A stretch of DNA of 61,949 nt, from positions 1 through 61,949 of the forward strand of contig JAHJQM010000021.1 in assembly GCA_018819285.1 (NCBI GenBank), written 5' to 3'. The DNA comes from Candidatus Omnitrophota bacterium. Its GTDB lineage: Bacteria; Omnitrophota; Gorgyraeia; Gorgyraeales; Gorgyraeaceae. Every line of letters starts with the position of its first letter. Position 1 is the stretch's first letter. The position numbers were made by a program, and so were the translations under genes. Below the pieces are notes generated by a model, which searched no databases, was not told where the DNA came from, and worked only from the letters and a program-made list of their open reading frames with translations. This document shows positions 1 to 61,949 of this stretch, piece after piece.

Positions 1-252
1 CAGCTGATAATTTATGCCTCACTTTTGAGAAGCGAGATCAAGCCAGAGCCGCTCAGGCCTGAAAAAAGCCTTTTTGTTTTGCGAAACAGAAAATGCTGCA
101 TACTATTTATATTGCCTGTCAAAACAAAACGGAGCGAGGCCCAAATGTTCATATACTAAATTGCCTTAAGATTTATTAGGCCGAGCGTCTTTTTGAACGG
201 CCTGAGCGGCTCTGGCAATGGAATATGTGTTACCTAACTATTCAAATAGTAC
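1..252. repeat. Large palindromic element L1 (right part; left end outside window)
   Basis: Non-coding region with a perfect 18-bp inverted repeat at 42-59 and 199-216, enclosing about 140 bp with weaker internal pairing. The right end at 222-252 carries the motif TGTGTTACC followed by ATTCAAATAGTAC, shared with the right ends of the elements ending at 8423, 21099 and 45750. The interior differs from those three copies. No credible coding sequence is present. It ends 25 bp before the -35 box of the pgk promoter. Confidence 0.75.
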
Positions 253-277
253 AGGTCATTTTGATTTTTTAGTTGAT

Positions 278-305
278 TTGAATAGAGATATATGTTATAT
301 ATAAT
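278..305 (+). promoter_or_regulatory. Predicted sigma70 promoter of pgk operon
   Basis: TTGAAT at 278-283, a 16-bp spacer and TATAAT at 300-305. The predicted start near 312 leaves a leader of about 20 nt with a purine-rich ribosome-binding site (AAGGGAG) before the ATG at 332. Confidence 0.6.
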
Positions 306-331
306 ATCCTGTATACGGAGAATAAGGGAGC

Positions 332-1513
332 ATGAACAAGAAGACTATTAAAGACGTTAATATTAAAGGCAAAAGGGTTTTGATGAGGGTGGATTTTAAT
401 GTGCCGCTCAATAAAGACTTGAAGATAGAAGACGATACAAGGATTGTCGCAGCGCTGCCTAGTATAAAATATGCTGTTGATAATGGGGCAAGGCTTATAC
501 TTATGAGCCATCTAGGGAGGCCAAAAGGCGCAGATGATTCGTTGCGCCTGGATCCTGTGGCTAAGAGGCTTTCAGAACTTTTGGGCAAAAAGGTTGTAAA
601 GCTTAATGATTGTATAGGTAGCGAGGTTCAGAAGGCTGTTTCAGAGATGAGGGACGGAGATGTGATTCTATTGGAGAATCTGAGATTCCATGTCGAGGAA
701 GAGGGAAATAACCCAGAGTTCGCAAAAAAATTAGCCGGGTTAGGGGAGATTTACGTAAATGACGCATTCGGCACTGCTCATAGGGCTCATGCGTCTACGG
801 AAGGTGTTACTAAATTTTTAAAGGTTTCTGTTGCAGGATTTTTATTGGCAAAAGAGATAGAGTATTTTGACAAGGCCCTTTCAAATCCGCCTAAGCCATT
901 CGTAGCTATTTTAGGAGGCGCAAAGGTTTCTGATAAAATAATGGTTATTGAAAATCTCATGAATAAGGTAGACGCAATTCTTATAGGCGGCGGCATGGCT
1001 TATACGTTTTTAAAAGCTCAGGGCATGGAGATAGGAAGCTCAAAACTAGAAGCCGATAAAATAGATGTCGCAAGGGCTATTATTGAGAAAGCAAAGAAGC
1101 TTGGCATTAAATTGGTTCTACCGGTGGATCATCTTATAGCTGATAAGGTGGATGCTATCAGTAATACCAGGGTGGTTACTGATGTTGTGCCTCAGGGTTG
1201 GATGGCAGTGGATATAGGCCCAAAGACAGTGGATGAATTTAAGAAAGAACTGAGAAGTGCAAAGATGATTATATGGAACGGCCCTCTTGGAGTGTTTGAG
1301 ATAACCAAGTTCTCAAGAGGCACAGAAGATATTGCAAGGTTTATAGCAGGCCTTAAGACTATTAGTATTATAGGCGGAGGCGATACAGCAAGCGCAATCG
1401 CTAAGTTTGGATTAGAGCATGCAATGTCGCATATTTCTACCGGCGGAGGAGCGTCGTTGGAGTATATGGAAGGAAAAATTCTTCCGGGTATAGCAGCGCT
1501 TAATGAGAAGTAG
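332..1513 (+). CDS. pgk: Phosphoglycerate kinase
   Basis: Cytosolic glycolytic/gluconeogenic enzyme transferring phosphate between 1,3-bisphosphoglycerate and ADP. Its 393 residues are the normal full length. The N-terminal substrate domain shows RVDFNVPL near residue 20 and the SHLGRP arginine motif near 62. The C-terminal nucleotide domain shows LGGAKVSDK near 195 and the GGGDTA loop near 348. The ATG is preceded by AAGGGAG. It is the first gene of a glycolytic unit followed 17 nt later by tpiA. Identification rests on several family signatures and is secure. Confidence 0.98.
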
Positions 1514-1530
1514 TTAGAGGAGATATTGAT

Positions 1531-2289
1531 ATGAGAAGGCCGATTATTGCAGGAAATTGGAAGATGCATAAGACAGTCCAGGATGCCCTTGATATAGCTA
1601 TTGGGTTAAAGAGAAAGTTTTATACATTCGGAGAGGCTGACATTGTAATATGTCCGGGTTTTACTGCTTTGAGTAAAGTTGGCGATGAGATTTCTGATTC
1701 AAGTATTATGTTGGGCGCTCAGGATGTTTACTGGGAAGAGGAAGGCGCTTTCACAGGAGAGGTCTCTCCTAAGATGTTAAAGGACGTAAGAGTCAGATAC
1801 GTAATTGTCGGTCATTCCGAACGAAGGAGTTTATTTGGAGAAACAGACGAAGCTGTAAATAAAAAAGTAAAGGTAGTGTTTAGATATGGCATGATTCCTA
1901 TAATGTGCATCGGCGAAAAATTGGAAGAAAGAGATAATGGCACAACATATGAAGTCCTTGAAAAACAACTTACGAGGGGACTTAAAGACCTGACAAAAGA
2001 TGATATCCCAAGGCTTATTATTGCGTATGAGCCTGTATGGGCAATAGGAACAGGAAGGACAGCTGCGCCTCGCGAAGCACAGGAGGCGCATAAGTTTATA
2101 AGGAATTTTATAGAGAAGCATTTTGAAAAAGAAGCTTCAATGAAGGTGCGAATTCAGTATGGTGGAAGCGTGAAGTCTGATAATATTGCCAAATTGATGG
2201 CAGAGGAAGATATTGACGGCGCTCTTGTGGGCGGCGCAAGTTTAGATGTAAATACGTTTGTCCAGATTGTAGAAAATTCCATCTTATGA
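1531..2289 (+). CDS. tpiA: Triosephosphate isomerase
   Basis: Interconverts dihydroxyacetone phosphate and glyceraldehyde 3-phosphate in the cytosol. The 252-residue TIM barrel has all catalytic residues: Lys11 in GNWKM, His95 in VGHSERR and Glu167 in AYEPVWAIGTG. The phosphate-binding YGGSV motif is near the C-terminus. It lies 17 nt after pgk with an AGAGGAGAT ribosome-binding site, so the two are very likely cotranscribed. Confidence 0.98.
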   Translation: MRRPIIAGNWKMHKTVQDALDIAIGLKRKFYTFGEADIVICPGFTALSKVGDEISDSSIMLGAQDVYWEEEGAFTGEVSPKMLKDVRVRYVIVGHSERRSLFGETDEAVNKKVKVVFRYGMIPIMCIGEKLEERDNGTTYEVLEKQLTRGLKDLTKDDIPRLIIAYEPVWAIGTGRTAAPREAQEAHKFIRNFIEKHFEKEASMKVRIQYGGSVKSDNIAKLMAEEDIDGALVGGASLDVNTFVQIVENSIL

Positions 2290-2311
2290 TGTTAGAAGAA
2301 AAAGGAGAAAT

Positions 2312-2680
2312 ATGTATTCTATTTTGACAGTAATCCACGTAATCATAAGTCTTTTTTTAATAGTTGTAATATTATTACAGGCAGGTAAAGGCGGAGGCCT
2401 TGCAGATACATTTGGTGGTTCCCAGATGCAGAATCTTTTTGGCACAAAGAGCACCACTGTCCTTACCAAGCTTACAGCTGTATGCGCCATAGGTTTTATA
2501 GTTACTTGTATTAGCCTGGCAATTATATCCAGCCGTCAAACCAAATCTATTGTAGATAATGTAAATATGCCTCAGGTTGCGCCTGTATCTGTGTCTCAGG
2601 CCAATAATTCAACGCCGCAAGCTCAAGTTCCAGCTACAGCTGAACCAGTGCCGCAAGGAAGCGCTAACGAAGTTAAGTAG
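2312..2680 (+). CDS. secG: Preprotein translocase subunit SecG
   Basis: Small inner-membrane subunit of the SecYEG protein-export channel. Its 122 residues contain two membrane helices (about 4-22 and 53-71) separated by the diagnostic cytoplasmic stretch LLQAGKGGG...FGG...FGTKS. The last 40 residues are a Gln/Pro/Ala-rich tail, a frequent variable extension. It follows tpiA at 22 nt with a good ribosome-binding site. The triad pgk-tpiA-secG is a widespread bacterial arrangement. Confidence 0.96.
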   Translation: MYSILTVIHVIISLFLIVVILLQAGKGGGLADTFGGSQMQNLFGTKSTTVLTKLTAVCAIGFIVTCISLAIISSRQTKSIVDNVNMPQVAPVSVSQANNSTPQAQVPATAEPVPQGSANEVK

Positions 2681-2700
2681 CGCGAGGGGCGACTCATTAT

Positions 2701-4380
2701 ATGAACAAATATTCTAACAGTACATCCGCCGCTTTTAAAAAAGCGGCTTTTTTATGGTATGGAATTTCAAAAACTGAAATTCCAACCACTAAAAATCGCT
2801 TAAAAAGTTATCGCAAAGCGATTTTCTTGGTTACAATTCTATTTTTACTGGGATTTACGCCAAACTATGGAGATACCATAGTTACAGGATCTATAGGAGA
2901 GCCAAGGACTCTTGTGCCAATTTTGGCATCTGACAGCTCTTCTGGGACTATCTGCAGCCTTATTTTTAATGGCCTTGTAAAATACGACAAAGACTTAAAC
3001 CTCACAGGGGATCTGGCAGAGAAATGGGAGGTTTCGCAGGATGGACTTGATATCACATTCTATTTGAGAAAAGGAGTTTTATGGCATGACGGAGCGCCAT
3101 TTACTTCGAAAGATGTAGAATTTACGTATAAAAGTTTAATTGACCCAAATGTAAGGACTCCATATGGTGGAGATTTTCAGATGGTAAAAAGCCTTAAGGT
3201 CATAGATGATTATACGTTAAAGGTTTTTTACAAAGAGCCTTTTTCTCCAGGGCTAGCGAGCTGGGGCATGAATATTATGCCAGCGCATTTATTAGAAAAA
3301 GAAGATCTTAACGCTACAAAATTTGCAAGAAATCCTATCGGCACAGGGCCTTATAAATTTAAATTATGGAAGACAGGCGAAAGAGTAGAACTTGTTTCGA
3401 ATCACGATTATTTTGAGGGCAGACCTTGTATTGACGGGTATATCTATAGGGTTATACCTGACACGGCCACCCTGTTTCTTGAATTAAGGGCCCAGGCAGT
3501 GGATTATACATCTTTGACACCCATACAATACAGGCGTCAGACAGAAACAGAATTTTTCAAAAAGAATTTCCAGAGGTTTAATTTTCCGAGTTTTGGATAT
3601 ACATATATGGGTTATAATTTAAAAGACCCTAAATTTAAAAATGTAGATGTGAGAAGAGCGATAAATTATGCTGTAAATAAAGAAGAGATTATAAAGGGAG
3701 TGCTTCTTGGGCTTGGCAGGATTTCAACAGGACCTTTTATACCAGAGTCGTGGGCATATAATAAAGATGTCTTGCCTCTTGAATACGACCCCGGAAAAGC
3801 AAAAGAGCTTTTAAAAAATGCAGGTTGGTCGGATTCAGATGGAGATGGCATTTTAGAAAAAGATGGGATAAAATTTTCATTCACGGTTATTACTAATCAA
3901 GGCAATGACGAACGCAAGATGACGCTAGAGATAATACAAAGAAGGCTCAGAGAAGTAGGGATTGAGGTTAAGATAAAGATCATAGAGTGGAGCGCGTTTG
4001 TGAGTGAATTTATAGATAAAAGGCGGTTCGAGGCTGTTCTTTTGGGTTGGGGGCTGTCTTTGGATCCAGACATGTATGATATATGGCATTCCTCAAAGAC
4101 AAGAGAAGGAGAATTTAATTTTATCGGGTATTCTAACAAGGAGGTAGATAGGCTGCTTTTAGAAGGCAGGCGAACTTTTAATCAAGAAGAACGTAAGCGT
4201 ATTTACCATAGGATACATGAGATTTTATACGAAGACGAGCCTTGTTTATTTTTATTTGTTCCAGATGCTTTACCTGTATTGCATAACCGTTTTAAAGGCG
4301 TTGAAGTCGCGCCTAGCGGCATAGGGTATAATTTTATAAAATGGTTCGTGCCTCGCAGCGAACAACGCTACACCCGCTAA
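2701..4380 (+). CDS. Peptide/nickel-type ABC transporter substrate-binding protein (SBP_bac_5)
   Basis: Periplasmic binding component of an oligopeptide/dipeptide-type ABC importer; 559 residues. The family-5 domain covers about residues 70-540 and includes the typical WHDGAPFTSKDV and ARNPIGTGPY segments. A hydrophobic signal segment (about 41-55) follows a long basic N-region. The start is uncertain: the ATG at 2701 leaves an unusual N-terminal extension whose DNA contains a terminator-like hairpin and two more hairpins (2728-2825). A TTG at 2827 is the alternative but would lack a basic N-region. It heads a five-gene transporter operon. The ligand cannot be assigned. Confidence 0.9.
   Translation: MNKYSNSTSAAFKKAAFLWYGISKTEIPTTKNRLKSYRKAIFLVTILFLLGFTPNYGDTIVTGSIGEPRTLVPILASDSSSGTICSLIFNGLVKYDKDLNLTGDLAEKWEVSQDGLDITFYLRKGVLWHDGAPFTSKDVEFTYKSLIDPNVRTPYGGDFQMVKSLKVIDDYTLKVFYKEPFSPGLASWGMNIMPAHLLEKEDLNATKFARNPIGTGPYKFKLWKTGERVELVSNHDYFEGRPCIDGYIYRVIPDTATLFLELRAQAVDYTSLTPIQYRRQTETEFFKKNFQRFNFPSFGYTYMGYNLKDPKFKNVDVRRAINYAVNKEEIIKGVLLGLGRISTGPFIPESWAYNKDVLPLEYDPGKAKELLKNAGWSDSDGDGILEKDGIKFSFTVITNQGNDERKMTLEIIQRRLREVGIEVKIKIIEWSAFVSEFIDKRRFEAVLLGWGLSLDPDMYDIWHSSKTREGEFNFIGYSNKEVDRLLLEGRRTFNQEERKRIYHRIHEILYEDEPCLFLFVPDALPVLHNRFKGVEVAPSGIGYNFIKWFVPRSEQRYTR
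2728..2753 (+). terminator. Intrinsic terminator after secG
   Basis: A 9-bp GC-rich stem (2728-2736 with 2739-2747) is followed at once by six T residues. It lies 48 nt after the secG stop but inside the longest reading frame of the next gene, so it may terminate the pgk-tpiA-secG transcript or attenuate entry into the transporter operon. Confidence 0.65.
2761..2825. repeat. Two consecutive hairpins in the 5' coding end of the transporter gene
   Basis: A perfect 9-bp inverted repeat (2761-2769 / 2775-2783) is followed by a perfect 10-bp one (2792-2801 / 2816-2825). With the terminator hairpin just upstream they form three hairpins in 98 nt, all within the predicted N-terminal extension of the binding protein. 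Confidence 0.7.
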
Positions 4381-4413
4381 GTTGACACTCTGACATTGTT
4401 AGAGTGTCAACTT
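4379..4413. repeat. F1 palindrome, copy 1
   Basis: A 35-nt hairpin with arms beginning AAGTTGACACTCT and ending AGAGTGTCAACTT around a GACATTGTT centre. The stop codon of the binding-protein gene (4378-4380) overlaps its left arm. The permease start codon is 16 nt after its end. It is one of seven copies in the window. Confidence 0.9.
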
Positions 4414-4429
4414 AGGGAATAAAGGATAT

Positions 4430-5401
4430 ATGGGGAAGTATGTTTTTAAGAGGATTATTGGGTTAGCGGCGCTTTTATTGGGCATAACTATTATCACATT
4501 CAGCGTTATTCATATTGCGCCCGGGAGGCCTACTGATTTAGAAGCGCAATTTAATCCTAAGGTTTCAATGGAGGCAAGAGAGCGGATCGCTCATTTATAT
4601 GGACTGGATAAACCATTACATATTCAATACATTGAATGGCTGAAAAGATTCGCAAGGCTTGATTTTGGAATTTCTTTTATGGATTCAAGGCCTGTGATGC
4701 AGAAGATATTGGAGCGCATGCCTATAACCCTTACAATAGAATTATTTTCAATTATTTTGATATTATTAATCGGCATCCCTATAGGGGTGGGTTCAGCGGT
4801 TAAAGAAGGAAGTTTTTATGATAGATTTATGACAGTTTTTGTATTTATAGGTTTTGCAATGCCGACTTTCTGGTTAAGCCTTATACTTATGGATTTTATA
4901 GGCGTAAGATGGGGTATATTGCCGATATCTGGGATAAAATCTTTGGAATTTGAAAAGTTTGGAAATTTTGAGAAAATTATTGATATGTCAAAACACCTGA
5001 TTCTCCCGGTGTTTGTTTCGGCTTTCGGAGGCCTCGCAGGTATATCAAGATATATGAGAAGCAGTATGTTGAATGTTTTAAAACAGGATTATATTCGGAC
5101 AGCTAGAGCTAAAGGATTAAGAGAAAAGGATGTGTTGTATAAACATGCATTGAAGAACGCGCTTTTACCTGTTGTAACTATACTAGGCTTATCTGTGCCA
5201 GGGCTTATAGGAGGTAGTGTTATTTTTGAATCTATATTCAGCATACCAGGCATGGGCAGGCTTTTTTATGAATCAGTAATGGCAAGGGATTATCCTGTGA
5301 TAATGGGGGTTTTGGTTATTGGAGCAGTACTCACGCTTTTAGGAAACCTATTGGCAGATATTTCATATGCGGCAGTTGATCCGAGGATAAAACTTGAATA
5401 A
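4430..5401 (+). CDS. ABC transporter permease, DppB/OppB type
   Basis: Inner-membrane permease subunit; 323 residues. It has an N-terminal membrane helix (about 8-28), a periplasmic loop and a five-helix BPD_transp_1 domain. The ATPase-contact EAA loop [10 protein letters not shown] is near residue 225. The start ATG has the ribosome-binding site AAAGGAT after the F1 hairpin. Its 3' end overlaps the second permease by 8 nt, indicating translational coupling. Substrate unknown, probably peptides. Confidence 0.93.
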
Positions 5402-6188
5402 ATTAACTATTTTTGGAATATGTATTGTAGGATTTTTTATAATAATAGCTATTTTTGCGCCTATCTTTGCGCCTTATAATCCAGGACAGATTGATATTGA
5501 AAATATACTTACAGCGCCTACAAGTTCACATATTTTTGGGACAGACAGCCTGGGGAGAGATTTATTTTCTAGAATGGTTTACGGGACTAGGATATCTTTA
5601 ATGGTAGGTTTTATAGCAGTTGGCATTGCTAGCCTGATAGGCATAGCTCTCGGCGCAATAGCAGGTTATTACGGTAACTGGGTGGACGGTATTATCATGA
5701 GATTTATAGATATAATGCTTTGTTTCCCGACATTTTTCCTGATACTGGCTGTGATTGCGTTATTGGAGCCTAGTATAATAAATATAATGATGATAATAGG
5801 CGCGACGAGCTGGATGGGTATGGCCCGGCTTATGCGTGCAGAAATATTGAGTTTAAAAGAAAGGGATTTTATATATGCTGAAAGGGCGATAGGCGCAAGC
5901 GACTTCAGGATAATTACCAGGCATTTGATTCCGAATGCAATGGCTCCGGTATTAGTGAGCATAACTCTTGGAATAGCAGGCGCTATTTTAGTAGAGTCAA
6001 GTTTGAGTTTTTTAGGCATAGGGGTTCAGCCACCTACTCCAAGCTGGGGCAATATTCTTAGCGAAGGAAAAGCTGTTATGGGCGCTGGCTGGTGGATGAT
6101 GTTATTTCCAGGTATGGCGATTTTTATAACAGTGTTGGGTTATAACTTGCTGGGTGAGGGAATAAGGGAAAGATTGTTGAAATCATAA
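5394..6188 (+). CDS. ABC transporter permease, DppC/OppC type
   Basis: Second permease subunit; 264 residues. It starts with a membrane helix and the proline-rich FAPYNPG turn. The [13 protein letters not shown] motif typical of DppC-like proteins follows near residue 50, and the EAA loop YAERAIGAS is near 163. The start is TTG at 5394, inside the end of the preceding gene (8-nt overlap). The usual N-terminal cytoplasmic extension is very short. It should form the membrane channel with the upstream permease. Confidence 0.92.
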
Positions 6189-6204
6189 ACAGGTGACAAG
6201 ATAT

Positions 6205-7176
6205 ATGTTATTGCAGATAAAAAATTTAAAAGTTGGGTATAGGAATATAGAAGTTGTGAGAGGGGTTGAATTGAATATTGATAAGGGTGAATGCGTGGGC
6301 CTTATAGGCGAATCAGGCTGCGGGAAAACTACAGTAGGCTTAAGCGTAACAAAACTTATACCGGAAAGAATAGGAATGACTTCCGGAGAAATTTTATTCG
6401 AAGATAAAAATATATTAAAATTAAACCCTGAAGAATTAAGAAATATAAGAGGCAAAAAAATTTCGTACGTATTTCAGGAGCCATTCAGTTCGTTGAACCC
6501 TGTTTTTACAGTATACGAACAGATAAGGGAAATGCTGGAAAAAAAGAATAATATCTACATCCAGATAGCCGAGATTTTAAAAAGCGTTGGGCTTGAAAAA
6601 ATTATAGGCAGGAAAAATGTATATCCTCATGAGCTTTCAGGCGGCATGCAGCAGAGGGCAATGATAGGGATGGCAATTGCGTCTAAGCCAAGTCTGGTAA
6701 TTTTGGATGAGCCAACTACCGCGCTTGATGTAACTATCCAGCGCCAGATATTAGATCTTATTACAGGGCTTAAGAATAAGATGAACCTGTCAATTTTATT
6801 TATATCCCATGATCTTAGGATAGTTTTCAGTATTGCTGACAAGATTGGCATTATGTATGCTGGGAAGATTGTAGAATATGGCACAAAAGAAAAGATTATT
6901 TCCAGCCCGTCTCATCCTTATACAATAGGCCTTATTGATTCGATACCATCATTTGAGCATAGAAAGCAACTTTTTAATGTAATAGGAGGAAAAGCGCCTT
7001 TATTTTCTGAACTGCCCAAAGGTTGTAAATTTTATCCACGTTGTAGGTTCAGGATAAAGGAATGTTTAAAAAAAGAGCCGGAATTAAAAGATATATCTGC
7101 TGACCATTTTTCAAGATGCATATTGACTTCGGAAATCGCCGCACGGCGACTTCCGAAGCAGAATAGGTCTATATGA
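6205..7176 (+). CDS. ABC transporter ATPase, DppD/OppD type
   Basis: Cytoplasmic ATPase energising the peptide-type importer; 323 residues. Walker A is GESGCGKTT, the signature LSGGMQQR and Walker B LVILDEPTT. The C-terminal oligopeptide-transporter domain carries CKFYPRC and a later cysteine, as in Fe-S or zinc-type DppD tails. The ATG at 6205 is preferred over the in-frame GTG at 6193 because AGGTGA at 6191-6196 is well placed for it. The last codons lie in a palindrome (7127-7158). It overlaps the next ATPase by 4 nt. Confidence 0.93.
   Translation: MLLQIKNLKVGYRNIEVVRGVELNIDKGECVGLIGESGCGKTTVGLSVTKLIPERIGMTSGEILFEDKNILKLNPEELRNIRGKKISYVFQEPFSSLNPVFTVYEQIREMLEKKNNIYIQIAEILKSVGLEKIIGRKNVYPHELSGGMQQRAMIGMAIASKPSLVILDEPTTALDVTIQRQILDLITGLKNKMNLSILFISHDLRIVFSIADKIGIMYAGKIVEYGTKEKIISSPSHPYTIGLIDSIPSFEHRKQLFNVIGGKAPLFSELPKGCKFYPRCRFRIKECLKKEPELKDISADHFSRCILTSEIAARRLPKQNRSI
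7127..7158. repeat. Palindrome inside the 3' end of the DppD-like gene
   Basis: Arms 7127-7141 and 7144-7158 match at 14 of 15 positions. They encode part of the final residues (SEIAARRLPK), a segment beyond the conserved C-terminal domain. This looks like a palindromic insertion accommodated in the reading frame. Confidence 0.7.
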
Positions 7177-7928
7177 AATTATTAAAGATAGATAGTTTAC
7201 ATAAGACTTTTAAAAAACATAAGGTTAGCGCTGTGGATGGCGCAAGCTTTTCAATTTTTAAAGGTGAAGTGCTGGGCCTTGTAGGAGAATCAGGGTGCGG
7301 AAAGACGACACTTGCAAAGTTAATATTGCGTCTCATTGATGCGGATAAAGGCAGTATCTTTTACAAAGATAAGGATTTATTAAAGATTTCCCATAGCGAC
7401 ATGAGAAAAACGCGCAAAAGTTTACAAATAATATTTCAAGATCCATATGCGTCTCTGGATCCTAGAATGAGAATAGGAGAAGTAATAGAAGAGGTTTACG
7501 ATATTCATAAAAATGTTACTGGGCGAGAGAAAAAAAATAAAGCAATAGAACTGCTAGAAACAGTAGGGCTTGGAGAAGTATACTTACAAAGGCTTTCTTC
7601 AGAGCTTTCAGGCGGAGAACGCCAGCGCGTCGGCATTGCCAGAGCATTAGCAACTGACCCGGAATTTATAATATGCGACGAACCAGTGTCAAGCCTTGAT
7701 ATATCTATCCAGGCGCAGATCCTGAATCTTTTAATAGACCTGCAAAAAAGGAAAAATCTTACCTATCTATTTATAAGCCATGATCTTGGAGTCATAGGGT
7801 CTATATGCGACAGGGTAATGGTCATGCAGTCAGGAAAATTTGTTGAATCCGGTTCCTGCGAAACTATATTCAGAAACCCAAAGCACGAGTATACAAAGAC
7901 CCTCCTTAAATCCGCTTTATTGTCGTAA
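7173..7928 (+). CDS. ABC transporter ATPase, DppF/OppF type
   Basis: Second ATPase of the importer; 251 residues. Walker A is GESGCGKTT, the signature LSGGERQRVGIARAL and Walker B FIICDEPVSSLD. It overlaps the DppD-like gene by 4 nt, so the two subunits are probably made in equal amounts. It lacks the C-terminal cysteine-rich extension common in DppF and ends soon after the ATPase domain, which makes it shorter than usual (about 320). It closes the operon; a large palindromic element begins 38 nt later. Confidence 0.92.
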   Translation: MKLLKIDSLHKTFKKHKVSAVDGASFSIFKGEVLGLVGESGCGKTTLAKLILRLIDADKGSIFYKDKDLLKISHSDMRKTRKSLQIIFQDPYASLDPRMRIGEVIEEVYDIHKNVTGREKKNKAIELLETVGLGEVYLQRLSSELSGGERQRVGIARALATDPEFIICDEPVSSLDISIQAQILNLLIDLQKRKNLTYLFISHDLGVIGSICDRVMVMQSGKFVESGSCETIFRNPKHEYTKTLLKSALLS

Positions 7929-7966
7929 GAATATAACCCCTGATGCATCTATATAAAGGACAAAAT

Positions 7967-8423
7967 GTAATACTTTCAATGTTAGGTAATATTATAATGA
8001 GCTCTTGCCAGCCCTGGCAGGTTTTGAGAAAAGCCTCGCCGATTCGAGCGGGCACGGTGTCTGCTGAGCTAGCTGGAGCCTCGGGCGCAGAGAGTGTTTC
8101 GCCGGCCGCTACGGTTTACGGCTCGTTTTTTATACTGTAGGTAGTCTTGACAGTATAAAAAACTTCGCCGTAATCCCTTGCGGCCTTATATGCAAAAGAA
8201 TCTATTATGCCGAAACCTCTCAAATGCGCCCGGGGCTCCAGCTAGCTCAGCAGACGAGCGAGAATTGGCGCGGAGCGAAGTCCGCCACGCTGGGGCGGAC
8301 GAGCCTCCTTAGGAAAGCTCATGACTAAAAGTCCCAAGCGAGGCAGAAGTCCAGGGACGTCTTTTCGAAAGCCTGCCAGGGCTGGCGATTACGTAATGTG
8401 TTACCTGACCATTCAAATAATAC
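7967..8423. repeat. Large palindromic element L2
   Basis: A 457-bp non-coding element with imperfect 25-bp terminal inverted repeats (7967-7991 and about 8399-8423, sharing the AGGTAA block). Nested perfect arms follow: 15 bp at 8007-8021 / 8372-8386 and 21 bp at 8060-8080 / 8234-8254. The conserved core ends in a 14-bp apical stem (8125-8138 / 8150-8163). It fills the gap between the transporter operon and glgC. Short frames inside show no protein features and are not called. Confidence 0.85.
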
Positions 8424-8443
8424 AATGTAAAGGGCAATAAGAT

Positions 8444-8472
8444 TTGCATTTTATTTAAGGTTATTGTATAAT
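8444..8472 (+). promoter_or_regulatory. Predicted promoter of glgC (leaderless transcript)
   Basis: TTGCAT at 8444-8449, a 17-bp spacer and a consensus TATAAT at 8467-8472. The expected start point near 8479 is only about 3 nt before the glgC ATG at 8482. No ribosome-binding site is visible. The -35 box is 20 bp after the end of element L2. Confidence 0.7.
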
Positions 8473-8481
8473 AAACTCTCT

Positions 8482-9696
8482 ATGCGAAATGTTTTGACGT
8501 TTATAATGGCTGGTGGAAAAGGAGAGAGGCTTTATCCGCTCACTAAAGACAGGACAAAGCCTGCAGTGCCTTTTGGAGGTATATATCGAATTATAGATTT
8601 TACGCTTTCAAACTGCATTAATTCAGGCCTTAGGAAAATTCATGTCCTTACCCAGTATAAATCTTATTCGCTTACAAGGCATATCTCAAGAGGATGGAAT
8701 GTTTTGAATGAAGAATTGGGCGAATATATAGACGCTATTCCTGCGCAGCAAAGGGTGGACGAACACTGGTATAAAGGCACAGCTGATTCGATTTACCAGA
8801 ATATATACGCGATCGAGGATGAGAAACCGGAATATGTGCTGATCCTAGCCGGAGACCATGTATATAAAATGAATTACATGGAGATGCTGGAGTTTCATAA
8901 AGAAAAGAAAGCAGATCTCACTATAAGCGTAATAGAAGTTCCAAAAGAAAAGGCAGGCGAATTCGGAGTATGCGAGATTGATGAAGATTTAAGGGTTAAA
9001 GACCTCATAGAAAAGCCAAAAAAACAAATTGAAAAAATAAGCGGTGGAAAATTTATATATGCCTCAATGGGTATTTACGTATTTAATACAGAGATTTTAG
9101 AGGAAATTCTGGAGAAAGATGCTTTAGATAAAGAGTCCACGCATGATTTTGCAAGAAATATTATTCCTAAGATGCTTTCTTCGAATAAGGTTTACGCATT
9201 CGATCTTAAAGATAAGGATGTGAGTCAACCTAAATACTGGAGGGACGTAGGAAGTATAGATGCGTATTTTGAGGCAAATATGGATTTAATCCAGGTGGTG
9301 CCTCCCATGAATCTGTATGAAAAGGAATGGCTTTTCAGGACATATCACGAACAGTATGGTCCTGCAAAAAGCGTATGGCTAGAAGAAGACACTAATAGAA
9401 TCGGTATGGCTTTAAATTCTATTATATCAAACGGCTGTATTATAAGCGGAGGCAGGGTCAAATCAAGCATTCTATCTCCTAATGTTAGGGTAAACAGTTT
9501 TTCGGAGGTCAATGATTCAATACTTATGGAAGGCGTAGATATAGGCAGATACGCTAAGGTTAAGAGGGCGATCATAGATAAAAATGTAAAGGTGCCGCAA
9601 AAGATGGAAATAGGGTATGATCTGGAAAAAGACAGGAAAAGATTTACTGTGACTGAGTCAGGAGTAGTGGTAATACCAAAAGGAATAGCGTTATAA
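8482..9696 (+). CDS. glgC: Glucose-1-phosphate adenylyltransferase
   Basis: Makes ADP-glucose from glucose-1-phosphate and ATP, the committed step of bacterial glycogen synthesis; 404 residues. The N-terminal nucleotidyltransferase domain has MAGGKGERLYPLT, TKPAVPFGG and GTADSIYQN. The catalytic LAGDHVYKM and YWRDVGSIDAY are present. A C-terminal left-handed beta-helix follows (residues about 300-404). The ATG at 8482 is chosen because the in-frame TTG at 8464 overlaps the -10 box. No other glycogen gene is in the window; the next gene follows directly. Confidence 0.95.
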   Translation: MRNVLTFIMAGGKGERLYPLTKDRTKPAVPFGGIYRIIDFTLSNCINSGLRKIHVLTQYKSYSLTRHISRGWNVLNEELGEYIDAIPAQQRVDEHWYKGTADSIYQNIYAIEDEKPEYVLILAGDHVYKMNYMEMLEFHKEKKADLTISVIEVPKEKAGEFGVCEIDEDLRVKDLIEKPKKQIEKISGGKFIYASMGIYVFNTEILEEILEKDALDKESTHDFARNIIPKMLSSNKVYAFDLKDKDVSQPKYWRDVGSIDAYFEANMDLIQVVPPMNLYEKEWLFRTYHEQYGPAKSVWLEEDTNRIGMALNSIISNGCIISGGRVKSSILSPNVRVNSFSEVNDSILMEGVDIGRYAKVKRAIIDKNVKVPQKMEIGYDLEKDRKRFTVTESGVVVIPKGIAL

Positions 9697-10146
9697 ATGA
9701 TAAGAAAAGCTACGATTGACGATATAAAGGATATTCAGGAGCTTATAAATTTTTATGCGAAAGCGGATCGCATGCTGCCTAGGTCATTAAATGAGCTATA
9801 TGAAAATATCAGAGATTTTTTTGTGTATGAAGATGCTGGAAAGATTTTAGGATGCTGCGGCCTTCATATTGCATGGGAGAATCTCGCAGAGGTAAAGTCT
9901 CTTGCAGTAAGCGAGACTAGCCAGAAAAAAGGTATAGGAATTATGCTTGTAAGAGAAGCTTTGGAAGATGCTAAAAAATTAAAAGTAAAGAGAGTTTTTG
10001 CTTTGACTTATGTGCCTTTATTTTTCGAGAAACTTGGATTTAAAAAAATAGAGCATTCAGAATTGCCGCATAAGATTTGGTCAGAATGCATCAAGTGCGT
10101 AAAATTCCCTGATTGCGCGGAAAACGCTTTAGCTTTAGATATTTAA
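9697..10146 (+). CDS. argA: GNAT acetyltransferase resembling short-form N-acetylglutamate synthase
   Basis: A single-domain GNAT protein of 149 residues, probably acetylating the amino group of glutamate with acetyl-CoA to start arginine synthesis. The acetyl-CoA loop is QKKGIG near residue 86. The family-like segments are MLPRSL, KSLAV, ALTYVP and the cysteine-containing LPHKIWSECIKC tail seen in short ArgA proteins. It starts immediately after the glgC stop and ends immediately before leuC. Because argJ is also present, it may be anaplerotic. Another GNAT substrate cannot be excluded. Confidence 0.7.
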   Translation: MIRKATIDDIKDIQELINFYAKADRMLPRSLNELYENIRDFFVYEDAGKILGCCGLHIAWENLAEVKSLAVSETSQKKGIGIMLVREALEDAKKLKVKRVFALTYVPLFFEKLGFKKIEHSELPHKIWSECIKCVKFPDCAENALALDI

Positions 10147-11409
10147 ATGGCTTATACAATTACTGAAAAGATATTACTGGCTCATACGGACAAGAAATCA
10201 ATCGCGCCCGGAGAGTTTATTTATGCAAAAATAGACCTGGCGCTTGGGAATGATATTACTGCGCCTATTGCCATACAGGAGTTTGAAGCAGTAGGGGCTA
10301 AAAAGGTATTTGATAGGCGCAAGATTGTGCTTGTGCCTGACCACTTTACGCCTGCGAAAGATAAAAAAAGCGCAGAGCAGGCAAAGATACTCAAGAATTT
10401 TTCTAAAAAGCACAAGATAGTTAATTATTTTGAAGTCGGCAGGATGGGCGTAGAGCATGCACTTTTACCTGAGATGGGACTTGTAGGGCCTGGAGATTTA
10501 ATTATAGGGGCGGATTCTCATACTTGCACATACGGCGCATTAGGCGCGTTTTCAACAGGCATTGGCTCAACTGATTTAGCAGCGGGTTTTATAACCGGAT
10601 GCGTGTGGCTTAAAGTACCTGAAACTATAAAGTTTGTATATAGCGGAAAATTAAAAGCATGGGTTGGCGGGAAAGATTTAATTTTGCACACCATTGGAGA
10701 TATTGGGGTTGATGGCGCTTTATACATGGCAATGGAATTCCAAGGAGAAGCCATAAAAGCGCTTCCTATGGACGATAGATTCGCGATGTGCAATATGGCA
10801 ATCGAAGCTGGCGGAAAATCAGGTATCATTGAACCAGATGAGGTTACGAAAAAATATATTAGAAGCGAAAGGAGAAACGTGAAAGGTGTATTTTATAAAA
10901 GTGACGAAGGCGCGAAATACTCTAAAGTGATAGAATATGATGTAAATAAAATTGAGCCGCAGGTTTCAGCTCCGCATTTACCGAGTAATTCCGGGCCTGT
11001 AAGTAAATTTAGAAAGGTAAATATAGACCAATCAGTTATTGGCTCATGCACAAATGGAAGGATTTCTGACTTCAGGATAGCTGCCAAGATTTTAAAAGGC
11101 AAAAAGGTAAACTCAAGGGTGCGGCTCATAGTTATTCCTGCAACTCAAAAGGTTTATTCCCAGGCAATTAAAGAAGGCCTGGCGGATATTTTTTTAAAAG
11201 CAGGAGGCTTATTTTCAACCCCAAGCTGCGGACCATGCCTCGGAGGGCATCTGGGAATACTTGCAAGCGGAGAAAAAGCCATTGCTACTACAAATAGGAA
11301 TTTCAGAGGCAGGATGGGCCATCCTGACAGCGAGGTGTATTTGTCAAATCCAGCAGTAGCTGCAGCGAGCGCAATAAAAGGAAGGATTGCACATCCAGAA
11401 GAAGTTTAA
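10147..11409 (+). CDS. leuC: 3-isopropylmalate dehydratase large subunit
   Basis: Aconitase-family [4Fe-4S] enzyme isomerising 2- to 3-isopropylmalate in leucine synthesis with LeuD; 420 residues, as in the two-subunit LeuC/HacA type. Cluster ligands are visible as Cys301 in GSCTNGR and Cys361/Cys364 in CGPCLGG. GADSHT and GALGAFSTG motifs are in the N-terminal half. The start abuts the argA-like stop. A homoaconitase or aconitase role is possible in this family, but the adjacent leuD and leuB favour leucine synthesis. Confidence 0.9.
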
Positions 11410-11412
11410 TAA

Positions 11413-11462
11413 CCTGTCCACCCCGTAGGTGGCCAAGCTTGGCCACCTACGGGGTGGACAGG
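11413..11462. repeat. Perfect 50-bp palindrome between leuC and leuD
   Basis: The sequence equals its own reverse complement over all 50 bases with no spacer; the centre is AAGCTT at 11435-11440. It starts 3 nt after the leuC stop, and the leuD ribosome-binding site (CAGGAG) begins right at its end. Confidence 0.95.
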
Positions 11463-11473
11463 CAGGAGTATAT

Positions 11474-11977
11474 ATGAAGTTTAAAGGCAAGGTCTGGAAA
11501 TTCAAGGATGATGTGAATACAGATGAGATAATTCCTGCGAGGTACCTGAGCACTACTGATCCAAAGGAATTAGGAGATCATTGCATGGAGGATATTGATC
11601 CCCAGTTTTCAAAAAAGATTTCCAGGGGTGATATAATAGTTGCAGGCAAGAATTTCGGTTGTGGTTCTTCTAGGGAGCATGCGCAAATTTCAATAAAAGG
11701 CGCAGGTATTTCGTGCGTAATTGCAGAAAGTTTTGCCAGGATATTTTTAAGGAATGCAATCAATATGGGCTTGCCTATATTGGAGATTAAAGACATAAGA
11801 GGAATAAAGGAAGGGGATTATTTAGAAGTAGATTTAAATACAGGCTCTATTTTGAGCCTGACAGAACATAAGGGATACAAGGCGAAGCCGCTCCCAAAAT
11901 TTATACAGGAAATAATCCGCTCAGGCGGGCTTTTAAAATGGATTAGAAAGAGAGGAATGGCAAGATGCGCAAGATAG
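11474..11977 (+). CDS. leuD: 3-isopropylmalate dehydratase small subunit
   Basis: Swivelling small subunit of isopropylmalate isomerase, partner of LeuC; 167 residues. The family motifs [11 protein letters not shown] and [13 protein letters not shown] are present near residues 16 and 58. The ATG at 11474 has CAGGAG 6 nt upstream, right after the 50-bp palindrome. Upstream in-frame codons lie inside the palindrome and are excluded. The 3' end overlaps leuB by 13 nt. Confidence 0.93.
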
Positions 11978-13014
11978 CGATAATAGGAGGAGACGGAACA
12001 GGCCCTGAGGTTGTAAGAGAAGGTTTGAAGGTATTGGCTGCTGTAAGTCAAAAAGCGAGTTTTAAATATGAAACAGTGGATTATGATTTAGGCGGAGCTA
12101 GATATTTAAAAACAAAAGAACTTGTGCCAGATTCTGTTTTAAAGGAATTAGAAAAGATGGACGCTATATTTCTCGGCGCAATAGGCCATCCAGATGTCAA
12201 GCCGGGCATACTGGAACAAGGCATTCTTTTAAAACTCAGATTTTCCCTGGATCAATATATTAATTTAAGACCTGTAAAGCTTTATAGCGCTGATTTTTGC
12301 CCTTTGAAAGATAAAAAACCAGAAGATATTGATTTTGTCGTGGTGAGAGAAAATTCAGAAGGTCTTTATAAAGGGCTCGGAGAATTTCAGAAAAAGGGCA
12401 CCAAAGACGAAGTTGCGATTCAGATTTCTCATAACACAAGAAAAGGCGTTGAGCGTTGCATCAGGTACGCATTTGAATATACAAAGAAGAGAAATAAGGA
12501 TAAAAAATTAACGCTTTGCGGGAAGACAAATGTCCTTACATTTGCCTGGGACCTATGGCAAAGGACATTTAATGAAGTAGCCAAAGAGTATAAAGACATA
12601 ACTACTGACTACGCTCATGTGGATGCTACTACAATGTGGTTCGTAAAGAACCCGGAGTGGTTTGATGTAATCGTGACCGATAATATGTTTGGAGATATTA
12701 TTACTGATTTAGGCGCAATGATCCAAGGCGGAATGGGAATTGCAGCAGGTGGAAATATAAACCCGGAAGGCGTTTCAATGTTTGAGCCTATAGGCGGTTC
12801 AGCCCCTAAATACACAGGCAAAAATATAATCAATCCTCTGGCAGCTATCTCGGCAGTTGGTATGTTGCTGGAAAATTTAAGAGAAGATAAAGCTGCAAAA
12901 CAGGTAGAAGATGCTGTTATAAAAGTAGCGAAGACTAAATTAAAATCATTAGCAGCAGGAAAAATGGGGTATTCGACAACAGAGGTGGGGGACTTAGTAG
13001 TAAAAAACTTATAA
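11965..13014 (+). CDS. leuB: 3-isopropylmalate dehydrogenase (isocitrate/isopropylmalate family)
   Basis: NAD-dependent oxidative decarboxylase of 3-isopropylmalate; 349 residues. It shows GGDGTGPEV at the N-terminus, the substrate arginines in LRFSLDQYINLRPVKL and the metal-binding TDNMFGDIITDLGA motif near residue 235. GSAPKYTGKNIINP binds the nucleotide. It overlaps leuD by 13 nt, supporting a leuC-leuD-leuB unit. Isocitrate or homoisocitrate dehydrogenase activity is the alternative within this family. Confidence 0.88.
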   Translation: MRKIAIIGGDGTGPEVVREGLKVLAAVSQKASFKYETVDYDLGGARYLKTKELVPDSVLKELEKMDAIFLGAIGHPDVKPGILEQGILLKLRFSLDQYINLRPVKLYSADFCPLKDKKPEDIDFVVVRENSEGLYKGLGEFQKKGTKDEVAIQISHNTRKGVERCIRYAFEYTKKRNKDKKLTLCGKTNVLTFAWDLWQRTFNEVAKEYKDITTDYAHVDATTMWFVKNPEWFDVIVTDNMFGDIITDLGAMIQGGMGIAAGGNINPEGVSMFEPIGGSAPKYTGKNIINPLAAISAVGMLLENLREDKAAKQVEDAVIKVAKTKLKSLAAGKMGYSTTEVGDLVVKNL

Positions 13015-13024
13015 AATAATATAT

Positions 13025-13059
13025 AAGTTGACACTTTAACATTGTCAAAGTGTCAACTT
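13025..13059. repeat. F1 palindrome, copy 2
   Basis: A 35-nt hairpin between leuB and asd with CACTTT/AAAGTG in the stem where copy 1 has CACTCT/AGAGTG, a compensated change. The asd ribosome-binding site follows at 13070. Confidence 0.9.
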
Positions 13060-13077
13060 ATATTGATAAGGGGAAAT

Positions 13078-14100
13078 ATGAGCAAAAAATATAATGTTGC
13101 AGTTGTAGGGGTTGGGGTGGTTGGGATAGAAATGCTGAGAGTTTTAAAAGAGAGGCATTTTCCTGTTGGTAAATTAAACGTTTTAGCGCGTTCAGCTAGG
13201 AATATAAATGTAGATGGCGCTACGTATCCCGTGCAGGCAATTTCTAACGAAGCCTTTGAAGGGATAAATATCGCTTTATTTGCAGGGACTGAAGGCGAAA
13301 AAGGCGCAGCTACCACTTATGCCAATGAGGCAGTAAAAAGAGGCGCTATTGTAATTGATAATGGCGCTGATTTCAGAATGGATCCAAAGGTGCCCCTTGT
13401 AGTGCCGGAAGTTAATGCTAAAGACGTAAAGAAACATAAAGGCATAATAGCAAATCCGAATTGTTCTACTATACAGATGGTAGTTGCATTATGGCCTATT
13501 TATAAAAAAGCAGGCCTGAAAAGAGTGATTGTAACCACCCTTCAGGCTTCATCTGGCGCGGGCAAATCAGCTGTTGAACAATTGAAAGAGGAGAATTCAA
13601 AGATCGCAGAAAGCGGGTATATTAATGTGCAGGTTAATATGGAAAATAAAGCTATGCCCCAGCAACTGGCGTATAATGTGTTTCCTCATATAGGAGGGTT
13701 CAGCGATTCTGACTATACAAGCGAAGAATGGAAATTAGTCAAAGAAACTCATAAAATTATGCATGATGATAAAATAAATATTTCCGCAACTACTATTAGG
13801 GTACCTGTAAGGACAGGACATTCTGAAGCAGTTTATGTTGAAACCGATAAATTTATTTTGCCCGAAGAGGTTAAGGATATTTTTTCCAAATCCAGCGGGA
13901 TAATCCTCGTAGACGATCCTCAAAACAACCTGTATCCTATGCCAAAGGATACAGAAGGCAGGGATGAGGTTTTTATAGGACGCATAAGAAAAGACCCGTT
14001 TGTGAAAAATGGACTGTGGCTTTGGGTAGTGGCTGATAACCTGCGCAAAGGCGCTGCTACAAACGCTGTGCAGATCGCGGAATGCGTAATATCAAACTAA
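13078..14100 (+). CDS. asd: Aspartate-semialdehyde dehydrogenase
   Basis: Reduces aspartyl phosphate to aspartate semialdehyde, the branch point to lysine/diaminopimelate, threonine and methionine; 340 residues. Catalytic Cys129 lies in NPNCSTIQ and the catalytic His in RVPVRTGHSE. The nucleotide loop is GVGVVG near the N-terminus. The ATG at 13078 follows AAGGGGAA; the upstream in-frame TTG lies inside the F1 hairpin and is rejected. It supplies dapA, which sits 19 kb downstream. It overlaps truA by 19 nt. Confidence 0.96.
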   Translation: MSKKYNVAVVGVGVVGIEMLRVLKERHFPVGKLNVLARSARNINVDGATYPVQAISNEAFEGINIALFAGTEGEKGAATTYANEAVKRGAIVIDNGADFRMDPKVPLVVPEVNAKDVKKHKGIIANPNCSTIQMVVALWPIYKKAGLKRVIVTTLQASSGAGKSAVEQLKEENSKIAESGYINVQVNMENKAMPQQLAYNVFPHIGGFSDSDYTSEEWKLVKETHKIMHDDKINISATTIRVPVRTGHSEAVYVETDKFILPEEVKDIFSKSSGIILVDDPQNNLYPMPKDTEGRDEVFIGRIRKDPFVKNGLWLWVVADNLRKGAATNAVQIAECVISN

Positions 14101-14825
14101 TAATTGAATATGATGGCTCTGGGTTTAACGGCTGGCAGGCGCAGGTTCAAGGCAAGAGATTAAGAACCATACAGGAAGAAATAGAAAAAGCAGGTAAAAG
14201 GCTTTTCGGAAAAAATATTTCTCTTACAGGCTCATCCAGGACAGATGCAGGCGTTCACGCAAAAGCCCATGTTGCAAATTTCAGAATAATTTCAAATCTC
14301 CCTCTTAATAATATTATAAATGGCTTGAATAGTTTTTTGCCGTGGTCTATCTCGATAATTTCCGCAGAGGACGTAGAGCTAAAATTTCATTCCAGAAAGG
14401 ATTCTAAATGGAAAATATATAAATATACAATACTAAGCAGAAGAGTAAGGTCGCCTCTATTTTCGAAATACGCCGCATTTGTGCCATATGACCTGGATAT
14501 AGCTGCCATGAAGAAGGCATCCAAATATCTTATAGGAAGAAAAGATTTCAAGTCTTTTCAGACAGCCGATAAACAGAAAAGAGTTTCGATCAGGACTGTT
14601 AAAAAAATACAGATAATTTCCAATCTCCCGATAATAGATATTTACATTCAGGCAGACGGTTTTTTGTATAATATGGCGCGTAATATTGTAGGTACTTTGA
14701 TTGAAGTCGGAAGGGGCAGGTTTAAGCCTGAACAGGTAAGAGAGATCCTTGCGAAAAGACATAGATCTAGCGCCGGGCAGACTGCGCCTGCAAAAGGCCT
14801 GTGCCTTGAAAGGGTATTTTATTAA
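14082..14825 (+). CDS. truA: tRNA pseudouridine(38-40) synthase
   Basis: Converts uridines 38-40 of the tRNA anticodon arm to pseudouridine; 247 residues. Catalytic Asp55 is in SSRTDAGVHA. YDGSGFNGWQAQ at the N-terminus and FLYNMARNIVGTL near residue 200 are TruA signatures. It overlaps the end of asd by 19 nt in another frame and shares its last base with the next gene's start region, so the cluster is tightly coupled. Confidence 0.95.
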   Translation: MRNIKLIIEYDGSGFNGWQAQVQGKRLRTIQEEIEKAGKRLFGKNISLTGSSRTDAGVHAKAHVANFRIISNLPLNNIINGLNSFLPWSISIISAEDVELKFHSRKDSKWKIYKYTILSRRVRSPLFSKYAAFVPYDLDIAAMKKASKYLIGRKDFKSFQTADKQKRVSIRTVKKIQIISNLPIIDIYIQADGFLYNMARNIVGTLIEVGRGRFKPEQVREILAKRHRSSAGQTAPAKGLCLERVFY

Positions 14826-15373
14826 TGGGGTATGAAATCGCTTTAAAAAAGGCATGGGATGCGGTTCAGGATGCTGGCATAAAACAGCAGTATCTTAAAT
14901 TCCTGAACGATGAGTATGAAATAGATTATGCAGAGAAGAATATCATTTCTATGTCATGCAATGCTCCTGCCAAAGATTTTTATAAATTATTGTTGCTTCA
15001 TTACATAGCAAACGAGAATAAGGTATTGAGGCTAAAACGCGATGAGTGGATATCCTTCAAAGAAATGGACGGAGGAGAGGTGTATTTTCCCGCGTTTAAA
15101 AAAAGAGCCATAGAACCTGTTCTGAAAAAATACGGAGACAACCCCTCCAGTTTATTTGAACGCTACAAATATTTTAATGCAGAAAAAATAGACACAGGCA
15201 CTGCGGCTATATCAATAAGCGCTTTTCCAAAAATAAAAGTAGTTATTGTACTCTGGGCTGAAGACGATGAATTCTCCGCAGACTGCAACATGCTCTTTAA
15301 CCCTGAGATAAAAGAAATCCTGCCTACGGAAGACGTAGCTGTACTGGGCGGTATAATCGCTTCTTTGCTGTAA
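14825..15373 (+). CDS. DUF3786-like protein of unknown function
   Basis: 182 residues, no signal peptide or membrane segment, probably cytosolic. The middle YFPAFKKRAIEP segment and the C-terminal half (ISAFPKIKVVIVLWAEDDEF) match what I recall of DUF3786, a family found in anaerobes and associated with corrinoid or one-carbon proteins in some genomes. That context is absent here. The ATG overlaps the truA stop by one base. Its own stop codon (15371-15373) is part of an F1 hairpin. Confidence 0.6.
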   Translation: MGYEIALKKAWDAVQDAGIKQQYLKFLNDEYEIDYAEKNIISMSCNAPAKDFYKLLLLHYIANENKVLRLKRDEWISFKEMDGGEVYFPAFKKRAIEPVLKKYGDNPSSLFERYKYFNAEKIDTGTAAISISAFPKIKVVIVLWAEDDEFSADCNMLFNPEIKEILPTEDVAVLGGIIASLL

Positions 15374-15406
15374 GTTGACAAACTGACATTGTCAGAGTGT
15401 CAACTT
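15372..15406. repeat. F1 palindrome, copy 3
   Basis: A 35-nt hairpin overlapping the stop codon of the DUF3786-like gene. The arms match at 14 of 16 positions, with a two-base internal mismatch, making it the least perfect copy. The following ribosome-binding site is AGGTGG at 15415. Confidence 0.85.
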
Positions 15407-15425
15407 TGAAAGGCAGGTGGCACGC

Positions 15426-16325
15426 ATGGACAAGGTTTTTTATGAAGTGGATCCGTTTAACAGGCTGATTATTAGGCCGGCTGACAGGCGTTCAAGGGTT
15501 AAAAAATTCCGCCAAGTAGCGCATGGGAGATTTATTGTGGATTCAGGCAATAATCTTTCCTATGAGGTGAATAAATCTCAAGGATTAGACATCCCGCAGA
15601 AGATAGGATTTTCAGGTAAATATTCTTTAGATAAAAAGCATAAGTTAGTTTTTACTCTAAATAAATGGAATAATCAGTGTGAAGGTAACAGGCTTACCCT
15701 GAAGGCTAAAATAATAGACGCAAAAAGTAATGAGGTCGCATTTTTAATAAATTCAAAAGCAAGTGAAAGTAAAGGATTAAGCTATATAATGAAACTTTAT
15801 GGTTCATGGCAGGCTGATAAACATAACAGGTTGACTTTTGGGATTGAACGGGATAGAGGCGATGCAGACAGCCTTGTTTTATCAGGGGCGTGGGAAATAA
15901 ATAAAAATAACGAAATGGTCTACAGGTATGGAAAAGAACCCAAGGTTATTGCCTTCAGGGGTTCTTGGGATATTTCAGACAAGCATAGAATCAGTTATGT
16001 CCTGGATAAGAAAATTAATTCAGGGTTTAATTTCAAATCTTCTCTAGGTACAATGGTTTTGAAAGGAAAAGAAAAATCTTTGGCATTTGATGTGGGCATA
16101 GGAATATCTAAAGCTAAAAAATTAAAAAGAAAGATTATTTTGTCTGGCAGGTGGAAAATAGCTAGAGATAAAGAACTAATCTTGGAAACAGCTGATATTA
16201 AAAAAGGCGGAGTAAGATTAAAACTTACAAAAGAAATGTTTGACAGACAGGGCATGGCTTATATAGAATCTATAGTTAAAGAGAAAGAGCGTTATATAGG
16301 AGGCGGCGTAGCCTTCAAATGGTGA
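15426..16325 (+). CDS. Beta-repeat protein of unknown function
   Basis: 299 residues with no signal peptide or hydrophobic helix. I do not recognise the family. At least five imperfect repeats start with G-x-[WY] and continue as alternating hydrophilic and hydrophobic residues: GKYSLDKKHKLVF, GSWQADKHNRLTF, GAWEINKNNEMVY, GSWDISDKHRISY and GRWKIARDKELIL. This predicts stacked beta hairpins. The sequence is Lys-rich. The ATG at 15426 has AGGTGG at a good distance, better than the GTG at 15417. It lies 12 nt before the EF-hand gene, so it may belong to the same surface-structure unit. Confidence 0.7.
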   Translation: MDKVFYEVDPFNRLIIRPADRRSRVKKFRQVAHGRFIVDSGNNLSYEVNKSQGLDIPQKIGFSGKYSLDKKHKLVFTLNKWNNQCEGNRLTLKAKIIDAKSNEVAFLINSKASESKGLSYIMKLYGSWQADKHNRLTFGIERDRGDADSLVLSGAWEINKNNEMVYRYGKEPKVIAFRGSWDISDKHRISYVLDKKINSGFNFKSSLGTMVLKGKEKSLAFDVGIGISKAKKLKRKIILSGRWKIARDKELILETADIKKGGVRLKLTKEMFDRQGMAYIESIVKEKERYIGGGVAFKW

Positions 16326-16337
16326 AAGGGGGATAGG

Positions 16338-16973
16338 ATGAAAAAGGCAATGGTTTTATTATTAGGGTTGATTTTTATTGCTACAGTAGCAGAAGCTGGC
16401 CAGAAAGAAAAATTTAAACATCTAGATAAGAATAAAGATGGCTCTATAGATAAAAAAGAGATGCATATGAAGAAGGACTGGGAAGCTCATAAAAAAGAAA
16501 AGGCAAAAAATATTTTTAAAGAAGCAGATGTTAATAAAGATGGCATGGTTAGCGAATCTGAGATAAATAATTGGAAACCTACAAAGAAGGCGGACTCCTG
16601 GTGGAAGAAAAAAGCAGATACAAATAACGACGGAGTGGTGAGCGAAGGAGAAGTGGCAGCTTGGAAAAAACTTTGCAATGAAAAGATGGATTTAAACAAA
16701 GACGGTAAGATTGACCAGAACGAAAAAAGAAAATGCTGGATGCACGCTAAAAGCAAAGTGAATACCGCTATTGAAAAGAAATACGATACTAATCAAGACG
16801 GCTGGCTTCAAGAATCAGAAGTAAAAGAGATGTTGAAGGACAAGCGCGAATTAATAAAGACAAAAGGCAAGGCGAAAGCCGATACTGAGATTGAAAAAGG
16901 ATACGACGCCAACAATGACGGAGTTATAGATTCGAATGAGGCTGAGTCCATGAAAAAAGATGCTAATCTTTAA
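16338..16973 (+). CDS. Secreted EF-hand calcium-binding protein
   Basis: 211 residues with a clear signal peptide (basic MKK, hydrophobic core, AEA cleavage near residue 20). Six EF-hand loops can be read: DKNKDGSIDKKE, DVNKDGMVSESE, DTNNDGVVSEGE, DLNKDGKIDQNE, DTNQDGWLQESE and DANNDGVIDSNE. All keep Asp at loop position 1, Gly at 6 and Glu at 12. It is probably periplasmic or exported and binds calcium. Its last 14 nt overlap the first of three minor pilin genes, suggesting a link to pilus assembly; this is inference. Confidence 0.85.
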   Translation: MKKAMVLLLGLIFIATVAEAGQKEKFKHLDKNKDGSIDKKEMHMKKDWEAHKKEKAKNIFKEADVNKDGMVSESEINNWKPTKKADSWWKKKADTNNDGVVSEGEVAAWKKLCNEKMDLNKDGKIDQNEKRKCWMHAKSKVNTAIEKKYDTNQDGWLQESEVKEMLKDKRELIKTKGKAKADTEIEKGYDANNDGVIDSNEAESMKKDANL

Positions 16974-17430
16974 TAAGCCAGTAAAATATGAGCATGGGTT
17001 TACTCTGCTGGAGCTGATGATCTCCGTGAGCGTGCTTATCGTGGCGTTAGCTGGGCTCTTAGGAGTTTTTGCTCATCTTATATCACTTAATGAAAATTCC
17101 AGCAAACTTACTCTGGCTGTAGCTGCATGCCAGGCTAAACTGGAGGAAATCCGGAACTCAACTTTTTCTAATATCTACACAACTTATAATGGCGCAAGTT
17201 TTAACCCTCAAGGATTTGCTTCAAGCGAGGCAAAAGGCGCAATTTCAGTAAATAATTCTAATCCGAATCTGCTGCAGGTTTATATCAGCGTGTCATGGAG
17301 AACGCGTTCAAATAGAATCATAGGAGAAGATAGAAATCTTAATGGCGCATTGAATGCAGGAGAAGATTTGAATCTAAACAACAGGTTGGATTCACCTGGC
17401 CAGTTAGCAACCTTAATGGCTCAAAGATGA
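16960..17430 (+). CDS. Type IV prepilin-like protein (PilV/PulI-like) with EF-hand-like loop
   Basis: 156 residues. A short basic leader ends HG followed by FTLLELM, the prepilin peptidase site with Glu at mature position 5, then a hydrophobic helix (about 14-36). The sequence QAKLEEIRN after the helix resembles PilV-type minor pilins. Near the C-terminus DRNLNGALNAGE has the 12-residue spacing of a calcium EF-hand loop, followed by a second partial loop (DLNLNNRLD). It overlaps the EF-hand protein gene by 14 nt and the next pilin by 4 nt. Confidence 0.85.
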   Translation: MLIFNKPVKYEHGFTLLELMISVSVLIVALAGLLGVFAHLISLNENSSKLTLAVAACQAKLEEIRNSTFSNIYTTYNGASFNPQGFASSEAKGAISVNNSNPNLLQVYISVSWRTRSNRIIGEDRNLNGALNAGEDLNLNNRLDSPGQLATLMAQR

Positions 17431-17954
17431 TAAAAGATGACAGAGGATTTACATTACTCGAAATAATAATAGTTGTATTTTTATTTTCAGTAATCTCTGC
17501 AGCTATCTTTAGCGTTCTTGCAACAGGCAGAAATTCATTGAGCGCAGGAGAGTCACAGATAGGCGTGCAGCAGGCATGCCGCAATGGCTTAGATTCTATG
17601 ATAAAAGAACTTCGCCAAGCAGGTGTTTCCACAATAACAGACGTTCCTGCGAATGGAACGAATTATAGCTCTATCACGTTTCAGATCCCCACATCTATAG
17701 CTGCAACCGGGATTACATGGTCCAGCAATATTCAGTATGCTCTTGGCGGCCTAAACAATGCGCAGTTGCTAAGAATGCAGTCAGGAAGCCAAAGAGTTCT
17801 AGCAAATAATATTTCAGCATTAAGTTTTAATAGAAGCGCTACAAATCCAAATGTGGTAAATATCAGCGTTACTGCGCAAAAAAACACGTTTCCAGGATTT
17901 ACAGCTAGGCAATCTACAATAACCTTAGTTTCGCAGGTAAGGCTTAGGAATTGA
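17427..17954 (+). CDS. Type IV prepilin-like protein (PilW-like)
   Basis: 175 residues. The leader is MIKDDRG, followed by FTLLEII with Glu5 and a hydrophobic helix. The segment QQACRNGLDSMIKELRQAG after the helix is typical of PilW/PulJ minor pilins. The rest is Ser/Thr/Asn-rich beta structure. The ATG overlaps the previous stop (4 nt). It probably forms part of a minor-pilin priming complex with its two neighbours. Confidence 0.85.
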   Translation: MIKDDRGFTLLEIIIVVFLFSVISAAIFSVLATGRNSLSAGESQIGVQQACRNGLDSMIKELRQAGVSTITDVPANGTNYSSITFQIPTSIAATGITWSSNIQYALGGLNNAQLLRMQSGSQRVLANNISALSFNRSATNPNVVNISVTAQKNTFPGFTARQSTITLVSQVRLRN

Positions 17955-17955
17955 A

Positions 17956-18843
17956 ATGTTTAATTTAAAGAATAATAAAGGTTTTGTGCTGATCACAGCT
18001 TACATGGTAATAGCAGTATTGGTTATATTTGCCACTAGCTTTTCTAGCAGGACTATTGGAGAAAAAAGAGTCGCTGATAAAGAAAGAGATACTGTTCAGG
18101 CATTATGGCTTGCAGAAGCAGGTGTGGACAGGGCTATTGCAGAATTTCCCAATACCCCTTTATCAGGCACGGTTGGAAACGGGGCTTATTCTACGCAAAC
18201 TACTGAGTTAACATCTATCAGGTATCTTATAAATTCTACGGGCGGAGTTCCATCTACAGCAGTAAGCCCTAATAATGCCATCCGCAAGGTAAGCGCTATA
18301 ATTGAAAGACCATTAAACCTTGCAAGCCCAGGAGATATCACATCAGCTATTACTGCTAACGGAGACGTTACAGTAAAAGGAAGCGCAGAGGTGAACGGCG
18401 ATATAGACGATAACGAGGCGTTTGATTTTGAGGATATTTTTGGAGTTTCAAAGGATACAATGAGAAATGGCGCTACTCATTATTATACTGACCCAGTGAA
18501 TAATATAACTCCTGTGGATCATGTTACCTGGGTTGATATAAATTCTATAACAGAGATGAAGATAACAACGAGCGGCTGGTCAGGAAGCGGTATTTTAGTT
18601 GTAGACGGAGACCTTAATATAACAGGCGGTCATTTTTCAGGCATTATCTGGGTTATAGGCACATTGCGCGTGAGCGGCAATCCTATTATAGACGGAGCAA
18701 TATTTGTAGAAAGCGGAGCTGAATTCGAAACTACTCTTACAGGAAACCCTACTGTAAGCTTTGACTCTAACGCCATAAGCAGTGCATTTGTTTTTATACC
18801 ATCCGCATCTGCGCCTTACGTAATAAGCTGGAAGGAAGATTGA
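17956..18843 (+). CDS. PilX-like pilus assembly protein with beta-helical C-terminus
   Basis: 295 residues. The N-terminus (NNKGFVLITAYMVIAVLVIF) and the following ALWLAEAGVDRAI match the PilX/PulK-type N-terminal region, where the usual Glu5 is missing. Residues about 125-260 show short repeated beta strands (DGDLNITG, GTLRVSGNP, DGAIFVESG) like bactofilin or polysaccharide-decorating beta-helices. It starts 1 nt after the previous stop. It is the last of three minor pilin-like genes here. Confidence 0.75.
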   Translation: MFNLKNNKGFVLITAYMVIAVLVIFATSFSSRTIGEKRVADKERDTVQALWLAEAGVDRAIAEFPNTPLSGTVGNGAYSTQTTELTSIRYLINSTGGVPSTAVSPNNAIRKVSAIIERPLNLASPGDITSAITANGDVTVKGSAEVNGDIDDNEAFDFEDIFGVSKDTMRNGATHYYTDPVNNITPVDHVTWVDINSITEMKITTSGWSGSGILVVDGDLNITGGHFSGIIWVIGTLRVSGNPIIDGAIFVESGAEFETTLTGNPTVSFDSNAISSAFVFIPSASAPYVISWKED

Positions 18844-18859
18844 TTTCGGACAGGAGATT

Positions 18860-19903
18860 ATGCGAGTAGGAATGTATTATAGTAATAACGATGTGCGGGT
18901 TGAAGAAAAGCCAAAGCCAAAGATAGGGCAGGGCGAGCTTCTCGTAAAGGTAATGGCAAGCGGCATATGCGGCACAGATGCGGTAGAGTGGTACCGCAGG
19001 GATAGAGTGCCGCTTGTTTTAGGCCATGAGATAGCAGGGGAAATAGTAGAAATCGGTAAAGGCGTTAAAGGTTATAAAATGGGCGATAGAATTTCCGCGT
19101 CTCACCATGTGCCCTGCGGAGAATGCCACTGGTGCCTTAGCGGTCATCATAGCGCATGTGAAACACTCCGCAAGACAAGTTTTGATCCTGGAGGATTTTC
19201 GGAATTTTTAAGGATACCTGTTATAAACATTGAAAAGGCCGGAGTATATAAATTAGCGGATACGGTAACTTTTGAGGAGGCAACTTTTGTAGAACCTCTT
19301 GCTTGCGTAATACGTGGCCAGAGATTGTCATGGCAAAGGCCGGGCAAAGGGCAAACTGTTGTTGTAATAGGAAGCGGCATATCAGGTATTCTTCATGTAC
19401 AGTTGGCTAAGACTAAAGGGTTTAGTAAAATAATTGCTACTGATATAAATGATTACAGGCTCAAAGAGGCGCTTAGATTTGGGGCAGATCATGTTATTAA
19501 CGCAAAAGAAGATGTGCCTCAGAAGGTAAAGGAGCTTAATAACGGCCGCATGGCTGATTTTGTTATTCTATGTACTGGGGCAAAATCTGCAATTACACAG
19601 GCAATTAAATCTCTGGACAGAGGGGGCGTAGTTTTAATATTTGCTTCAGCAGAGGAGGGTTTTAATCTTTCGTTTCCGATGAATGATTTTTTCTGGAGGA
19701 GCGAAAGGTCAATAATATCCAGTTATGCGGCAAATCCCAAAGAACATTTAGAAGCGCTTGAACTTATAAGCAATAAAAAAATTAATGTAAAAGACATGAT
19801 TACGCATCGCTTAAGCCTGGAGGAGATTCAAAAGGGGTTTAAGCTGGTAGTTGAGGCAAAAGAATCGATAAAAGTAATAATAGAACCACAAAAGGGGGTT
19901 TAA
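18860..19903 (+). CDS. Zinc-dependent alcohol dehydrogenase (sorbitol/threonine dehydrogenase type)
   Basis: 347 residues, medium-chain dehydrogenase. Catalytic zinc ligands are seen in GICGTD and GHEIAGE. Four structural-zinc cysteines occur in PCGECHWC...HSAC. The Rossmann loop is VIGSGISG near residue 172. The substrate cannot be told from sequence. It is followed after 1 nt by an LsrF-like aldolase, suggesting a two-enzyme path on a keto-sugar or sugar phosphate. It begins 16 nt after the minor pilins but need not share their function. Confidence 0.88.
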   Translation: MRVGMYYSNNDVRVEEKPKPKIGQGELLVKVMASGICGTDAVEWYRRDRVPLVLGHEIAGEIVEIGKGVKGYKMGDRISASHHVPCGECHWCLSGHHSACETLRKTSFDPGGFSEFLRIPVINIEKAGVYKLADTVTFEEATFVEPLACVIRGQRLSWQRPGKGQTVVVIGSGISGILHVQLAKTKGFSKIIATDINDYRLKEALRFGADHVINAKEDVPQKVKELNNGRMADFVILCTGAKSAITQAIKSLDRGGVVLIFASAEEGFNLSFPMNDFFWRSERSIISSYAANPKEHLEALELISNKKINVKDMITHRLSLEEIQKGFKLVVEAKESIKVIIEPQKGV

Positions 19904-19904
19904 A

Positions 19905-20678
19905 ATGGATTGGGGTATGAAGAATAGGATTTCACAGATAATAAAACCTGAAACAGGAAGAACTGTAATGCTTGCAGTTGATCATGGTTATTTTTTAGGA
20001 CCTACGACAGGCCTTGAAGAGCCTCGTAAGATTATTGCTGAACTTTTGCCTCACGCTGACTCGCTTATGCTTACTAGAGGGATGTTGCGCACATCAGTGG
20101 ATCCGATAAATTCTGTTCCAATAGTGCTAAGAGTATCAGGCGGAAACAGCATCATAGGCGATGATCTTTCTAATGAAACAATAACTGTTTCAGTAAAAGA
20201 CGCTGTTAGACTTAATGTCTCGGCAGTGGCGCTTTCAATATATGTGGGCGGAAAATACGAACACCAGACCTTGAAAAACCTCGCTACGCTTATAAGTGAA
20301 TGCGAAGAATACGGGATTCCAGTTCTTGCTGTTACTGCTGTTGGCAAGGAAATGGTAAGAGATGCTAAATATCTAGGCCTTGCCTGCAGGATTGCAGCTG
20401 AGCTTGGGGCTCATATGGTAAAAACTTATTACTGTGAAGATTTTGAAAAGGTCGTAAAGAGCTGTCCTGTTCCTGTAGTAATTGCTGGCGGTAAGAAGAT
20501 CCCAGAGAAAGACGCCTTAGAGTTGGCTTATAATGCTATTAAAGATGGCGCAGTTGGCGTTGATATGGGTAGAAATATCTTCCAATCCAAAGACCCTGTG
20601 GCTATGATAAAGGCTGTCAGGAGCATTGTCCATGAAAATGTAAGCGCAAAAAAGGCCTTTGAAACCCTGAAAATATAG
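19905..20678 (+). CDS. lsrF: LsrF-like class I aldolase/thiolase
   Basis: 257 residues of the DeoC/FbaB class I aldolase group. Segments AVDHGYFLGPTTGLE, VKTYYCEDFE, VIAGGKK and GVDMGRNIFQS closely match LsrF, which breaks down the phosphorylated AI-2 signal (3-hydroxy-5-phosphonooxypentane-2,4-dione). The Schiff-base lysine is expected in the GGKK region. No lsrK, lsrG or lsr transporter gene is here, so AI-2 breakdown is not shown. The neighbouring dehydrogenase suggests another aldol substrate. An element of family L starts 24 nt after its stop. Confidence 0.8.
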   Translation: MDWGMKNRISQIIKPETGRTVMLAVDHGYFLGPTTGLEEPRKIIAELLPHADSLMLTRGMLRTSVDPINSVPIVLRVSGGNSIIGDDLSNETITVSVKDAVRLNVSAVALSIYVGGKYEHQTLKNLATLISECEEYGIPVLAVTAVGKEMVRDAKYLGLACRIAAELGAHMVKTYYCEDFEKVVKSCPVPVVIAGGKKIPEKDALELAYNAIKDGAVGVDMGRNIFQSKDPVAMIKAVRSIVHENVSAKKAFETLKI

Positions 20679-20702
20679 CCTAACTTTACAAATGGTGCCA
20701 GT

Positions 20703-21099
20703 GTAATACTTTCAATGATAGGTAACAGTTATTGCCTTTGCCAGCCCTGGCAGGCTTTGAGAAAAGCCTCGCCGATTCGAGCGGGCATGGTGCCCTGGCC
20801 AGGCTGGGGCCGTTCGGCACAGAGATGGTTTCGCCGTGCGCTACGGTTTACGGCTCGTTTTTTATACTGTAGGTAGTCTTGACAGTATAAAAAAACTTCG
20901 CCGTAATCCCTTGCGCACCTACATACAAAAAATAGCATATGCCGAAACCTCTCAAATGTGCCTCAGGCCCCAACCTGGCCAGGGCGAGCGAGAATCGGCG
21001 TGGAGCGAAGGACGCCATGCTGGGGCGTCCGAGCGTCTTTTCGAAAGCCTGCCAGGGCTGGCTATTATGCAATGTGTTACCTATCTATTCAAATAGTAC
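20703..21099. repeat. Large palindromic element L3
   Basis: A 397-bp non-coding element. The terminal inverted repeats (20703-20727 and 21075-21099) share ATAGGTAACA exactly. The inner arm 20793-20811 / 20966-20984 pairs at 18 of 19 positions but is a different sequence from the matching arm of L2. The conserved core 20817-20961 has the same apical stem as L2. It separates the lsrF-like gene from the ribosomal protein promoter. Short frames on both strands here are not protein genes. Confidence 0.85.
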
Positions 21100-21121
21100 A
21101 ACCAGCTGGCATTTTTTTTGC

Positions 21122-21149
21122 TTGACAATAATAGATTTTATGGTAAAAT
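21122..21149 (+). promoter_or_regulatory. Predicted promoter of rplM-rpsI
   Basis: Consensus TTGACA at 21122-21127, a 16-bp spacer and TAAAAT at 21144-21149. It lies 22 bp after element L3. A GGAG ribosome-binding site is at 21166-21169. Confidence 0.75.
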
Positions 21150-21176
21150 TTAAACTTCTATTAATTGGAGTAAGAT

Positions 21177-21602
21177 ATGGATACTAGCCTTATAACAAAA
21201 AAAGAAATAGACAGAAAGCATTATCTTATAGATGCCGAGAACCAGATCCTTGGCAGGCTTGCGGTAAAAGCGGCAATGTTTTTAAGCGGAAAACGCAAGG
21301 TAAGCTATACTTCTAATGTAGATAATGGAGATTTTGTAGTTGTTGTAAACGCAGCTAAGATAGCTGTGACAGGGGATAAGCTTAAGGCAAAGACATATAC
21401 GAGTTTTTCAGGTTATCCTGGAGGATTAAAGATAAAGACCCTGGAGCGGGTTTTAAAGACACGTCCTACAGAAGTTATAAGGCATGCTGTTAAAGGAATG
21501 CTTCCGAAAAATAAATTGGGTTCCAGGATGATTACAAGGTTAAAGATTTACGCAGGGTCTGAGCATCCGCATAGCGCTCAGAAACCAGAACAAGTTAAGT
21601 GA
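21177..21602 (+). CDS. rplM: Large ribosomal subunit protein uL13
   Basis: 141 residues, the normal length for bacterial L13. It has the family segments YLIDAENQILGRLA near the N-terminus, GDFVVVVNAAKIAVTG, and the basic HAVKGMLPKNKLG near residue 105. It is followed by rpsI after 7 nt, the conserved bacterial order. It has its own promoter just downstream of element L3. Confidence 0.98.
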   Translation: MDTSLITKKEIDRKHYLIDAENQILGRLAVKAAMFLSGKRKVSYTSNVDNGDFVVVVNAAKIAVTGDKLKAKTYTSFSGYPGGLKIKTLERVLKTRPTEVIRHAVKGMLPKNKLGSRMITRLKIYAGSEHPHSAQKPEQVK

Positions 21603-21609
21603 GGATTAG

Positions 21610-22005
21610 ATGACAACGCAGAATGTAATATGGGCTACAGGAAGGCGAAAGCGAGCAATTGCCCGCGTACGGTTAATAACAGGAAGCGGCGAGATAGAGG
21701 TCAATAAAAAGTCTCTTGAAGAGTACTTTGAAAGACCTACGCTTAAAATGATTGTTATGCAGCCCATACATGCTGCAAATATTGGGAATAAATTTAATAT
21801 AATTGCGACTGTTGAAGGCGGAGGGAAATCCGGTCAGGCAGGCGCATTGAGGCATGGAATTTCCAGGGCCATAGCGCTTACCAGCGAAGAGCTGAGAGTT
21901 TTATTGAGAAAGAAAGGCTTTCTTACAAGAGACTCGAGAAAAAGAGAAAGAAAGAAGTACGGCCAGAAAGGAGCTCGCAAGAGATTCCAGTGGACAAAGA
22001 GGTAA
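21610..22005 (+). CDS. rpsI: Small ribosomal subunit protein uS9
   Basis: 131 residues with the S9 signatures ATGRRKRAIARVRL at the N-terminus and GGGKSGQAGALRHGISRAI in the middle. The C-terminal tail KKYGQKGARKRFQWTKR reaches the decoding centre and ends in the expected Lys-Arg. It is cotranscribed with rplM. An F3 structured element and an intrinsic terminator follow. Confidence 0.98.
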   Translation: MTTQNVIWATGRRKRAIARVRLITGSGEIEVNKKSLEEYFERPTLKMIVMQPIHAANIGNKFNIIATVEGGGKSGQAGALRHGISRAIALTSEELRVLLRKKGFLTRDSRKRERKKYGQKGARKRFQWTKR

Positions 22006-22013
22006 CTTATAAG

Positions 22014-22176
22014 TCCGAACTTATCCTTGACATTTTGCGGGGGATTTGAACGCACTAGAAGCCAGTTGTTTTAATGTACTGCGCAAAATGTCAAGGATTA
22101 ATTCGCACAATCAAAGAAGCAATTCGGAGCAGATTCAGTTACGGCAACTAAAGTTGCCGTAACTGAAGTGCTCATT
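22014..22176. repeat. F3 composite structured element, copy A (before argC)
   Basis: A perfect 17-bp stem (22023-22039 / 22082-22098) encloses a 42-nt loop. The 76-nt core it forms recurs at 24557-24632 with only two loop changes. An outer helix pairs TCCGAA (22014-22019) with TTCGGA (22123-22128). A separate 13-bp perfect hairpin (22136-22148 / 22153-22165, loop TAAA) follows, then the constant AGTGCTCATTA. The outer helix and 3' hairpin differ in sequence from copy B but are paired in both. Confidence 0.85.
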
Positions 22177-22236
22177 AAACGCCTATCCAGTCATTTTCCG
22201 ACGAGAAATAAATTGACAGGGTAGGCGTTTTTGTTT
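22177..22236 (+). terminator. Intrinsic terminator of rplM-rpsI overlapping the argC promoter
   Basis: A 12-bp stem (22177-22188 / 22219-22230, one G-U pair) is followed by TTGTTT after the stem's own TTT run. The 30-nt loop holds the -35 box of the argC promoter, so the terminator and the promoter share DNA. Confidence 0.65.
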
Positions 22237-22241
22237 ATAAT
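22213..22241 (+). promoter_or_regulatory. Perfect-consensus promoter of the arginine/lysine gene run
   Basis: TTGACA at 22213-22218, a 17-bp spacer and TATAAT at 22236-22241. Both hexamers match the sigma70 consensus exactly. The start near 22248 gives a leader of about 20 nt with GGAGG before the argC ATG. Confidence 0.85.
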
Positions 22242-22268
22242 CTTAATATTCTATACACGGAGGATTGT

Positions 22269-23288
22269 ATGTTAAAAGTCGGCATAATGGGCGCAAGCGG
22301 TTTTGCAGGAGAAGAACTTATAAGGATATTGCTTGCTCATCCTGAAGTTAAAATTACAGCCTTGGCGGCAAAGATAGAAAGGATGCATGTATCTAAATTA
22401 TATCCCTGGTCAAAGGCTATGCTTGACATGGATTGTTTTGACATGAGAGCAGAGGATATAGGTAAAAAGACAGACGCTGTGTTTCTGGCGCTGCCTCACA
22501 AGGTTTCAATGGATTTTGCTCCCGTGCTTTTGAAACAAGGTAAGAAGGTAATAGATTTAAGTGCTGATTTCAGGATAAAGGATATTGCGGTATATGAAAA
22601 GTGGTATGAGATAAAACATGAATGCCCTGAATATTTAAAAAACTCAGTTTATGGGCTTCCTGAATTATATAGGAGAGATATCAAGGCTGCGGATTTAATA
22701 GCGAATCCAGGATGCTATCCTACAAGTATTATTTTAGGATGTGCACCTTTCTTAAAAAAGAAAATAGTGGATACGGATTATATTATCTGCGACTCCAAGT
22801 CAGGCGTGAGTGGGGCAGGAAGGTCCCCTGTCCAAGCTTTGATGTTTACAGAGATAGCTACCAATAGTTTCAGGCCTTATAAGGTCAATTTCCACAGGCA
22901 CATGCCTGAGATAGACCAGGAACTGAGCAATTTGGCAGGCGTGAAGATAGACGTAAATTTTACTCCGCACCTTGTTCCAATGGAAAGAGGGATTTTGAGC
23001 ACTATTTATCTGAAGCTTGCTAAAAAGATAAATACAAAAGAAGCGCTCGAGATTTACAAGGATTTTTATAAAGGCGAATATTTTGTAAGGGTTTTGGAAG
23101 ACGGGCAATTGCCTGACACGAAAAACGTAGTAAGGTCTAATTTCTGCGACATAGGCATAAAGGTTTTTCCTGAAAAGTCACTAGCTGTAGTCATGACTGC
23201 TATTGATAATCTCGTAAAAGGCGCGAGCGGACAAGCTGTGCAAAATATGAATATTATGTATGGATTTGAAGAGAAATTAGGGCTGTAA
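22269..23288 (+). CDS. argC: N-acetyl-gamma-glutamyl-phosphate reductase
   Basis: NADPH-dependent reduction of acetylglutamyl phosphate, third step of arginine synthesis; 339 residues. The N-terminal GASGFAGEELIRIL binds the nucleotide. Catalytic Cys lies in ANPGCYPTS near residue 149, and the substrate-binding FHRHMPEIDQE follows near 213. AGRSPVQALM and a late HLVPMERGIL are family signatures. It has an ideal ribosome-binding site and promoter. It is the first gene of argC-J-B-D-F-G-H. Confidence 0.97.
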   Translation: MLKVGIMGASGFAGEELIRILLAHPEVKITALAAKIERMHVSKLYPWSKAMLDMDCFDMRAEDIGKKTDAVFLALPHKVSMDFAPVLLKQGKKVIDLSADFRIKDIAVYEKWYEIKHECPEYLKNSVYGLPELYRRDIKAADLIANPGCYPTSIILGCAPFLKKKIVDTDYIICDSKSGVSGAGRSPVQALMFTEIATNSFRPYKVNFHRHMPEIDQELSNLAGVKIDVNFTPHLVPMERGILSTIYLKLAKKINTKEALEIYKDFYKGEYFVRVLEDGQLPDTKNVVRSNFCDIGIKVFPEKSLAVVMTAIDNLVKGASGQAVQNMNIMYGFEEKLGL

Positions 23289-23289
23289 T

Positions 23290-24492
23290 ATGAAGATTAT
23301 TAAAGGCGGGGTAACAGCGCCAAAGGGTTTTTTGGCAGGGTCAACAAGCTGCGGGATAAAAAAGAGCGGTAAAACTGATCTGACGCTACTATTTTCTACA
23401 ACGCCGTGCGTTGCAACAGGGACATTTACAACTAACAAGGTAAAATCAGGCTCTGTGTTTTTATCTAAAGAGCGTCTTAAGAAAGGCTTTGCTCAAGCAG
23501 TGATAGTGAACAGCGGTAATGCAAATTGTTGCGTTGGCAAAAAAGAAATCAAAGATGCTAAGGAAATAACTGATTTAATTGCTAAAGCGCTAAATTTAAA
23601 GAACGAATCTATCTTAATAGCTTCCACTGGTATTATTGGAAGACCTTTACCTGTCAATAAGATTAGGGATGGGATAAAAGGATTGATTCAGGATTTATCA
23701 AGGTCAAACGGCACGAGTTTCGCAAAAGCCATAATGACTACAGATACTGTTCACAAGGAAATAGCTGTTGAAATAAATATTAAAGGCAAAGTAGTCAAGG
23801 TTGCAGGCGCTGTTAAAGGCGCAGGCATGATATGCCCTAACATGGCAACTATGCTTGCGTTTTTTACAACAGACGCGGCAATAGAAACAAAAGCCTTGAA
23901 ACAGGCATTTAAAGAATCTGTTTATGATTCGTTTAATAAGATAACTATTGACGGAGATATGAGCACGAATGACTCTGCCATAATATTTGCCAATGGCCAG
24001 GCGGAAAATAGTATTATAAAAAATAACACAAAAGATTATGCTATTTTTCTTGATACTATTAAATTTGTGACAAAAGAACTTTCAAGGAAGATTATACTGG
24101 ATGGGGAAGGCGCCACAAGGTTTATAGAAATTATTGTAAAAGGCGCAAAGAGAGAAATGAGCGCGGAACTTGCAGCTAGGCGCATAGCTAATTCAAATCT
24201 TGTAAAGACTATGATAGCTGGAGGAGATCCAAATTGGGGGCGTATAGCTGCAGCCGTAGGTTCTAGCGGGATAGATATAAACCCATGGCGGATGGATATA
24301 TATTTTGGAAAAGTTTTAGTGATGAAAAACGGAGCTGGAACCAATGCGTCAAGGCCTTTGCTTCTGGATATATTCAGAAAAAAAGAAATAGAAGTTGTCG
24401 TTGATTTGAAAACCGGTAATAAGTCTAGTAGGGTTTGGACTTGCGATTTTACAGAAGAATATGTAAAAATAAACGCGGAGTACGAGACTTAA
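23290..24492 (+). CDS. argJ: Glutamate N-acetyltransferase ArgJ (ornithine acetyltransferase)
   Basis: Transfers acetyl from N-acetylornithine to glutamate, recycling the acetyl group; 400 residues. The self-cleavage site that creates the nucleophile is seen as MATML with Thr187. GAVKGAGMI precedes it, and GDPNWGR and the C-terminal TCDFTEEYVKINAEYET are typical. It starts 1 nt after argC. Whether it is also bifunctional with acetyl-CoA cannot be told; the ArgA-like gene at 9697 could supply the first acetyl group. Confidence 0.97.
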   Translation: MKIIKGGVTAPKGFLAGSTSCGIKKSGKTDLTLLFSTTPCVATGTFTTNKVKSGSVFLSKERLKKGFAQAVIVNSGNANCCVGKKEIKDAKEITDLIAKALNLKNESILIASTGIIGRPLPVNKIRDGIKGLIQDLSRSNGTSFAKAIMTTDTVHKEIAVEINIKGKVVKVAGAVKGAGMICPNMATMLAFFTTDAAIETKALKQAFKESVYDSFNKITIDGDMSTNDSAIIFANGQAENSIIKNNTKDYAIFLDTIKFVTKELSRKIILDGEGATRFIEIIVKGAKREMSAELAARRIANSNLVKTMIAGGDPNWGRIAAAVGSSGIDINPWRMDIYFGKVLVMKNGAGTNASRPLLLDIFRKKEIEVVVDLKTGNKSSRVWTCDFTEEYVKINAEYET

Positions 24493-24500
24493 GTGAGGAC

Positions 24501-24544
24501 ATAACTTACGGAGTTATTGACGAATAAAAGGCGACGTAAGTTAT
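24501..24544. repeat. Hairpin between argJ and F3 copy B
   Basis: A perfect 10-bp inverted repeat (ATAACTTACG at 24501-24510 with its complement at 24535-24544) and a 24-nt loop. It lies directly upstream of the F3 element and shares the CTTACG word with that element's variable hairpin. Confidence 0.7.
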
Positions 24545-24547
24545 ATG

Positions 24548-24712
24548 TATGAACTTATCCTTGACATTTTGCGGGGGATTTGAACGCACTAGAAGCCAGT
24601 TATTTTAATGTACTACGCAAAATGTCAAGGATTAATTCGCACAAACAAAGAAGTAACTCATAGGAGATGTACTTACGAAAATCAAAGATTTTCGTAAGTA
24701 CAGTGCTCATTA
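24548..24712. repeat. F3 composite structured element, copy B (leader of argB)
   Basis: It has the same 17-bp stem (24557-24573 / 24616-24632) and nearly the same 42-nt loop as copy A. The outer helix is TATGA (24548-24552) with TCATA (24658-24662). The 3' hairpin is a perfect 15-bp stem (24669-24683 / 24687-24701, loop AAA) of different sequence from copy A. The constant AGTGCTCATTA ends exactly at the argB ATG. An AGGAG (24662-24666) lies before the hairpin and would be about 13 nt from the ATG only if the hairpin is folded. Confidence 0.85.
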
Positions 24713-25573
24713 ATGGAAAAAGCGATAAAAAAAGCTGATGTGTTGATCGAGGCGCTGCCGTATATAAAATCTTACAGCGGCAAGATATTTGTCATTAAAT
24801 ATGGCGGGAGCGCTCTCATAAACCCTGAGATTAAAAAAGGCGTGCTCGAAGATATTGTTTTTATGAGTTATGTGGGTATAAGGCCTGTTATTATCCATGG
24901 CGGCGGACCTTTTATAAATGAAGAATTCAGAAGACTGGGTAAAAAGGTGGAATTTACAAAAGGTCTGAGGGTGACTACCAAAGATGACATCATTGTAGTC
25001 GACAAGGTCTTAAACCATGTGAATGAAGGCATAGTCAGCGACATTAAAAAATTAGGCGGCAGGGCGCTGAGCATGAATACGGTTAAGAAGAATGTGATGA
25101 GGGCAAAGCCTCATAAGGAATCTAGCACCCTTGGGTTTGTTGGGGAGATTGATGAAGTTAAGTCTGATGTAATAAGAAATGCCGTTAGGCCCAGGGCTAT
25201 ACCTGTTATATCTCCTGTGAGCGCAGGGAAAGACAACGAACTTTATAATATAAATGCAGATGATGCCAGTTCGGAGATTGCAATAGCTTTAAAGGCAGTA
25301 AAACTTGTTTTGTTGACTGATGTAAAAGGCATAATGAGGCATAAAGGGGATGAGAGCAGTCTTATTTCAACTCTAGCAATGAAAGATGCAGATACGCTTA
25401 TAGAAAGAAAGGTTATTCAGAGCGGCATGATTCCAAAGGTAAGGGCCTGCATGAATGCTTTACGTTTAGGCGTATCTAAAACGCATATTATAGACGGAAG
25501 AATACCTCATAGCCTGCTTCTTGAAATTTTTACAGACAAGGGTATCGGAACAGAGATAGTAAAGGACAAATAG
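24713..25573 (+). CDS. argB: Acetylglutamate kinase
   Basis: Phosphorylates N-acetylglutamate with ATP, the second arginine step; 286 residues. KYGGSAL near residue 29, the HGGGPFIN substrate loop near 62 and NINADDASSEIA near 180 are amino-acid-kinase signatures. An N-terminal extension (KKADVLIEALPYIKSYSG) is typical of arginine-inhibited hexameric enzymes, so feedback control is likely. The ATG follows the F3 element directly with no normally spaced ribosome-binding site, which suggests that its translation depends on RNA folding. Confidence 0.97.
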   Translation: MEKAIKKADVLIEALPYIKSYSGKIFVIKYGGSALINPEIKKGVLEDIVFMSYVGIRPVIIHGGGPFINEEFRRLGKKVEFTKGLRVTTKDDIIVVDKVLNHVNEGIVSDIKKLGGRALSMNTVKKNVMRAKPHKESSTLGFVGEIDEVKSDVIRNAVRPRAIPVISPVSAGKDNELYNINADDASSEIAIALKAVKLVLLTDVKGIMRHKGDESSLISTLAMKDADTLIERKVIQSGMIPKVRACMNALRLGVSKTHIIDGRIPHSLLLEIFTDKGIGTEIVKDK

Positions 25574-25579
25574 CTATGA

Positions 25580-25614
25580 TAAGTTGACACTTTGACATTG
25601 TCAGAGTGTCAACT
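25580..25614. repeat. F1 palindrome, copy 4
   Basis: A 35-nt hairpin between argB and argD, 6 nt after the argB stop. One stem position is T opposite G (a wobble in RNA). The ribosome-binding site GAGAGG follows at 25619. Confidence 0.9.
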
Positions 25615-25635
25615 TTGGGAGAGGTATAAGAAACG

Positions 25636-26814
25636 ATGAACACAAAAGAGGTAATAGCGCAATATGATAAGTATGTAATGTCCACATACACCAGGATTCC
25701 CGCAGTTATTGTAAAGGGCAAGGGCCTTAAGGTGTGTGACCTGGACGGAAATGAATACCTGGACTTTTTTCCAGGATGGGCAGTTACCGGCCTGGGCCAT
25801 TGCCATCCAAAGGTAGTGAACGCTGTGAAAAATTATCTTAAAAAGATAATCCACGTGTCGAATAATTATTACAATATGCTTCAGGGCAAGCTGGCGCAGA
25901 AGATAATAGAAAATTCCTTCGAAGGCAAAGTTTTTTTCTGTAATTCCGGGGCAGAGGCAAACGAAGGGGCGATAAAATTAGCTCGTTCATATGGAAATGC
26001 CAAAGGCGGTAGATATGAAATTATTACCATGGAGAATGCGTTTCACGGGAGAACACTTGCCACTATAACAGCAACAGGACAGCCTAAATACCAGAAGGGG
26101 TTTGAACCTCTGCCTTTAGGATTTAAATCAGTAGTCTTTAATGATATAAATGCAATTAGAGACGCTATAACAGATAAGACTGTAGCTGTGATGATTGAAC
26201 CTATTCAAGGAGAGGGTGGGATAAATGTAGCAGGCGAAGATTACATAAAAACCCTGAGGGATCTTTGCGATAAAAAAGATTTGATCCTGATTTTCGACGA
26301 GGTTCAAACAGGCATGGGCAGGACTGGCAAGATGTTTTGCTTTGAACATTATGGGGTAGCTCCTGATGTCATGACCCTTGCTAAATCTCTGGGCGGAGGG
26401 TTGCCTATAGGAGCGATGATTGCAAGTAAAAAATTTGCAGATGTGTTGAAACCAGGTATGCACGCGTCTACATTCGGAGGAAGCCCTGTTGTATGTAGCG
26501 CCGCATTGGCTGTTTTTGAGGCTATTCAAAAAGAAAGGCTTCTTTCAAATACAGTTAAGATGGGCGGATATCTGGTAGAGAGGCTTAATGAATTAAAGAA
26601 GAAAAAAACTGTTATAAAAGAAATAAGAGGCAAGGGCCTTATGATAGGGGTGGAACTTACTATCCCAGGGAAAGATATTGTGGAAAAATGTTTCAAAGAA
26701 GGCCTTTTGATAAATTGTACGCATGATAAGGTATTAAGAATAATGCCTGGAATGATAGTAACAAAGAAACAGATAGACAAGGCGATAGAAATTTTAGATA
26801 AGGTGATGATATGA
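25636..26814 (+). CDS. argD: Acetylornithine aminotransferase
   Basis: PLP-dependent class III aminotransferase making N-acetylornithine; 392 residues. It has FFPGWAVTGLGH, FCNSGAEANEGAIKLAR, the cofactor-binding IFDEVQTGMGRTG and the Schiff-base Lys250 in AKSLGGGLP. ArgD enzymes often also act as succinyldiaminopimelate aminotransferase, but that is unnecessary here because dapL is present. It overlaps argF by 4 nt. Confidence 0.96.
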   Translation: MNTKEVIAQYDKYVMSTYTRIPAVIVKGKGLKVCDLDGNEYLDFFPGWAVTGLGHCHPKVVNAVKNYLKKIIHVSNNYYNMLQGKLAQKIIENSFEGKVFFCNSGAEANEGAIKLARSYGNAKGGRYEIITMENAFHGRTLATITATGQPKYQKGFEPLPLGFKSVVFNDINAIRDAITDKTVAVMIEPIQGEGGINVAGEDYIKTLRDLCDKKDLILIFDEVQTGMGRTGKMFCFEHYGVAPDVMTLAKSLGGGLPIGAMIASKKFADVLKPGMHASTFGGSPVVCSAALAVFEAIQKERLLSNTVKMGGYLVERLNELKKKKTVIKEIRGKGLMIGVELTIPGKDIVEKCFKEGLLINCTHDKVLRIMPGMIVTKKQIDKAIEILDKVMI

Positions 26815-27701
26815 AAAAGGATTTATTGACAATTAATGATTTGAGCTCGAGCGAGATAAATGACATATTCAAACTGGCCAGTGAATTAAAGAAAAATAGA
26901 CAGGGTTTTGGCGAGCCTCTCAAAGGAAAGACATTAGGCCTTATATTTGAGAAACCATCTAACAGGACCAGGGTCTCTTTTGAGGTGGGCATAACAGAGC
27001 TTGGAGGCCACGCAATATATCTTGGCTCATATGAAATAGATCTTGGGAAGCGCGAATCCCCAAGGGACGTAGCAAAGGTCCTTTCGAGATATTTGAACGG
27101 CATTATTGCTAGGACGTTTTCACATAAGACAGTTGTGGAGCTTGCGAAACATTCTTCAATACCTGTAATAAATGGATTGACTGATTATCAACATCCTTGC
27201 CAGGCCTTGAGCGATTTATTTACCATAAAGGAAAAGAAGGGTTTGGGCAATGTTACAGTAGCATTTATAGGAGATAGCAATAATGTATTGAATTCACTTT
27301 TATATATCTGCCATAAGATGGGCTTAAAGATTAACGTCGCGTGCCCTAAGGGGTATGAGCCTTCTAAGGATATATTAAAAGATGCAGCTGGTTCTGCCGC
27401 AATATTTAATTCTCCTAGCGATGCTGTTAAAGGCGCAGATGTAATTTATACAGATGTATGGACCAGCATGGGCCAAGAAAAGGAATACAAAAAAAGATTA
27501 AAGGTATTCAAAAAATATCAGGTAAATACTGAGCTTATGAAGCTTGCGAATAAAGACGCTATAGTCCTGCATTGCCTGCCTGCGCACAGGGGTCAGGAGA
27601 TTACAGATGAAGTTATGGATGGAGCTAGCTCTATGGTTCTGGATCAGGCAGAGAACAGGCTTCATGTACAAAAGGCGATATTGATAAAATTGTTAAAATA
27701 A
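26811..27701 (+). CDS. argF: Ornithine carbamoyltransferase
   Basis: Condenses ornithine and carbamoyl phosphate to citrulline; 296 residues. The carbamoyl-phosphate site is EKPSNRTRVSFE, with Asn where STRTR is most usual, a variant also known in genuine enzymes. HPCQALSDL near residue 128 and the ornithine-side HCLPAHRGQEI near 253 are present. The ATG overlaps the argD stop by 4 nt. Confidence 0.96.
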   Translation: MKKDLLTINDLSSSEINDIFKLASELKKNRQGFGEPLKGKTLGLIFEKPSNRTRVSFEVGITELGGHAIYLGSYEIDLGKRESPRDVAKVLSRYLNGIIARTFSHKTVVELAKHSSIPVINGLTDYQHPCQALSDLFTIKEKKGLGNVTVAFIGDSNNVLNSLLYICHKMGLKINVACPKGYEPSKDILKDAAGSAAIFNSPSDAVKGADVIYTDVWTSMGQEKEYKKRLKVFKKYQVNTELMKLANKDAIVLHCLPAHRGQEITDEVMDGASSMVLDQAENRLHVQKAILIKLLK

Positions 27702-27706
27702 CGCCG

Positions 27707-27733
27707 CGTCAGACTCTTGGAGTCGGACTGACG
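27707..27733. repeat. Short hairpin between argF and argG
   Basis: CGTCAG at 27707-27712 pairs with CTGACG at 27728-27733, with an inner ACTC/GAGT pairing. It starts 5 nt after the argF stop, and the argG ribosome-binding site AGAGAGGA follows at once. It is a one-off palindrome in the same position that F1 copies occupy elsewhere. Confidence 0.6.
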
Positions 27734-27747
27734 AGAGAGAGGATTGT

Positions 27748-28920
27748 ATGAATAAAAAGGTTGTGTTAGCATATTCAGGAGGATTAGATACATCTGTTGC
27801 AGTGGCATGGCTTGCTGACAAAGGCTATGAAGTGATTGCCTATATGGCTGATGTAGGTCAAGGCGGCGATTATGAGAAACTAAAGAAAAGGGCAATAACA
27901 GCAGGCGCTTCAAAGGTCATTATAGAAGATCTTAAGGAAGAATTTGCAAAAGATTTCGTATTTATGTCTTTAAAATCAGGCGCAGTTTATGAGTCTAAAT
28001 ATCTTCTTGCGACTGCGCTTTCAAGGCCTATTATTGCAAAAGGACTTGTAGAAACTGCAAAAAAGGAAAGAGCGGATTCTATTGCGCATGGCTGCACAGG
28101 AAAAGGCAATGATCAGGTGAGGTTTGAGGTTACGGCTATGGCTCTCGCGCCTGAATTAAAAATAATAGCCCCTCTTAGAGAATGGCATATGTATTCCAGG
28201 GAGGAAGAAATAGAATACGCTAAAGAAAATAATATACAAATAGATACTACGAAAAAAAGCCCTTATAGTCTGGATAAAAATATCTGGGGTATGAGCATAG
28301 AATGCGGTATCCTTGAAGATCCATGGAATGAACCGCCTGAAGACGCCTACCAGATGACAATTGATCCAAATAAGGCGCCCTCGAAGCCGACATATGTAGA
28401 GATTGAATTTGAAAAGGGAGTGCCTATTAAGCTTAACGGAAAGAAATATAATCCAGTTGATCTGGTATTGAAATTAAACGAAATAGGCGGCAAGAATGGG
28501 ATAGGAAGAACCGATTTAGTAGAAAACAGGCTCGTTGGGATAAAATCAAGGGAGGTTTATGAAGCGCCTGGCGCATGGATTTTATATCATGCCCATAAAG
28601 ACCTTGAGAGCCTGGTGTTTGACAGAGAGCTTTTGCATTTCAAAGAAACAATCTCTTTGAAATACGCAGAGCTTGTTTATTACGGGTTATGGTTTACGCC
28701 TTTAAAAAAGGCATTGGATGCATTTATAAATAATACGCAGAAACATGTGGCGGGAAAAGTAAAGATAAAATTATTAAAAGGCGTTGCTAGCGTTGTCGGC
28801 AGAATTTCTCCATATTCATTATATAAGAAAGAGATGGCCACATACGATAAGGGTGATAAGTTTGACAGGTCTGTAGCAGAAGGATTTATAAAGGTATGGG
28901 GAATGCCGTATAAAAAATAG
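27748..28920 (+). CDS. argG: Argininosuccinate synthase
   Basis: ATP-dependent joining of citrulline and aspartate; 390 residues. The N-terminal PP-loop AYSGGLDTSV is intact. Other signatures are GCTGKGNDQVRFE near residue 115 and SIECGILEDPW near 190. It follows argF after a short hairpin and is followed by argH, the usual order. Confidence 0.97.
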   Translation: MNKKVVLAYSGGLDTSVAVAWLADKGYEVIAYMADVGQGGDYEKLKKRAITAGASKVIIEDLKEEFAKDFVFMSLKSGAVYESKYLLATALSRPIIAKGLVETAKKERADSIAHGCTGKGNDQVRFEVTAMALAPELKIIAPLREWHMYSREEEIEYAKENNIQIDTTKKSPYSLDKNIWGMSIECGILEDPWNEPPEDAYQMTIDPNKAPSKPTYVEIEFEKGVPIKLNGKKYNPVDLVLKLNEIGGKNGIGRTDLVENRLVGIKSREVYEAPGAWILYHAHKDLESLVFDRELLHFKETISLKYAELVYYGLWFTPLKKALDAFINNTQKHVAGKVKIKLLKGVASVVGRISPYSLYKKEMATYDKGDKFDRSVAEGFIKVWGMPYKK

Positions 28921-28954
28921 CTTGAGGTTAAAGGTTTAAAGTTAAAGGTGGATT

Positions 28955-30316
28955 ATGAAAAATAAATTATGGGGCGGAAGATTTAACAAGAAGACAAGTC
29001 CTTTAGTCGAAGAATTTACCAAATCTATTCAGTTTGATAAAAAATTAGCCGAATATGACTGCGTAGGCAGCATTGCGCATGCCAAGATGCTCGGGAAATG
29101 TAATATTATACCTAAAAAGGATGTGGCTAGTATCGTATCTGGCTTGAATTCAATTTTAACTCAAATTAAAAAAGGCTCATTTAAAATTGATAGCTCTGTA
29201 GAGGATATTCATACCCTTATACAGAATGCATTGGATAAAAAAATAGGCAAATCCGCCAGCATGCTTCATACTGCAAGAAGCAGAAATGACCAGGTGTCCC
29301 TAGATATGAGAATGTATTGTAAAAAAGAGATAAATTCCATAGTTACTCTGGCAGCTTGCCTAAAGGCATCGATAAAAGAATTCTCGAAAAAGAATATTGA
29401 TGTAATAGTGCCGGGCTTTACGCATCTTCAGAACGCTCAGCCTGTATTGTTAAGCCATCAGATGCTGGCTTATTGCCAGATGATAGGAAGGGATATAGAC
29501 AGGCTTAATGATTGCTGGAAAAGGGTCGATATAATGCCTCTCGGATCATGCGCTATAAGCGGAACGAGCTTAGCCATAGACAGGAATTTTGTCGCTAAAG
29601 AGCTTGGTTTTTCAAAGGTGTCTTCAAATAGCATGGATGCTGTGAGCGACAGGGATTTTGTTATAGAAATTATATCAAATCTGGCAATTTTAGGAATGCA
29701 TCTTTCCAGGTTTTCAGAGGATCTTATTATATGGAATTCCCAGGGCTTCGGCCTTGTAGATATAGGAGATGAATTTTGCACAGGCTCAAGCATGATGCCG
29801 CAGAAGAAAAATCCTGATGTCTTGGAGCTAGTAAGAGGCAAATGTGGAACGCTTTATGGCAGCCTAATAGAGATTATGACTGTGATGAAAGGGCTTCCGC
29901 TTACATATAACAGGGACATGCAGCTAGATAAAGAGCCTTTATTTAAATCAATAGAGGTTATTGAAAGTTCTCTAAGGATTTTAACAGCCCTGTTTAAAGG
30001 TTTGAAGGTCAATAAAGACAGAGCGAGTGAACTTTTACAAGATGAGTCTATTTATGCGACAGATATGATGGAATACCTTGTAAAAAAAGGAATTCCGTTA
30101 AAGGAAAGCCATGATATTGCAGGGAAGATTGTGGCATATGGCTTGCAGAGAAAGTTAAGATTATCAGAAATTTCTTTAAGAGAGTTAAGGTTTTTCAGCT
30201 CCAAGTTTAATAAAGACGTTTATGAACTTCTGGACGCTAAAAAATCAGTGAACCTGAAAAACTCTTTTGGTGGAACGAGTTTAAAACAAGTTAAGGCTCA
30301 ATTAAAAAATGCATGA
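28955..30316 (+). CDS. argH: Argininosuccinate lyase
   Basis: Cleaves argininosuccinate to arginine and fumarate, the last arginine step; 453 residues. It has LWGGRF at the N-terminus, HTARSRNDQVSLD, and the fumarase/aspartase superfamily signature SSMMPQKKNPD near residue 278 with the catalytic serine. Its last 8 nt overlap lysA, linking the arginine and lysine blocks in one transcript. Confidence 0.97.
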   Translation: MKNKLWGGRFNKKTSPLVEEFTKSIQFDKKLAEYDCVGSIAHAKMLGKCNIIPKKDVASIVSGLNSILTQIKKGSFKIDSSVEDIHTLIQNALDKKIGKSASMLHTARSRNDQVSLDMRMYCKKEINSIVTLAACLKASIKEFSKKNIDVIVPGFTHLQNAQPVLLSHQMLAYCQMIGRDIDRLNDCWKRVDIMPLGSCAISGTSLAIDRNFVAKELGFSKVSSNSMDAVSDRDFVIEIISNLAILGMHLSRFSEDLIIWNSQGFGLVDIGDEFCTGSSMMPQKKNPDVLELVRGKCGTLYGSLIEIMTVMKGLPLTYNRDMQLDKEPLFKSIEVIESSLRILTALFKGLKVNKDRASELLQDESIYATDMMEYLVKKGIPLKESHDIAGKIVAYGLQRKLRLSEISLRELRFFSSKFNKDVYELLDAKKSVNLKNSFGGTSLKQVKAQLKNA

Positions 30317-31559
30317 TTTTAATTACAAACATAATAATCTTTATTGCGAGTCTGTAAGCGTAGAAGAGCTTGCCAGAAAATACGGCACGCCGCTTTATGT
30401 CTATAGCCGCAATACGCTCATAAGCCATTACAGAAAAATAAAAGAAGCCTTCAGCCCAGTTAGTCCTCTAATATGTTTTTCAATGAAGGCTAATTCAAAT
30501 ATGGCTATATGTAAAGTCTTGGTAAAGGAAGGCTCTGGCCTGGATATTGTCTCGGGAGGCGAGCTTTATAAGGCATTTAAAATAGGGGCATCTTCTAAAA
30601 AAATTGTATACGCAGGAGTCGGGAAAACAGAAAAAGAGATAGAGATAGCTATGAGGCATCATATACTCTTCTTTAATGTTGAATCTATCCCTGAGCTTTG
30701 GCTTATAAATAAAGTAGCTGGAAGGCTTGGTATGCGGCAGAAAGTGGCAATTCGCATTAACCCTAATATAAAAGCCAGGACTCATCGGTACATTACAACA
30801 GGGCATGGCGAGAATAAATTCGGCGTTGATTTTGAAACAGCAAGAAAAATATTTCTTGATAAGCAAAAGTATAAAAACCTGAACATATCAGGCGTTCATA
30901 TGCATATTGGTTCGCAGATAGTGGCTGCCAAGCCTTTTATTAGGGCTATGGAAAGGATGGTAGATTTTATAAAAGACATGGAAAGATATGATTTAGGCAT
31001 AAAATGGCTTAATATAGGCGGTGGGCTTGGGATAATATATTCCAATGAAAAGCCGCAGACCGCCAAAGAATATGCAAAAACTATTTTACCTGTTCTTAAA
31101 AATATAAAAGCTAATATTATCATGGAACCAGGCAGGTTTATTGTAGGTAACGCAGGCGCGCTCGTAACAAAAGTTCAATATATAAAAGAAACCCCTAGTA
31201 AAAACTTTGCAATAGTGGACGCTGCTATGAATGATCTTATAAGGCCTAGCCTCTACGGAGCATATCATGAAATATTGCCTGTGAGGTCGCATTCTTATTC
31301 AGATTCAAAAGAAATCAAGGACTTTGATGTGGTAGGGCCTATATGTGAAAGCGGAGATTTTTTAGGCAAAAACAGAAAATTTATAGGCCTTAAAGAGGGG
31401 GATTTATTGAGCGTCATGGGCGCGGGAGCGTATGGTTTCAGTATGTCCAGCAATTATAACTCCAGACCGAGAGCTAGCGAAGTAATGATAGAGGGCTCTA
31501 AAGCGAGACTTATAAGGCGCAGGGAAACATACGAAAATCTAATACTCACCGAAGTTTAA
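30309..31559 (+). CDS. lysA: Diaminopimelate decarboxylase
   Basis: PLP-dependent decarboxylation of meso-diaminopimelate to lysine; 416 residues, fold III. The Schiff-base Lys60 is in CFSMKANSN. HIGSQI and GGGLGI form the phosphate site near residues 200 and 238, and the second-domain CESGDFLG motif supplies the partner active-site cysteine near 352. The start overlaps argH by 8 nt. Confidence 0.96.
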   Translation: MHDFNYKHNNLYCESVSVEELARKYGTPLYVYSRNTLISHYRKIKEAFSPVSPLICFSMKANSNMAICKVLVKEGSGLDIVSGGELYKAFKIGASSKKIVYAGVGKTEKEIEIAMRHHILFFNVESIPELWLINKVAGRLGMRQKVAIRINPNIKARTHRYITTGHGENKFGVDFETARKIFLDKQKYKNLNISGVHMHIGSQIVAAKPFIRAMERMVDFIKDMERYDLGIKWLNIGGGLGIIYSNEKPQTAKEYAKTILPVLKNIKANIIMEPGRFIVGNAGALVTKVQYIKETPSKNFAIVDAAMNDLIRPSLYGAYHEILPVRSHSYSDSKEIKDFDVVGPICESGDFLGKNRKFIGLKEGDLLSVMGAGAYGFSMSSNYNSRPRASEVMIEGSKARLIRRRETYENLILTEV

Positions 31560-31561
31560 AT

Positions 31562-31596
31562 AAGTTGACACTCTGACAATGTTAGAGTGTCAACTT
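31562..31596. repeat. F1 palindrome, copy 5
   Basis: A 35-nt hairpin between lysA and dapF. The centre reads ACAATG instead of ACATTG, as if this copy is in the opposite orientation to copies 1-4 and 7. Confidence 0.9.
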
Positions 31597-31611
31597 ATAG
31601 AGCTATAACAG

Positions 31612-32427
31612 ATGAAAAAGATAAATTTTATAAAAATGGTTGGGGCAGGGAATGATTTTATAGTGCTTGACTCTAAAGCGAAGGGTAAAGGGTTGAGAGT
31701 GAAAAATTATTGCCAATTAGCCAGGAAATTGTGCGCTAGGAAGAATGGAATCGGAGCTGACGGGATGTTGGTGCTAGAAAAATCAAAAATAGCTGATTTC
31801 AGAATGCGTATATTCAACGCAGATGGCAGCGAGGCAGAGATGTGCGGCAATGGATTGCGCTGCGTTGTTTTATTTTTAGGAAACAAAGGAAAAGTAAGAG
31901 TGGAAACAAAAGCAGGGATATACGAAGGAGAGATAACCGCCAAGGATAAAGTTAAAGTCAAAATGCAAGAACCGAAGGATTTAAAGTTGAACTTTCCAAT
32001 TAATGTGAATGGCCGCAAAATAAAGGTAAATTTTATAAATACAGGCGTACCTCATACAGTAGTGTTTGTAGATGGGCTGGACAAGATAGACGTTGATGCG
32101 ATAGGTTCAGCAATGAGATATCATGATGAATTTAAGCCAAAAGGCACTAATGTAGATTTTGTAGAAATAATAGACGATAATAATATAAAGATGCGGACGT
32201 ATGAAAGAGGCGTCGAAGGAGAGACATCTGCGTGCGGGACAGGCGCAGCAGCATCCGGAATAATTAGCAGGGTGAAAGGCGAAAAGCATAGAGTAAAAGT
32301 GAATGTACATACATTAGGCGGGATTTTAAAGGTAGAATTTCAAAAGGTAGATAATAAGATTAAAAACGTTTATCTTGAAGGCGAAGCAAAAAAGGTATTT
32401 ACGGGCCAAACAGCTTTACGCTTTTGA
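31612..32427 (+). CDS. dapF: Diaminopimelate epimerase
   Basis: Cofactor-free epimerisation of LL- to meso-diaminopimelate; 271 residues. The two catalytic cysteines are Cys78 in EMCGNGLRC and Cys208 in TSACGTGAAAS. GAGNDFIV at the N-terminus and ERGVEGET are family motifs. It supplies lysA and peptidoglycan synthesis. It follows an F1 hairpin and lies 36 nt before dapA. Confidence 0.97.
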   Translation: MKKINFIKMVGAGNDFIVLDSKAKGKGLRVKNYCQLARKLCARKNGIGADGMLVLEKSKIADFRMRIFNADGSEAEMCGNGLRCVVLFLGNKGKVRVETKAGIYEGEITAKDKVKVKMQEPKDLKLNFPINVNGRKIKVNFINTGVPHTVVFVDGLDKIDVDAIGSAMRYHDEFKPKGTNVDFVEIIDDNNIKMRTYERGVEGETSACGTGAAASGIISRVKGEKHRVKVNVHTLGGILKVEFQKVDNKIKNVYLEGEAKKVFTGQTALRF

Positions 32428-32463
32428 TAATGTAAAAAGTGTAAAGTCGCTGAGGAGGGTGTT

Positions 32464-33336
32464 ATGTTTGAAGGCGCAATGGTGGCATTGGTAACGCCGT
32501 TTAAAAAAGGAAAAGTTGACGAAAAGAAATTAGCAGAACTAGTGGAGTTTCATATAAAAAACGGGACAAGCGGCATAGTGCCATGCGGCACAACAGGCGA
32601 ATCTGCCACTCTTTCTTATGAAGAGCATGACCGTGTTATAGAAGTCGTAATAGAGGCAGCTAATAAAAAAATATCTGTTATTGCAGGCACAGGTTCAAAT
32701 AGTACTGCCGAAGCAGTCATGCTTACAAAACATGCAAAAAAAGCAGGTGCAGATGCAACGCTGCAGGTTTCCCCATATTACAACAAGCCTACGCAGGAAG
32801 GGCTTTACCGGCATTTTAAGACAATTGCGGAAGAATCCAATCTTCCAATGATTGTATATAATATTGCTTCAAGGACAGGCGTAAATATTGAGCCTGTGAC
32901 AATGGCCAGGATAAGTAAAGTAAGAAATATAGTTGGAGTCAAGGAGTCTAGCGGAAACTTAGAACAAATGGCCATGATACGTTATTTATGCGGGGATAAA
33001 TTTGACCTTATATCAGGAGATGATGCTTTGACCCTGCCTTTACTTGCGATAGGCGGAACAGGCGTTATTTCAGTTGTGAATAATATAGTCCCTAAAGATG
33101 TGGCAGAAATGGTTTTAAAATTCAAAAAAGGAGACATGGAAGGCGCAAGGAAATTGCATTATAAACTCCTGCCTCTAATAAAAGCAGTATTTTTAGAGAC
33201 AAATCCAATACCTGTTAAGACAGCAATGAGTCTTATGGGTATGATAGAACCGGATCTGAGGCTGCCTCTATGCCAAATGTCCGAGGGAAACTTAGAAAAA
33301 CTTAAAAAAGCGCTCAAAGATTACGGTTTGCTATAA
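32464..33336 (+). CDS. dapA: 4-hydroxy-tetrahydrodipicolinate synthase
   Basis: Condenses pyruvate with aspartate semialdehyde; 290 residues, TIM barrel. The Schiff-base Lys160 is in GVKESSGN, with GTTGESATL near residue 42 and VYNIASRTGVN near 131 supplying the tyrosine. It has a good ribosome-binding site (GAGGAGGG). It uses the product of asd (13078). Confidence 0.97.
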   Translation: MFEGAMVALVTPFKKGKVDEKKLAELVEFHIKNGTSGIVPCGTTGESATLSYEEHDRVIEVVIEAANKKISVIAGTGSNSTAEAVMLTKHAKKAGADATLQVSPYYNKPTQEGLYRHFKTIAEESNLPMIVYNIASRTGVNIEPVTMARISKVRNIVGVKESSGNLEQMAMIRYLCGDKFDLISGDDALTLPLLAIGGTGVISVVNNIVPKDVAEMVLKFKKGDMEGARKLHYKLLPLIKAVFLETNPIPVKTAMSLMGMIEPDLRLPLCQMSEGNLEKLKKALKDYGLL

Positions 33337-33338
33337 AT

Positions 33339-33373
33339 AAGTTGACACTCTAACAATGTTAGAGTGTCAACTT
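33339..33373. repeat. F1 palindrome, copy 6
   Basis: A 35-nt hairpin between dapA and dapB, 2 nt after the dapA stop, with an ACAATG centre like copy 5. The dapB ribosome-binding site AAAAGGTG is 20 nt downstream. Confidence 0.9.
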
Positions 33374-33401
33374 TGGCTAGCATAGAAAGAAAAGGTGATA
33401 C

Positions 33402-34142
33402 ATGATTAAGATAGTTATAAGCGGGATATCTGGAAAGATGGGGGTAAGGATTGGGGTACTTGCAAGCCAGGATAAAAATTTTGAAATAGCAGGCGCTCTT
33501 GAGATTTGTTCTAGCCCAGAGATAGGGAAAGATATCGGAGAACTGTTTGCGATCGGGAAGATAAATAAAAAGATAGAGACTGATTTTAATAAAATAGCGC
33601 CTTTTTGCGATGCTTTGATAGAATTTACAGCATGTTCTGCGACACTGGAACATCTTGAAATTGCAGTTAAAAATAAAAAAGCCATGGTAATAGGCACCAC
33701 AGGTTTTTCCAAAGACGAGGTTGAGAAAATCAAAAACGCCTCTAAGAAGATACCTATGATATTTTCTCCTAATATGAGCATAGGCGCAAATCTGATGTTC
33801 AGGATTACGGAGGAGATAGCCGAAGCATTGGGGAAAGATTATGAAGCGGAGATAGTGGAGATTCATCATAACCAGAAAAAGGACGCTCCTAGCGGTACTG
33901 CTAAAAGATTAGGAGAGGCTGTTTCTAAGGTGAAAGGCAAAATACCTCAAATACATTCTGTGAGGCTGGGCGATATAGTTGGCGACCATACTGTTATATT
34001 TGCCGGTATTGGCGAAAGGATAGAGATTACGCATAGAGCTCATTCAAGGGATGCATTTGCAAAAGGAGCGCTGGATGCAGTAAAGTTTTTAATTGGCAAA
34101 CAGCCAGGGCTTTATACAATGGCAGATGTTATTGGAAGGTGA
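33402..34142 (+). CDS. dapB: 4-hydroxy-tetrahydrodipicolinate reductase
   Basis: NAD(P)H-dependent reduction giving tetrahydrodipicolinate; 246 residues. The N-terminal nucleotide loop is GISGKMG. GTTGFSKDE and the active-site EIHHNQKKDAPSGTA near residue 152 are diagnostic. It is followed by dapL after 6 nt, so its product can be passed straight to the aminotransferase. Confidence 0.96.
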   Translation: MIKIVISGISGKMGVRIGVLASQDKNFEIAGALEICSSPEIGKDIGELFAIGKINKKIETDFNKIAPFCDALIEFTACSATLEHLEIAVKNKKAMVIGTTGFSKDEVEKIKNASKKIPMIFSPNMSIGANLMFRITEEIAEALGKDYEAEIVEIHHNQKKDAPSGTAKRLGEAVSKVKGKIPQIHSVRLGDIVGDHTVIFAGIGERIEITHRAHSRDAFAKGALDAVKFLIGKQPGLYTMADVIGR

Positions 34143-34148
34143 ATAAAG

Positions 34149-35315
34149 ATGGGGTTTGAATTTACAGAAAGATTAAATAAACTTCCTCCTTATTTGTTTG
34201 TTGAGATAGATAAGGCAAAAAGGAATGCCCGAGCTGAAGGCAGGGATATTATCGACCTTGGCATAGGGGATCCAGACGAATCTACTCCAAAAGAAGTGAT
34301 AGAAGCTCTTTGTAAAGCAACTAAGGACTCTAAAAATCATCATTATCCTTTAGACCAGGGAAGTTCTATTTTTAAAGATAGGATCGCAAGATGGTACAAA
34401 GAAAGATTTCAAGTCTCTCTTGATCCTGAAAGAGAAATCCTGCCTCTATTGGGTTCAAAAGAGGGCATAAGCCATATGCCGCTTGCATTTATAAATCCCG
34501 GAGATATTTCATTAATTCCTGACCCATGTTATCCTCCGTATAAAGGAGGCACTATCTTTGCGGGAGGGGTTCCGTATTTAATGCCTTTAATAGAAGAGAA
34601 TGATTTTTTGCCAGATTTAAACAAGATAAATAAATCAGCCCTTAAAAAAGCAAAGGTTATTTATATTAACTATCCTAATAATCCAACAGCCAGCATATGC
34701 GGAAAAGGTTTTTTTGAGGATGTTGTTCTTTTTGCAAAAAAATATAACCTTATCGTAGCGAGCGACGCAGCTTATTCTGAAATAGCGTTTGACAGTTACA
34801 GGCCTGCTAGTTTTTTAAAAGCGGAAGGCGGCAAGGAAACAGGCGTAGAATTTCATTCTCTTTCAAAAACTTGCAATATGACTGGCTGGCGCATAGGATT
34901 TGTATGTGGTAATGAAAAGATTATAGCCGGTATAGCCAAAGTGAAGTCGAATGTAGATTCAGGCGTATTCAATGCGATTCAAATGGCAGGTATTACTGCT
35001 TTGGATATCGCGGATAAACATCTTGAGACAATGAATAAAATATATCAAGAAAGAAGAGATGCCCTGGTGGATGGCCTGAATAAACTCGGGTGGGTTATAA
35101 AGAAACCAAAGGCAACCTTTTACGTATGGGCAAGATTGCCTAAAAAAAGTAAGTCATCCATTGAATTTGCGAGGTTAGTCCTTGATAAAACAGATATTAT
35201 AATAACCCCTGGCGTAGGTTTTGGAGAAAATGGAGAAGGTTACGTAAGATTTGCGCTTACTGTTTCTAAAGAAAGGATACAGGAAGCGGTTCAGAGATTG
35301 AAAAAAGTTATTTAG
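34149..35315 (+). CDS. dapL: LL-diaminopimelate aminotransferase
   Basis: PLP class I aminotransferase of 388 residues, converting tetrahydrodipicolinate to LL-diaminopimelate in one step. The sequence starts ERLNKLPPYLF as in DapL proteins. It has LLGSKEGISH, NYPNNPT and the Schiff-base Lys240 in SLSKTCNMTGWR. Its place right after dapB and with dapA, dapF and lysA, and the lack of dapD or dapC here, support DapL. A general class I aminotransferase is the alternative. Confidence 0.9.
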   Translation: MGFEFTERLNKLPPYLFVEIDKAKRNARAEGRDIIDLGIGDPDESTPKEVIEALCKATKDSKNHHYPLDQGSSIFKDRIARWYKERFQVSLDPEREILPLLGSKEGISHMPLAFINPGDISLIPDPCYPPYKGGTIFAGGVPYLMPLIEENDFLPDLNKINKSALKKAKVIYINYPNNPTASICGKGFFEDVVLFAKKYNLIVASDAAYSEIAFDSYRPASFLKAEGGKETGVEFHSLSKTCNMTGWRIGFVCGNEKIIAGIAKVKSNVDSGVFNAIQMAGITALDIADKHLETMNKIYQERRDALVDGLNKLGWVIKKPKATFYVWARLPKKSKSSIEFARLVLDKTDIIITPGVGFGENGEGYVRFALTVSKERIQEAVQRLKKVI

Positions 35316-35317
35316 AT

Positions 35318-35746
35318 ATGCTTTGCTATATAAGTATAGGTTCTAATTTAGGGGATAGGGCGAAGTACATAGAAAATGCGATTGAGAAATTAAAAGAAAC
35401 AAAAGGCGTCAAGGTAAAAAGAATTTCCAGTATCTATGAAACAGAGCCAGTGGGCGGGCTAAGGCAAGGGAAGTATCTGAATGGCGCCATAGAAGTTGAG
35501 ACGCGACTTGAGCCTAGAGAGCTTATGGTAAAGTTGCAGGGGATAGAAAAACAATTAGGCAGGATTAGGACAGTTAAAAACGCTTCGCGCACAATAGATT
35601 TAGACATACTTTTATATGGCGATAAAAAGATAGACGAGTTTGATCTGAAAATTCCGCATCCAAAGATGTATGAGCGCGAGTTTGTGATGAAGCCGTTAAA
35701 AGAGCTGATTGGAGAAGAAACTCTGAAGGGTGGATTCCTTAGCTAA
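35318..35746 (+). CDS. folK: 2-amino-4-hydroxy-6-hydroxymethyldihydropteridine diphosphokinase
   Basis: Transfers pyrophosphate from ATP to hydroxymethyldihydropterin in folate synthesis; 142 residues. It has SIGSNLGDR at the N-terminus, YETEPVG near residue 45 and the catalytic RTIDLDILLYG near 90. It starts 2 nt after dapL. The last codons (GGFLS and stop) are supplied by the left flank of an F2 element, suggesting the original 3' end was replaced by an insertion. Confidence 0.95.
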   Translation: MLCYISIGSNLGDRAKYIENAIEKLKETKGVKVKRISSIYETEPVGGLRQGKYLNGAIEVETRLEPRELMVKLQGIEKQLGRIRTVKNASRTIDLDILLYGDKKIDEFDLKIPHPKMYEREFVMKPLKELIGEETLKGGFLS

Positions 35747-35818
35747 TTTCGCTCAAGGTTACATTTCTGTCATTGTCAAAAGTGTAACCTTGAGCGAAAT
35801 TCAGAGGTGGCTATGCAT
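35732..35818. repeat. F2 variable-stem element, copy a (folK/panC junction)
   Basis: The constant left flank GATTCCTTAGCTAATTT is followed by a perfect 19-bp stem (35745-35763 / 35783-35801). The right flank contains AGAGG (35803-35807) and GGCTATGCAT. TAGC in the left flank can pair with GCTA in the right flank. It encodes the end of folK and gives panC its ribosome-binding site and ATG. Confidence 0.85.
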
Positions 35819-36670
35819 CTGAAATTATATAGAAGCGCAAGATCTTTGACAAAAAAGGTTTATGATGTAAAAAAACATGGTAAAACAATAGGCCTTGTGC
35901 CTACCATGGGTTTTTTGCATGAAGGCCATATGAGCCTTATAAGGAGGGCAAGGAAAGATACAGATTGTGTCATTGTCAGTATTTTCGTTAATCCTGTCCA
36001 GTTTGGCCCAAAAGAGGGTTTCAAAAAATACCCCAGGAATTTTAAAAGAGATTTCAGTCTTTGCAAAAAAGAAAATGCCGATATAGTTTTTGCGCCGAAG
36101 GCTGAAAAGATATATCCTGAGAATTACGCTACATATGTAAATGTAGAAAAAATTACAGATACATTATGCGGGGCCTCCAGACCAGGCCATTTCCGCGGAG
36201 TAGCAACAGTGGTTACAAAACTTTTTAATATTACAATGCCTGATATTGCATATTTTGGCCAAAAAGATAACCAGCAAGCAGTTGTAATCAAAAAGATGGC
36301 AGAAGACCTTAATATGAACGTGAGAATAAAGGTAATGCCTATTGTGCGTGAAAAAGACGGATTAGCCATGAGCTCAAGAAATGTTTATCTGAACCTGAAA
36401 GAACGTATGCAGGCGCAATCGATTTACAAGTCTTTAAAACTTGCAAAAGAGTTATTTGATAATGGAGAGAGAAACTCTGGAAGAATAATCAATAAGATGA
36501 AAAAGGTTATAGATAAGCAGTCCGAAGCAAAAATAGAGTATATAAAGATAGTGGATATAAAAGATTTAAAGGATGTGAAAAATATTTCTAGTGAAGCATT
36601 GGTGGCAACGGTGGTTTGGATCGGGAAAACAAGGTTGATAGACAATGTTGTAATCAAGACCAGGTCTTGA
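35813..36670 (+). CDS. panC: Pantothenate synthetase
   Basis: Joins pantoate and beta-alanine using ATP; 285 residues. PTMGFLHEGHMSL near residue 24 is the HIGH-type nucleotide motif, with SIFVNPVQFGP near 53, FGQKDNQQ and the KMSKS-equivalent AMSSRNVYL near 184. The ATG at 35813 is preferred to the GTG at 35807 because AGAGG of the F2 element is 5 nt upstream. The C-terminal codons and stop lie in a 24-bp palindrome. The adjacent panD provides beta-alanine. Confidence 0.96.
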   Translation: MHLKLYRSARSLTKKVYDVKKHGKTIGLVPTMGFLHEGHMSLIRRARKDTDCVIVSIFVNPVQFGPKEGFKKYPRNFKRDFSLCKKENADIVFAPKAEKIYPENYATYVNVEKITDTLCGASRPGHFRGVATVVTKLFNITMPDIAYFGQKDNQQAVVIKKMAEDLNMNVRIKVMPIVREKDGLAMSSRNVYLNLKERMQAQSIYKSLKLAKELFDNGERNSGRIINKMKKVIDKQSEAKIEYIKIVDIKDLKDVKNISSEALVATVVWIGKTRLIDNVVIKTRS

Positions 36671-36704
36671 GCACACTAAAGTGTGTGCAAGACCTGGTCT
36701 TGAT
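36653..36704. repeat. 24-bp-arm palindrome across the panC stop codon
   Basis: Arms 36653-36676 and 36681-36704 match at 22 of 24 positions around a TAAA loop. The panC stop (36668-36670) is inside the left arm. The panD ribosome-binding site AAAGGAG follows at 36713. Confidence 0.9.
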
Positions 36705-36728
36705 TTGAGATGAAAGGAGCCAAAGTAT

Positions 36729-37088
36729 ATGATGTTTAGGACTATTTATAAATCAAAGATACAGGGAGCCATGGTTACAGAGGCTAACCTGGAATATGTA
36801 GGCAGCATTACTATAGATGAAGATCTTCTTAATGCAGCTGATATTATTCCCAATGAGCGCGTTCAAATAGTAAATCTGAATAATGGAAGCCGGATAGAAA
36901 CTTATGTGATAGCTGGTAAAAAAGGGTCTGGCACTATCTGCATGAACGGCGGTACAGCGCGATGGGCCGTGGTAGGCGATAGAATTCTTCTAATCTCTTA
37001 TGTAATAATAGATGCAAAGGAAGCAGCGGCGTTTAAGCCAAAGGTTATTTTTGTAAACGAGAAAAATAAAATTGTGAACAAGAAGTAA
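36729..37088 (+). CDS. panD: Aspartate 1-decarboxylase precursor
   Basis: Pyruvoyl enzyme making beta-alanine for pantothenate; 119 residues. The self-processing site is YVGS. With the second ATG (36732) the Gly-Ser bond is at 24-25, exactly the canonical position, so 36732 may be the true start; the first ATG is better spaced from AAAGGAG. The catalytic NGGTARW segment is present. It follows panC across a palindrome, and nadA starts 1 nt later. Confidence 0.96.
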
Positions 37089-37089
37089 T

Positions 37090-38073
37090 ATGACAATTCA
37101 GCCCTATAAAAAAGAAGACGATCTGAAGTATAAAGAAAATCTTAAGAAAAAGATCCTGAAACTTAAGAAGGAAAAACACGCTGTAATAATAGTACATAAT
37201 TATCAGCGGGACGAGGTTCAGGATATAGCTGATATAAGCGGAGATTCTCTAGCGCTCAGTCAGGCTGCGATAAAGGCAGACGCAAAGGTTATTGTTTTCT
37301 GCGGCGTAGATTTTATGGCAGAGAGCGCATCTATACTAAATCCAGATAAAATAGTCCTGCTACCTGTCAAAGAAGCAGGTTGTCCTATGGCAGATATGGT
37401 TACTATTGAACGGCTGAGGGAGAAAAAGGAAGAACATCCTGACGCCGCAATTGTTTGTTATGTGAATTCATCCGCTACAATAAAGGCGGAGAGCGATATA
37501 TGCTGCACGTCTTCAAATGCCATCCAAATCGCTCAATCCCTGAAAGATTACAAAGAAGTTATATTTGTGCCTGATAAAAACCTGGGCAGATATGTTCAGC
37601 AGTATGTGCCTGATAAAAAGATAATCCTATGGGAAGGATTCTGTCCTACTCATATAAGGGTTTCAAAAGAAGAGGTATTGAAGACAAAAGAAGCTCACCC
37701 TGAAGCTGAAGTGCTGGCGCATCCTGAATGCAATCCTGATGTTTTGAACGTAAGCGATCACATATGTTCTACAGGCGGGATGTTTAGCTATGTGAAGTCT
37801 TCAAAGTCAAAAGAGTTTATTATAGCAACTGAATCTGGCATGCTTTACAAATTAAGAAAAGATAATCCTGATAAGAAGTTTTATGTGCCCACAGAGAGGC
37901 TGGTTTGCCCTACAATGAAACTTACTACCTTGGGCTGGGTTGCTCATTCGCTTGAAGCAATGGAACACGAAATCAAGATAAGCGGGGATATAAGAGACAA
38001 AGCGTACAAGGCGCTGGAGCGCATGTTAAAGGTCTCTGGAGAACGGCCAGGGGCTAGTCTGGCAGGATATTAA
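37090..38073 (+). CDS. nadA: Quinolinate synthase
   Basis: [4Fe-4S] enzyme condensing iminoaspartate and dihydroxyacetone phosphate to quinolinate in NAD synthesis; 327 residues. The three cluster cysteines are visible as Cys98 in GCPMADM, Cys185 in GFCPTH and Cys273 in CPTMK. HNYQRDEVQD and AHPECNPDV are substrate motifs. It is followed by nadX after 1 nt, which supplies iminoaspartate. TpiA-derived dihydroxyacetone phosphate is the other substrate. Confidence 0.97.
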   Translation: MTIQPYKKEDDLKYKENLKKKILKLKKEKHAVIIVHNYQRDEVQDIADISGDSLALSQAAIKADAKVIVFCGVDFMAESASILNPDKIVLLPVKEAGCPMADMVTIERLREKKEEHPDAAIVCYVNSSATIKAESDICCTSSNAIQIAQSLKDYKEVIFVPDKNLGRYVQQYVPDKKIILWEGFCPTHIRVSKEEVLKTKEAHPEAEVLAHPECNPDVLNVSDHICSTGGMFSYVKSSKSKEFIIATESGMLYKLRKDNPDKKFYVPTERLVCPTMKLTTLGWVAHSLEAMEHEIKISGDIRDKAYKALERMLKVSGERPGASLAGY

Positions 38074-38074
38074 G

Positions 38075-38863
38075 ATGAAGAAAAAGATAGGTATTATAGG
38101 TTGCGGGGCCATGGGTTCTCAGATAGCAGAGTATATATCCAGGAATCTTAGCGATAAATCAGAAATAGTAGCGATTTCTGATATTGATTCTCAAAAAACA
38201 ATAAAGCTTTCGAATGGCATAAAACCAAAACCTTTAATAACAACAATAGATGAGCTTATAAATAAATCAGATCTTGTAATAGAAGCAGCATCTCCGGAGG
38301 TTTCGGGTGAAATAGCGGAAAAGGCAGATTTCTTAAAAAAAGACGTGCTTATCATGAGCACAGGCGGGCTTTTAAAAAAACAACACCTTGTTGAAAAAAT
38401 CAACGCGGGTTATTCTCGTATTCACATTCCGAGCGGCGCCATATGCGGTTTGGATGGATTAAAATCTGCAATGACAGGCGTAGTAAAAAGTGTAACCATT
38501 ACTACCAGGAAACCTTTGAAAGGCCTGGCAGGTTCTCCGTATTTAAAAGAAAAAAATATAGATATAGAAAAAATAGACAAGGAGACTCTTTTATATTCAG
38601 GTACTGCAAGGGATGCTATAAGGTATTTTCCGCAGAATATAAATGTAGCTGTTACATTGAGTATGTGCGGGCTGGGAGCGGATCGCACAAATGTAAAGAT
38701 ATTTACTTCTCCGGGATACACAAAGAATACGCACGAAATAGAGGTGGTTGGAGAGTTTGGCAAGTTTTGGACAAAGACCGAAAATGTGCTTTCCGAGGCT
38801 AATCCAAAGACTAGCAAGCTTGCGATATTTTCCGCGATTGCCAAATTGAAAGAAATGTTATAA
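38075..38863 (+). CDS. nadX: L-aspartate dehydrogenase
   Basis: NAD(P)-dependent oxidation of aspartate to iminoaspartate; 262 residues. GCGAMGSQIA is the nucleotide loop. The family's substrate segments IPSGAICGLDGLKSA near residue 115 and NINVAVTLS near 188 are present. It replaces the oxygen- or fumarate-dependent NadB, fitting an anaerobe. No nadC is in the window. It starts 1 nt after nadA. Confidence 0.92.
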   Translation: MKKKIGIIGCGAMGSQIAEYISRNLSDKSEIVAISDIDSQKTIKLSNGIKPKPLITTIDELINKSDLVIEAASPEVSGEIAEKADFLKKDVLIMSTGGLLKKQHLVEKINAGYSRIHIPSGAICGLDGLKSAMTGVVKSVTITTRKPLKGLAGSPYLKEKNIDIEKIDKETLLYSGTARDAIRYFPQNINVAVTLSMCGLGADRTNVKIFTSPGYTKNTHEIEVVGEFGKFWTKTENVLSEANPKTSKLAIFSAIAKLKEML

Positions 38864-38903
38864 CTAAAAAATTAAATCAAAAAATGGGAGGGGGTGATTA
38901 AGG

Positions 38904-39026
38904 ATGGAAAAAGTAATGAAATGTGGAGTGAAGAAGCAAAAGGGATATCTTTATTTCATTGATAAGCACGGAGATATCTCCAGAGCAAAGATGGCCCGCG
39001 GCGGAAAGAAAAAGAAAAAAAGATAA
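38904..39026 (+). CDS. Conserved-looking 40-residue basic protein
   Basis: A short gene with a strong ribosome-binding site (GGGAGGGGGTGATTAAGG) and 40 residues. The start is MEKVMKCGVKKQKGYLYFID, then KHGDISRAKMARGG and a run of basic residues. I recall similar small GYLYF-D-K-x-GD-x-R-x-MARGG proteins in PVC and delta-type bacteria, but I cannot name a family or function. The Lys/Arg tail suggests nucleic-acid binding. It lies 40 nt after nadX and before a hairpin. Confidence 0.7.
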   Translation: MEKVMKCGVKKQKGYLYFIDKHGDISRAKMARGGKKKKKR

Positions 39027-39042
39027 GAGGTGTTAAATTCGC

Positions 39043-39085
39043 GCCCCTATTTACTTGTTTGTGTAAGCAAACAAGTAAAAGGGGC
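39043..39085. repeat. Hairpin upstream of the GT-C/TPR gene
   Basis: Arms 39043-39061 and 39068-39085 pair over 18 bp with one bulged base and a 6-nt loop. It starts 16 nt after the small basic protein gene. No T-run follows, so it is not a typical terminator. Confidence 0.75.
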
Positions 39086-39107
39086 TCCGAAATACACAAT
39101 ACGATAA

Positions 39108-41105
39108 ATGCGATCCCTAGTTTTTATTCTGCTTTTTGCACTCCTTCTTATATCCCAAATAAATACCATAGTGGATCTTGATTTATGGTGTCATCTTAAA
39201 ACAGGCGAGTATATTGTAAAAAATTTTAATATCCCGCAGGTAGATATTTTTTCCTATACATTAGAAAACAAGGCATGGATAGACCATGAATGGCTTTCTC
39301 AGATTTTCTTCTATTTAGTTTTTGCTAAGTTTGGCTGGGTAGGGATTAATATTCTAAAAGCAACTATCGTATCTTTATGTTTTTTTATCCTAATATTTTT
39401 AATAATCTCTAAATATAAAAAGATTATTTACACGATATTCTTTGTAGTGCTTTCCGTTCTTGCGTTTGGTTATAGGTCATTTGCAAGGCCAGAGATATTT
39501 TCCTATCTATTGTTATGCCTGTTTTTCTATATACTTGAAGATAAAAAAGGGCCGTATATCCTGCCTTTATTACAAATCTTATGGGTAAATATCCACGGTT
39601 ATTTTATACTAGGGCCTATTTTAATATTTTTATATTTCATAGGAGAACTCATTTCCGGAGATTTCATAAAAGCTAAAAGATTGGGCGGATTATTCGCTGC
39701 GACTTGTCTAGCGTGCCTTGCAAATCCATATTTTTATAAAGGTGCATTGTACCCTCTAAAAATATTAGCTGGCATTTCTAGCAGGCAACAGTCTTATATG
39801 CAGACTGTCCATGAATTGATGATGCCTATCAATGTTGAATTCGGTAGATATATTTTTTTCTGGGTTTTAGTTATCCTGTCAAGCGTCACGTTTCTAGTAA
39901 ATCTTAAGAAAGCCAAGATGCAGCATATTTTAATTTTTTTGGGCTCATTTATAGCATCTTATATGGCTGTAAGAAACATCCCTATTGTTATATTTATGGC
40001 CATGCCGTTAGCTGTTATTAACTTGAACGAAGCCAGGCCGACTAAAAGCATAATTGAGAGAAAATATTACATTGCCTCAATATTGATTATTTTGACAGTG
40101 GCATATTTTTTTATTTCCAATAGATATTATATGTTTACAAAACAGTCTGCGTTTAGAAAAACAGAGTCTAAGATGACAGAGCTTTTAACGCCATCCAGCG
40201 CTTGTGATTTTTTAGAGAATAACAATGTAAAAGGCCGCATTTTTAATAGCATCGATTTCGGGCATTACATAGCGTATAGGTTTTATCCTGAAAAAAGAGT
40301 ATTTATAGACACTAGGACAGAGTTATATAAGCAAGATTTTTACAAGTCATATCTAAAGGCTCAGAATTATCCAGAGGAATGGAAAGGCCTTCAGAAAAAG
40401 TATAACTTTGATATTGCGTTACTTAGGCATTTGTTTGGCGGTACAGACAGGCTGTTAAAATATCTGTATAATGCTAAAGAATGGGCTTTGGTATATTATG
40501 ATGAAAGGTCGGTTGTATTTTTGCATAATACGCCTGAAAATAGAACTGCAATACAAAGATTTAGGATTGACTTCAGTAAAAAGAAAATAGAGAGATCGGA
40601 TGAAGCCTTGAGCGTAGCGGACTTTTTTGAAAAGATAGGCGAAATTAAATTAGCAGAAGAAGTTTATATTAAGCTTTTAAAAGCTAATCCCAGATTTTTA
40701 GAGGCAGGTAATAACCTTGCAGTTATTTATATAAATAGTCGCCGGTTTGAAGATGCGCTCAAGGTTATAGGTAAATTTTTAAGATACTACCCTAAATCAG
40801 CAGAGCTTTATGCCAATATCGGCACAATTTATTTACGGACGGGTCAAAAGGAAGAAGGCGTTTTAATGCTAGAAAAATCTGCAAGGTTAAATCCTTATTT
40901 GAGGCAGGCGTCCTATATGCTTGGGCTTGTGTATCTTGAAAAAGAAGATACAGAGAAAGCAGCAAAGCAATTTGTAAAATATCTAGTCTTGGACCCATAT
41001 AGCGCAGGCGGCCATAGAATTTTAGGTGATATCTATAAGCAGAAAGGGCTTTTAAAAAAGGCTATGGCAGAATATAATGAAGCTGATAAGTTGGAGGGAA
41101 AATGA
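39108..41105 (+). CDS. GT-C-like polytopic membrane protein with C-terminal TPR repeats
   Basis: 665 residues. The first 350 hold roughly 9-10 membrane helices. The first loop carries VDLDLWCHLKTGEYI...WIDHEWLSQ, a pattern I associate with GT-C-type glycosyltransferase-like proteins. Residues about 480-660 form four or five TPR units (NNLAVIYINSRRFEDA, ANIGTIYLRTGQKEEG, YMLGLVYLEKEDTEKA). It may handle surface glycans or glycosylation; no substrate can be given. No Shine-Dalgarno is close to the ATG. Confidence 0.7.
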   Translation: MRSLVFILLFALLLISQINTIVDLDLWCHLKTGEYIVKNFNIPQVDIFSYTLENKAWIDHEWLSQIFFYLVFAKFGWVGINILKATIVSLCFFILIFLIISKYKKIIYTIFFVVLSVLAFGYRSFARPEIFSYLLLCLFFYILEDKKGPYILPLLQILWVNIHGYFILGPILIFLYFIGELISGDFIKAKRLGGLFAATCLACLANPYFYKGALYPLKILAGISSRQQSYMQTVHELMMPINVEFGRYIFFWVLVILSSVTFLVNLKKAKMQHILIFLGSFIASYMAVRNIPIVIFMAMPLAVINLNEARPTKSIIERKYYIASILIILTVAYFFISNRYYMFTKQSAFRKTESKMTELLTPSSACDFLENNNVKGRIFNSIDFGHYIAYRFYPEKRVFIDTRTELYKQDFYKSYLKAQNYPEEWKGLQKKYNFDIALLRHLFGGTDRLLKYLYNAKEWALVYYDERSVVFLHNTPENRTAIQRFRIDFSKKKIERSDEALSVADFFEKIGEIKLAEEVYIKLLKANPRFLEAGNNLAVIYINSRRFEDALKVIGKFLRYYPKSAELYANIGTIYLRTGQKEEGVLMLEKSARLNPYLRQASYMLGLVYLEKEDTEKAAKQFVKYLVLDPYSAGGHRILGDIYKQKGLLKKAMAEYNEADKLEGK

Positions 41106-41138
41106 AAATAATGCATAGCCACTTCTGGAGTAGTTTAG

Positions 41139-42377
41139 ATGAATATTATGAATGACAAGGTAATAAAATATTTGAAAACAAATAAGAAACAAGTTGTAAA
41201 TTTAGTTTCAAGATTAATAGAAATTCCTACCGTAAATCCGCCAGGAGAAAATTATGAAAAGATGGCGGATTTTCTTGAGTTGGAATGCAGAAAACTGAAA
41301 CTAATTACCAGGAGATATATTACGCCAAAGTCAGTTCTTGATAAACATAGAGTTAATGGCGGTTCGAAGCGGGTAAGCCTTGTTGCAGACTTAAACGCAG
41401 GATGCAAAAAGGTACTCCATATAAACTCTCATTATGACGTAGTGCCTGCTACTGATAATTGGAAGACAGATCCTTTTAAGGCAATAGTGAAAGGTGGCAG
41501 GGTTTATGGCCGTGGCTCAGAAGATATGAAAGGCAATATTGCAAGCGTTTTATTCGCATTAAAGGCATTGAAAGATTGCGGTATGAAGCCAAAAATAAGT
41601 ATACAGCTTTCTTTTACGCCTGATGAGGAAATTGGAGGCAAGACAGGACTTGGATATCTGGTTGAAAAGGGACTTGTAAAAGCAGATTACGCAATGAGCG
41701 AGGGGTATTCAGGGAATTATATTTCAATTGGCAATAAGGGTGTCCTATGGTCTGAGATAGAGGTTATAGGCAGATCAGCGCATGGCTCTATGCCGCATAA
41801 GGGTGTAAATTCTTTTGAAAGAATGAATATGCTTGTAAATGAACTTGAAAATTTGAAGAATAAAATATTGAAACAAAAGACGCGGTATAATATGCGAGAC
41901 GCTATTTCTAAAAATCCGAGTTTTGTAATGGGAGGGCTTTTAGAAGGAGGCGTGAAAGTAAACATAGTCCCTGGAGCAACAAAATTCAGCATAGACAGGC
42001 GATTGATACCAGAAGAAAACATATCTGCCGCAAAAAAAGAAATAGAAGCTGTAATTAGGAAATTTAACGCTAGATATAAAGATTCAAAAGTTAATATAAG
42101 GTTTGTTTCGCAGGAAAATCCTGCTATATCCAAAAAAGACAGCGTATTCTTCAAAATAGCCTCTAGGGCCGTAGAGATTGTAACGGGTAAATATGTGAAT
42201 TTTAGCGTAATGTCGGGCGCTACTGATATGCGGTATTTTATGCGGGAAGGCATACCAAGCATTGGTTACAGCGCAAGCGGTGGAGAAAAATGGCACAGCG
42301 ATAATGAGTTTGTTTATATAAATAGCCTTGTAGACACAGCCAAAGTTTATGCGTTAATAATGAGTCAATTGTCTTAA
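41139..42377 (+). CDS. M20 family metallopeptidase/deacylase (ArgE/DapE-like)
   Basis: 412 residues. Metal and catalytic motifs are INSHYDVVP near residue 103, RGSEDMKGN near 131 and TPDEEIGG near 160 with the general-base glutamate. The dimerisation domain occupies about residues 195-310. M20 enzymes remove acyl groups or cleave dipeptides. ArgE or DapE roles are not needed since argJ and dapL are present, so the substrate is open. The 34-nt gap before it holds a possible inverted remnant of an F2 right flank. Confidence 0.82.
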   Translation: MNIMNDKVIKYLKTNKKQVVNLVSRLIEIPTVNPPGENYEKMADFLELECRKLKLITRRYITPKSVLDKHRVNGGSKRVSLVADLNAGCKKVLHINSHYDVVPATDNWKTDPFKAIVKGGRVYGRGSEDMKGNIASVLFALKALKDCGMKPKISIQLSFTPDEEIGGKTGLGYLVEKGLVKADYAMSEGYSGNYISIGNKGVLWSEIEVIGRSAHGSMPHKGVNSFERMNMLVNELENLKNKILKQKTRYNMRDAISKNPSFVMGGLLEGGVKVNIVPGATKFSIDRRLIPEENISAAKKEIEAVIRKFNARYKDSKVNIRFVSQENPAISKKDSVFFKIASRAVEIVTGKYVNFSVMSGATDMRYFMREGIPSIGYSASGGEKWHSDNEFVYINSLVDTAKVYALIMSQLS

Positions 42378-42380
42378 ATA

Positions 42381-42415
42381 AGTTGACACTCTAACATTGT
42401 TAAAGTGTCAACTTA
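42381..42415. repeat. F1 palindrome, copy 7
   Basis: A 35-nt hairpin between the M20 gene and uvrA, 3 nt after the M20 stop. One internal stem position is mismatched (C against A). The uvrA start is 21 nt after it. Confidence 0.9.
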
Positions 42416-42436
42416 TGAGATAAAAATGGGTTGGTT

Positions 42437-45220
42437 ATGGAAGATGGTGTGATTAAAATATTCGGGGCGAAGGAGCATAATCTTAAGAATATAAACCTTG
42501 AGATTCCAAGGAATAAACTTGTGGTGATTACTGGGCTTAGCGGATCCGGAAAGTCTTCACTTGCCTTTGACACGATATATGCAGAAGGCCAGCGCAGATA
42601 CGTTGAGAGTTTATCCAGCTATGCAAGGCAGTTTTTAGAACAGCTTGAGAAACCCGATGTAGAGCATATAGAAGGCCTCTCCCCAGCTATTTCTATTGAG
42701 CAGAGAAAGGCTGGTGGAAATCCGCGTTCCACGGTCGGGACAACTACGGAAATATATGATTATTTAAGGCTTCTTTTTAGCCGTATAGGGAAGCCTTATT
42801 GCTACAAATGCGGGCGCGAAATAAAACAACAGAGCCAGGATGAGATAATAGGCAGGATTTTAAAATATCCGAATGGCTCATCTATATTGATACTCGCGCC
42901 TTTGGTAAGAGGGAGGAAAGGCGAATATCATAGCTTGTTCAGTGAATTAAAAAAACAGGGCTTCGTGAGAATAAGGTTAGATGGCAGTGTAATTTCTCTT
43001 GATGAGAAAATAAAATTAGATAAATTTAAAAAGCACAATATAGAAGTTGTGGTAGATAGGATTGTAATTGAAAAAGACATTAGAGAGAGATTGACTGATT
43101 CTGTGGAAACAGCATTGAAAGTAGGGAAAGGATTGATGCTGGTAAATAAGACTAATTGCGGAGATGAGCTTTTTAGCGAATTATACTCGTGCCCTGAATG
43201 CGGGGTGAACTATGAAGAGATAGAGCCCAGAATGTTTTCTTTTAATAGCCCTTATGGCGCCTGTTATACGTGCGCTGGCCTAGGCACAATAATGGATATA
43301 GACGCTGATCTTGTTATACCCGATAAGACAAAATCTTTAAGAGAGGCAATAAGGCCTTGGCGCGTAGGCGGGATGAGAATAATACTTCGTTACAGAAGGC
43401 TCTTGAGAAAGATTGGACAGGAATATGGTTTTGACATAGATACGCCTTTTAATAAAATTCCAAAAAAAATAAAAGATGTTATACTCTATGGTTCAGAAAG
43501 AGCAGATTGGGGTATTTATTTTGAGGGAGTTGTGCCGAATCTATTGAGGAGGTTGAAAGATACGGACAGCGAATTTATGAGAGCTGAAATAAATAAATAT
43601 ACAAGTATTTCTATATGCCCTGAATGCAATGGTAAGAGATTAAAACCTGAAGTACTTTCAATAAAGATAAACGATATGTCTATAAGCGATATTTCTAATC
43701 TTTCAATAAGAGATGCTAAGAAATTTTTCTCGAATTTAAAACTTACAGAAACAGAAGAGAATATTGGCCGCCAGATTTTGAAAGAGATACTAGAGAGGCT
43801 TAATTTTATGACTAATGTAGGTCTTGATTATATAACCCTCGATAGGATCAGCTCTACTCTTTCAGGCGGAGAGGCGCAAAGGATAAGGCTGGCAACTCAA
43901 ATAGGCGCAGGCCTTGTGGGCGTGCTTTATATCTTGGATGAGCCTAGTATAGGGCTTCATCAAAGAGATAATGCAAAGCTTCTTGGTACGCTTAAAGCAT
44001 TGAGAGATCTGGGTAATACCCTGATAGTTGTTGAACATGACGAAGCTACAATAAGAAACGCAGATTATATTATAGACCTTGGCCCAGGCGCAGGAAAGCA
44101 TGGCGGATACATAGTGGCCGAAGGCGGGATAGATGATATTATTAATTCAAAGGAATCTCTGACAGGCAGTTATTTGCGCGGAGAATTAAAAATAGAAGTT
44201 CCTGAAAAGAGGCGTAAGGCAATAAAGAATAGATCTATCGTTATTAGAAATGCAAGAGAGCATAATCTTAAAAAGATAGATATCGAGATACCGCTTGGGC
44301 TTTTTGTGTGTATTACAGGCGTGTCTGGTTCAGGCAAAAGCACAATGGTGGACGATATACTGTATAAAGCCCTTGCAAAAAAGCTTTATGGTTCAAAGGA
44401 GAAACCAGGGGCGCATGATGAGATTGATGGCGCAGATCAGATAGACAAGGTTATTGTTGTTGACCAATCGCCTATAGGCCGGACCCCGCGCTCAAACCCA
44501 GTTACATATACCGGCGTATTTTCTTTTATAAGGGATATATTTACAAAACTTCCAGAGTCCAGGATGAGAGGGTATAAGCCAGGCCGTTTCAGCTTCAATG
44601 TTAAGGGCGGGAGATGCGAGGCGTGCCAGGGCGATGGGATTAAGCAGATAGAGATGCATTTTTTGCCTGATGTTTATGTGACATGTGAAGTTTGTAACGG
44701 AAGACGGTATAATCATGAGACACTACAGGTTCTTTATAAAGGTAAATCAATTGCAGATGTGTTAGAGATGACAGTTGAAGACGGGGTGGAGCTTTTTAAA
44801 AATGTCCCGCATATATATCAGAAACTGAAAACACTTTGCGAGGTAGGGCTTGGATATGTTGAGTTGGGCCAGTCTGCAACAACTCTTTCGGGAGGAGAAG
44901 CGCAAAGGGTAAAACTTGCCACTGAGCTTAGTAAGATCGGGACAGGCAAGACTCTTTATATACTGGATGAGCCTACCACGGGGCTGCATTTTGCTGACAT
45001 AGATAGGCTGCTCAAAGTATTACATGCGCTTGTAAAAGGCGGAAACAGCGTTTTAATAATAGAACATAACCTGGATGTCGTAAAATCAGCAGATTACATA
45101 ATAGACCTTGGGCCTGGCGGAGGAGACGAAGGTGGAAAAATAGTCACCTGCGGCACGCCTGAAGAAATAGTTAAGGCCCCATCCTCATATACCGGACAAT
45201 ATCTGAAAGAATATCTTTAA
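42437..45220 (+). CDS. uvrA: Excinuclease ABC subunit A
   Basis: DNA-damage recognition ATPase of nucleotide excision repair; 927 residues, slightly shorter than usual. It has two ABC modules: Walker [11 protein letters not shown] near residue 33 and GVSGSGKST near 637, with two LSGGEAQR signatures. Zinc modules show CYKCG, CPECG and the later [24 protein letters not shown] and SPAISIEQ are UvrA signatures. The ATG at 42437 is chosen over a TTG 6 nt upstream; the ribosome-binding site is weak. uvrB and uvrC are not in the window. Confidence 0.97.
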
Positions 45221-45230
45221 TTTTATCTTT

Positions 45231-45750
45231 GTAATACTTTTTTCTGCCGGCAGGGCTATTCGGCACTGAAAAATTTTGCCGTTCGCTACGGTTTACAGCT
45301 CGTTTCTCTGTCGACTATCGTTTTGTCACTCGATCTAAACTCGCTGTAAATCCTTGCGGACATTTGCCAAAATTTTTCTAATGTGCCTCAAACCCTGCCA
45401 GCAGAAAAAATGGGAAATTTTCAATTCGCTGACAGGCCTAAAGAAAAGCTGCGCCGAGTCTAGCTCGTCCGCTGTCAGGCTGGGCCTGAGGCACATTTGA
45501 GAGGTTTCGGCATAGTTGGTTTTTTGAATATTAGGTGCGCAAGGGATTACGGCGAAGTTTTTTATACTATCAAGACTACCTATAGTATAAAAAACGAGCC
45601 GTAAACCGTAGCGCACGGCGAAACCATCTCTGTGCCGAATGGCCCAGCCTGACAGCAAACACGGTGTCTGATAGAATCGACAAGCGCTTTTCTCAAAACC
45701 TGCCAGGGCTGGCGATTACGCAATGTGTTATCTAACTATTTAAATAGTAC
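45231..45750. repeat. Large palindromic element L4 (double module, core inverted)
   Basis: A 520-bp non-coding element starting GTAATACTTT 10 nt after uvrA and ending TAAATAGTAC. The core 45490-45637 matches the cores of L2 and L3 but in reverse orientation. Its 16-bp arms 45471-45486 / 45641-45656 are perfect and differ from those of L2 and L3. The apical stem has ACTAT/ATAGT where L2 and L3 have ACTGT/ACAGT. A second palindromic module (about 45243-45412) lies on its left. Small frames on either strand are not genes. Confidence 0.83.
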
Positions 45751-45771
45751 GTTTTTAATTTTATTTTTCCC

Positions 45772-45800
45772 TTGAACATTAGCATTCTCAATGGTATATT
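45772..45800 (+). promoter_or_regulatory. Predicted promoter of the TPR/Tol operon (leaderless transcript)
   Basis: TTGAAC at 45772-45777, a 17-bp spacer and TATATT at 45795-45800. The expected start near 45807 is about 4 nt before the ATG at 45811. No ribosome-binding site is visible. It lies 21 bp after element L4. Confidence 0.68.
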
Positions 45801-45810
45801 TATAGTCAAG

Positions 45811-48288
45811 ATGCGAAGTATTAAATATATATTTATTATTATATCCGCTATATTAATAGTAGGGGCAGAGCAGTGTTATGTCCCTGCGCCTTTAAATGCC
45901 AAAGAGAGTTCCGATTTTATCTTAGGGAAGAAGTCCTTCCAGGACGGTTTCTACGAAGTAGCTGCTAAGTCATTCGAAAAATTCTTATCTGAAGAACCAG
46001 CAAACTCTGACGCCTTAGAGGCGCGGCTCTTATTAGGGGAGTCCTGTGTGTATCTTAATAGATTCAGCGATGCCATGAAAGAATTAGACGCTGTTATAAA
46101 TTCAGAAACAAACCTAGGTTTCAAAGATGAGGCAATGTACTGGAAAGCAGAGATATATTTCAGGACCAGGGATTTCGAAAAAGCGAGAGAACTTTATAAT
46201 GCTATCTTAACAGACTTTCCAAAATCTAATTATAGGCCTTATGTAAAATACGCATACGCGTGGTCTTTGTATGAAGAAAAAAAATACCAGGAGTCTATTA
46301 GTAAGTTCTCCGCGTTTGTATCTGAATATCCTGCAAGCGAATTAAAAGAGGATTCTGAATTAAAAATAGGCGAGATGTTTTACAGGCTTAAGAAATATAA
46401 TGAATCCATAGAGAAGTTATCCATGTTTATCCAGGGAGCTAAAGATGTTAAAAAATCCAAACTCGCATATTTTTATATAGGAGAAGATTACTATTATCAG
46501 GACAATTACAAAGATGCATTAGCCTCATTTAAAAAATCGCTTGAAATGATTCCAGATTCGAATATAGATTTTTATGCTGTATACGATACTGCGTGGAGTT
46601 ATATGAAATTAGAGCAGTATGAAGACGCTGTCAAGGAATTCAGCCGCCTTGAAGATATTAAGAAAGACGATGGCCTTATGGATGCTATATTAGGAGGCAA
46701 GGCACAGGCGTTCATGAAGATGAATAAATTTGACGAGGCCCTGAAATGCTTTACAGAAATTATAGAAAAATTTCCTAAAAGCAGCCTGACAATGAAAGCA
46801 TATCTTGACAAATCAGAAGCGCTTTACAAACTCGGTTTATATGAGGATGGCATAGACCTTCTTAGGGAGGGCATAAAGAAATTTCCATCCTCCAGCTATA
46901 CGGATGACATGAGATATAATCTTGGTTGGCTTTATCTTAAGACAGCCAGATATGATGATGCAATAGAAGAATTCAGCAAAGTAATAAAAAGTACCGACGA
47001 AGATATCTACCGCATAACCTCGTATTGCAGGCTGGGTGATGCGTATTTTCAGCAGAATCAATTAGACAAGGCATCAGAGGCTTATGACATGGTTTTAAAA
47101 GAAGCCAATGTGAATCCTGATGCAGTATTCGGTTATGTGGATTATGCCCAGTATCAGATAGGCAGGATACAGTTTAAATTAGAAAGATATGAAGGCGCGA
47201 TTCTTGCTTTCAGGAGTTTATTGAAAAATTATCCTGAGTCTCAATACATAGAAGATGCCAGCTATGGGCTTGCCTCTTCATATTTCAAAAAAGGGTCTTT
47301 TCAGGAAGCAGCTCAGGAATTTAAGGTATTTCTTGAAAAATTTAAAGATACGAAATACAAGGATGATGCTGAATTTCAGTTGGGGAGCGCTTTTTATAAT
47401 AGGCCTGATTATAAACAAGCCTTGAGCACATTCCAGAACATAGCTTCCAGACAGCCTGACACACAATTTAGCCGTCGCTCATTGTATGAGATAGGGTGGT
47501 GTTATTATAAAATGGGAGATAATAAAAAGGCCTTAAACCAGTTTGAAGAATATATAACCAGGTATCCTGAAGATGAACTGGCAGGGGATGTGAGGTTCTG
47601 GTTAGGGGAATATTATACAAACAGAAAAGATTTTACTAAAGCAGAAAAATATTTCAGCGATTTGATTAAGATATATCCGGAGGCCAGCCTTACGGATGAC
47701 GCCGCATACAGGATTGCTATAATCTTTTATGAAAAAGGCGAGTTGGACAAAAGTATGAGCGCCCTAGAAGACTTGAAAACAAGCTATCCCAATAGCGATC
47801 TTATGCCTACGGCTGAACTTAAGATAATAGATATCCTTATAAAAAAGGATGCTTCTGGCGAGGCAAAAGACAGACTCTTGAAATTTGTAACAGAATATAA
47901 AAATACCGCTTTTGTAAAAGTAGCCTCCAAGTATCTTGGGGATATCATGAAAAAGGAAGGAAAGATTGAAGATGCCATCAATTATTATAAAGAATCCCTG
48001 GATTCCAGGCGGGGAGATTTTAATGCCAGCGTGCAACTTACAATAGGCAAGCTTTATGAGGAATCAGGGGATGTCGAGAGCGCGATTACAGAATATATGA
48101 AAGTAGGATATATATATCCTGACTCTACTGAAATAGTTGCAAATGCGACTCTTTTATGTGGCAGGTTGCTGGAAAAACAGAATAAAATTTATGAAGCAGT
48201 AAAGCTTTATGAAAAGATAGTAGAGATGGATACGAAGGAAGCAGCGCTTGCTAAAGAGAGACTAAGAGTTTTAGAAGAGAAGGAATAG
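45811..48288 (+). CDS. Exported TPR-repeat protein (YbgF/BamD-like)
   Basis: 825 residues. An N-terminal signal peptide (basic start, hydrophobic core IFIIISAILIVG) is followed by about 20 tandem TPR units through to the end, several of the YFxxxYPxS type found in YbgF/CpoB and BamD. It is probably periplasmic and scaffolds envelope complexes. It lies in front of TolQ/ExbD/TonB-like genes, which supports a Tol-Pal-related role. An upstream in-frame TTG (45772) is the -35 box and is rejected as start. Confidence 0.8.
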   Translation: MRSIKYIFIIISAILIVGAEQCYVPAPLNAKESSDFILGKKSFQDGFYEVAAKSFEKFLSEEPANSDALEARLLLGESCVYLNRFSDAMKELDAVINSETNLGFKDEAMYWKAEIYFRTRDFEKARELYNAILTDFPKSNYRPYVKYAYAWSLYEEKKYQESISKFSAFVSEYPASELKEDSELKIGEMFYRLKKYNESIEKLSMFIQGAKDVKKSKLAYFYIGEDYYYQDNYKDALASFKKSLEMIPDSNIDFYAVYDTAWSYMKLEQYEDAVKEFSRLEDIKKDDGLMDAILGGKAQAFMKMNKFDEALKCFTEIIEKFPKSSLTMKAYLDKSEALYKLGLYEDGIDLLREGIKKFPSSSYTDDMRYNLGWLYLKTARYDDAIEEFSKVIKSTDEDIYRITSYCRLGDAYFQQNQLDKASEAYDMVLKEANVNPDAVFGYVDYAQYQIGRIQFKLERYEGAILAFRSLLKNYPESQYIEDASYGLASSYFKKGSFQEAAQEFKVFLEKFKDTKYKDDAEFQLGSAFYNRPDYKQALSTFQNIASRQPDTQFSRRSLYEIGWCYYKMGDNKKALNQFEEYITRYPEDELAGDVRFWLGEYYTNRKDFTKAEKYFSDLIKIYPEASLTDDAAYRIAIIFYEKGELDKSMSALEDLKTSYPNSDLMPTAELKIIDILIKKDASGEAKDRLLKFVTEYKNTAFVKVASKYLGDIMKKEGKIEDAINYYKESLDSRRGDFNASVQLTIGKLYEESGDVESAITEYMKVGYIYPDSTEIVANATLLCGRLLEKQNKIYEAVKLYEKIVEMDTKEAALAKERLRVLEEKE

Positions 48289-48320
48289 GTTTCAATAGAG
48301 GTTGCTTAACATGGGAGAAT

Positions 48321-48950
48321 ATGATGTTTGAATTTATCCAAAAAGGCGGGCCTGTGATGTATCCGATTATGTTATGTTCTATTATAGCTTTTGGCATAAT
48401 CCTGGAAAGATTTTATTATCTTCGTAAGATTAGAATAGATACAGTGGCTTTTATGCATAATATAGAGGGCGCTTTGAAGCGTAATAAGATTGCAGAAAGC
48501 GTGAAGATATGCGAGGATACTGATGGCCCTATCGCGCGTATAGTTAAAACAGGGCTTTTGAAGTACGACAGGCCCAGACAAGAGATAAGGGAAGCAATAG
48601 AAGATGCAGGCCATCTGGAGGTCCCGAAACTTGAAAGGTATATAAAAATTTTAGCTACCATAGCGCATATCTCTCCTCTTCTAGGGCTATTGGGAACTGT
48701 TGTTGGGATGGTAAAGGTTTTTCAGGTAATTCAGGTAAAAACAATTGCGCTTAATCCTGTGAGCGCAGGGGATTTGGCAGGCGGCGTATGGCAAGCGCTT
48801 TTGACTACAGCCTTAGGTCTTATTGTAGCAATACCTGTGATAGTGGCTTATCATTATCTAACCGCGAGGGTTCAGGATTTTGTGTTTGAAATGGAGAATG
48901 CCGCAACAGAACTCATAAACATATTGTCGCAGAGGGTGGAGGGATATTAA
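48321..48950 (+). CDS. tolQ: MotA/TolQ/ExbB family proton channel
   Basis: 209 residues with three membrane helices (about 12-32, 112-135 and 158-180). The C-terminal domain has the diagnostic LLGLLGTVVGMVKVF and LTTALGLIVAIPVIVAY. Together with the ExbD-like protein downstream it should form a proton-driven motor energising an outer-membrane system. Whether it is TolQ or ExbB cannot be fixed; the preceding TPR gene favours TolQ. Confidence 0.88.
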   Translation: MMFEFIQKGGPVMYPIMLCSIIAFGIILERFYYLRKIRIDTVAFMHNIEGALKRNKIAESVKICEDTDGPIARIVKTGLLKYDRPRQEIREAIEDAGHLEVPKLERYIKILATIAHISPLLGLLGTVVGMVKVFQVIQVKTIALNPVSAGDLAGGVWQALLTTALGLIVAIPVIVAYHYLTARVQDFVFEMENAATELINILSQRVEGY

Positions 48951-48970
48951 TGTTAGATCTTAGATGTTTT

Positions 48971-49015
48971 ATCTTCGTAAGAAATAATCAAGTATCGAGC
49001 ATCGAGCATCGAAGA
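48971..49015. repeat. Short direct repeats in a hairpin between tolQ and exbD
   Basis: ATCGAGC is repeated twice and then partly a third time (48994-49012). TCTTCG at 48972-48977 pairs with CGAAGA at 49010-49015. The 82-nt gap has no gene. Confidence 0.5.
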
Positions 49016-49032
49016 AAGCGAGCTAACTTGTT

Positions 49033-49431
49033 ATGAAGTTCAAACAGAGCTTACACATAGAAGCATGCGCAATAGATATGGTGCCTCTAATAAATTGCGT
49101 GTATCTACTTTTAATATTTTTTCTGTTAACCTCGAATTTTATATCCCAGTCAGGTATTAAAATAAGCCTTCCAAAGGCAGTGACAAGTGAAGTTGTGCAA
49201 GGGGATACAATTGTAATTACTGTTACCTCTGATAACAGATTTTATCTGAACGAAACGCCCGTGACTTTAGTGGAGCTTAAGAGTAAACTTGAAAAGGCCT
49301 CTAATGCAGAGCCTGTATTAATAAAAGCAGACAGGGATGTAACTCTAAGCAAAGTAGTCAATATATGGGATTTTTGCAGGGACCTTGGCATAAAACAGGT
49401 TAATATAGCTACGAATCAGGAAGTGAGATGA
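49033..49431 (+). CDS. exbD: ExbD/TolR family protein
   Basis: 132 residues: a short cytoplasmic start with AIDMVPLINCVYLLLIFFLL, in which Asp (about residue 16) corresponds to the proton-translocating aspartate. A periplasmic domain with the typical ISLPKA and VLIKADRDV segments follows. It works with the TolQ/ExbB protein upstream and the TonB-like protein downstream. Confidence 0.88.
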   Translation: MKFKQSLHIEACAIDMVPLINCVYLLLIFFLLTSNFISQSGIKISLPKAVTSEVVQGDTIVITVTSDNRFYLNETPVTLVELKSKLEKASNAEPVLIKADRDVTLSKVVNIWDFCRDLGIKQVNIATNQEVR

Positions 49432-49452
49432 AGTAAAAAGTCAAATTTTATT

Positions 49453-50127
49453 ATGCAACTATTTAAAGACCGCGTTTTGAATATAGCAATATTAATCTCA
49501 GCCTTATGGCACTTTGTGTTTATATTTTCAATTAAGCCGGTATTGCCAACGGGTCATATATTAGAGCATAATACTTCTATAGCATTTCTTGGGGATATCC
49601 TGGAAAGCGTGGGAAGTTATATTACTGAAGTCCCTTTGGCCTACTATTCTCAGGATCAAAAAAAATCTACCAGGAATTTTCGCCCAAAGAAGATTTTTCT
49701 TGAGAATGAAATGGATAAATTGGATACCAGTGTTTCAGGTTTTATAAATATCCAGCCTGAGAAAAAGGAATTTTCATACTTTCCAGGAGATCGCAACCCT
49801 TTAAATTTAAACATATGCCGCAAAAAAGAAGTCGCAAGGGTTAATTTTTATAATTTTTTTATCAAAGGAGACGCCAGGGGCAGGGTAATTATATATAAGC
49901 CGGATTTAGATAAAGTTACAATGCTGCCTTCAGACTTCAATTCAGATTTCAGCGCGAACATTAAATTCAGAATATCAAAAGACGGATTTGTTAAATATGC
50001 AGAGTGCGTCATATCCAGCGGTTTTTCTGAAATAGACCAGGCAGCAATGAGGTATGTAAGGAAGTGGCAGTTTGTGCCAGCTAGCGAGGATGATCAAGAA
50101 GGCGTGGTTCGCGTTAGTTTTAAGTGA
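49453..50127 (+). CDS. TonB-like energy-transducing protein
   Basis: 224 residues. One N-terminal membrane helix (about 10-30) anchors the protein. The C-terminal 60 residues (KFRISKDGFVKYAECVISSGFSEIDQAAMRYVRKWQF) have the pattern of the TonB/TolA C-terminal domain. The usual long Pro/Lys linker is missing; the middle is short and polar. It overlaps the next small gene by 4 nt. It probably transmits motor force to an outer-membrane receptor. Confidence 0.75.
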   Translation: MQLFKDRVLNIAILISALWHFVFIFSIKPVLPTGHILEHNTSIAFLGDILESVGSYITEVPLAYYSQDQKKSTRNFRPKKIFLENEMDKLDTSVSGFINIQPEKKEFSYFPGDRNPLNLNICRKKEVARVNFYNFFIKGDARGRVIIYKPDLDKVTMLPSDFNSDFSANIKFRISKDGFVKYAECVISSGFSEIDQAAMRYVRKWQFVPASEDDQEGVVRVSFK

Positions 50128-50369
50128 TGATAAAGATTGAATTTTCTTTAGCAGTTGCGCTGTACCTTATTTTAACAACATGTATTATATTATTGGCCCT
50201 TGTATTCAAAAATAGAAAAGAGCCAAAACAATTTTCTTCGGAAAAGAATTTTTTATGGCAATGTTCTATATGTACTTATGTATACATAGATAGTAGGTAT
50301 ACTAGTATGTCACAATGCCCAAGATGCGGGAGTTATAATAAGAAAGATGGGGTAGTTACTAGTTCTTGA
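50124..50369 (+). CDS. Small membrane protein with C-terminal zinc ribbon
   Basis: 81 residues. A hydrophobic N-terminal helix (about 9-27) is followed by CSIC...CPRC, two CxxC pairs that should bind zinc. No family is recognised. The start overlaps the stop of the TonB-like gene by 4 nt, so it is translationally coupled to the Tol/Ton operon. Confidence 0.65.
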   Translation: MMIKIEFSLAVALYLILTTCIILLALVFKNRKEPKQFSSEKNFLWQCSICTYVYIDSRYTSMSQCPRCGSYNKKDGVVTSS

Positions 50370-50404
50370 CACATAAAAATATGAAAGTATAAAAGGAGGT
50401 AAAT

Positions 50405-50680
50405 ATGCCTGACGAAAAGATCATAAACGAACATCAAGAGGAAAAGTTGCCCATAGCTCCTCCTCTAAAGGTCCTGGATTACAGAACCATTAGCAGGGGT
50501 TTTGGGTGGTGGTCAGCAGTAGTGCTGGTTGAATCATGGGGCAATAAGCGTCTGTGTATGTATCTATGGCAGAAGTCAGATAACGGTTGGAAAAGAAAGC
50601 AAAAATATACGATACATAGCCAGGAACGCTGGCATCTTATATCCGAGGCAGTTGAGACGTTAATAGGGGAGTTACAGTAA
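50405..50680 (+). CDS. Hypothetical protein, 91 residues
   Basis: Small acidic-to-neutral protein rich in tryptophan, without signal peptide or membrane helix. The middle (RGFGWWSAVVLVESWGNKRLCMYLWQK) suggests a compact beta sheet, and the C-terminus an amphipathic helix. Family not recognised. It has a very strong ribosome-binding site (AAAGGAGG, 50393-50400), supporting that it is a real gene. Confidence 0.65.
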   Translation: MPDEKIINEHQEEKLPIAPPLKVLDYRTISRGFGWWSAVVLVESWGNKRLCMYLWQKSDNGWKRKQKYTIHSQERWHLISEAVETLIGELQ

Positions 50681-50700
50681 CTTATTGCAGTTAAATAAGT

Positions 50701-50806
50701 TAAACTAAAAAGTAAAAAATTAAAAGGCAAATCAAAACTTAAAATTGAAAAAATTTTAAATTTTTAATTGTAGTTTTGACTTTTTAGTTTTTACTTTTGA
50801 TTTGAG
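50701..50806. repeat. AT-rich quasi-palindrome
   Basis: An A-rich half is followed by a T-rich half with partial complementarity, for example CAAAACTTAAAATT against AATTGTAGTTTTG, plus internal repeats of ACTAAAAAGT. The gap 50681-50815 has no gene. Low complexity limits the certainty of any exact fold. Confidence 0.5.
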
Positions 50807-50815
50807 GATTTTTAT

Positions 50816-51166
50816 ATGAAAGCATATAATGACAAAGGCATAGCTATTTTTTTAACCTTAATGCTTTTATTTCTTTTGTCTCTTATTACTATTACAGTTC
50901 TTTTGACAGCATATAACTATAATAGTATTTGCGAAAGCCAGACAAGAAGACTAAAGGCCATGGTTTCAGCAGAATCAGGCATTAATTATGCTTATTATCA
51001 GCTTAGAACTGATGCATCAGCATTTGTTGCTGCTTACAGTGAAGTTAGTCCATGCGCCATTTCCCTGAACAGCGGTGTTACTGTAGGAGTGTGGGCAACA
51101 GGACCTGTGTCTGGCATATATACAATAAAATCCAAGGCCACATATCTTAAAACACAAGTACCATAA
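50816..51166 (+). CDS. PilX-like pilus-associated protein
   Basis: 116 residues. The N-terminal MKAYNDKGIAIFLTLMLLFLLSLITIT and the following VSAESGINYAYYQL match the PilX N-terminal pattern: a short leader, a hydrophobic helix and then an A-E-S/A-G motif. The remainder is a small beta domain. It is separated from the main pilus operon by a strong terminator at 51207. Confidence 0.7.
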   Translation: MKAYNDKGIAIFLTLMLLFLLSLITITVLLTAYNYNSICESQTRRLKAMVSAESGINYAYYQLRTDASAFVAAYSEVSPCAISLNSGVTVGVWATGPVSGIYTIKSKATYLKTQVP

Positions 51167-51206
51167 TTTTTATATAACTCTTTATAATTAGATAAGTTAT
51201 AATCTA

Positions 51207-51255
51207 TCTAACTCTGTGAGTTACTTATGACGACTCACAGAGTTAGATTTTTTTT
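51207..51255 (+). terminator. Strong intrinsic terminator
   Basis: A perfect 15-bp stem (51207-51221 / 51233-51247) with an 11-nt loop is followed by eight T residues. It ends the Tol/PilX-side transcript 40 nt after the PilX-like gene. The rest of the gap to 51420 holds only the promoter of the next operon. Confidence 0.92.
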
Positions 51256-51347
51256 GCCTTTCTATTAATTTTTCCATAACCCATTTATTCATAATAAGTT
51301 ACTATGAACAATGGATCATAGACTTTGAATTATTTCTCTTGGCTGCC

Positions 51348-51376
51348 TTGACAAAGTAAGTTCTTTATGGTATATT
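51348..51376 (+). promoter_or_regulatory. Predicted promoter of the type IV pilus operon
   Basis: Consensus TTGACA at 51348-51353, a 17-bp spacer and TATATT at 51371-51376. The start near 51383 gives a leader of about 38 nt with AGGAGG before the ATG at 51421. Confidence 0.8.
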
Positions 51377-51420
51377 TGGTTTCACCTGTAAAATCGGTAA
51401 ATCTATTAGGAGGTATTATA

Positions 51421-51606
51421 ATGTCAAGACTCATGGATACAGATGAATTAGCCAGGTATCTTAAGTTAGAGAAACAGACTATTTACAATTGGCTTCATCA
51501 AAAGAAGATTTCAGGCATAAAAGTAGGCCATGTCTGGAGGTTTGATAGGAAGTCTGTTGATGAGTGGTTGAATTCTCAAATGGTAGAGGCTAAGGCTAAA
51601 ACATGA
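51421..51606 (+). CDS. Excisionase-family (MerR-like) DNA-binding protein
   Basis: 61 residues forming a winged helix: MDTDELARYLKLEKQTIYNWLH, then the wing IKVGHVWRFDRKSVDEWL. This is the excisionase/HTH_17 family, used both by phages and as small chromosomal regulators. It is the first gene of the pilus operon and may regulate it; no phage genes are nearby. The ATG at 51421 with AGGAGG is chosen over upstream frame starts. Its stop lies at the left edge of an F2 element. Confidence 0.85.
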   Translation: MSRLMDTDELARYLKLEKQTIYNWLHQKKISGIKVGHVWRFDRKSVDEWLNSQMVEAKAKT

Positions 51607-51687
51607 ATACCTTAATCAATTTTGTCCTAGCTGCTTCGCTTTTGCGAAGCAAAACTGCTAGGACAAAATTCAAAGGTGTCTATATAT
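51605..51687. repeat. F2 variable-stem element, copy b (before pilMN)
   Basis: The left flank ACCTTAATCAATTTT is followed by a 13-bp stem ending CCTAG and an inner TGCTTCGC/GCGAAGCA stem. The right flank AAAATTCAAAGGTGTCTAT carries the AAAGG ribosome-binding site of the next gene. Confidence 0.82.
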
Positions 51688-53319
51688 ATGAATAGAAATA
51701 TATTATCCATTTTAAATCCTAAAAAAGTTATCGGCTTATACGTAAGCCAGGATACTGTGGATTTAGTTGTACTTAAATCAGGCCTTGGAGGCCCTAAGCT
51801 TATTAAGTTCGGCCAGGTATATATATATCCCAAGAAAGATCAACATAGTGGAGAAATTATTCCTGAGTCTTATGCGGCTAGCGTATCCGCCAATGCAACG
51901 CCTTCCAATGATGAGACACCTACCAAGAAGGTTAAGACAAAAGAAGAATATATCATAGAAGCTATAAAAAGAGTTTTCATAGAAAACGATATAAAGCCTG
52001 GCAATGTGATTACCGCTATCCCTAGTGAAGAAGTCATGGTTCGGTATTTTCAAATGCCAAAGATCCCAAAACAGGAAAGAGAGGCAGCTATTAATTTCGA
52101 AGCGAAACGATATATACCTTTTCGCATGGAAGAGGTGGTTTCAGATTTTCAGGTGCTGCCAAGCAAATCTGTTCAGAATAGCATGGATGTAGTGTTTGTC
52201 GCAGTGAAAAAAAATACTATAGAGCAGTATTTAAATATGCTCAATGCTGCAGGGCTTAAGCCTGTAATAATAGAACCTGCGCCCTTTAGCCTTATGAGGG
52301 CTTTTAATGCCGCCCAGCAGATAGACACCAAAGTTAATACCGCAATAATAGAGATAAATCTTAATTTACTTAATGTCAATATCCTTAGAAGCGGTGTTCC
52401 TTATATAGTAAGGGATATCCCTCTCTTTGAAATTACCACTGAAGACAAATCTTTTGAGCCTGTATTTGAAAAGATACTGGCAGAGATGAAGCTTTCTTTT
52501 GATTTTTATGAAAAGCAGTTTCCAAGCGAAGTTATAGACAAAATAATTATCTACAGTAAATTACCTTTGGAGAATTGGCATGAAATAGTGGGCAAGGAAT
52601 TGCAGATACCTGTAGAGGTAGGAGACCCTCTGCGCGGGATAAAGGTTGCCTCAGGCGTTGTGCCTGCAAGGGCAGCTATATGTTTTGGCCTTGCGCTAAG
52701 AGGATTGACCGAACCGCTTATAGATATAAATTTATGTAAGGAGAAATTACTTGTTTTTAAAAAGAAAGAATTATTTTTAAAGATGATATTTCTTGAGGCG
52801 TCTCTGGCAGTATTTTTATTAATTGTATTCAAGGTTTTTGCTGTTAGGATTATCGTACCTCTTACTAATGAGTTAAATAAGACATTATCTGAAAGGCCAA
52901 AGACTGAGGTAAATATAAAAAGCGACAACATACCTGACCTGGAGAAAATCAAGAATGAGATGGAGACAAGAAAAGATCTTTTGGAAAATCTAATATCCTC
53001 TAGGACTTACTTGACTTCCAGGTTGCAGGATATAGTAAAGATAATACCCAAGGATATGTGGCTCGCCGAGGTAAACTTTGAAGAAAAGATAGATAAGAAA
53101 AACCAGTCCAAGATTACTAGATACCTTAATATAAAAGGTTATTATATAATAGATGAGAAGATTGGAGAAAAAGATATCGTGAATGTCTTTTTGAGCAAAC
53201 TGAAAAATGAAAGCGGGATAAATAACGGCATGTCAAGAGCTGATATAGTATCTGTTAAAAGAATAGATATGAAAGGAAGAAATGTTTCGAGTTTTGAAAT
53301 ATCTTTCACAGGGCCATAA
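51688..53319 (+). CDS. pilM: PilM-PilN fusion protein, type IV pilus alignment complex
   Basis: 543 residues. Residues 1 to about 350 are an actin-like PilM domain (TAIPSEEVMVRYFQMPKIP, FEAKRYIPF, EIL-type SFDFYEKQF). A membrane helix at about 365-385 and a PilN-like periplasmic domain with a coiled-coil start follow. Normally these are two proteins; fused they resemble the layout of GspL in type II secretion. It links the cytoplasmic motor to PilO and the secretin. The start ATG at 51688 uses AAAGG of the F2 element; GTG 51676 is less likely. Confidence 0.85.
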   Translation: MNRNILSILNPKKVIGLYVSQDTVDLVVLKSGLGGPKLIKFGQVYIYPKKDQHSGEIIPESYAASVSANATPSNDETPTKKVKTKEEYIIEAIKRVFIENDIKPGNVITAIPSEEVMVRYFQMPKIPKQEREAAINFEAKRYIPFRMEEVVSDFQVLPSKSVQNSMDVVFVAVKKNTIEQYLNMLNAAGLKPVIIEPAPFSLMRAFNAAQQIDTKVNTAIIEINLNLLNVNILRSGVPYIVRDIPLFEITTEDKSFEPVFEKILAEMKLSFDFYEKQFPSEVIDKIIIYSKLPLENWHEIVGKELQIPVEVGDPLRGIKVASGVVPARAAICFGLALRGLTEPLIDINLCKEKLLVFKKKELFLKMIFLEASLAVFLLIVFKVFAVRIIVPLTNELNKTLSERPKTEVNIKSDNIPDLEKIKNEMETRKDLLENLISSRTYLTSRLQDIVKIIPKDMWLAEVNFEEKIDKKNQSKITRYLNIKGYYIIDEKIGEKDIVNVFLSKLKNESGINNGMSRADIVSVKRIDMKGRNVSSFEISFTGP

Positions 53320-53321
53320 AT

Positions 53322-53873
53322 ATGAAAAAAAAATCCGAGAAGAAAACAGGAAATAAACTTATTATAATAAGCGCTATCATTATAGCGTTGGTATTGGCGA
53401 TAGGTGCCATGTTAATTTACTTACCCTTTACCCATAAAAACGAATCCATAAGAGCTGATATATTAAAAGAAAGAGATAAAAATTTACTTATAGGCAAGAT
53501 AAAGGCATTGAGTAAATATATAAAAATTTACGATAAAAAGATACCCGATGCTGAAGGGGTTTCATGGCTTTTAAGTGAGATATCCAATATGGCTTCAAAA
53601 GAACATATAGAGGTAACCTCTATAAAACCTGGAAATCCGGAGAATTATGGATTATATGCGAAACTATCTGTGATAGTTGACGTAGCTTCTACCTATAATC
53701 AGCTCGGCAAGCTTATCGCAGAGATAGAATCGTCAGAAAAATTTCTGAAGGTCGAAAGTATTAATATGAAAAGGATGGATATTGATGAAAAATTTGAAAA
53801 AGATTCTGGAAAATTTAAAGCATTTGATATAAAGGCGAATATTGTCATAAGCACGGTTGTTTCAAAAAAGTGA
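53322..53873 (+). CDS. pilO: PilO-like inner-membrane pilus assembly protein
   Basis: 183 residues: a basic N-terminus, one membrane helix (about 13-33), a coiled-coil (about 35-70) and a small ferredoxin-like periplasmic domain (about 78-180) with the SWLLSEISNMA and YNQLGKLIAEIE segments typical of PilO/GspM. It starts 2 nt after the PilMN fusion, its expected partner. Confidence 0.8.
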   Translation: MKKKSEKKTGNKLIIISAIIIALVLAIGAMLIYLPFTHKNESIRADILKERDKNLLIGKIKALSKYIKIYDKKIPDAEGVSWLLSEISNMASKEHIEVTSIKPGNPENYGLYAKLSVIVDVASTYNQLGKLIAEIESSEKFLKVESINMKRMDIDEKFEKDSGKFKAFDIKANIVISTVVSKK

Positions 53874-53880
53874 AAGGTTT

Positions 53881-53949
53881 AATTCCTTAACCAATTTTAT
53901 AGTCTCGATGAAATAAATCTGGACTATAAAATTCAGAGGTAACTATACG
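53881..53949. repeat. F2 variable-stem element, copy c (before the PilP-like gene)
   Basis: The left flank AATTCCTTAACCAATTTT leads into a perfect 12-bp stem (53893-53904 / 53922-53933). The right flank AAATTCAGAGGTAACTATAC carries AGAGG at 53935-53939 for the TTG start at 53950. Confidence 0.85.
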
Positions 53950-54444
53950 TTGGCAGAACAAACACCCAAAAAACAACATACTATAGAATATATAGCTATA
54001 GGCGCATTGGTAGTAGTGGCTCTTATCATAGGTATCGCCAGGTTTAAAAAGGGCGATGCTGATGATGAAGTCTTTTCCAGAAAAGAATTCAATAAGAAAT
54101 GGAAAGAGGTGGAGATATTAGAGGCTAAGGTTCCCAAAAATGAAAAGAAAATAGCTTATACCATAGAAGATAACAAATTCCCTTTTAAAGGCCCTCTTGA
54201 TGAGATAGTAGAAAATAAGGGGCCAGAGGATGAGAATATAGTGCTTCCAGAAATGCAGTTTCAGGGCATGGTGTGGAAAAGTTCAAGGCCTCAAGCAATC
54301 ATAAATAATAAGGTATATGATATAAAAGATGTTATTAACGTAGGCGCAGAAGGATTAGGGGAAGAAATCAATATTATAGATATAAAGAAAGATGGTATTC
54401 ATTTAATATATAAAAATAAGGAATTCATCGTAAGGCCAAAATAG
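53950..54444 (+). CDS. PilP/GspC-like pilus assembly protein
   Basis: 164 residues. One membrane helix (about 14-32) is followed by a linker and a C-terminal beta domain (FQGMVWKSSRPQAIINNKVYDIKDVI...ILIYKNKEFIVRPK-like) resembling the PilP/GspC homology region that contacts the secretin. The start is TTG at 53950, set by AGAGG in the F2 element. The order pilMN-pilO-this-secretin matches the usual pilM-N-O-P-Q operon. Assignment to PilP rests mainly on context. Confidence 0.7.
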   Translation: MAEQTPKKQHTIEYIAIGALVVVALIIGIARFKKGDADDEVFSRKEFNKKWKEVEILEAKVPKNEKKIAYTIEDNKFPFKGPLDEIVENKGPEDENIVLPEMQFQGMVWKSSRPQAIINNKVYDIKDVINVGAEGLGEEINIIDIKKDGIHLIYKNKEFIVRPK

Positions 54445-54455
54445 GAGGTGTACAT

Positions 54456-55889
54456 ATGAAAACAATTAGGTTATTTACCGCTATTATATTTGCAATTTTT
54501 ATCTCAGCCCCTTTTTCATTTGCCGCTAGTACGTATGCCAAAGATATGTCTTCTAGTAGGAACAATATGGTCTCAATGGATTTTCAAGACGCAAATCTTA
54601 AAACAGTGCTGAAGGTTTTTTCCCAGCAGTCAGGCCTGAATTTCATTGCTAGCCAGAATGTCCAGGATAGGACCGTTACCATCTATTTTGATAATGTAAA
54701 AATAGATGACGCCTTGAATTATATAATTAATGCAAATAACCTGGCTTATGAACAAAAGCCAGGCACTAATATATTCATAGTAAAGGAAACAGGAAAACCC
54801 GAGGTAGAGACGATTACAAAGATATATGAATTAAAATACACTCAACTGTCTATGCTTGGTAAAACGAAAACAAGCTCGTCAAACCCAGATAAGCCTAGTT
54901 CTTCAGCAGCAGATCCTAATAGTACAGATATAGTATCAATTGTACAAAGCGTGCTTTCTGCAAATGGAAAGGTAGTAGCTGATAAGAGATCTAACAGTCT
55001 TATTATAAAGGATGTCCCGAGTCAATTTCCTATAGTAGAAGATTTGCTGTCCAGGTTAGATATAAGGACGCCTCAGGTAATGATAAAGGTAGAGGTTTTG
55101 GAGACTACGACAAGGCTGATAGAAAATCTCGGAATAAAATGGGCAGATGGTAAATTCGGAGTATATACAGGACCTGCTCATAACACTATATGGCCTATGA
55201 ATAATAGTCTTGGGAGAAATGACTCAACAGGAGAAGGTATCGAGTCAACAGGTCTTTTTAGTATGGCAAGTACAAACGCCACTATATATGCGTTACTAAA
55301 CAATGCTGATACAAAACTTCTTGCCAGGCCTCAAATCATGGCTATGAATAATGAAACAGCAAGGATAGAACTTTCCTCCAAAGAAAAAGCCAGCAAAATA
55401 ACTCAAACTTCAACTGCCAATAATGTAAGTAGCACAGGCGACACCTATGAAGAAAAAGATACAGGAGTTATTTTAGAAGTTACGTCGCAAATCAGCAAAG
55501 ACGGATATATAACCATGAATCTAAAGCCCAGCTTTACTGAATTAGAGCTTTCCAGGTTTTCAGGTGCATATGATACTCATAAAAGAGCCACAGAGACAAC
55601 CGTTGTAGTTAAAGACGGAGAAACAGTTGTTCTGGGAGGACTTATTAAATCCAAACATGAAGGTGGCGTTCAAAAAGTCCCATTTTTCGGGGATATACCT
55701 ATTTTGGGCGCAGCATTTCGTTATAAGTCCAAAGAAAATATCGATAGGGAGCTTATAATATTCATTACACCGAATATTATTAAAGATACTTCTTATGCGC
55801 TTGGCAACATCTCTGAACGGGAGCAGGAAAAACCAAAGGCAGTGAGGGAAAAAGAAGTTAATAAGGTTTTGGATCTATTCGGCGGATGA
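54456..55889 (+). CDS. pilQ: Secretin (PilQ/GspD family)
   Basis: 477 residues with a signal peptide ending near FAA (residue 24). An STN-type N0 domain (SMDFQDANLKTVLKVFSQQSGLNFI) and an N1 domain follow, then the secretin domain from about residue 195 with VPFFGDIPILGAAFRYKS and ELIIFITPNII. A Ser/Asn-rich insert lies at about 130-150. It forms the outer-membrane pore for the pilus or pseudopilus. It follows the PilP-like gene by 11 nt. Confidence 0.93.
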   Translation: MKTIRLFTAIIFAIFISAPFSFAASTYAKDMSSSRNNMVSMDFQDANLKTVLKVFSQQSGLNFIASQNVQDRTVTIYFDNVKIDDALNYIINANNLAYEQKPGTNIFIVKETGKPEVETITKIYELKYTQLSMLGKTKTSSSNPDKPSSSAADPNSTDIVSIVQSVLSANGKVVADKRSNSLIIKDVPSQFPIVEDLLSRLDIRTPQVMIKVEVLETTTRLIENLGIKWADGKFGVYTGPAHNTIWPMNNSLGRNDSTGEGIESTGLFSMASTNATIYALLNNADTKLLARPQIMAMNNETARIELSSKEKASKITQTSTANNVSSTGDTYEEKDTGVILEVTSQISKDGYITMNLKPSFTELELSRFSGAYDTHKRATETTVVVKDGETVVLGGLIKSKHEGGVQKVPFFGDIPILGAAFRYKSKENIDRELIIFITPNIIKDTSYALGNISEREQEKPKAVREKEVNKVLDLFGG

Positions 55890-55914
55890 TTATATTTGTT
55901 CACTAATAAGACGC

Positions 55915-55981
55915 GAATTCTTTAGTCAATTTACACCCGCTAAAGTTTTTTGACGGGTGTAAATTCAGAGGTAACTATACA
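55915..55981. repeat. F2 variable-stem element, copy d (before pilB)
   Basis: The left flank GAATTCTTTAGTCAATTT is followed by a perfect 12-bp stem (55928-55939 / 55954-55965). The right flank AAATTCAGAGGTAACTATAC carries AGAGG at 55967-55971 for the TTG start at 55982. Left TAGT can pair with right ACTA, where copy a pairs TAGC with GCTA. Confidence 0.85.
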
Positions 55982-57685
55982 TTGAAAAAATCCAGAGAAA
56001 AATTAGGTCAGATATTATTGAGCGAAGGCCTGATCACAGAGGAGCAATTAGACAAGGCTATTGAGATTCAGAAGAAAGAAGGCAGCAGGCTTGGGGAGAC
56101 TTTTATAAACCTTGGGATTTTGACAGAGAAAGACATTGTCGTTGCAATGGCAAAGCAGCTGTCGATACCTTATGCCTCTTATGCAAAAGGTCTTTTAAGG
56201 CCGGCAGAGAACCAGGACCTTAATAAATTGATACCGGAAGATTATGCCCGTAAAAACATGACTCTTCCTATTTCCAGGCATATGAATTCTCTTACAGTTG
56301 CTTTTATGGATCCCCTGGATTTGATTGCCCTAGACAATTTAAAACGCATGTCAGGTTGCGAGATAAATCCGGTTATAGCCACTAAGTCAGACCTCCAAAG
56401 AGCTATTAATGAATTTTACGGCAAAGAGGATTTATTGAAAGATGCTGTAAGCGATTCATATGACCTAGAGGAATTTAAAGTAGAAAAAAACGTAGAAGAT
56501 GATCTTAGTTTAGATGATCTTATTGCAAGGGCGGAAGAGGCGCCTGTTGTAAAGCTTGTGGATCTTATATTGATGCAGGCTATAAAGGACAGGGCCAGCG
56601 ATATACATATAGAGCCTTATAAAAATAAGATTAATATACGATATAGGATAGATGGAGTTCTATATGAGATACCACCTCCTGCAAAGCATCTGTTGCCAGC
56701 TATTATTTCGAGAGTAAAAATACTTTCAAATCTGGATATTGCAGAACGCAGGCTTCCGCAGGATGGCGTATTTTTTGTAAAAGTGGACAATAAAGGAATA
56801 GATATTCGTGTATCCACTATCCCTGCTATATTTGGCGAGAAGGTGGTAATGAGGATATTGGACAAATCCGCTACGCCTCTAAATCTAGGAGAACTGGGAT
56901 TTGATCCAGAAGATCTGGAAAAATTCAGAAAAGCTATAGCTAGTCCTAATGGCTTGATTTTGCTCACAGGCCCGACAGGAAGCGGTAAGACTACAACGCT
57001 CTATGCATCGTTGAATGAAATGAAAAGCCCGCGCAAAAACATCACAACAGTAGAAGACCCTGTGGAATATAAAATGGAAGGTATAAATCAGGTTCAGATA
57101 AAGCCGAATATAGGCTTTACTTTTGCCAGCGCGCTCAGGGCGTTTTTAAGGCAAGACCCTGATATCATAATGGTCGGAGAGGTTAGAGATCTAGAGACTG
57201 CCCAGATATGTATAAGGGCATCTCTTACGGGGCATCTTGTTTTAAGCACTTTGCATACTAACGATGCGCCAAGCGCAATATCCAGGTTGATAGATATAGG
57301 ACTTGAACCGTATTTGATAAGTTCTTCGCTGATTATGGTAGGAGCTCAAAGGCTTGTCAGAAAGCTGTGTCCAGAGTGCAAAGAAGCTTATGAAATAACC
57401 CCTAATTTAGTCAAGGATTTCGGGATGAAACAGGAGCTTTTGTATAAGCCAAAAGGGTGCGATTATTGCGGCCATACCGGCTACAGAGGCCGAATAGCTA
57501 TTTATGAAGTATTATCGATGAACGATCCGTTAAGGGAATTGGTTGCAAAAGGGGCTTCTATCGGGGCGATTAGGGATAAAGCGAAGGAAGTTGGCGCAAG
57601 ATCTCTTCTCCAAAGCGGGATAAAAAAAGTAGAAGAAGGCCTGACAAGTATTGAAGAAGTGCTCAGTATAACGTTAGTGGCATGA
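55982..57685 (+). CDS. pilB: Type IV pilus assembly / type II secretion ATPase
   Basis: 567 residues. The N-terminal MshEN domain (about 1-150, KLGQILLSEGLITEEQL and LGETFINLGILTEKDI) may bind cyclic di-GMP. The GspE ATPase domain follows with Walker A GPTGSGKTTT (Lys336), the Asp and His boxes (DPDIIMVGEVRD, LSTLHTNDAPSA) and a zinc site CPECKE...CDYCGHTGY. The TTG start at 55982 is dictated by the F2 ribosome-binding site. It drives pilus extension. Confidence 0.95.
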   Translation: MKKSREKLGQILLSEGLITEEQLDKAIEIQKKEGSRLGETFINLGILTEKDIVVAMAKQLSIPYASYAKGLLRPAENQDLNKLIPEDYARKNMTLPISRHMNSLTVAFMDPLDLIALDNLKRMSGCEINPVIATKSDLQRAINEFYGKEDLLKDAVSDSYDLEEFKVEKNVEDDLSLDDLIARAEEAPVVKLVDLILMQAIKDRASDIHIEPYKNKINIRYRIDGVLYEIPPPAKHLLPAIISRVKILSNLDIAERRLPQDGVFFVKVDNKGIDIRVSTIPAIFGEKVVMRILDKSATPLNLGELGFDPEDLEKFRKAIASPNGLILLTGPTGSGKTTTLYASLNEMKSPRKNITTVEDPVEYKMEGINQVQIKPNIGFTFASALRAFLRQDPDIIMVGEVRDLETAQICIRASLTGHLVLSTLHTNDAPSAISRLIDIGLEPYLISSSLIMVGAQRLVRKLCPECKEAYEITPNLVKDFGMKQELLYKPKGCDYCGHTGYRGRIAIYEVLSMNDPLRELVAKGASIGAIRDKAKEVGARSLLQSGIKKVEEGLTSIEEVLSITLVA

Positions 57686-57763
57686 GAATAATAGATAAGA
57701 AAGTTGCATGAGGTCGCCAAGAATTTTACGTAACGTCCATAAGTGTTTAAAAAGGAGTAAAGT

Positions 57764-58990
57764 ATGCCATTTTTCAGGTACGTAGCAAGAGATAAATTTG
57801 GTAAATTAATAGATGAAGTGACAGAGGTTTCAAATGAAGACGATCTCGTAAGTGGTTTACAGGCAAAAGGCCTTCTTGTAATATCTGTGGGGGCTGTGCT
57901 CGAAGTTAAATCAAATAAGAAAGTTACTAAAGTTAAATATCATACAGCGGTTAAGCCGCATGATCTTATAATGTTTTCAAGAGAACTGGCAACGCTTTTG
58001 GAAGCAGGCGTGACTCTTATAAAGAGTTTGGATATATTATGCAGACAGATAGAATCTCAGACGCTTCTGAAGGCAGTAGAGCAGATTAGAAAAGATATAG
58101 AGGGTGGGTATACATTTCAGAATGCGTTAAAAAAACATGATAAGATATTTTCTAATTTCTGGATAAACTTGGTTGAAACAGGAGAGGCTTCAGGGCATCT
58201 GCCTTTAAGCCTTGACCAGGTGGCTGCTTATCTAGAGGAGAACGCTGCATTAAAAGGAAAGATAATATCAGCACTTATGTACCCTCTTATACTGGTAGTT
58301 GTGGCAACAGGCGCGATAGCAGTGTTTTTACTAAAAATTATCCCTATATTTGCTGAAATATTTAAAGGTTTTAATGTTGAGTTACCGGCTCTTACACAAA
58401 TGGTTATTAATCTAAGCAATATAGTGAGGAGGTATTTCTTTGTTGTAACAGGAACTCTCATAGCTTTATTTTTTGTTATGAAAAAATATATATCTACGGA
58501 AAAAGGCAGGTGGCAATTTGACGATATTACGCTCAAAATACCTGTTGTGGGCCAGTTAATGCAGGAAATATCTACAGAGCGTTTTGCCAGCGGCCTTGGG
58601 ACGCTTATTAAAAGCGGGGTACCCATACTTCATGCGCTTGAGATAACTGAAAAAACAGCGGGTAATAAAGTGATGGAGAAAGCGCTCAGAGAAGTAAAGA
58701 TGGCTGTTAAAGAAGGCAAGGGTATGGGCCAGACCATGCAAAACAGTAATTTATTTGCTCCACTAGTTGTCCAGATGATATTGGTTGGAGAAGAGATTGG
58801 CGAATTAGGCAAGATGCTGGACAGGGTATCCGCATTTTATAAGGATAGGGTAAATACATTTATCTCGCGGCTTACTACAATGTTTGAACCTATAGTCTTA
58901 GTTTTTATGGGCATAGTAGTGGGAGTTTTAGTAGTAGCGATGTTTATGCCTATATTTAGCATATCCAGCGCTGTAAAATCAGCGGGTTAA
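57764..58990 (+). CDS. pilC: Type IV pilus / type II secretion inner-membrane platform protein
   Basis: 408 residues with the duplicated GspF domain (about 70-190 and 272-395) and three membrane helices. FSRELATLLEAGVTL and TERFASGLGTLIKSGVPIL begin the two repeats. The N-terminal FRYVARDKFGK is typical. It is the rotor/platform partner of PilB. The 78-nt gap upstream holds only a good ribosome-binding site (AAGGAG). Confidence 0.95.
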   Translation: MPFFRYVARDKFGKLIDEVTEVSNEDDLVSGLQAKGLLVISVGAVLEVKSNKKVTKVKYHTAVKPHDLIMFSRELATLLEAGVTLIKSLDILCRQIESQTLLKAVEQIRKDIEGGYTFQNALKKHDKIFSNFWINLVETGEASGHLPLSLDQVAAYLEENAALKGKIISALMYPLILVVVATGAIAVFLLKIIPIFAEIFKGFNVELPALTQMVINLSNIVRRYFFVVTGTLIALFFVMKKYISTEKGRWQFDDITLKIPVVGQLMQEISTERFASGLGTLIKSGVPILHALEITEKTAGNKVMEKALREVKMAVKEGKGMGQTMQNSNLFAPLVVQMILVGEEIGELGKMLDRVSAFYKDRVNTFISRLTTMFEPIVLVFMGIVVGVLVVAMFMPIFSISSAVKSAG

Positions 58991-59018
58991 AATTATAAGT
59001 AATATAAGTAAAATTTAT

Positions 59019-59047
59019 TTGACTTGTTTTTATTTATAACGTATAAT
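59019..59047 (+). promoter_or_regulatory. Predicted promoter of the pilin genes
   Basis: TTGACT at 59019-59024, a 17-bp spacer and TATAAT at 59042-59047. The leader of about 27 nt contains AAAGGAGGAGG, the strongest ribosome-binding site in the region, consistent with a highly expressed major pilin. Confidence 0.8.
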
Positions 59048-59080
59048 TAATAGTAGAGGTACTAAAAGGAGGAGGTAGAA

Positions 59081-59446
59081 ATGAATAGAAAAGGTTTTAC
59101 GTTAGTAGAAGTTCTGATAGTAGTTATTATCATAGGCATACTTGCTGCTATAGGCATACCTCAGTTTGCAGCTTCCATTGAAAAAGCAAAAGGCGGAGAA
59201 GCCAGGGCAGGCCTTGGGCATCTCCAAACAGGTGAAAAGGTATATTATGCGGAACAGGAATATTATACAACTGACACAGCTGATCTTGATATAACTTTAA
59301 CCCAGAAATTTTGGGCATTTACTATATCTACGCCTACTTCTACTACCTATACAGCGACAGCTACTCGTTCAGGCGGTACTTGTAGTGGCCAGACTTTGAC
59401 TATGGATCAAGCTGGCACAGTTTCTGGAAACTGGACGTATAAATAG
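59081..59446 (+). CDS. Type IV prepilin, probable major pilin
   Basis: 121 residues. The leader is MNRKG, then FTLVEVLIVVIIIGILAAI, a canonical class with Glu at +5. The globular part is Thr/Tyr-rich and carries one Cys. It has its own promoter and a very strong ribosome-binding site, the best reasons to see it as the major pilin or pseudopilin. The 70-nt gap after it has no gene. Confidence 0.9.
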   Translation: MNRKGFTLVEVLIVVIIIGILAAIGIPQFAASIEKAKGGEARAGLGHLQTGEKVYYAEQEYYTTDTADLDITLTQKFWAFTISTPTSTTYTATATRSGGTCSGQTLTMDQAGTVSGNWTYK

Positions 59447-59516
59447 TTTATACATTCGCAGCCAGCGAAATCCCTAGCGGAGCACAGAGAAATCAATAAT
59501 TATGAGGAGGGTTGCT

Positions 59517-59927
59517 ATGCATAGAAAAGGTTTTACTCTTTTAGAAGTTCTTATAGTGGTTATAATCATAGGAATCCTTGCTTCTATAGCTCTGCCACAA
59601 TATATAATGACTTTGGAAAAATCCAAATCCGCAGAAGCAACTACAAATATAGGTAGCATAAGAGCAGCTTTAGATAGGTACTGGTATCAAAATGGGGCTA
59701 TCACCACAACTATAGGTAGCTTAGATATAGATGATCCAAATAGCGTTACTAATAAGTTATATACTTATAGTGTGACGGATGACGGAACAACTTCTTCAAC
59801 AAGAATCTATACCGTAACTGGTACTCGGACAGCTGGCGGTAATACTTATACTGTACAATGGAAGCAAGATAGCAATACTAGCGGCAAACTTTTAAGAAGC
59901 GCAAATCTCGGAGGCCCAACATCTTAA
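59517..59927 (+). CDS. Type IV prepilin, paralogue 1
   Basis: 136 residues: leader MHRKG, then FTLLEVLIVVIIIGIL with Glu5. The globular part has DRYWYQNG, LDIDDPNSVTNKLY and the C-terminal LGGPTS. It is a clear paralogue of the pilin starting near 60026. The ATG at 59517 with GAGGAGG is preferred over an ATG 15 nt upstream that is itself part of the ribosome-binding site. Confidence 0.9.
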   Translation: MHRKGFTLLEVLIVVIIIGILASIALPQYIMTLEKSKSAEATTNIGSIRAALDRYWYQNGAITTTIGSLDIDDPNSVTNKLYTYSVTDDGTTSSTRIYTVTGTRTAGGNTYTVQWKQDSNTSGKLLRSANLGGPTS

Positions 59928-59941
59928 TTAACAATAATCAC

Positions 59942-60020
59942 GGATTCCTTAGCCAATTTTGTCCCCGTCGTTTTGCTTCGCAAAGCGAAGCAGCGAGGGC
60001 AAAATTCAAAGATGGCTATC
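59942..60020. repeat. F2 variable-stem element, copy e (between pilin paralogues)
   Basis: The left flank GGATTCCTTAGCCAATTTT leads to a long stem (AATTTTGTCC with GGGCAAAATT, one G-U pair, and an inner GCTTCGC/GCGAAGC). The right flank AAAATTCAAAGATGGCTATC resembles copy a, but the ATG of that copy is ATC here. TAGCCA on the left pairs fully with TGGCTA on the right. Confidence 0.85.
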
Positions 60021-60025
60021 CATCT

Positions 60026-60427
60026 GGGTTTACCCTTTTAGAACTACTGATTGTTGTTATGATCATAGGTATACTTGCTACAATAGCCTTGCCTCAATAC
60101 ATGGCAACTATAGAAAGGGCTAGATCCGGGGAAGCAATAATAAATATAGGATCTGTAAGAGTAGCTTTAGACAGGTACTGGTATCAAAATGGGGTATTAC
60201 CTGTCAATAATAATTTTGCAGAGTTGGATATAGATAATCCAAATAACATTACAAATAAATTATATCTTTATTCATTCAAAGATAACGGGACCACCAGTGC
60301 AAAGAGAAAATATGATGTTACTGCCACAAGATTAAACGATCCTGGTACGTGGGTAAAGTGGAACCAGACAGATAATATTACTGGAAAGCTTACTAGAAGC
60401 GTAAATCTTGGCGGTCCTACTATTTAG
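60026..60427 (+). CDS. Type IV prepilin, paralogue 2, without an identifiable start codon
   Basis: From the glycine codon at 60026 the frame reads G-FTLLELLIVVMIIGILATIALPQY-like pilin sequence with Glu5, then DRYWYQNG and LDIDNPNNITNKLY as in the pilin at 59517. No ATG, GTG or TTG occurs in this frame between the preceding in-frame region and 60026; the next ATG (60059) lies inside the membrane helix. The natural 5' end appears replaced by the F2 element. ATG 60012 is one base out of frame. It is either a damaged gene, an assembly error or uses unusual initiation. Confidence 0.75.
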   Translation, partial: GFTLLELLIVVMIIGILATIALPQYMATIERARSGEAIINIGSVRVALDRYWYQNGVLPVNNNFAELDIDNPNNITNKLYLYSFKDNGTTSAKRKYDVTATRLNDPGTWVKWNQTDNITGKLTRSVNLGGPTI

Positions 60428-60448
60428 CAATATTAATGCTATACCGCT

Positions 60449-60880
60449 ATGAGAAAAAATAATACGATATACAGGAAGTTTAGCGCTGGTTTTACACTGA
60501 CAGAATTATTAGTAGTAGTTATTATTGTTGGAATACTTGCCACTCTTGCTCTTCCTATGTTAGTTAAAACAATGGAAAAAGCAAAGCTCGGAGAAGCCGC
60601 AAGTAATTTGAATCTTATCAGGACAGGAGAAAAGATATATTTCTTAGAAAACGGATTTTTTTCGGGCGGAGGTACAGGCCTAGACGCATTAAATATAGAA
60701 GATCCTAATGATGCTACGTCCAGGTACTTTGACTACACTATTACGAGTGCTTCAGGTGCCACTAGTGATTTTACTGCAAGAGCCCAGAGGCAAGGCTCAG
60801 CGCCATCCCCTTATAGTACTTATTATTACGAAATAAGCAAGGGCGGCACCATTACTTCAAACGGCCCTCTTCAACCTTAG
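60449..60880 (+). CDS. Type IV prepilin-like protein
   Basis: 143 residues: a longer leader (MRKNNTIYRKFSAG) then FTLTELLVVVIIVGIL with Glu at +5. The globular region is Ser/Thr/Gly-rich with GEKIYFLENG, similar in layout to the pilin at 59081. It is probably another pilin or pseudopilin of the same fibre. It lies 21 nt after paralogue 2 and 1 nt before the next pilin. Confidence 0.88.
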   Translation: MRKNNTIYRKFSAGFTLTELLVVVIIVGILATLALPMLVKTMEKAKLGEAASNLNLIRTGEKIYFLENGFFSGGGTGLDALNIEDPNDATSRYFDYTITSASGATSDFTARAQRQGSAPSPYSTYYYEISKGGTITSNGPLQP

Positions 60881-60881
60881 T

Positions 60882-61286
60882 ATGTTTTTATCTCACACCA
60901 GATTCGAGTCTCTTAATCAAGGCAAAAAAGGCTTTACCATGACAGAGGTAATCGTTGCCGCTCTTATTGTGGCAATACTTGCCGCAGGTGTAGCTAGCGC
61001 ATTTTGGGGTGCGCAACATTTTCTTAACCGCGCAAGACACAAGATACAGGCGTATAATTTTGCAGTTGAGGCTTTGGACAGGCTGAAAAGTAATTATCAA
61101 TATTCATCAAATCCAACCATGGTGATAGGCATTGATCACGCTCAGACAGAAATCGATGCAGGAGGCATATTGAAGGGAGATATTACAAGCTTCGGCGGGA
61201 CGCTTAAATATGATATCACAGAGCCTCAGGTTAATGGGTATAAGCAGGTTACTATTAAGGTACACTGGGATGAGCCAACTTTTTAA
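60882..61286 (+). CDS. Type IV prepilin-like minor pilin (PilV/PulI-like)
   Basis: 134 residues: leader ending GKKG, then FTMTEVIVAALIVAILAAG with Glu5. AYNFAVEALDRLKS after the helix is typical of PilV/GspI-type proteins that cap the fibre. Its 3' end overlaps the next pilin gene by 17 nt. Confidence 0.83.
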   Translation: MFLSHTRFESLNQGKKGFTMTEVIVAALIVAILAAGVASAFWGAQHFLNRARHKIQAYNFAVEALDRLKSNYQYSSNPTMVIGIDHAQTEIDAGGILKGDITSFGGTLKYDITEPQVNGYKQVTIKVHWDEPTF

Positions 61287-61797
61287 AAATAAAACAGGCA
61301 CAACAATGTTAGAAATGATGATAGCTGTGGTTTTAATGAGCATCGTATTTTTAGGAGTATCAAACCTTTATGTCGCAAGCCAGAGGTTTTATATTACTTC
61401 AAGCGGTAAGGTTATCATAAGTAACGAGGTGCAATATGCAATACAACATATATATAAAAATGTTATGCAGGCCATAGGCGATGAAATATCTCCCCCAGGC
61501 ACATCTGCCATTGATGTACCAAATGCTGAAAGAGTGGATTTTAGGATAAATAATAACGACCCTATTACAAGAAGCAATTATAGCACTGTGACAACATATA
61601 GTTATTACAAATCAGGAAATACTTTTGTATTCAATAACGGTGTTACTGCAGAGTCATTAATTCCAAAGGTGACTGTTACAGCTGTTAATTTTACAAAAAG
61701 CACAAATGCTTTAACAGGATATATAACCGCAAGTTACAATAACCAGAGTCTCACGTTTTATTTTGCCTGTTATCCCCGCCTTGCATCGTTTAATTAA
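61270..61797 (+). CDS. Type IV prepilin-like minor pilin (PilW/PulJ-like)
   Basis: 175 residues: MSQLFKNKTG then TTMLEMMIAVVLMSIVFLG with Glu5. The ISNEVQYAIQHIYKNVMQAIG segment after the helix resembles PilW/GspJ. The ATG at 61270 is chosen because it gives a normal short basic leader; an in-frame start 60 nt upstream would add an improbable leader. It is the last gene of the pilus cluster. An insertion sequence begins 14 nt later. Confidence 0.85.
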   Translation: MSQLFKNKTGTTMLEMMIAVVLMSIVFLGVSNLYVASQRFYITSSGKVIISNEVQYAIQHIYKNVMQAIGDEISPPGTSAIDVPNAERVDFRINNNDPITRSNYSTVTTYSYYKSGNTFVFNNGVTAESLIPKVTVTAVNFTKSTNALTGYITASYNNQSLTFYFACYPRLASFN

Positions 61798-61881
61798 TAT
61801 TCTAAAGTTGTGTCCTCCCAATATGATAATGTCCTGTTATACCAAAATAGAAATGTCCGGTTTTAAAGATGCTATAATGCA

Positions 61882-61895
61882 CTCCTTACAAGGAG
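61882..61895 (+). promoter_or_regulatory. Hairpin sequestering the transposase ribosome-binding site
   Basis: CTCCT (61882-61886) pairs with the Shine-Dalgarno AGGAG (61891-61895) across a TACA loop. Folding would hide the ribosome-binding site and lower transposase synthesis. Confidence 0.5.
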
Positions 61896-61901
61896 GTCGC
61901 T

Positions 61902-61949
61902 ATGGCAGGAAAGGACATTATCACAATGAGCCAGAAGGAACTAAAGAGG
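61902..61949 (+). CDS. Transposase, N-terminal fragment (ISNCY-like)
   Basis: Only 16 codons are in the window: MAGKDIITMSQKELKR. MSQKELKR at the start, leading into a helix-turn-helix, is what I recall of ISNCY-type transposases common in Omnitrophota and related genomes. AGGAGGT is 4 nt upstream. The family call is tentative because of the short length. Confidence 0.6.
   Translation, partial: MAGKDIITMSQKELKR

Follow-up and report, generated by a model that had tools for sequence, protein, structure and literature searches.

A phylum-wide family of small palindromic DNA elements, probably mobile, between stop and start codons in Omnitrophota

A contig of a Candidatus Omnitrophota bacterium (JAHJQM010000021.1, positions 1 to 61,949; hereafter the window, meaning the whole stretch of 61,949 nucleotides) carries two copies of a strongly folded repeat, one on the argC side and one directly in front of argB. 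This raises the question of whether the repeat is an RNA regulating the arginine pathway or a mobile palindromic unit with paired variable parts, both of which had been proposed in an earlier note on this DNA. The folding z-scores of copies 1 and 2 were -8.2 and -10.0, with 0 shuffles folding as well, and copy 2 folded as DNA gave z = -9.0. As described earlier, the 17-bp stem is identical in the two copies, the loop has 42 nt in both with the two differences lying inside it, and each copy ends with the constant GTGCTCATTA (22168-22177 and 24703-24712) preceded by a 3' hairpin that is perfect in each copy and unrelated between them (Table 1). The 5' half of the element was absent from that description: copy 2 starts with TAAGTGAGGAC at the argJ stop codon and continues into an extra hairpin arm (arm A), and a class-wide pattern search gave TAAGTGAGGNC..GNCCGAACTTA as the family consensus of this left module. 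At the rpsI site, arm A is still present in genomes G008 and G005, and G000 keeps only the 3' part. The stem-loop region of copy 2 showed 90-98% identity to about 14 other copies in the same genome. The outer helix, which had been thought to change from TCCGAA/TTCGGA to TATGA/TCATA between the copies, proved to be a local coincidence, with complementarity of 0-4 nt in most of the 26 long-spacer copies; the TATGA of copy 2 deviates from the family consensus GNCCGAAC.

Table 1. Features of the two element copies and of the neighbouring arginine genes (positions in the window)
Feature	Position	Strand	Description
Copy 1, whole	22003-22177	+	starts directly after the rpsI stop codon
Copy 1, left-module remnant	22003..22022	+	rpsI stop TAA, then CTTATAAGTCCGAACTT; arm-A hairpin lost
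Copy 1, centre	22023..22098	+	17-bp stem 22023-22039/22082-22098, 42-nt loop (arm C)
Copy 1, right module	22099..22177	+	TAATTCGCAC, spacer, hairpin B (22134-22167), GTGCTCATTA
argC promoter, perfect sigma-70 (TTGACA-17-TATAAT)	22213..22241	+	downstream of copy 1
Copy 2, whole	24490-24712	+	between argJ and argB
Copy 2, left module	24490..24556	+	TAA (argJ stop) GTGAGGAC, arm A (24505-24540), TGTATGAACTTA
Copy 2, centre	24557..24632	+	17-bp stem 24557-24573/24616-24632, 42-nt loop (arm C)
Copy 2, right module	24633..24712	+	TAATTCGCAC, spacer with Shine-Dalgarno, hairpin B (24668-24702), GTGCTCATTA; abuts argB ATG (24713)
argB Shine-Dalgarno GGAG carried by copy 2	24663..24666	+	putative split ribosome-binding site

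Within the window the repeat does occur only next to arginine genes, its two copies flanking argC-argJ-argB, as would be expected of a ligand-responsive leader of argC and argB. This did not hold for the genome as a whole: a search of the source genome with copy 1 returned about 20 full or partial copies in front of unrelated genes, an outcome that the earlier note had named as ruling out a specific arginine role. According to a reading of the translated flanks, these genes include rpoB, rpoA, rplV, rpsN, rplR, rpmJ, gyrB and lpxD as well as a YbbR-like gene, a response regulator, kinases including a histidine kinase, and further genes, with several copies on one ribosomal-protein contig (C40). 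The argC promoter matches the sigma-70 consensus at 12 of 12 positions and is unchanged in the sister species G006, which lacks the element at this site. The promoter overlaps a hairpin and T-run (ACGCCTATCC..GGGTAGGCGTTTTTG) that end the rpsI operon (22177-22241), an overlap kept in relatives with and without the element. Since copy 1 lies upstream of this promoter, it is most likely absent from the argC transcript altogether. Congeners have the arg operon without copy 2, the supposed covariation of the outer helix is missing from the family, and an Rfam search gave chance matches only. Copy number, promoter position and empty sites thus rule out an arginine regulator, a reading to which we assign next to no probability; any influence on argC and argB is incidental to the pathway, and the association with arginine genes is due to chance.

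The element is about 160-230 bp long, contains no ORF and consists of three hairpins. The left module reads TAAGT-(GA)-GGNC-arm A-GNCC-(GA)-ACTTA, the central palindrome CTTAYCC-arm C-GGRT, and the right module XAAT-(TC)-NNNN-spacer-arm B-N'N'N'N'-(TC)-ATTY, for example TAAT(TC)GCAC-arm B-GTGC(TC)ATTA. Read on the other strand, the right module becomes Y'AAT-(GA)-..-(GA)-ATTX'; the two modules thus form an inverted pair, and a tandem G.A mismatch breaks the stem of each. On the top strand this mismatch reads G.A/A.G in the left module and T.C/C.T in the right module, whose bottom strand has G.A/A.G. The element ends, TAAGTGAGSNC and TAATGAGCAC, form imperfect inverted repeats, with TAAGTGAGG and TAATGAG as consensus flanks. 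What stays constant is the stem base, whereas the arms are perfect palindromes without relation to one another. The free N/N' pair of the left module was complementary in 102 of 105 copies (shuffles: mean 58, maximum 73), the search pattern having fixed part of the anchors, including the GA/GA mismatch. Among 53 distinct right modules, which were located by their hairpin, 95.8% of the stem cells were paired, compared with 22-39% in slid-partner controls, and double changes numbered 46 against 8.2 in shuffles that ignore relatedness. The pair types differ even within one genome, several of them recurring (GCAC, GCGC and GCCC in the right modules of G000), and the outermost pair X-Y is T-A, A-T or C-G. 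The TC/TC mismatch columns were invariant in 53 of 53 right modules, as were the neighbouring columns, which is weaker evidence than the covariation because AATTC and TCA were in part fixed by the module search. A closed four-way-junction cloverleaf with TAAGTGAG/CTCATTA as P1 was considered and dropped because the right end (CATTA, CATTG or CATTT) covaries with the base before the AATTC of its own module and not with the left end.

The modules recur across the phylum. The left-module pattern TAAGTGAGGNC-N18..48-GNCCGAA was found in 40 of the 292 genomes of the class, with a handful of matches for the reversed-pattern control, and the right-module pattern TTAATTCGCAC-N20..50-GTGCTCATTA in 72 of 384 Omnitrophota genomes, representing 58 of 283 genera, with 0 matches for the reversed control in every genome; right modules extend outside the class (G309 and G337). 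A search of viral contigs for the modules returned 0, and the literature held nothing on such an element in Omnitrophota. The two copies near the arginine genes are members of an uncatalogued, phylum-wide family of small, very probably mobile palindromic DNA elements.

Comparison of orthologous junctions revealed empty sites. The argJ-argB junction reads TAATGG in G006 (empty site GAGGCCTAATGG), TTGATGG in G008 and TAA-element-TTAATGG in G000, and the argB site of G005 holds a right module only. Likewise, the rpsS-rplV junction is TAATG in G008 and TAA-element-TTAATG in G000, and G004, G006 and G009 have many further junctions without the element, some with the genes only a few bases apart. 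TAA stands on both sides of the element; since the element ends (TAA..TTA) resemble the target, a target-site duplication reads the same as an insertion without one. Between rpsD and rpoA, the element of G000 follows AAA and supplies the TAA stop, and that of G011 lies a few bases earlier, its AAG TGA forming the last codon and the stop; the protein end ELYSK is preserved in both, and the two elements are separate insertions at different positions. Vertical inheritance accounts for part of the distribution, since two or three congeners have the element at several of the same sites. Shared sites also showed replacement of the arms: at rpsI the right module of copy 1 is common to three species (G005 and G008 have it at the same site in the locus comparison), and arm C is unrelated (CCGCCCTTTT.. 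in G005, CCGAGCCGCC.. in G008). At gyrB, G000 and G005 have the same irregular left end (TAAGCTGAGG / TAAGTTGAGG) with different arms C, and at rpsN arm B was replaced, the Shine-Dalgarno sequence and the element end being kept. In G005 one hairpin serves as arm A in one copy (L227) and as arm B in another (L228). In two copies (L024 and L027) the central stem-loop is inverted relative to the element ends, presumably via recombination between the 17-bp arms. Together, the swapped arms, shared hairpins, inverted loops and partial sites point to an exchange of palindromes at the DNA level.

The elements are strongly co-directional with genes and sit precisely at gene ends. In 75 of 105 copies an ORF of at least 60 codons terminates at the TAA of the element, and in 14 more of the 105 the reading frame ends as T AAG TGA inside the element. 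On the other side, an ORF of at least 60 codons starts no more than 30 nt downstream of 51 of the 62 right modules, and in 18 of these cases the gap is at most 4 nt. Some right modules also contain sequences resembling ribosome-binding sites: immediately upstream of hairpin B, GGAG/GAGG or a run of G is present in 12 of the 14 long-spacer right modules that abut a start codon, against an internal Shine-Dalgarno sequence in 2 of the 10 long-spacer modules that are followed by one after the element (Fisher p = 0.002, in a comparison that includes orthologous pairs of G000 and G005 and thus has a smaller effective number). For argB, the distance between GGAG and ATG is 46 nt in line and 11 nt with hairpin B folded out. 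In bacteriophage T4, a hairpin shortens the spacing between Shine-Dalgarno sequence and AUG from 22 to 5 nt at gene 38 and from 27 to 11 nt at gene 25 (PMC3014915). The sequence features of such a split ribosome-binding site, namely a Shine-Dalgarno sequence, a stable hairpin and an AUG at a functional distance in the folded state, were all found here, suggesting that some long-spacer copies carry a split site that would restore downstream initiation. As at T4 genes 25 and 38, the hairpin lies between the Shine-Dalgarno sequence and AUG and would reduce the functional distance, which is 11 nt at gene 25 and a predicted 11 nt at argB; unlike there, hairpin and Shine-Dalgarno sequence come with a mobile element present at many genes, where their function is putative. 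The split site is limited to the long-spacer subtype, and many copies abutting ATG lack any Shine-Dalgarno sequence. The short-spacer copies L043, L045, L048, L113 and L122 abut the start codon with no Shine-Dalgarno sequence nearby.

Strong co-direction with genes, placement between stop and start codons, covarying stems, an internal Shine-Dalgarno sequence kept where it is needed and several sites kept in two or three species would also fit a cis-acting regulatory RNA, riboswitch-like or a protein-binding leader, selected for a role in translation or mRNA stability at gene junctions, where it would be more than tolerated, and possibly exapted from a mobile element. However, a riboswitch would be expected at genes of one pathway and with a conserved core or loop, whereas no gene function is common to the sites, most congeners lack the element at the same junctions and Rfam holds no match. 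Moreover, the free exchange of arms and loops and the inverted loop of two copies leave no conserved ligand-binding core. The invariant mismatch of the right module reads T.C/C.T in the transcribed strand and G.A/A.G in its complement, a mirror image of the left module, which follows the logic of a DNA inverted repeat. We therefore consider a regulatory RNA improbable, and slightly more so than the trans-mobilised repeat discussed next.

Among known repeat classes, REP/BIME sequences, as described in E. coli, and REPINs, which are multicopy, intergenic, inverted imperfect palindromes with a conserved stem mismatch (PMC8266576, PMC3116915), come to mind. The mismatch in the palindrome is needed for TnpA_REP activity (PMC8266576). 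Our element shares with them the short intergenic inverted pair of imperfect palindromes, the stem mismatch, the many copies per genome and the mosaic make-up, and Y1 genes are common in the class, as would be the case for a REP/REPIN-type element mobilised in trans by an IS200/IS605-like Y1 (RAYT) transposase. It differs in that the flanks (TAAGTGAGG and TAATGAG) contain no GTAG/CGTC-type tetranucleotide 5' of the palindrome, the stem base is constant and the arms are variable and exchangeable, the sites are stop/start junctions and a third, central palindrome is present. None of 30 Y1 transposase loci was flanked by modules. Carriers such as G068, G076, G092 and G113, the last two of them right-module carriers, have no Y1, and it was absent from 7 of the 40 left-module carriers, about the same rate as class-wide (67 of 292), all rates referring to incomplete draft genomes. 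A link to Y1/RAYT was thus unsupported by both the flanking scan and co-occurrence, and we did not file the element as a REPIN because no Y1 locus was flanked and some carriers have no Y1; this reading is unlikely. The element also resembles MITEs with TA or TAA targets (RUP, Correia and other bacterial MITEs), with which it has in common a size below 300 bp, a non-coding multicopy nature without ORF, imperfect terminal inverted repeats (TAA(G)TGAG) and insertion at TAA. It differs from MITEs in its three hairpins with covarying bases and the in-place replacement of its arms, and no autonomous parent transposon with shared ends was seen among the loci examined; no mobilising enzyme was found.

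The element is present in many copies, its sites are empty in congeners, its hairpin bases are conserved or compensated and its distal arms are replaceable. Copy number, empty sites, stem covariation and arm swapping bear out the second suggestion of the earlier note, that of a mobile palindromic unit, and in our view the repeat is very probably a non-autonomous mobile palindromic DNA element with inverted imperfect hairpins around a central palindrome, inserted between stop and start codons and in some cases equipped with a putative split ribosome-binding site. In the mechanism that we propose, an enzyme would recognise the mismatched hairpins at each end and insert the element at TAA. In tight operons the harmless TAA would be the stop codon, frequently one that overlaps the following start codon (TAATG), which would leave copies exactly between stop and start. 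In some copies the Shine-Dalgarno sequence lies 5' of hairpin B, and folding of this hairpin would place it about 11 nt from the ATG and restore downstream initiation. More tentatively, and with somewhat more doubt than confidence, we suggest a phylum-wide class of mobile DNA that is recognised by the mismatched hairpin base and not by the arms, exchanges palindromic arms in place, inserts at stop/start junctions without harm to either gene and brings its own split ribosome-binding site. The kind of element is ordinary (MITE/BIME-like), the unusual features being the constant mismatched stem bases, the exchangeable arms, the stop/start placement and the putative split site. If the proposal is true, this would add an unlisted family of repeats to a phylum that has hardly been studied, showing how mobile DNA can enter compact essential operons (ribosomal proteins, RNA polymerase, gyrase) without inactivating genes, and it may rewire translation initiation in bacteria with small genomes. 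The structural rule of a constant mismatched stem base with free arms predicts a new enzyme recognising single-stranded DNA or hairpins. It also calls for caution, as strongly folded, covarying intergenic sequences can pass for riboswitches.

Several further loci showed unusual arrangements. A right module lies antisense near gpsA (L361 5870-5927, G000:C30:24369-24426; also L362 in G006), with a Y1 transposase-like gene about 4.3 kb away in both genomes, and by sequence it is also present in G005, G008 and G009. At a contig end of G005 (C60), L047 1501-1704 is a head-to-tail tandem array running off the contig, with a unit made up of the 3' half of arm A, arm C and the 5' half of the right module. 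In six loci (L067, L071, L074, L079, L115 and L116) left modules are fused to a different repeat, GATTGCTTCGGCC..CGCAATGACA, making these loci mosaics of two palindrome families. Upstream of argB and rpoB (L152, L153 and L167; the rpoB loci were found with an approximate query, 81-83% identical to its best matches and used for location only), the congener gaps hold other palindromic families, for example TTCTCGACT..AGTCGAGAA, and it seems that different hairpin repeats come and go between the genes of this genus.
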